IMG/VR virus record: IMGVR_UViG_3300023481_000015
Location: 1 to 20,833 of that record
Direction: 5' to 3' (one strand)
Origin: a virus
Length of the DNA: 20,833 bases
Positions 1 through 20,833 of the stretch are shown in pieces. The notes beneath the pieces are model-generated. The model was not told where the DNA came from. It saw nothing but the letters and a program-made list of their open reading frames with translations, and made no database searches. Numbering within the stretch: position 1 is the first letter of the stretch; the number at the start of each line of letters is the position of its first letter. The position numbers and the translations under genes are program-made.

Positions 1-104
1 TTTTATTAAAAATAGAAAATTTTATGAGTGGCGGAGCAACGGGTGTAAATGTGGCTAAGTCAAATTTTTCACATAGACATACCTATATTTTACGTAGAAG
101 ATAA
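1..104 (+). CDS. Possible 3' end of an upstream gene (partial at window edge)
   Basis: One reading frame is open from the window edge to a TAA at 102-104 and ends 15 bases before the next start codon, as expected for tightly packed phage genes. The visible tail is about 33 residues and finishes in a basic stretch (ILRRR). An internal ATG at 24 could instead make a 26-residue ORF. A second frame is also open from the edge, to a stop at 56-58, and would leave a 61-base gap. I prefer the first only because of its spacing. No family is recognisable. The bases between this stop and 120 carry a good ribosome-binding site for the next gene. Confidence 0.35.
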   Translation, partial: LLKIENFMSGGATGVNVAKSNFSHRHTYILRRR

Positions 105-119
105 GACAAAGGAAAAACA

Positions 120-1016
120 ATGGAAGAACAATCTAATCAAACGGCAGAAGAACAAGAACGTGAGCTTAAAAACTCTATCTTTGCTGCCAAACAAGCTGCT
201 AATTCTGGGGAAGTACAGCCTCTGAGCACTACTGAATATGCAAAACAAGAGTTGGATCTTGACATTCCTGTACAAGTGGTTCCTTTGCCTTCTGCCGGGA
301 AAATTTACCCTGCTGGGCATGCACTACATAATAAAGATAGAGTAGAGTTTAGAGCAATGACTGCTCGTGAAGAGGACATCTTAATGAGTAGGGCTTATAT
401 TAAAAAGGGCACCGTCATTACAGAACTTATCAAATCCTGCCTAACAAACAAAAATATAGATGTTAATAAAATGGTTTCTGGGGACAGAAATGCTTTGATG
501 ATTGCTATCCGAACGAGTGGGTATGGAAGCGAATACAAGCCGAATTTTACATGCCCAGTATGTGCCGTTCAGAGTAACCTTGATATTGAGTTAGAAACTC
601 TCGGAATTAAAATTCTAGAATTAGAACCTGCCAGCCCATTTGAGAACCTTTTCTATTTTACACTTCCCGTGTCTAAGAAAAATATTGGATTTAGATTTTT
701 GACTGGTGAAGAAGAAGAAAAAATTCTTAAGACGCTTGAAATTAAAAATAAAAAGGGGATACAAAATAACAATATTGTAACAACACGATTATTATCGTCT
801 ATTACAGAAATTGACGGGGTAACAGACCGTGGGCAAATTGGAAGATTTGTACAATTTATGCCTGCGAGAGATAGTTTAGCTTTACGCTCATTCATTGACA
901 AAAATGAACCTGGGGTAGATATGTTGGTTGAATTTTCGTGTCTAAGTTGTGACCACGTAGCTGATATTTCCATGCCAATGGGACCGGAGTTTTTCTGGCC
1001 AGACACTTCAAAATAA
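120..1016 (+). CDS. T4 gp26/gp51-like baseplate protein, copy 1
   Basis: This 298-residue protein shows the pattern of the T4 baseplate-hub family (Pfam T4_baseplate, PF12322). It has a VPLPSAGKIY motif near residues 54-63, an MTAREEDIL motif near 80-88, and a GDRNALM...RTSGYG block near 121-136. Four cysteines in two CxxC pairs (C145/C148 and C274/C277) probably bind one zinc ion. The first 45 residues are polar and look disordered. The start is well supported: AAAGGA at 108-113 lies 6 bases before the ATG. The next gene is a clear paralogue. In T4 such proteins act in assembling the central baseplate. Whether this copy is structural or a chaperone cannot be told. The family call is firm and the exact role is inferred. 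Confidence 0.8.
   Translation: MEEQSNQTAEEQERELKNSIFAAKQAANSGEVQPLSTTEYAKQELDLDIPVQVVPLPSAGKIYPAGHALHNKDRVEFRAMTAREEDILMSRAYIKKGTVITELIKSCLTNKNIDVNKMVSGDRNALMIAIRTSGYGSEYKPNFTCPVCAVQSNLDIELETLGIKILELEPASPFENLFYFTLPVSKKNIGFRFLTGEEEEKILKTLEIKNKKGIQNNNIVTTRLLSSITEIDGVTDRGQIGRFVQFMPARDSLALRSFIDKNEPGVDMLVEFSCLSCDHVADISMPMGPEFFWPDTSK
810..839 (+). repeat. Near-identical 30-base block shared by the two gp26-like genes (copy A)
   Basis: The 30 bases here match 1611-1640 at 29 positions; the only change is G to A at the 22nd base. Both copies encode IDGVTDR.QI. Identity continues into third codon positions, although the genes are well diverged elsewhere. Confidence 0.85.
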
Positions 1017-1031
1017 TTATTTTGGTAACAA

Positions 1032-2075
1032 ATGGTAGAAGAAGAAATTTTACAATCGGAAAATGGAAACGACCTACCGGCTGATTTCGTTCCACTTCCA
1101 TCTAGGGGTAAAATTTACAACAAAGATAGTTTTTTTTATCGTAAAAAAACTGTTGAATATAAAGCAATGACCCCGAGACAGGAGGACATTCTTTTAAATT
1201 CGGCATACAGAAAAAAGGAAATTGCTGTAGAGAAAATGGTATCTTCTTGTTTGATGACGCAGGGGATAGACATCTCCAACATGCTTATTGGAGATAAGGA
1301 CGCTCTAATGGTTTCAATACGTATTTCCGGGTACGGAAGATTATTTGAGCCAGTTTTGACATGTCCAAAATGTGAAGTACAAAGTACCCTGCATTTTGAT
1401 TTGGCCACTATTCCAATTAAATTTCTTGAGATTGTTCCTGAGATTAAAGGGGAGAACTTGTTCAAATTTATGCTTCCAATTTCAAAACGAGAAGTTTTAT
1501 TTAAATTTTTAACTGTTGAAGAAGAAAGACAATTCAACCAGGAGATGAGCAAATCAGATATCAGGGAATATTCAACAGTAACTTCAGCATTGTCTAACTC
1601 AATTTTATCCATTGACGGGGTAACAGACCGTAGGCAAATTAGTAGGTTTGTTAGCGGTATGCGTGCTGGGGATAGTAGCGCCCTACGAAAATATATTGAA
1701 GTTCACAAACCTGGATTGGACATGCGTACCGATTTTTCGTGTTCAGTGTGTCCACATACAGAAATTATAAGCATACCAACAAATCATAAATTCTTTTCTA
1801 TCGATCCTGAGCACAGAGAAATGGTATTCCTAGAACCATTTTTTTTGTTGGGGTATTATTTTGGGATGGATTATAAAACCTACTACAATATGCCATTAAG
1901 CTATAGAAAATGGCTAATTGAAAGAATAGGTAAGGAAATCAAGAAAGCGTCAGAGGCCAATGCCGAGGGCGCATCAAACATCCCGAGTAAAGGTGCCCAT
2001 CATAACGTGCCAGATGCTAGAGCCCTTGCCGGAAAGGCAAGGTCTCATGTACCAGCTAAGTTAAGAAGATTTTGA
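1032..2075 (+). CDS. T4 gp26/gp51-like baseplate protein, copy 2, with C-terminal extension
   Basis: This 347-residue paralogue of the preceding gene shares the VPLPSRGKIY motif (20-29), the MTPRQEDIL motif (46-54), the GDKDALM...RISGYG block (87-102) and two CxxC pairs (C111/C114, C237/C240). It lacks the polar N-terminal leader of copy 1. It adds about 85 residues at the C-terminus. One segment near 266-305 (LEPFFLLGYYFGM...YRKWLIERIGKEI) has the amphipathic and aromatic pattern seen in small tail-assembly proteins of other myophages, followed by a low-complexity basic tail ending in LRRF. It lies in the same frame as copy 1, but two in-frame stops separate them, so no fusion is made by simple readthrough. 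No strong ribosome-binding site is visible. The extension suggests it has specialised away from copy 1. Confidence 0.78.
   Translation: MVEEEILQSENGNDLPADFVPLPSRGKIYNKDSFFYRKKTVEYKAMTPRQEDILLNSAYRKKEIAVEKMVSSCLMTQGIDISNMLIGDKDALMVSIRISGYGRLFEPVLTCPKCEVQSTLHFDLATIPIKFLEIVPEIKGENLFKFMLPISKREVLFKFLTVEEERQFNQEMSKSDIREYSTVTSALSNSILSIDGVTDRRQISRFVSGMRAGDSSALRKYIEVHKPGLDMRTDFSCSVCPHTEIISIPTNHKFFSIDPEHREMVFLEPFFLLGYYFGMDYKTYYNMPLSYRKWLIERIGKEIKKASEANAEGASNIPSKGAHHNVPDARALAGKARSHVPAKLRRF
1611..1640 (+). repeat. Near-identical 30-base block shared by the two gp26-like genes (copy B)
   Basis: Partner of the block at 810-839, with 29 of 30 bases the same. It lies in the same place of the paralogous protein, just before the second CxxC pair. 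Confidence 0.85.
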
Positions 2076-2076
2076 T

Positions 2077-2277
2077 ATGAACACCATCAAAGAGTTTAGA
2101 GCAATAATAAATGAATATAAAACTAGAAGGCTTACACTTATCCTTCCACAAGCTCAACAGGTTTTCCCTTCGTTGATTGCAAGTGAGATCGTGTCGGTTC
2201 AACCAATGAGCCTGCCAACTGGTATATTATTTTATCTTGACTATCAATATTCTAGCTCTATCAAAAAGAAAAGCTAA
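2077..2277 (+). CDS. Short protein carrying the gp23 major-capsid motif (capsid fragment or relic)
   Basis: This 66-residue ORF begins one base after the preceding stop, with an AAGAAG run about 8 bases upstream. Residues near 25-53 read as the conserved N-terminal part of T4-like major capsid proteins: FPSLIASEIV, then SVQPMSLPTG, then ILFYLDYQY. The matching part of T4 gp23, as I recall it, is RAIPNLIAFDICGVQPMNSPTG, so about half of 25 positions agree. A full gp23 is around 500 residues, but here the frame ends 13 residues after the motif in a lysine-rich tail (SIKKKS). No capsid sequence was recognised downstream. It may be a decayed or recombined piece of a capsid gene, or a small functional protein mimicking the capsid N-arm. 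The similarity is clear and the function is unknown. Confidence 0.6.
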   Translation: MNTIKEFRAIINEYKTRRLTLILPQAQQVFPSLIASEIVSVQPMSLPTGILFYLDYQYSSSIKKKS

Positions 2278-2281
2278 CAGC

Positions 2282-2455
2282 ATGCATAAAAAAGAGAATT
2301 ATAACAATTGTCTATCCGTAAATGATATTTTAGAGTTGATTAGCATCTATAAATATAGCAATCTTGCTATAGATATAGGCACAAGTTTTTCGCACATGTC
2401 TAAAGTATCAGACTTGGCTATAATCTCAAGAGCGCCTTGGGTTTTTAAACAATAA
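2282..2455 (+). CDS. Small hypothetical protein
   Basis: This 57-residue ORF starts 4 bases after the capsid-like fragment. An earlier in-frame ATG at 2237 would give 72 residues but would overlap the upstream gene by 41 bases, so 2282 is preferred. There is no convincing ribosome-binding site. The product is mildly acidic in the middle (VNDILELISIYKY) and ends in WVFKQ; no motif is recognised. It ends one base before the stop of the convergent Nudix gene. A strong inverted repeat at 2345-2374 lies inside it. It could be a real small gene, or debris at the island edge together with the capsid fragment. Confidence 0.4.
   Translation: MHKKENYNNCLSVNDILELISIYKYSNLAIDIGTSFSHMSKVSDLAIISRAPWVFKQ
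2345..2374. repeat. Nested inverted repeat inside the small ORF
   Basis: TATAGCAA (2354-2361) and TTGCTATA (2364-2371) are perfect arms around two bases. ATCTATA (2345-2351) and TATAGAT (2368-2374) form a second, overlapping pair. The octamer TATAAATA is at 2348-2355. It could form a hairpin or an operator. No U-run follows, so it is not an obvious terminator. Confidence 0.5.
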
Positions 2456-2456
2456 A

Positions 2457-2999
2457 CTACAATATACCAAGAACATCAAATCCCATGTATGCACAGTCTG
2501 TGCCTCTTACTTTTCCTTTTATAGCAACTTCTCGGAATTTTTTCATGGGCCATTTTATTACCGACAAAAACTCATTGTCATCTAAATCTAATCCGGTTAT
2601 TTTCTCACAATTTTTTGCAACAAAAAGGTATCTGTTACCAGTTGAATATGGGCTATAATTCATTTTCCCAAGGAAAATTATTTCTCCGCTGTAGCCAGTC
2701 TCTTCTTTCAATTCCCGTAATGCTGCCTCTTTTGGGTCCTCACCCTTTTCCAAACCCCCGCCTGGAAGCTCTAAGTTAACTGCCTCAACACCAGGTCTGA
2801 ACTGGCTTACTGTTATAACTTTATTATCCGTAGTAACAGGTAATATTTGCACACTATCGTTGGCATCATCAATAAAAAAGTTCTCAATAATTCCGTTCGG
2901 GAGCCGGTAAGTCTTTAAGATAAGCTTTTTATTATATCCAGACATTTTATCTAGAAGTTTTATACTTTTTTCACCGAGTTTTTGATATTTTTTTTCCAT
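2457..2999 (-). CDS. Nudix hydrolase, ADP-ribose pyrophosphatase-like
   Basis: The Nudix box is complete: G, five residues, E, seven residues, then RELKEETGY, matching GX5EX7REUXEEXGU. It is preceded by QFRPGVEAVNLELPGGG, the pattern typical of the ADP-ribose pyrophosphatase (NudF) branch. Such enzymes cleave nucleoside diphosphates linked to another group, such as ADP-ribose, into two monophosphates using Mg2+. I start at the ATG at 2997-2999, giving 180 residues. The frame stays open to 3167, but that would overlap the divergent neighbour's coding region by 88 bases and adds no recognisable domain. It runs against the surrounding tail genes and diverges from the 3080 gene across 80 bases that should hold promoters for both. 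The substrate is an inference; the family is firm. Confidence 0.85.
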   Translation of the reverse strand: MEKKYQKLGEKSIKLLDKMSGYNKKLILKTYRLPNGIIENFFIDDANDSVQILPVTTDNKVITVSQFRPGVEAVNLELPGGGLEKGEDPKEAALRELKEETGYSGEIIFLGKMNYSPYSTGNRYLFVAKNCEKITGLDLDDNEFLSVIKWPMKKFREVAIKGKVRGTDCAYMGFDVLGIL

Positions 3000-3079
3000 G
3001 GCAATAGGTAAATAGAACCCTGTAATGAGTTTTAAACTTTTACCAATTTGTGTTAGGCTGTTTATAACTGGAGAAATGT

Positions 3080-3403
3080 ATGAAAGACGAAAATTCAAAA
3101 TACCAAAAACTCGGGGTTCAGATTGGAAAATTAGTGGACCGAAAGAATAAGGCGTATGGCAATTCATTTAGTGAAGCAGGCGAATTTCTTAAAATGTTAT
3201 ACCCTAAAGGTGTTGCACCAGACAAATACCAAGATATGCTCTGTATAGTTAGAATTTTTGATAAGCTAAAACGCATTGCTACAGATAAAGATGCACTAGG
3301 GGAAAGCCCTTTTGCAGACATTACAGGATATGGCCTTCTTGGATTAGAAATGGATTTAAAGAGGGAAAAAAAGAAAAAGGGCAAAGGTAACAATAATGAC
3401 TAA
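3080..3403 (+). CDS. DUF1599 / Nmad1-like all-helical protein
   Basis: This 107-residue protein has the pattern K..AYGNSF near residues 23-30, then FLKMLYPKGV, then IVRIFDKLKRIAT near 56-68, then GESPFADITGYGLLGL near 74-89. This arrangement recalls the DUF1599 (Nucleotide modification associated domain 1) group and MazG-like helical folds found in many phages, where a role in nucleotide or base modification has been proposed from gene context. A ribosome-binding site GGAG (3070-3073) lies 6 bases before the ATG. The last 8 bases overlap the next gene, indicating translational coupling with the nucleotidyltransferase. The C-terminus is a basic KREKKKKGKG tail. The family call is moderate and the biochemical role is not established. 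Confidence 0.6.
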   Translation: MKDENSKYQKLGVQIGKLVDRKNKAYGNSFSEAGEFLKMLYPKGVAPDKYQDMLCIVRIFDKLKRIATDKDALGESPFADITGYGLLGLEMDLKREKKKKGKGNNND

Positions 3404-4376
3404 AAAGTGGAACATAAATCCGTTTGATGGATATAATAGTAAATATAAATGGTTGGAAAACAGAACTATTTTTGCTACTGTACATGGAAGTCAGGCTTAC
3501 CATACCTCCACGCCCGAAAGTGATATTGATGTTAAGGGTTTGGCTATACCGCCAAAGGAATATTTTTTGGGGTTTGCGAATAACTTTGAGCAATCTGAGG
3601 GAAACTACCCTTATGATATAGTAATTTTTGGGCTGCGTAAATTTTTGAAACTAGCGTCAGCGTGTAACCCAAATATTATTGAAATTCTTTTCACTGACCC
3701 AGAAGACTGGATTATTGAAACTCCTATATTTCATAAGCTTTACGAACATAGAAATTTATTTCTTAGCCAACAGGCTAATAACACGTTTAGTGGATATGCA
3801 CATCAACAACTTAAAAGAATTAAAGGGCACAGAAAATGGTTGTTAGAGCCTCCAACCCATAAGCCAGAACGTACCGAATTTGGTCTTCCGGAAAGAGAAA
3901 AATTAAGCTCTTCTGAGCTTGGTGCTACTAAAAATCTATTAGAAGATGGCATTAAATTAGATATTGGTATTATGAAGTTGTTTACTTTAGAGCAGAAGTT
4001 TCAACGTGCTATGCAAGAGTGGAAGCAATATGAGAATTGGAAACGTACTAGAAATAAAAAACGTGCAAAATTGGAAGCTGCTCATGGACTGGACACGAAA
4101 CATGCAATGCACTTAGTTCGCTTGTTAAGGATGGGAAAAGAAATAATTAGTACCGGGGAAGTTCACGTTCGCCGGCCCGATGCAGACGAACTCTTGGAAA
4201 TAAGAAACGGTGCGTGGAGCTATGACAAGATTATTGAGTGGGCAGATAAACAAAAGCAAGAAATTAATGAGTGCCTAAAAACAACAAAGCTGCCTAAAAC
4301 AACAGATAAGGACAAAATTGATAAATTATGCCGAGAATTAGTAGAAGAGGCGCTATTCTCAGATATTTTAAAATAA
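3396..4376 (+). CDS. RlaP-type nucleotidyltransferase (DNA polymerase beta superfamily)
   Basis: The 326-residue protein has the nucleotidyltransferase signature HGSQAYHTSTPESDIDVKG near residues 30-48. G31-S32 begin the fold's helix, and D43 and D45 are the metal-binding pair; D74 in YPYDIVIF is a likely third acid. FLKLASACNPNIIEILF (83-99) and LDTKHAMHLVRLLRMGKEI (232-250) are hallmarks of the predicted nucleotidyltransferase family PF10127/COG3541, whose RlaP branch is linked to RNA repair. A ribosome-binding site AAAGG lies about 9 bases before the ATG. It overlaps the DUF1599-like gene by 8 bases. Substrate and nucleotide are unknown; end repair of host-cleaved tRNA is one possibility from family knowledge. 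Confidence 0.8.
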   Translation: MTKKWNINPFDGYNSKYKWLENRTIFATVHGSQAYHTSTPESDIDVKGLAIPPKEYFLGFANNFEQSEGNYPYDIVIFGLRKFLKLASACNPNIIEILFTDPEDWIIETPIFHKLYEHRNLFLSQQANNTFSGYAHQQLKRIKGHRKWLLEPPTHKPERTEFGLPEREKLSSSELGATKNLLEDGIKLDIGIMKLFTLEQKFQRAMQEWKQYENWKRTRNKKRAKLEAAHGLDTKHAMHLVRLLRMGKEIISTGEVHVRRPDADELLEIRNGAWSYDKIIEWADKQKQEINECLKTTKLPKTTDKDKIDKLCRELVEEALFSDILK

Positions 4377-4420
4377 ATAATTTTATCATATACTTTACAG
4401 GGTTGTTTATTTAATTGTAT

Positions 4421-4426
4421 TAGTAT
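4421..4426 (+). promoter_or_regulatory. TAGTAT motif upstream of the protease gene
   Basis: One of five TAGTAT hexamers, each in a gap just before a plus-strand gene. This one is 64 bases from the ATG at 4491, the longest distance of the five. Confidence 0.35.
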
Positions 4427-4436
4427 CGACCAAGCG

Positions 4437-4456
4437 GGAGCACATGCTCCGTTTTT
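4437..4456 (+). terminator. Rho-independent terminator after the nucleotidyltransferase
   Basis: GGAGC (4437-4441), loop ACAT, GCTCC (4446-4450), followed by GTTTTT. It lies about 60 bases after the stop at 4376. The stem is short (5 bp) but GC-rich. Confidence 0.65.
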
Positions 4457-4490
4457 AATTTGAAAATCATATTTATCATATGAGGTAGTC

Positions 4491-5144
4491 ATGATTGGTA
4501 TAATAATTTTAGTTTTAGTTTGTTTATTGTTTCTTGGAATTGGGGCATGGATTGTTGCAAGTATTATAAAAGGTCCAAAATTTCCTGATGGATATAGATT
4601 TGAAACAACGTTTTCTGGAAAAACTGCGACTTTAATTGTTGACAAAAGTTTTCCATCCCTCAAAAATAGAAATAGCAACAAAGTAAAAGCTTGGGTTGTT
4701 TCCGGGAAACGCATTGATGCAAAAGACATGGTTGATAAGTGTGCTATGGCTATGTTAGCAACAGAAACAGCATTTCAAAAAATAGGAATTGACAAAGCAA
4801 ATAGAAATCATGTTATATTTCTATTTAAAACAGATAAAAATTTTGACAATGGACCTTCATGGACAACCACTGCTGCCGCATATTCTACAGAGATTTCTGG
4901 GTTTTTTGGAACAAAAAAACTAGATGTAGCAGTAATCCGTACAAGATATTTGACAAATATGGCAGACAAGGGTCAGCCTGCAATACATGAACTTACACAT
5001 ATGCTAAACAAAGCAGCCACAGGAGATTATAGCTACGACCATACAGACCCGGACTTGTGGCTCGGACCAGGAGGCCGCACATCTGTGGAGGGTGAGGCGA
5101 TGCTGCAATGGGTAGATTTAGTTGAAGCATTTAACGATGAATAA
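4491..5144 (+). CDS. Membrane-anchored zinc metalloprotease (HELTH motif)
   Basis: Residues 2-26 are a single strongly hydrophobic segment (IGIIILVLVCLLFLGIGAW) with the character of a signal anchor, leaving about 190 residues outside the membrane, probably in the periplasm. HELTH at 166-170 is the zinc-binding and catalytic HExxH signature. H184 in SYDHTDPDLW, 14 residues on, or E200 in TSVEGEA could be the third zinc ligand. There is a good ribosome-binding site (GAGGT). The gene follows a terminator and sits 39 bases before the HAD gene. A phage membrane protease could cut envelope proteins, process a virion protein or act in lysis; nothing in the sequence decides. No known phage protease family was recognised beyond the motif. 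Confidence 0.72.
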   Translation: MIGIIILVLVCLLFLGIGAWIVASIIKGPKFPDGYRFETTFSGKTATLIVDKSFPSLKNRNSNKVKAWVVSGKRIDAKDMVDKCAMAMLATETAFQKIGIDKANRNHVIFLFKTDKNFDNGPSWTTTAAAYSTEISGFFGTKKLDVAVIRTRYLTNMADKGQPAIHELTHMLNKAATGDYSYDHTDPDLWLGPGGRTSVEGEAMLQWVDLVEAFNDE

Positions 5145-5148
5145 CTAG

Positions 5149-5177
5149 TTTACTTTCCTACATTTTTGTGTTAGAAT
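5149..5177 (+). promoter_or_regulatory. Sigma70-like promoter for the HAD gene, possibly leaderless
   Basis: TTTACT (5149-5154) and TAGAAT (5172-5177) are 17 bases apart and match the -35 and -10 consensus at 4 and 5 of 6 positions. A normal start site 7 bases past the -10 falls on the A of the ATG at 5184, and no ribosome-binding site is present. Confidence 0.5.
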
Positions 5178-5179
5178 TC

Positions 5180-5185
5180 TAGTAT
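5180..5185 (+). promoter_or_regulatory. TAGTAT motif overlapping the HAD start codon
   Basis: The hexamer ends inside the ATG of the HAD gene (5184-5186) and is preceded by GAATTC. It therefore cannot be a classical -10 element for a full-length HAD product. Confidence 0.3.
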
Positions 5186-5810
5186 GGAAAAATATGTTAT
5201 ATTTTGTGACCTCGACGGAACACTTTGTGATTATATGGGAGGTGTACTTACTACAATGAATGAGTTCACCAAAAAGGTTGCTACCAACAGCAATTATTAT
5301 AAAACCAAATATACAAAATTATATGCATCAGCTAAAAAGGCTATAAAACAACAGGGAGGTGACCTTGTTTTAGGTGAGCTTGGACCCGACTTCATTTATG
5401 AAGACGTCTGTAAGGGCACTGAGAAGAAGCACGTGCGTAATTTGATGTACAGTTTAGTGGCGAACAACCGACAGTGGTGGGCGACACTTAAATGGCTTGA
5501 TGACGGACCAGAGTTGTGGAGCTATATTAAGAAATACAATCCAATTGCTTGTACGGGACCAATGGGACCAAATTCAAAGTTAGGAAAAATGGATTGGTGT
5601 AAGCGAGAATTGAACATAGGAAAAGACAGGATTGTTATTACACACACAAAACACGAAGAAATTCGAAAAGTGTACGAGAAAGGAAACATTCCTTTACTAA
5701 TTGATGATATGCCAAAGTATGTAGTTCCATGGCAAAATGCTGGCGGAATTGCTATTCATCACAAGGATGCTGCGTCGACCATCGAGGAACTTAAAAAGCT
5801 TGGGCTATAA
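5184..5810 (+). CDS. HAD-superfamily phosphatase, 5'-nucleotidase-like
   Basis: All HAD motifs are visible in this 208-residue protein. Motif I is FCDLDGTLCD (nucleophile D9, acid/base D11), motif II is T124 in ACTGPMG, the motif III lysine is probably K135 in GKMDWCK, and motif IV is D174-D175 in LLIDDMPKYV. The cap between motifs I and II is helical and aromatic (RQWWATLKWLDDG). Short phage HAD proteins of this type resemble deoxyribonucleotidases (NT5C-like) that dephosphorylate nucleoside monophosphates, though other small phosphate esters are possible. The gene has its own likely promoter, no Shine-Dalgarno sequence, and a strong terminator 24 bases downstream, so it seems to be a single-gene unit. 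The superfamily is firm and the substrate is inferred. Confidence 0.82.
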   Translation: MEKYVIFCDLDGTLCDYMGGVLTTMNEFTKKVATNSNYYKTKYTKLYASAKKAIKQQGGDLVLGELGPDFIYEDVCKGTEKKHVRNLMYSLVANNRQWWATLKWLDDGPELWSYIKKYNPIACTGPMGPNSKLGKMDWCKRELNIGKDRIVITHTKHEEIRKVYEKGNIPLLIDDMPKYVVPWQNAGGIAIHHKDAASTIEELKKLGL

Positions 5811-5833
5811 TCTGTTTCTATTTCGATTTTCTG

Positions 5834-5857
5834 AAACCTCCTAACAGGAGGTTTTTT
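5834..5857 (+). terminator. Strong rho-independent terminator between convergent genes
   Basis: AAACCTCC (5834-5841), loop TAACA, GGAGGTTT (5847-5854), with a T-run to 5857. The 8-bp stem is perfect. It ends the HAD transcript and, read from the other strand, may also stop the minus-strand gene whose stop is at 5861. Confidence 0.85.
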
Positions 5858-5860
5858 AAA

Positions 5861-6226
5861 TTATATCGGGAAATTTTTTCCGGTGATTTGCCTATAACGA
5901 GCCTTAGATAGATTTCTAAGTCGAAGCTTATCAATAACTTGGTCAATAGTTGCACCGGGTCTACTTATTTCTTGTTGAAAAGCTTTCGAGCCAACAACCG
6001 CATCCATGATAGCTTTAATTTGTTGTGGTGTCCCTCTTATTTTTAGCGGTAGTTTTACTTTTTGTTGTAGACCTTTTCCGGTAATATATGCTGCGGCCCC
6101 GGCAAAAAAAATCTTACCAGCCCAAGAGAGTTTTATTTCATTTAATTCTTCTCCAGCAACTGTAATTGGGGCTTCATGAATTATTGTAGTATTTTGATCA
6201 GATATTTTTTGTGTTTCTTTTGACAT
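5861..6226 (-). CDS. Hypothetical protein, minus strand
   Basis: This 121-residue protein is not recognised. It has a polar N-terminus, a short hydrophobic stretch near 36-50 (AGKIFFAGAAAYITG), and a well-structured-looking C-terminal half: LPLKIRGTPQQIKAIMDAVV, then SRPGATIDQVIDKLRLRN, then a basic end. The C-terminal half has the look of a small globular alpha/beta domain. It runs against the tail genes, converges on the HAD gene at a shared terminator, and diverges from the tape measure across 117 bases. No ribosome-binding site is visible. The composition is protein-like, and no overlapping plus-strand ORF competes, so it is probably real. Confidence 0.65.
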   Translation of the reverse strand: MSKETQKISDQNTTIIHEAPITVAGEELNEIKLSWAGKIFFAGAAAYITGKGLQQKVKLPLKIRGTPQQIKAIMDAVVGSKAFQQEISRPGATIDQVIDKLRLRNLSKARYRQITGKNFPI

Positions 6227-6343
6227 TTTATTGGCTTTATAGAGTATAAATAGGTATATTAAATATTGTTTCTACAATATATAACAGTTGTTACAAATTT
6301 ATTAGTTGAAAATACCTTACCTTAGTAATTATTCTAGTATTCA
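6227..6343. promoter_or_regulatory. Divergent promoter region before the tape measure
   Basis: These 117 AT-rich bases separate the minus-strand gene from the tape measure. TATAAATA, the T4 late-promoter octamer, lies at 6245-6252 on the plus strand, about 90 bases from the ATG. TAGTAT is at 6335-6340, 3 bases before the ATG. TTGAAA at 6306-6311 could be a -35 box, but no good -10 follows. On the other strand TATACT and TATAAA sequences lie about 10-25 bases from the minus-strand start. Confidence 0.5.
6335..6340 (+). promoter_or_regulatory. TAGTAT motif before the tape measure
   Basis: Three bases before the ATG of the tape measure, in the context ATTATTCTAGTATTC. No ribosome-binding site accompanies it. 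Confidence 0.3.
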
Positions 6344-9300
6344 ATGGCTTCAAAAGAACAAAATGCGCTGATAGCAGAACAGACTGTACGGTTAAAAGCA
6401 CAATTGAATGTAATGCGTGACCTAGCCAACGCAGCGCAGCAGATAGATTTTGGTGGAATGGCAAATGGATTTGTACAACTTAATTCTGCTATAAAATCTT
6501 CTGGTGAACAGTTAAATAATTTTAAAACCGGGCAACAGACATTGGCTGACATGAACAAAGCCGCACAAAAAGGCTCTGATGATGTAGACAAAATGGGCCA
6601 AAGTATTGAGCGTTTTGGAAAAAAAGCACTCAAAGCCTCCGTTGTTGTCGCCGCCTTCGAAGGTGCGGCAGGAGGGTTTAACCTGGCTGCAAATGCAGTT
6701 AAAATGTTAACAAGTGTTGCAGGCGGGCTTGTTAGCACTTTTTTCAACTTAGCATCTTCAATTATAGCTCTCCCATTCAAAATCCTATATGGGTTAATGA
6801 ATAATGTGGGTCAGGGTGGTACTGCACTTAGGGAAGAATTCGAGAAGGTTAGGGGAACTTTTGGTGATCTAACAAAGAACGAGGGCAGAGATGTAATACA
6901 ATCCTGGAGAAGAATTGACCACTTTGGAGGCCAGCTTGCAGAAACCGGGCTCTCCATCTGGCGCACAATGGGTAACATGGCAGAGAGTATGGCAGCAGTC
7001 CGTGAAATAGCAGAAAAAATGGGTCCGCTGTTCCACAACTTCAGTAAAGAGCTCAATCACAACGGAGAAAGAATATTCGCATATCAGAAAGGCTTGCACT
7101 TAACTGATGAGGGATTGCGTGCTGTTACCGAACAGGCTGCTAGAACTGGTGTATCTTTGGAAGCATTTTCTGATTTTGATAAAGCTGCCGAAAATGTGTC
7201 ACAACTATCACAAGCATTTGGTATTCAGCTTGACACCTTGCAAATGGTAAAAGAGCAAGACCCCGCTGCAAATATGGATAGAATGAGAAAAGCTTTCCTT
7301 GCTACAGGAAGGTCTATTGAAACAATGACACGGCAAGAACGTGCATTATTGGCACAAACTACTGGATTAGACCAGAAAACTCTATCGTTAGCATTCTCGC
7401 AAAAAAATGCTGGTGTATCATACGCAGAAATTCAAAAACAAGGCGCTAATGCGGAAACTCAACAATTATCACAAGTAGAGGCGATGGAAAGGCTGTCCAA
7501 TTCTATCCAGAGGCTTGTGAAGCAGGGACCACAACTTAAAGGCGGATTTTTTGATATTTTCATACAAGGCTTCTTCCGTGGTGTTAAATGGACCAGAGAA
7601 TTCTGGGGACTAATGCGTAAGCTTCGGTATGCCATGAGGATGACGTATCGTGCTGGAAGACGTGTTGGACAAATGTTTGTTAAATATTTTCCAGGCGTTA
7701 AAGATATGCTTAGAGGTATGGGCGATCTTTTTGACCGACGAAGGTGGAGAAGAATGTTACGTGGCGTGGTGCGTTCTTTTAAGGAATTTTTCAAAGATTT
7801 AACTACAAATCCAAGTATTGCATTATCTAGCTTATTCAAAAAGTTGAAAACTACATTCTTCGATTGGTTTGATGCGACGACCCCATCTGGCCGAAAAGTC
7901 TTAGAAGGATTTAAGACATTTTTGAAGACAATAGGAATTGTTTTTGGTCAGTTAGTTAGAGTTGGCGTAAAAGGACTTTCGGATGCAATTAGGGGAATTG
8001 TAGATTTTATAAAAGACCCGTCAGCTTTTATATCTGGAGTAAACTCAGCCTCTAGTGGATTTTTATCATTTTTAGTTGGTATTTTAGAGCCTGCATGGAA
8101 AGCATTAAAAGACACATGGCCTGCACTTAAAGATGCTTTACTGGATTTATTGTCAATAGCCTGGGAAAAAATTAAACCTGGCATTGTTGCCATGGTCCCA
8201 GTAATAGTTAAATTATTTGCCGGAAGCATGCTCCTAGGAGCCTTATCCCGCTCTATTCAAATGCTATTAGTTACTGCATTTACTAAAGCAACAGTAAGTG
8301 TGTTTTCAGGCTCGGCCCTAAAAACTGTAGGAGGCATGTTTGCAAAAGGGGTGGCAGCAATGACCAGTTCTGGAAATAGTCTGGCCGCCGCTGCACCTTC
8401 AGGTGGAGGAGCCGTGGCAACCGCTGAATTAGCAGCACAAACTAAGGCAGCAGGCGCAACAAGTCAGGCTGCAAAAAGCTTCTCGGTAAGAGACGCAGGA
8501 AAGCTTGGACTTAAACTTTTAGCAATGGCCGCCGCCCTTGCCCTGGGAGGGTTGGCAATAACTTTTGCAGTTATAGAAATTAAGAGCAAATTAGACGAGG
8601 GCGGCCTAACAAGTCCTGTTGACGTTATAGCTCCATTGTTAATTATTGCATCAACAGTTGGAACGATGGTCGCCGTCGCCGCAGCAGCTAAATTATTTAA
8701 TTCAGTTGGCGGAACACGAGAACTAGGAAAGGCGGCTATCGGATTTGTTGTGTCGGGCGTAGCAATTATAGCGATTGCTGGTGTGGCAGCAGGAGTTTCG
8801 GCAATGCTCAGCGGTATATCCCTGCGTGGCGCAGGAAAAATGGCCATTGTTATGTCAACAATAACAGCAATGTTTTTTGCAGCAATTCCTATTTTGGCTG
8901 TTGCAACGGTAATTGGGGCGCTAGTTATGTCAGGGCCATTTGGCGCAGCGGCCGGCGCCTCGGCACTTGTAGGAATAGCGGCAATTTCTTTAATTATTAG
9001 TGTTATGGCAGCAGAGGCACTTAAGCTTACAAAGGTCATTAAGAATGTGCCAGCCGGCTCTGGGTTTGAACAAAAAGCTAATACGTTCGTAAAACTTGTG
9101 CAAATAATAGGAACGTTTACTAGTCTTATTTCTGATGTTTTAAAAGCTACTGCACCCACATTTTCAGATATAATTTCTTCTGTATGGGGGCATGATCCAA
9201 GGAAGGAAGCAAATAGGACAATAGGTAAGCTAACAGAAATGATAAATGCTATTGGAGATCAGGTTCAGGGCGTAGCCAGATCAATTTTAGAAACTCTCAG

Positions 9301-11320
9301 AAACATAAACATTGAAGATTTAGCGAAAGGAGCCCAATTTGCAGATATTTTACAGGCTATTGCATCATTAGCTAAAGCTCTAACGCCGCCAGATAATTTC
9401 TATAATAGTGACCTAGCGGATAGCGGAGCATTGACCCTAATATTAAGCGTTACTTTATATATTAAAAAAATATCTGAGCACCTAGGAGATATAATTCCTA
9501 CTGTCAAAGAAGCCCTTATTCAATTGTCACAAGTGCCAGATATTGGAGAAAGTAAAATAAAAGTAATTTCTGCTTTTTTGACTGGAGTTGGTGGACTGAT
9601 ACAAGCATTTTCTCCATCTGGTGGTGCGATGAATGTGGTATTTCAGTCAATAAGAGCGGGTAGAAATGGGCAAAAGGCCAAGGGAGGCGGGACGCCTACA
9701 GAGGCGCTATTGGCTGGTATTGGTACTGTTTTTCATGGTATTACAGAACAAATTAACGTTCTGCTCCCCAAAATTAAAACTTTCATAAAGAATGTAGTCA
9801 ATATCGCAAAATCAATTCCAGCAGACAAAATAAAACAAGTAGAATTAGTAGGCGGAATATTGGCTTCTGTTCTTACCGCCGTCGGCGGATTTGTGTCTAT
9901 GCTGTCCCCGGAAAATCTTAAGGGATTTGCTAGTGAGGGGCCTAGAATGGTTGGAGCCTTGTCCCAAATGGTTCAAGATATGGTAGGCTCCAGTCTTGAT
10001 GCCCTTGCAGTAAAAATGCCTGAATTAATTAACAAATTGTTTGATGTTACAAAAGGAATTGACGCACGAAAAATTAAACGGGTGTCACAAATTATACCAG
10101 TTATGTCTAGTTTGTTTGATTTGATCGGAAGTTTAACTGCTGCTGTAAATGAGTTAGGAAAAGGTGGAACTGATATTGCATCCGGACAAGCTCAATTTGA
10201 TTCCAGGCTTGGCGGGATCCAAACTATACTGACTAAATTATTTTCTACAGATGATGGTGCGTCAATACTCACTTCATTGAAAAAATTTGGGGATGTAAGA
10301 ATTCCTCGACAAGCGTCAACAAATGCCACACGGCTTAAGGGAGTATTGGAAGCGGTTTCAGCATTGGGGGTATTGTTAACATCGGGTATCATCTCCCAAC
10401 TATCGGGAGGCGGAGATAAAATGAAGGGTGTACATACATTCTTTGCACATCTGTTTATGAGAAATTGGAACGCCGGCGCAGGTGCAGGAATACACTGGTT
10501 AAACGCAATAGACGAGCTTGGGAAAAAATCAATTGCTCCCCGAGCCGCTCCAAATGCAACCAAATTAAAAGAAATTATAGAAGCCACTGGGGATATAGCC
10601 TCAGTAATAACAAGTTCAAATATTAAAGATATTGATGATACCGTAATTTCTACTTTTAATATGGGAGTAAGCAGGCTATTTGATACATCTAGTGCAAGTA
10701 ATCATTGGACAAAATCAATTAAGTCTTTAGGAGGATATAGAGTACCAAGAAATGCGTCATCCAATGCAACAACATTATCTGAGATTGTTGAAAAAATGGG
10801 TCCCCTGGCATTTTTTATTAAGGGAACTAGTACCGCAATCACAAGCATCCTTGGCACACACCCCAACCGACTTTTCAACGCACTTCTACCATCTGAAGCA
10901 GCCGGTTCATGGGTTGGAGCAATTGTTAATTTAGGGGGGTATAGAATACCAACTTCTGCTGCTGACAATGCAAATAATTTAGCTGCCGCACTCACTGAGA
11001 TAGTAGGGGTAAAAGATGGGCTTATTTTGGCAACGACAGGGATAAACGAAGCATTAATAACACAGGCCGGCGACGGCATTATTGCGATAGTAAACAATAT
11101 GGAAAGCATCAGCGCTGCCCTAAACAAAACAACCGGATATAATCTTGCAACAAAGCTTACTAAACTAAATCATGACCTCGGACTTCACTCCACTGGTAAT
11201 CTAACACTTGCACAAGAGCCTGTAAACCTAAATGTAAACTTTACAATCAATATGGATGCGAAAGAACTCGAAGAAGTGCTTCTTGGTCGTGATGACACAA
11301 AATTTGCCACAAAAAATTAA
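6344..11320 (+). CDS. Tail tape measure protein
   Basis: At 1,658 residues this is the longest gene here. It has the classic make-up: a helical, coiled-coil-like N-terminus, an amphipathic body, a cluster of five hydrophobic segments near residues 720-890 (for example KLLAMAAALALGGLAITF), and a C-terminus rich in weak repeats. The last residues (PVNLNVNFTINMDAKELEEV) form a beta-helix ending typical of tape measures. Such proteins fill the tail tube, set its length and enter the host membrane on DNA injection. At the usual 0.15 nm per residue it predicts a tail of about 250 nm, far longer than T4's. Two sets of internal repeats are listed separately. The start at 6344 has no Shine-Dalgarno sequence. 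The functional call is strong from length, composition and position. Confidence 0.9.
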   Translation: MASKEQNALIAEQTVRLKAQLNVMRDLANAAQQIDFGGMANGFVQLNSAIKSSGEQLNNFKTGQQTLADMNKAAQKGSDDVDKMGQSIERFGKKALKASVVVAAFEGAAGGFNLAANAVKMLTSVAGGLVSTFFNLASSIIALPFKILYGLMNNVGQGGTALREEFEKVRGTFGDLTKNEGRDVIQSWRRIDHFGGQLAETGLSIWRTMGNMAESMAAVREIAEKMGPLFHNFSKELNHNGERIFAYQKGLHLTDEGLRAVTEQAARTGVSLEAFSDFDKAAENVSQLSQAFGIQLDTLQMVKEQDPAANMDRMRKAFLATGRSIETMTRQERALLAQTTGLDQKTLSLAFSQKNAGVSYAEIQKQGANAETQQLSQVEAMERLSNSIQRLVKQGPQLKGGFFDIFIQGFFRGVKWTREFWGLMRKLRYAMRMTYRAGRRVGQMFVKYFPGVKDMLRGMGDLFDRRRWRRMLRGVVRSFKEFFKDLTTNPSIALSSLFKKLKTTFFDWFDATTPSGRKVLEGFKTFLKTIGIVFGQLVRVGVKGLSDAIRGIVDFIKDPSAFISGVNSASSGFLSFLVGILEPAWKALKDTWPALKDALLDLLSIAWEKIKPGIVAMVPVIVKLFAGSMLLGALSRSIQMLLVTAFTKATVSVFSGSALKTVGGMFAKGVAAMTSSGNSLAAAAPSGGGAVATAELAAQTKAAGATSQAAKSFSVRDAGKLGLKLLAMAAALALGGLAITFAVIEIKSKLDEGGLTSPVDVIAPLLIIASTVGTMVAVAAAAKLFNSVGGTRELGKAAIGFVVSGVAIIAIAGVAAGVSAMLSGISLRGAGKMAIVMSTITAMFFAAIPILAVATVIGALVMSGPFGAAAGASALVGIAAISLIISVMAAEALKLTKVIKNVPAGSGFEQKANTFVKLVQIIGTFTSLISDVLKATAPTFSDIISSVWGHDPRKEANRTIGKLTEMINAIGDQVQGVARSILETLRNINIEDLAKGAQFADILQAIASLAKALTPPDNFYNSDLADSGALTLILSVTLYIKKISEHLGDIIPTVKEALIQLSQVPDIGESKIKVISAFLTGVGGLIQAFSPSGGAMNVVFQSIRAGRNGQKAKGGGTPTEALLAGIGTVFHGITEQINVLLPKIKTFIKNVVNIAKSIPADKIKQVELVGGILASVLTAVGGFVSMLSPENLKGFASEGPRMVGALSQMVQDMVGSSLDALAVKMPELINKLFDVTKGIDARKIKRVSQIIPVMSSLFDLIGSLTAAVNELGKGGTDIASGQAQFDSRLGGIQTILTKLFSTDDGASILTSLKKFGDVRIPRQASTNATRLKGVLEAVSALGVLLTSGIISQLSGGGDKMKGVHTFFAHLFMRNWNAGAGAGIHWLNAIDELGKKSIAPRAAPNATKLKEIIEATGDIASVITSSNIKDIDDTVISTFNMGVSRLFDTSSASNHWTKSIKSLGGYRVPRNASSNATTLSEIVEKMGPLAFFIKGTSTAITSILGTHPNRLFNALLPSEAAGSWVGAIVNLGGYRIPTSAADNANNLAAALTEIVGVKDGLILATTGINEALITQAGDGIIAIVNNMESISAALNKTTGYNLATKLTKLNHDLGLHSTGNLTLAQEPVNLNVNFTINMDAKELEEVLLGRDDTKFATKN
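9491..10120 (+). repeat. Repeat set A in the tape measure (three units)
   Basis: Three units carry a P....I.......K.....KIK.V pattern, starting near residues 1050 (IIPTVKEALIQL), 1140 (LLPKIKTFIKNV) and 1224 (KMPELINKLFDV). The aligned prolines are 90 and 84 residues apart. Each unit then continues into a hydrophobic V..L....S segment. Confidence 0.55.
10274..11126 (+). repeat. Repeat set B in the tape measure (four units)
   Basis: Four units start near residues 1311 (SLKKFGDVRIP), 1388 (AIDELGKKSIAP), 1458 (SIKSLGGYRVP) and 1526 (AIVNLGGYRIP), each followed by A..NA..L. The periods are 77, 70 and 68 residues. Units 3 and 4 are most alike. Confidence 0.75.
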
Positions 11321-11323
11321 AAA

Positions 11324-11488
11324 ATGATAAACCTATTTGAACAGTGTATGAATGATCCTTGTTATAAGGAGCTTCTTGAAAAATTACCTGATGATGAACG
11401 TGTGGTAATTTTAAAAGCGCTACAAGAGATAACTGAACGTTTTGAAAAGAATTTACTTGAACCGATACTAAAACTATCGGGCGAGTAA
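11324..11488 (+). CDS. Small hypothetical protein after the tape measure
   Basis: This 54-residue ORF starts 3 bases after the tape-measure stop and ends 13 bases before the next gene, filling the gap almost exactly, which argues that it is real. The product is charged and helical (LLEKLPDDERVVILKALQEI), with cysteines at residues 8 and 13. No ribosome-binding site is visible, so it may depend on coupled translation. CCGATA and TATCGG near its end form an inverted repeat. The family is not recognised; its place suggests a small tail-assembly helper. Confidence 0.6.
   Translation: MINLFEQCMNDPCYKELLEKLPDDERVVILKALQEITERFEKNLLEPILKLSGE
11462..11480. repeat. Inverted repeat at the end of the 54-residue ORF
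   Basis: CCGATA (11462-11467) and TATCGG (11475-11480) flank seven bases, about 22 bases before the ATG of the 1,091-residue protein. As RNA it would form a 6-bp hairpin close to that gene's ribosome-binding region. No U-run follows. Confidence 0.4.
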
Positions 11489-11501
11489 TTACTAATAAGC
11501 A

Positions 11502-14500
11502 ATGACTGAACGAGACGACATACCAGAAAAGATAATTCTAGAAAACGGGGACAGGGCTCGTGATGGAGACGACCCAATAATCCATGTTCGAGAAGATGAT
11601 TTTTCTACTGGGACTAAGGTAAAAATTGGCGAATATTTTCGACAAATGATACCTGATAAAACAAACAGCAGCACCGCTGCTATAAAAGATGGTCCAAATC
11701 TTGGGGTGTTTGTAAACAACGACCCAAATAGTGATGCACATCTCCAAAAACAAACGCAAGAAATACAAGCAAGTTTTGAAAAAATTGGAGTTGCTGGATA
11801 TTTTGAAAAGGACGTTGTTCCTGGTGATGCCGGAGAAATAGATACCGAAACACAAATTCAAGCTTCCAATCTTCTTACTGACCTTGGCGAAAACCCAGAA
11901 TTACTTTCTGACCAAATTTCTGCTACCATTGCAGAAAATGCACTCCAAGGACCAGATAGTTTATATGCACCTGGTGGTGATGGGCAATTATCTGAAAACG
12001 AGGCAGGAACCAAAGAACACGTTTTACAGACCAGGCTTGGTGCCCACTCCCCAAAAAAGCTTTTCGGAATAGCAGAGAAGGACCCCACAATCTCTATTAA
12101 AAAGTTGCGCAACCTGGGATGCCAAATATTACTAGAGGCGTCTGGGGAGCATTATATACCAGACGACCCAAATGACATTAAGCAGGAACTTACTGCTCGT
12201 GCAGCGGCAACGGCTCTTCCGGGAACTGCCCGTTTGGGGTTTCGAGTAGACGCTAATCGTTTTGGCGCAAGTGAAATGATAAATAAAGGAAATATTTTTG
12301 ACCAAAAACCTGGAGAGAAATTCGGGCTTAAAACTGGGGCAAAAGCATCATATGGTAGTGTGAATAACCAGCTTGTACCGTTCTCGGCTATCTCCACTGG
12401 AACTTCAAGTATAATTGTGGGAACCTTATTAGTAAAAACTTTCTCAACAATATTTTTAAATCTAGCAAATATGTTAAGTAAATTTAGCCCAAGGGGCGTA
12501 AAAGGCAACCCCCTTGAGCAATCTCTAACAAACCTAGAAACTAGAAGAAACCGTCTTGGCCACAATGTGCCAGTCAAAGAAAACGACCCTGTATTTGGGC
12601 TTGTGCTTTTAGGTCTTGATGATAACTTACTTATTCGTACAACGAATGAATATAACTCCGCTGTTCAAGCAGGATTAGAGGCATTTTTTGGTGAAGCTGG
12701 TCCGCTCGGGATTGCAGGAGGTCTTGCACCAACAAGGATTGTGGAAGCACCAGGATATTATAATGGTATTCTACGCTTGTTGGTACGTTCTATAGCGGAT
12801 CCGCTATCTTCCGTACTTAGCCTTGCTCCAAGTTTGCCTGGTGGAGTAGAAACCGCTTTGTCAAACGGACCTGCTGATGTTCAACCAATAACAGGTCCAG
12901 CCAGTGACCCAACAACGCTTGGGGAGACTATCAAACTGATTAAAGAATCTAAATTTTTGAAGTTTATGAATGTCATGGCCGCTATGGGAGATTTGGTTTT
13001 ATTGACAAATGACATCAGTTCGCTAGCTAGCACCATTGATGATATAGATGATGCAAGAATAGAAAGAAAATTAGGTTCTGAGATTTCTATGAATGTTCCA
13101 AATGAAAATTCTCTTATTAGGAAAAACAGACTGTCAGACAAAGTAAATAGAAGGTATACAAATACCTTAGCGTGGAACGCCAACACTTTGCCTGCACTCT
13201 ACATGGTCAACAATAATATTGCCAGGGCAGAAGAAAGTTTCGGAGGTTCACAAAAATACAACACTTTAACTGATCGTAGAAATTTTGTGCAAACAGAAAA
13301 TAAGAGATTTTCTGCGGAGTTTGTTGCGGAAACAGAAAAACGACTAGATGCATATTATATGCCATTTTATTTTCACGATCTTAGAACAAATGAAATTATT
13401 TCATTTCACGCTTTTATTGACAGTATATCTGACTCACATACTGCTGAATATAATGAAAGTGAAGGCTACGGAAGAATTGGAAAAATTTACACATATAAGA
13501 ATACTAACAGGTCTATAAGTTTAAGCTTTAAGGTGGTATCTACAAATTCAGATGGGTTTAATATCATGTGGTACAAACTCAATAAATTGCTAATGATGCT
13601 TTACCCCCAATATACTCTTGGAAGGGCACTAAGCAGTAATGGAAAAAAATTCGTGCAGCCGTTCTCACAACTTCCATCCGCATCTCCGCTAATCAGACTT
13701 AGAGTTGGAGATTTAATTAAAAGCAACTTTAGTGAATTTGACTTGGCAAGACTTTTCGGGCTTGGAAGTGATAAATTTGATTTAAATGCTGGCGCATCCC
13801 TTACCAACATACAAAGAAACGCTAATATATTAGCTGAGTATAGAAGAATTAAGAACAGGCAATTAGGCATTGACCCAGAGGGCTTCCCGACCTTTTTAGC
13901 TGGCGAGCAATTCATTATAAAACAGTCCTTTAGGACTATTGGGGATATTGGAAGCACCAGGATAGCAATTAGTAGGACAGCAGAGGCTCATCCAGGAGAA
14001 ACTGCGCAGCAGCGGCGGTCTCGTCGTCGTCACAGCGCACAAAACAACAGGTCTGCGGGTCACCGGCACGGACGCCGACGGCGTCAGCCACAAATATTGA
14101 ATAACGCAAAAGCCACCGTAGTTTCCCCAGTTACTGATGGGGTTTATAATATTAGACTAACATCCGGAGCACCTGGTGAAGACGCAAACACTATATTCCA
14201 AATTGATTTTAGGCCGCTGCCAAATGGGGGAACTCATCAAAGCATAAGATTTGATGTTGATGAGCAAAGAATTCACGATGATGCGATATCACGTGCAGGT
14301 GCAGATACTCAAACCCCTGAAACGCCAGACGACCAAAGTATTACTACAGTTTCACAGTTTTTCTCCCCTGGCGATACAGATGGTGGAACCGTCAGAAACA
14401 GCTCCACGCAAGATGGGGCAAACAATATTCAGAACACTGGACAAGGAAATCCAGTTTTTAAATCTTTTGAAACAACCAAAGGTAAAGGACTGGCAGGTTT

Positions 14501-14777
14501 TATTAAATCGTTGCAATTTAATTGGGATGGAGCAATTTGGGAAACGGAAGACCAAAATTCTAAAGCCCCGAAGTGGTGCACAATTTCAATGGAATTTGCG
14601 CCAGTTCACGACCTAAACCCAGGAATTGATGTAAACGGAAATATGATTTCCCCATTGTATAACATAGGCTCTATTTTAGAGCAAATGAAAGTGAAAAGGT
14701 CTGCGGCATCTGCGAATACCGGGGAAGGCTCTACTCCGAATGGCTCAACAATTAATAGCACTGAGGGCACATCATAA
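11502..14777 (+). CDS. Large baseplate / tail-tube initiator candidate
   Basis: This 1,091-residue protein follows the tape measure and precedes a LysM/gpX-like gene, the place where myoviruses and contractile injection systems keep tube-initiator or LysM-linker baseplate proteins. Residues 1-300 are polar and probably extended. A folded domain spans about 604-790 (YYMPFYFHDLRTNEIISFHA, then SISLSFKVVS). A second block near 987-1048 (KGLAGFIKSLQFNWDG, then KWCTISMEFAPVHDLNPGID) resembles the C-terminal part of such baseplate proteins. Between them lies an odd insert with 11 arginines in 24 residues (838-861), encoded by a GC-rich patch. There is no Shine-Dalgarno sequence. It is a structural baseplate protein with good likelihood; the exact T4 counterpart (gp48/gp54-like) is inferred from order only. 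Confidence 0.62.
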   Translation: MTERDDIPEKIILENGDRARDGDDPIIHVREDDFSTGTKVKIGEYFRQMIPDKTNSSTAAIKDGPNLGVFVNNDPNSDAHLQKQTQEIQASFEKIGVAGYFEKDVVPGDAGEIDTETQIQASNLLTDLGENPELLSDQISATIAENALQGPDSLYAPGGDGQLSENEAGTKEHVLQTRLGAHSPKKLFGIAEKDPTISIKKLRNLGCQILLEASGEHYIPDDPNDIKQELTARAAATALPGTARLGFRVDANRFGASEMINKGNIFDQKPGEKFGLKTGAKASYGSVNNQLVPFSAISTGTSSIIVGTLLVKTFSTIFLNLANMLSKFSPRGVKGNPLEQSLTNLETRRNRLGHNVPVKENDPVFGLVLLGLDDNLLIRTTNEYNSAVQAGLEAFFGEAGPLGIAGGLAPTRIVEAPGYYNGILRLLVRSIADPLSSVLSLAPSLPGGVETALSNGPADVQPITGPASDPTTLGETIKLIKESKFLKFMNVMAAMGDLVLLTNDISSLASTIDDIDDARIERKLGSEISMNVPNENSLIRKNRLSDKVNRRYTNTLAWNANTLPALYMVNNNIARAEESFGGSQKYNTLTDRRNFVQTENKRFSAEFVAETEKRLDAYYMPFYFHDLRTNEIISFHAFIDSISDSHTAEYNESEGYGRIGKIYTYKNTNRSISLSFKVVSTNSDGFNIMWYKLNKLLMMLYPQYTLGRALSSNGKKFVQPFSQLPSASPLIRLRVGDLIKSNFSEFDLARLFGLGSDKFDLNAGASLTNIQRNANILAEYRRIKNRQLGIDPEGFPTFLAGEQFIIKQSFRTIGDIGSTRIAISRTAEAHPGETAQQRRSRRRHSAQNNRSAGHRHGRRRRQPQILNNAKATVVSPVTDGVYNIRLTSGAPGEDANTIFQIDFRPLPNGGTHQSIRFDVDEQRIHDDAISRAGADTQTPETPDDQSITTVSQFFSPGDTDGGTVRNSSTQDGANNIQNTGQGNPVFKSFETTKGKGLAGFIKSLQFNWDGAIWETEDQNSKAPKWCTISMEFAPVHDLNPGIDVNGNMISPLYNIGSILEQMKVKRSAASANTGEGSTPNGSTINSTEGTS
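14001..14090 (+). other. GC-rich, arginine-coding patch in the 1,091-residue protein
   Basis: By hand count 61 of 90 bases (68 %) are G or C, in a genome that is clearly AT-rich. The patch encodes residues 834-863, with R838-R839, R841-R843, R850, R855 and R858-R861 plus three histidines. Arginine codons are almost all CGN here, whereas AGA is common in neighbouring genes. Confidence 0.8.
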
Positions 14778-14799
14778 TGTGTCAGAATGGTAAAGTTTC

Positions 14800-15093
14800 A
14801 TGGTAGTTTCTAGATATTCAAGAACAAAAGTTATTAGAGCTGGCAAGCAATTTGGAACCTCATTTGCAGTAGCTGCGATTAGACTGAATATTGACAATGG
14901 AAATATTCAGACTGAAGAAATGATATTGGATGAAGGAGTACGTATTGACGTGCTTGCAGGAAGAATATATGGAGATGGACGACTATATTGGGTTTTGGCA
15001 GCAGCCTCAAATATTGGCTGGGCAATGCAAGTGCCACCTGGAACAAGAATAGTAATACCAAATTTAGACGACGTTTTACGATTTTCTGGCTAG
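14800..15093 (+). CDS. LysM/gpX-like baseplate protein
   Basis: In this 97-residue protein, residues about 48-91 read RIDVLAGRIYGDGRLYWVLA, then NIGWAMQVPPGTRIVIPN. That is the LysM-like pattern of P2 gpX and of the C-terminal part of T4 gp53: a hydrophobic start, a YGD turn, a W, then a PPGT..IP ending. In virions these small domains clamp other baseplate proteins rather than bind peptidoglycan. The ATG at 14800 is the only plausible start, because an in-frame TAA lies 9 bases upstream. Its position between the tape-measure-proximal protein and the hub-like protein matches the usual order. Confidence 0.75.
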   Translation: MVVSRYSRTKVIRAGKQFGTSFAVAAIRLNIDNGNIQTEEMILDEGVRIDVLAGRIYGDGRLYWVLAAASNIGWAMQVPPGTRIVIPNLDDVLRFSG

Positions 15094-15106
15094 TTTGTAT
15101 AAACAT

Positions 15107-15128
15107 GACCTTTAGGTCTTCTTGTTCA
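15107..15128 (+). terminator. Weak terminator candidate after the LysM-like gene
   Basis: GACC (15107-15110), loop TTTA, GGTC (15115-15118), then a T-rich stretch TTCTTGTT. AACA and TGTT outside could lengthen the stem with a bulge. The stem is short, so this is uncertain. Confidence 0.35.
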
Positions 15129-15146
15129 CATAAAAACATAATCAAA

Positions 15147-15152
15147 TAGTAT
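15147..15152 (+). promoter_or_regulatory. TAGTAT motif before the hub-like gene
   Basis: Nine bases before the ATG at 15162. TTGTTC at 15123-15128 could act as a weak -35 with 18-base spacing. TATTTATA overlaps at 15151-15158. No ribosome-binding site is present. Confidence 0.35.
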
Positions 15153-15161
15153 TTATACCAT

Positions 15162-18100
15162 ATGTCACTACGACAAAGAAAATTAGTACGGGCAATAAGA
15201 GCCCTTTCAAAATATTATGGAATTCACTCCATACAAGAAACAGCAGAATTGACCGCTCTCAATAATGTTTCTTCCGGGTTGCCAGAAACTGTTTCCACTC
15301 TAGGAACAGGCAATGAAAACATAACTACGTCTTCTCCTACCGTTGAAGAGGCAAAATTGATAGAATTATTAATAGATACTGCCGACGGAGCATATTTGAC
15401 GGTTGATTTTGTAAGAAAGCTTAATGAAGTATTTTCTGGAATATTATCAGCAGACGATAGAAATACCATCGAAGTTAATTTTGGAAGATTGTTGCAACTA
15501 CATTACGAGAAAGGAAATAACTTTGCATTTAGAAGCGAGGGAGAACTTGATGTAAATGCACAATTCCCAGCAGCCCTTGGCCCACCTGGAGGTAGAGTGG
15601 CTTTTGAAGATGTGGGCGTGCGACAAATGTTAGGTCAGGGCGCACCAGGTTCAGACCAAAACTTTATGATAAACCAAAACCCTACAAACCCATCTAAGAT
15701 GTATCCTGGGTTATCTATCTATACTTCTAATTCCCCTCGTGTTACAATCGAGGCACAAAATACTGCTGCTTCAACCATATTTCTAAACGGAATTCCAAGT
15801 GTTGAGTTAATGCGAGCCGTGCCGTATGTAAATGTCGAATTCTTTTTCCCACGACCCCCGATTTCTGCAATTGGAAGACAACTTCAAAATCTTTCACTGA
15901 ATAAGTTTTTACTTGGTGGGTCAACACCGGGAGAAAATTCTGTAACAGAGATTATGGCAAATGCGGACACTACATCTGGAAGAGATATTTCTTCACGTGC
16001 GGGGACCGAAGACAGCCCAATCCCAGACATATATTCCGTAGCAGGAATGGAGTTATTTACAAGCCCACAAACTTTAGTAAATACAGAAGAGCTTTCTGAG
16101 GCTACAAGGTCAAACCCAGTGCTTGATAAATTTAGGCCACTGATGACATTACAAGATTTGAACATTAATATAGAGCCTTCTCGTGGGTTTTTGAGTTATA
16201 AAAGAGGTAATATCTCTTTTGTCCTACATGATAGGTCAAGGCTGGCCGAAGCCGCTGAATTTATTAGAGCCGACCTGTACGGAACAAATGAAATAACAAT
16301 TGAATATGGCTGGTCGCACCCCGATGGAAATTTGCACAATTCGAATAATCCTTACGGAGATTTAATTGATGGTTTGCGAATTAAAGAAAAATACATGGTT
16401 ACAAACTCATCATTTACATTTGACCCCTCTGGGCAAGTAAACATAAAATTAAATATTTCCATGCGAGGGTCAACCGAGTTTAATACAGAACTAATGTCTT
16501 CAGAACGTGGAGGATTTTCTCAATCGTTGCGTGATATTAGAGAAATTCAAGCAGATATTGCAAGATTGCGACAAGAGGCTTTTCCAAATTCATCAGTAAC
16601 AACATCAACAGAAATACGTGGTCACCAAATACTAAATGCCGCACAAGATGCCACCGGAAACATTATTCTAACCGCAGAATTAAGAACTGCCCTAACAAAA
16701 TTTAGAAATAAATATCATAATAGCCATAACCCAAGTGCAGTGGCACTTAGTAACAGATTAGATGACCTGTTCGGAACCGAGGCGAGCAACACCCGTGCTA
16801 GACGGACTGGACAAACAACGCAACATGGCAGCGGTGCCCCGACCGCATTTGCAAACATTCGTAGCACAATACAGCAAAGCATTCAAAATAAAATTACACA
16901 AATGCAAGATGCTCCCGATCCGTTTTTGCTTAATGTTGGCAGTCTGCCAAATGGCGGCGTCAGAAGTATAAATACCGCCCGCAAGGGCGGAGACGAACGT
17001 ACTGCACAACAGGCATTCAACCATCATGGATTTACTTCCGGGGTAACCAACGTCACCCCAACTTCTTTAGCAAAACTATTGTTGCTTTTTGTAGGCCAGC
17101 CCCTCGCAAATACAAACAACTATGATGAAGTTCAAATGTTTTTTTATCCTTTTAATGAATATGCTGGGAAGGCATCAAACCATAATATTGCAAACTTTAT
17201 TGTAGACACAAAATATTTTGCTGATGAACTTGCGAGGTACAGGTTAGAGCACGTATCCAGGAGTTCTGTAATGTCTCTAAATCAGTTTATGAGTTTTATT
17301 GGTGATATTTTGTTGGATGATCCTGCTGCTCCGTCGTATGGACTGTGGACTTCAGATAACGACCCGTTGTTTAGACGAAAAATGACAGACCCCGAAGGAA
17401 GAGTTCCTGGACCAACTGTCCCACGAGATGACCCTGCTGAATTCCAACAAAAAATGCATGATATTTTGCACGATTTTACTCCTGACGGGTCATTCCGTCC
17501 TCCACAGCTTGGAATTCATATTGAAACCCTCCCTGTTAAAACCGGAGTAGAGGAAGGGGACGACGACCTTCAAACAACCAATAAATCTATTTTGAGATTG
17601 CACATTTATGATAAAGCATCAACGGCATATGAACCGATTGGAAGAATGTTATTGGCTGCACAAAGAGACCAAGTCAGAGCCATTGGTGGGCTTTCTAGTG
17701 TCCCTGCGCAAAATTTAGGAAATGCCTCTGTTACAAGAGCAAGAAGAGAGATAGCTGCTTCCACTATTTCCTCAGCATTAAGCAATCGTTTAATAGAAAG
17801 AATATCTGATCCTGACAGTGAACCCGGAGGAGAGCTTACACAAGGAAGTTCTGCAATGTATAGAATTCGAGGAGGCCCTAAAAAACTAAAAGAATTTATT
17901 ATGTTAAATGCGCCTTATGTTATATTCGGGGCCGGAGGTACCACTGTCAAAAGTGCACAAATGAATTCGATGCAAAACTCTGGATTGGCCACTGTCAATC
18001 TTTTAAGAAGTTTTCAACGGGAAGAAGGCGTAACTCCTAGTGGTGAAAATGTAGGAGGTCTTCCGATGAATATAATTCCAACACAAATGAATATGGAATG

Positions 18101-18350
18101 TGTTGGCAATCCACTATTGAATTATATGCAAAGTTATTTCTTGGATTTTCAAACAGGTACAACGGCTGATAATATGTATGCAATAACCGGGGTAGGACAT
18201 AAATTCACACAGGGCGATTTTACAACCAGTGTTAAATTTACCCCGATAGATGCATGGGGAAGTTATCGTTCTTTGATTAGTACGATTGGAAGCTCGTTGG
18301 CAATAGTAAATGAAACTACTGCCAATCCTGGCGATGAAGAAAACGGATAA
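15162..18350 (+). CDS. Large baseplate hub-like protein (gp27/gpD type candidate)
   Basis: In this 1,062-residue protein, about 327-437 (SFVLHDRSRLAEAAEFIRAD, then EITIEYGWSHPDG) resembles the tube-like domain of phage baseplate hubs. The last part, about 970-1036 (GNPLLNYMQSYFLDF, then MYAITGVGHKFTQGDFTTSV), recalls the C-terminal end of P2 gpD and VgrG/gp27-type hubs. Known hubs are about 350-400 residues, so this one is greatly enlarged. A disordered middle (about 470-640) contains an Arg-rich stretch (NTRARRTGQ) and a GC hairpin in its DNA. No lysozyme domain is visible, so any spike or lysozyme must be elsewhere. The order tape measure, LysM, hub supports the call, which is otherwise from motif memory. 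Confidence 0.58.
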   Translation: MSLRQRKLVRAIRALSKYYGIHSIQETAELTALNNVSSGLPETVSTLGTGNENITTSSPTVEEAKLIELLIDTADGAYLTVDFVRKLNEVFSGILSADDRNTIEVNFGRLLQLHYEKGNNFAFRSEGELDVNAQFPAALGPPGGRVAFEDVGVRQMLGQGAPGSDQNFMINQNPTNPSKMYPGLSIYTSNSPRVTIEAQNTAASTIFLNGIPSVELMRAVPYVNVEFFFPRPPISAIGRQLQNLSLNKFLLGGSTPGENSVTEIMANADTTSGRDISSRAGTEDSPIPDIYSVAGMELFTSPQTLVNTEELSEATRSNPVLDKFRPLMTLQDLNINIEPSRGFLSYKRGNISFVLHDRSRLAEAAEFIRADLYGTNEITIEYGWSHPDGNLHNSNNPYGDLIDGLRIKEKYMVTNSSFTFDPSGQVNIKLNISMRGSTEFNTELMSSERGGFSQSLRDIREIQADIARLRQEAFPNSSVTTSTEIRGHQILNAAQDATGNIILTAELRTALTKFRNKYHNSHNPSAVALSNRLDDLFGTEASNTRARRTGQTTQHGSGAPTAFANIRSTIQQSIQNKITQMQDAPDPFLLNVGSLPNGGVRSINTARKGGDERTAQQAFNHHGFTSGVTNVTPTSLAKLLLLFVGQPLANTNNYDEVQMFFYPFNEYAGKASNHNIANFIVDTKYFADELARYRLEHVSRSSVMSLNQFMSFIGDILLDDPAAPSYGLWTSDNDPLFRRKMTDPEGRVPGPTVPRDDPAEFQQKMHDILHDFTPDGSFRPPQLGIHIETLPVKTGVEEGDDDLQTTNKSILRLHIYDKASTAYEPIGRMLLAAQRDQVRAIGGLSSVPAQNLGNASVTRARREIAASTISSALSNRLIERISDPDSEPGGELTQGSSAMYRIRGGPKKLKEFIMLNAPYVIFGAGGTTVKSAQMNSMQNSGLATVNLLRSFQREEGVTPSGENVGGLPMNIIPTQMNMECVGNPLLNYMQSYFLDFQTGTTADNMYAITGVGHKFTQGDFTTSVKFTPIDAWGSYRSLISTIGSSLAIVNETTANPGDEENG
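16967..16990 (+). other. TATAAATA next to a GC-rich hairpin inside the hub-like gene
   Basis: TATAAATA (16967-16974) is followed at once by CCGCCC, loop GCAA, GGGCGG (16975-16990), a perfect 6-bp GC stem with a GNRA-type tetraloop. It encodes SINTARKGG, so coding constraint alone could explain it. There is no U-run after it. Confidence 0.5.
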
Positions 18351-18372
18351 AACGTTTCAGCAATTTAAAAAC

Positions 18373-18378
18373 TAGTAT
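18373..18378 (+). promoter_or_regulatory. TAGTAT motif before the glycosyltransferase
   Basis: Fifth occurrence, in the context ACTAGTATAAATATA; it overlaps the late-promoter octamer. Confidence 0.3.
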
Positions 18379-18383
18379 AAATA
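18376..18383 (+). promoter_or_regulatory. T4-type late promoter octamer before the sugar genes
   Basis: TATAAATA, the T4 late -10 consensus, lies in the 62-base gap, 29 bases before the ATG at 18413. A start about 10 bases downstream would leave a short leader. It overlaps the TAGTAT hexamer at 18373-18378. TATGAT at 18399-18404 is an alternative -10 that would make a nearly leaderless mRNA. Confidence 0.5.
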
Positions 18384-18412
18384 TATTTCTTTTTGTCTTA
18401 TGATATTGTCAG

Positions 18413-19327
18413 ATGGATTTTTTCAAAGACTTGCCGGAATATGATAAAAGCGTTCTGCTGGCATTTAATAATGAAACGCACAGAGGACCAGGAATGGTTG
18501 CAAAGAACCTTCAAGAGGGCCTCAGACGTATTGGCGTGTATGTTTTAAAGCCAGAGGAAGGGGATGCAAAATATAAAGGGTATCTTCAGCCTTCGCATCC
18601 AGGATTTTTAAATAGTTGGGTGAAAAATAACCAAAAAGTATTAATGGGACCTAATTTATTTGTGTTGCCAACAGACAGTCCTGAACTTTGTAAAGGATTT
18701 ACAGATTTTGTTGTTCCAGGACAATGGGTAAAAGATAAATATAAGAAATTTGATCTCCTAAAAGAAAAAAATATACATGTTTGGCCAGTTGGGATAGATA
18801 CAGATGAGTGGTCGCCAGTCGATAAAAATGACGAACAAAAATTTGATTGTCTAATTTATCATAAAAACAGGGGCCAAAGAGATTTAGCAGTAACCGAGGC
18901 CATTTGCAGGAAATACAATCTTTCGTTCAAAACCCTAAAATACGGAGAATACGACGAGAATGATTTAAAAATTACTGCGCCTAAATCAAAATTTGCTATT
19001 CTGGTAAACGGAACCGAAAGCCAGGGAATAGCTTATATGCAGATTTTATCTACAAATACTCCATGTTATGTATTCAATAAAACAAGCTGGACCGCAGAAG
19101 ATAAATCAATTACTGTTCCTGCAACTTCAATACCTTATTGGGATGAGAGATGTGGTAGTGCAAGCAATGATGTAGACCTAAAACATTTTGAAGAGTTTTT
19201 AGAAAAGCTAAATACTTTTTCTCCACGAGAATATATTTTAGAAAACCACACATTAGAAAAATCAGCAAAAAAATACTATAATCTTCTAAGAATAATGAAT
19301 AGTGAAAGCGAAGTAAGTTTTGAGTAA
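18413..19327 (+). CDS. GT-B glycosyltransferase-like protein
   Basis: The 304-residue protein has an N-terminal strand with HRGPGMVAKNLQEGL (23-37), like the glycine-rich loop of GT-B enzymes. A hinge-like VGIDTDEWSP (126-135) precedes the C-terminal half, where NGTESQGIAYMQILSTNTP (199-217) matches the donor-binding E-x7-E region of GT4 enzymes. The second acid appears as Q210 instead of E, which may change donor use or activity. It would transfer a sugar from an activated nucleotide donor; the acceptor is unknown. No signal peptide or membrane segment is seen. It overlaps the epimerase gene by 8 bases and probably shares its transcript, driven from the gap at 18351-18412. Confidence 0.68.
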   Translation: MDFFKDLPEYDKSVLLAFNNETHRGPGMVAKNLQEGLRRIGVYVLKPEEGDAKYKGYLQPSHPGFLNSWVKNNQKVLMGPNLFVLPTDSPELCKGFTDFVVPGQWVKDKYKKFDLLKEKNIHVWPVGIDTDEWSPVDKNDEQKFDCLIYHKNRGQRDLAVTEAICRKYNLSFKTLKYGEYDENDLKITAPKSKFAILVNGTESQGIAYMQILSTNTPCYVFNKTSWTAEDKSITVPATSIPYWDERCGSASNDVDLKHFEEFLEKLNTFSPREYILENHTLEKSAKKYYNLLRIMNSESEVSFE

Positions 19328-20321
19328 TGTACTTATTACAGGAGCTGCCGGACTTTTTGGCGCTAATTTTTCACGTCATCTACTATCTTTAGCCTATAAT
19401 GTGGTTGGATTAGATGTTTTGTCCGGCGGATGTATAGATCATTTGCCAAAACATAAAAATTTTCTTTTCATTCAGACAAATTTGTTGAATGAAAATGAGC
19501 TTATAGAAATTATTCAAAACAACAATATTGAATTTGTATATCATTTTGCAGCCTTTGCTGCCGCAGGATATAGCCCTTTTGTTAGAAAGCACAATTATTT
19601 AAACAACATAATGGCTCCTGCCACTCTAATAAATGCATGCGTGACAACAAATATCAAAAAAATAATTTTTACCAGCAGCATGGAAGTATACGGAAATCAA
19701 AAACCTCCATTCACAGAACAAAATTCAATAAGTGCAATACCTGAAACACCATATGGAATTGCGAAACGTGCTATTGAACTTGATTTAAAATCAGCTAAAG
19801 AATTTCACGGTCTTGATTACTCTATAATAAGACCTCATAACGTACACGGAAAATGGCAAAATATCTGGGACCGTTACAGGAATGTAATTGGAATTTTTAT
19901 TGTAAAGTCTTTGGGTGACAAAAATCTAACCGTATATGGAGATGGCGAACAAACAAGAGCGTTTTCAGACATAAAACACTATATGAAGCCATTAGAATTG
20001 TTACTCACAAAAGGGTCTACTGAAACATACAATATAGGCGCAGACAAACCTACAAAAATTATTGACTTGGCAAAAATTGTACAAACAGAAGCACGCAAAC
20101 ATGGTCACAACATTTCAATAGAACACCTAGAACCAAGAAAAGAAGTGAAATTTGCTTTTTGCAATCATGACAAAGCAAAAAAAGACTTAGATTTTGTTGA
20201 CAAGACAGTTTTGGAAGATTTAGTTAGTGAAATGTATTTTTGGGCTGTAAAACAACCAAAAAGAAATACTAAAAATTTAACTTCAGAAATAAATAAGGGT
20301 CTTTATTCATATTGGAAATAA
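19320..20321 (+). CDS. NAD-dependent epimerase/dehydratase, GalE-like
   Basis: This 333-residue extended SDR protein opens with VLITGAAGLFG, the GxxGxxG NAD-binding loop (G8, G11, G14), and D32 ends the second strand, favouring NAD. The catalytic set is visible: S119/S120 in TSSMEVYG and the YxxxK pair Y145/K149 in TPYGIAKRA. RPHNVHG near 171-177 and YGDGEQTRAFSDI (206-218) are substrate-binding motifs of nucleotide-sugar epimerases. It would act on a UDP- or dTDP-sugar to supply the neighbouring transferases. The start is TTG at 19320: an in-frame TAA lies 6 bases upstream and no ATG or GTG start is available nearby. It overlaps the previous gene by 8 bases. Confidence 0.85.
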   Translation: MSNVLITGAAGLFGANFSRHLLSLAYNVVGLDVLSGGCIDHLPKHKNFLFIQTNLLNENELIEIIQNNNIEFVYHFAAFAAAGYSPFVRKHNYLNNIMAPATLINACVTTNIKKIIFTSSMEVYGNQKPPFTEQNSISAIPETPYGIAKRAIELDLKSAKEFHGLDYSIIRPHNVHGKWQNIWDRYRNVIGIFIVKSLGDKNLTVYGDGEQTRAFSDIKHYMKPLELLLTKGSTETYNIGADKPTKIIDLAKIVQTEARKHGHNISIEHLEPRKEVKFAFCNHDKAKKDLDFVDKTVLEDLVSEMYFWAVKQPKRNTKNLTSEINKGLYSYWK

Positions 20322-20322
20322 A

Positions 20323-20833
20323 ATGAAAGAAAAAAATACATTTTTATTGGAACTTAGATGTGCATTCTGTCCACCAGGTCTGACACATAAACAACAAACA
20401 AATAGATATAATACTTTTTTTTCTGGTATTAAAAAATTTTTGTCACTTCATAAGAAGATGTTAGAATTATATAATGTTGACGTGTATTTGCTTGACAATA
20501 CAATTAGTTCGATTGAATGTTTACCAAATAACATTTACGAATTACTTAAAAATAATAATATTAAAACAGTTTTTACAAATAAAAACGATTTAGGGTATAC
20601 TAATAAGGGTGTTGGAGAAATTGAAGGTTTAATCTACATGTCCAATGAAATTAAAAAATATGATTGGTTTATACATTTTGAACCAAGACAGCAAATTTTA
20701 TCAACAAATTTTTTGAAATCTTTTTTTTCAAACCCTCGTATATTGTTTACATATAACAATTCATTGATTGCTCCAAGGCATTTTAACACTGGTTTATATG
20801 TCACTAAATCAAAATATGTAATTGCATTTATAA
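20323..20833 (+). CDS. Partial protein, likely sugar-related (cut by window end)
   Basis: A frame starting at the ATG at 20323, one base after the epimerase stop, stays open for 170 codons to the window end. The segment KKYDWFIHFEPRQ near residues 113-125, followed by HFNTGLYVTKSKYV, resembles the donor-site part of small phage or capsule glycosyltransferases that use a nucleotide-sugar. The N-terminal half is an alpha/beta mix (LYNVDVYLLDNTI). GGA lies about 7 bases before the ATG. The gene follows two sugar genes with almost no spacing, which is the main support. The family is not certain. Confidence 0.6.
   Translation, partial: MKEKNTFLLELRCAFCPPGLTHKQQTNRYNTFFSGIKKFLSLHKKMLELYNVDVYLLDNTISSIECLPNNIYELLKNNNIKTVFTNKNDLGYTNKGVGEIEGLIYMSNEIKKYDWFIHFEPRQQILSTNFLKSFFSNPRILFTYNNSLIAPRHFNTGLYVTKSKYVIAFI

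Follow-up and report, generated by a model that had tools for sequence, protein, structure and literature searches.

The question raised by this locus is how a tail or baseplate protein of an uncultivated phage comes to carry a short, extremely arginine-rich and GC-rich segment, and what that segment may do. The window analyzed here, a stretch of viral DNA of 20,833 nucleotides, contains on its plus strand an open reading frame at 11502..14777 encoding a protein of 1091 residues (P0001). Direct counting in this frame bore out the original prediction of 11 arginines and 3 histidines at residues 838–861 (14013..14084, plus strand), the highest arginine count of all 24-residue windows in the protein and one reached in none of 5000 shuffles of its sequence (mean maximum 5.1). 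This run lies inside an Arg-rich loop of 31 residues (832–862; 13995..14087, plus strand) with 11 Arg, 3 His, and no Lys. The G+C content, predicted as about 68%, was 67.8% at 14001–14090 as compared to 41.3% for the gene and 38.5% for the whole window, and the most GC-rich 90-mer of the window (14002–14091; 68.9%) is offset from this segment by a single base. A predicted skew toward CGN codons was also confirmed, with ten CGN codons and one AGG among the arginines of the run as compared to 16 CGN of 51 in the rest of the gene (Fisher p = 0.0004); all four CGG codons of the gene fall inside the loop. Short triplet runs are visible in the loop DNA (CAG CAG CGG CGG and CGT CGT CGT). GC also peaks at 8383–8472 and 16763–16852, again in low-complexity linkers of virion-type proteins, the second being an Arg/Gly-type linker at residues 534–563 of a hub-like gene (15162–18350). 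When open reading frames of at least 250 residues with an ATG start were collected as controls from both strands of 80 relative loci, at least 9 Arg per 24 residues occurred in one of 252, namely the homologue of P0001 in L018, at the same place; L018 is the same contig as L008, described below.

Gene order gives good support for assigning P0001 as a tail or baseplate protein: tape-measure, wedge-like, and hub genes surround it. A tape-measure-like gene lies upstream (6344–11320; weak match to phrog_1272, E = 0.00029), a LysM/wedge-like gene of 97 residues lies downstream (14800–15093; phrog_7145, E = 4.6e-10), and two phrog_150 baseplate-hub genes are found farther upstream. Of the relative loci, 71 have a complete 3′ end and sufficient DNA for this comparison, and in 68 of these the P0001 homologue is followed at no more than 600 nt by a homologue of the LysM/wedge-like gene. 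Tail tube initiators (gp48/gp54-like) have a tube-like β fold and form a hexameric ring between hub and tube; that P0001 is such an initiator is a guess from gene order only. The two hub genes are adjacent (120–2075) and apparently a tandem duplication. Also among the tail and baseplate genes are a 66-residue ORF similar to a portion of a major-head-protein PHROG (2077–2277; phrog_138, E = 2e-8) and an RlaP-type RNA-repair nucleotidyltransferase gene (3396–4376; PF10127, E = 4.9e-20). Members of the P0001 family, found on at least 164 contigs, had no match in PHROG (P0001, eight relatives, and the protein of phage RM378), in Pfam up to E = 0.1 (P0001 and the L004 protein), or among PDB sequences searched with either a small or a 54-member profile, and the family deserves description. 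Only two records of the phage collection matched P0001, each over about 110–120 core residues: Microcystis phage Mel-JY01 (residues 622–740, E = 4e-7) and Rhodothermus phage RM378 (residues 591–702, E = 9e-5).

A first set of closer relatives came from viral contigs and comprised L001 (equivalent to residues 1–842, where the contig ends), L003 (the C-terminal 282 residues), L004, and L008. Genome contigs searched with P0001 and with a family profile yielded no relative, and the C-terminal part alone found none among viral contigs with the patterns used; L003 surfaced through its neighboring gene. All of these uncultivated phages share with the window the gene order, the core, the insertion described below, and the position of an Arg-rich, Lys-free loop, while the sequence, length (21–35 residues), and GC content of the loop differ. 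L003, the closest relative, is 72% identical to the window protein, and its loop is 32 residues long as compared to 31, with a common GET-QQR start and PQI end. In four sequences (window, L003 fragment, L004, and L008), the 24 residues densest in Arg fall inside the loop; L001 has its densest stretch where the contig cuts it off. These Arg maxima were reached in 245 and 436 of 5000 protein shuffles for L003 and L004, and in none for the window and L008. Arg/Lys counts in the loop are 11/0 (window), 6/0 (L003), 6/0 (L004), and 12/0 (L008), as compared to 51/54, 10/11, 62/42, and 58/40 outside it (one-sided p = 0.0006, 0.027, 0.051, and 0.003, respectively). Summed over the four loops, there are 35 Arg and no Lys in 119 residues, against 5–6% Arg elsewhere. 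One further ORF of L004, cut by the contig end and beside the tape-measure gene, resembles a GIY-YIG endonuclease by eye (L004:2–475, minus strand).

These comparisons bear directly on the proposal that the segment is a recent insert from a GC-rich source. Both GC content and codon use do deviate, as that proposal expected: permutation of synonymous codons within the gene reached the GC content of the window loop in 1 of 5000 trials, an excess beyond what the amino acids impose, and the +1 frame is open across 44 codons. However, the nearest relative has a homologous loop of nearly equal length, two more (L004 and L008) have Arg loops at the same place, and relative to its nearest relative the window carries no foreign insert here. 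The original prediction had named the same basic insert, with GC-rich codons and present in every relative, as a refuting observation; such an insert was found in the nearest relatives only. A donor search with the loop DNA in plasmid and phage collections gave a best listed E value of 0.3, with chance-level matches to GC-rich genomes, and no record listed (79 plasmids and 71 phages) spanned 80% of the query. The +1-frame peptide had no plasmid match, its matches in the PDB were taken as chance, and CGN codons in any case keep that frame free of stops. The compositional deviation is thus real but its foreign origin is unsupported, and we regard a recent insertion as very improbable. In L003, L004, and L008, loop GC was as expected from synonymous permutation (reached in 958, 1513, and 1818 of 5000, respectively). 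High GC in the loop therefore comes mainly from its Arg/Ala/Gly-type composition, with an extra codon effect in the window alone among those compared. This extra effect probably arose through arginines derived from neighboring Gln and His codons (CAR/CAY to CGR/CGY). CGN codons account for 29 of 35 loop arginines in the four phages together as compared to 70 of 181 elsewhere (Mantel–Haenszel p = 1.7e-6, for sequences that are not independent), while in the loop of another family member, L064, all six arginines are AGA.

An assembly or sequencing error was considered because the L001 contig ends and the L003 contig begins in the same loop, a place that may assemble poorly or vary. Both contigs come from one sample (3300025018), and the 5′ start of L003 is identical to the end of L001 over 126 bases, after which the two part ways within the Arg loop. 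Such a pattern resembles a branch of the assembly graph at a variable place, and strain variation at the loop in that sample is possible. In the window, no stop interrupts the frame, relatives align in frame on either side of the loop, the loop length fits, and similar loops occur in independent samples, so that an error is extremely improbable. Two other readings of the DNA were tried and rejected. An overlapping gene in the +1 frame would be open in the window over the 44 codons noted above and also across the printed loops of L003 and L004, but is interrupted by stops in L008; its peptide gave four PDB matches at E up to 10, three of them designed TIM barrels over 20 residues (E = 0.00085–0.0054) and the fourth with E = 1.1. 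As a DNA or RNA element, the segment 13990–14100 folded no better as RNA than its shuffles (z = −0.17; 83 of 200 as good), and Rfam had no match in the window. A perfect 7+1+7 palindrome is present at 14071–14085; the loop DNA of relatives was compared for it by eye only.

To place the loop within the protein family, the conserved core was used to scan for relatives, of which 164 were detected and the best 80 kept. After removal of seven sequences cut at the 3′ end and six with identical C-terminal parts, the alignment held 68 sequences including the window, 63 of them complete at both ends. A conserved core block at residues 615–753 (13344..13760, plus strand) is 76–88% identical between the window and L008, L004, and L001, as compared to 27–47% for a 154-residue piece of the insertion. 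A C-terminal conserved block at residues 983–1058 (14448..14675, plus strand) spans 73–80 residues in the 68 aligned sequences, with a mean identity to the window of 0.47; the corresponding value for the core block is 0.60, and for segments of the insertion 0.09–0.17. Between them lies a family-specific insertion in a hairpin of the core, at approximately residues 741–993 (13722..14480, plus strand). In a MAFFT alignment, Mel-JY01 and RM378 have about 2 residues in its place, as compared to about 250 in the window, and the insertion is long and variable in the other aligned family members. The tblastn match to Mel-JY01 stops at residue 740, right where the insertion starts; the hhalign match to RM378 stops ahead of this point, and the two-residue gap there rests on MAFFT.

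Structure prediction suggests what this insertion may contain. An AlphaFold2 model of residues 754–907 had a mean pLDDT of 59.6, with 71–78 in its last three strand blocks; the full-length model (pLDDT 32.9) was too poor for use, although the same barrel elements were present. Both low-confidence models agree on strands at 803–806, 822–825, 869–878, 881–886, and 898–902, a possible small β barrel at approximately residues 801–906 (13902..14219, plus strand), and both place the Arg-rich loop between the second and third predicted strands, with a low-confidence helix at 835–850 inside it. Foldseek searches with the barrel model (pLDDT 59.6) listed mostly SH3 domains, at E of about 1 and a probability of about 0.1 (0 of 468 at E ≤ 0.001), and an SH3-like small barrel is one possible description of this piece. 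The segment had been described as a linker between two folded blocks. These low-confidence models indicate that this description is too simple, since they place the segment between strands predicted for a small domain, one that in turn interrupts the conserved core.

Across the family, the segment holding the Arg loop is the most length-variable part of the insertion (1–152 residues, SD 35.2 over the 68 sequences), with an SD of 11–15 residues in other parts of the insertion and 2.4 and 1.4 in the two core blocks; alignment within the insertion is unsure at the divergence of this family. At least 7 Arg per 24 residues within the insertion occur in 5 of the 63 complete members (window, 11; L008, 10; L004, 7; L064, 7; L090, 7). 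The densest Arg window of the protein lies within the insertion in 15 of 63 members, with 11.3 expected by length, giving no family-wide enrichment. Alternatives at the loop are a Lys-rich form in L020 and a neutral one in L019. Net charge of the loop segment is positive in 43 of 68 sequences (63%; median +2) and that of the linker after it negative in 56 of 68, with no correlation between the loop charge and the acidic-linker charge of the same insertion (rho = −0.13, p = 0.28). In the tree, the window groups with L001 and L004 (support 98/91), while L008 clusters, at weak support (83/40), with four members that have no Arg loop; the smallest well-supported clade holding all four Arg-loop phages (100/99) has eight members, four of them without it. 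With few carriers, other loop types, and a minimum of three trait changes forced by the tree, the Arg loop is a lineage-level and labile feature.

This pattern makes a neutral variable loop a serious rival, in which slippage and point mutation within CGN/CAR/CAY-type codons let a freely varying segment expand or drift and the arginines have no role. The wide variation in length and sequence, the sporadic occurrence of the Arg-rich form (5 of 63, with its repeated changes on the tree), the triplet runs and CGN preference in the loop DNA, and the GC-rich low-complexity linkers at 8383–8472 and 16763–16852 would all be accommodated by it. We nevertheless consider it somewhat unlikely, since four phages, their loops otherwise hardly similar, all retain the Arg bias and have no Lys there, the 35 Arg in 119 loop residues are far above the background elsewhere, and the other long ORFs of these loci show no comparable cluster. 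At the opposite extreme, the loop could be a protamine-like or polybasic element touching DNA or the host envelope (lipopolysaccharide or phospholipid) during ejection. Its Arg-only polybasic composition, comparable to that of Arg-rich segments that bind nucleic acids, would allow such contact. Yet most of the family is without the Arg-rich form, some relatives have a Lys-rich or a neutral loop instead, and nothing places the loop toward the tube lumen or the host; we hold this putative contact to be improbable.

Taking the observed position, composition, and variability of the loop together, the account that we favor, and judge to be probably correct, is a flexible polybasic loop that a small phage lineage retains and that makes electrostatic contact within the baseplate, its exposure and contact being inferred. 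The loop would be exposed on the baseplate, where its arginines may make loose electrostatic contact with an acidic neighboring surface or another polyanion; such contact would constrain the charge of the loop and not its exact sequence. An acidic neighbor is suggested because acidic proteins predominate in the baseplates of the window phage and its relatives, with net charges of −12 to −39 for P0001 (complete members of the four Arg-loop phages) and −21 to −43 for the hub-like proteins measured; wedge-like proteins carry +2 and tape measures +40 to −20. Among the three options originally offered for the segment (a recent insert, a nucleic-acid or membrane contact, or a surface-exposed variable loop), the last is thus best supported: its variability is confirmed (SD 35 as compared to 2.4 in the core), while exposure is presumed. 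Against the charge-contact reading stands the CGN enrichment in the loops, which selection on the protein alone does not explain. A more specific version, in which a Lys-free, Arg-only loop at the tail base of a small, uncultivated, contractile-tailed lineage is under selection for charge and helps baseplate assembly or opening by contacting a polyanion (genome, lipopolysaccharide, or acidic baseplate surface), is improbable. Should the Arg loop prove functional, it would exemplify a tail protein in which selection acts on charge alone.

Among the papers listed in the literature searches, none concerned an arginine-rich loop in the baseplate protein of a phage. Beyond the relatives described above, the closest known systems are two core-matching proteins and the insertion domains of contractile-phage baseplate proteins. 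The 458-residue protein of Rhodothermus phage RM378 matches the conserved core of the window protein (hhalign probability 96.6%) and is followed by a 72-residue gene with weak tail-family matches (E = 0.014). In Microcystis phage Mel-JY01, the C-terminal part of a 2255-residue protein matches this core, and a small phrog_7145-like gene comes next, as in the window. The Mel-JY01 protein (L009:7–6774) also appears by eye to contain many repeats of about 40 residues, with the P0001-like core near its C terminus. In contrast to the window, both phages lack the insertion apart from the approximately two residues noted above, and hence lack the Arg loop. What began as a candidate foreign insert gives way to a familiar arrangement, in which a conserved structural core bears a fast-changing inserted domain. 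An example of an insertion domain in a contractile-phage baseplate protein is found in gp31 of the Anabaena myophage A-1(L) (PMC10966104). Although gp31 is a different protein, a wedge component for which the present analysis showed no sequence relation to P0001, it resembles P0001 in having a domain inserted in a conserved baseplate fold, and in gp31 this domain engages partners within the baseplate or the fibers.
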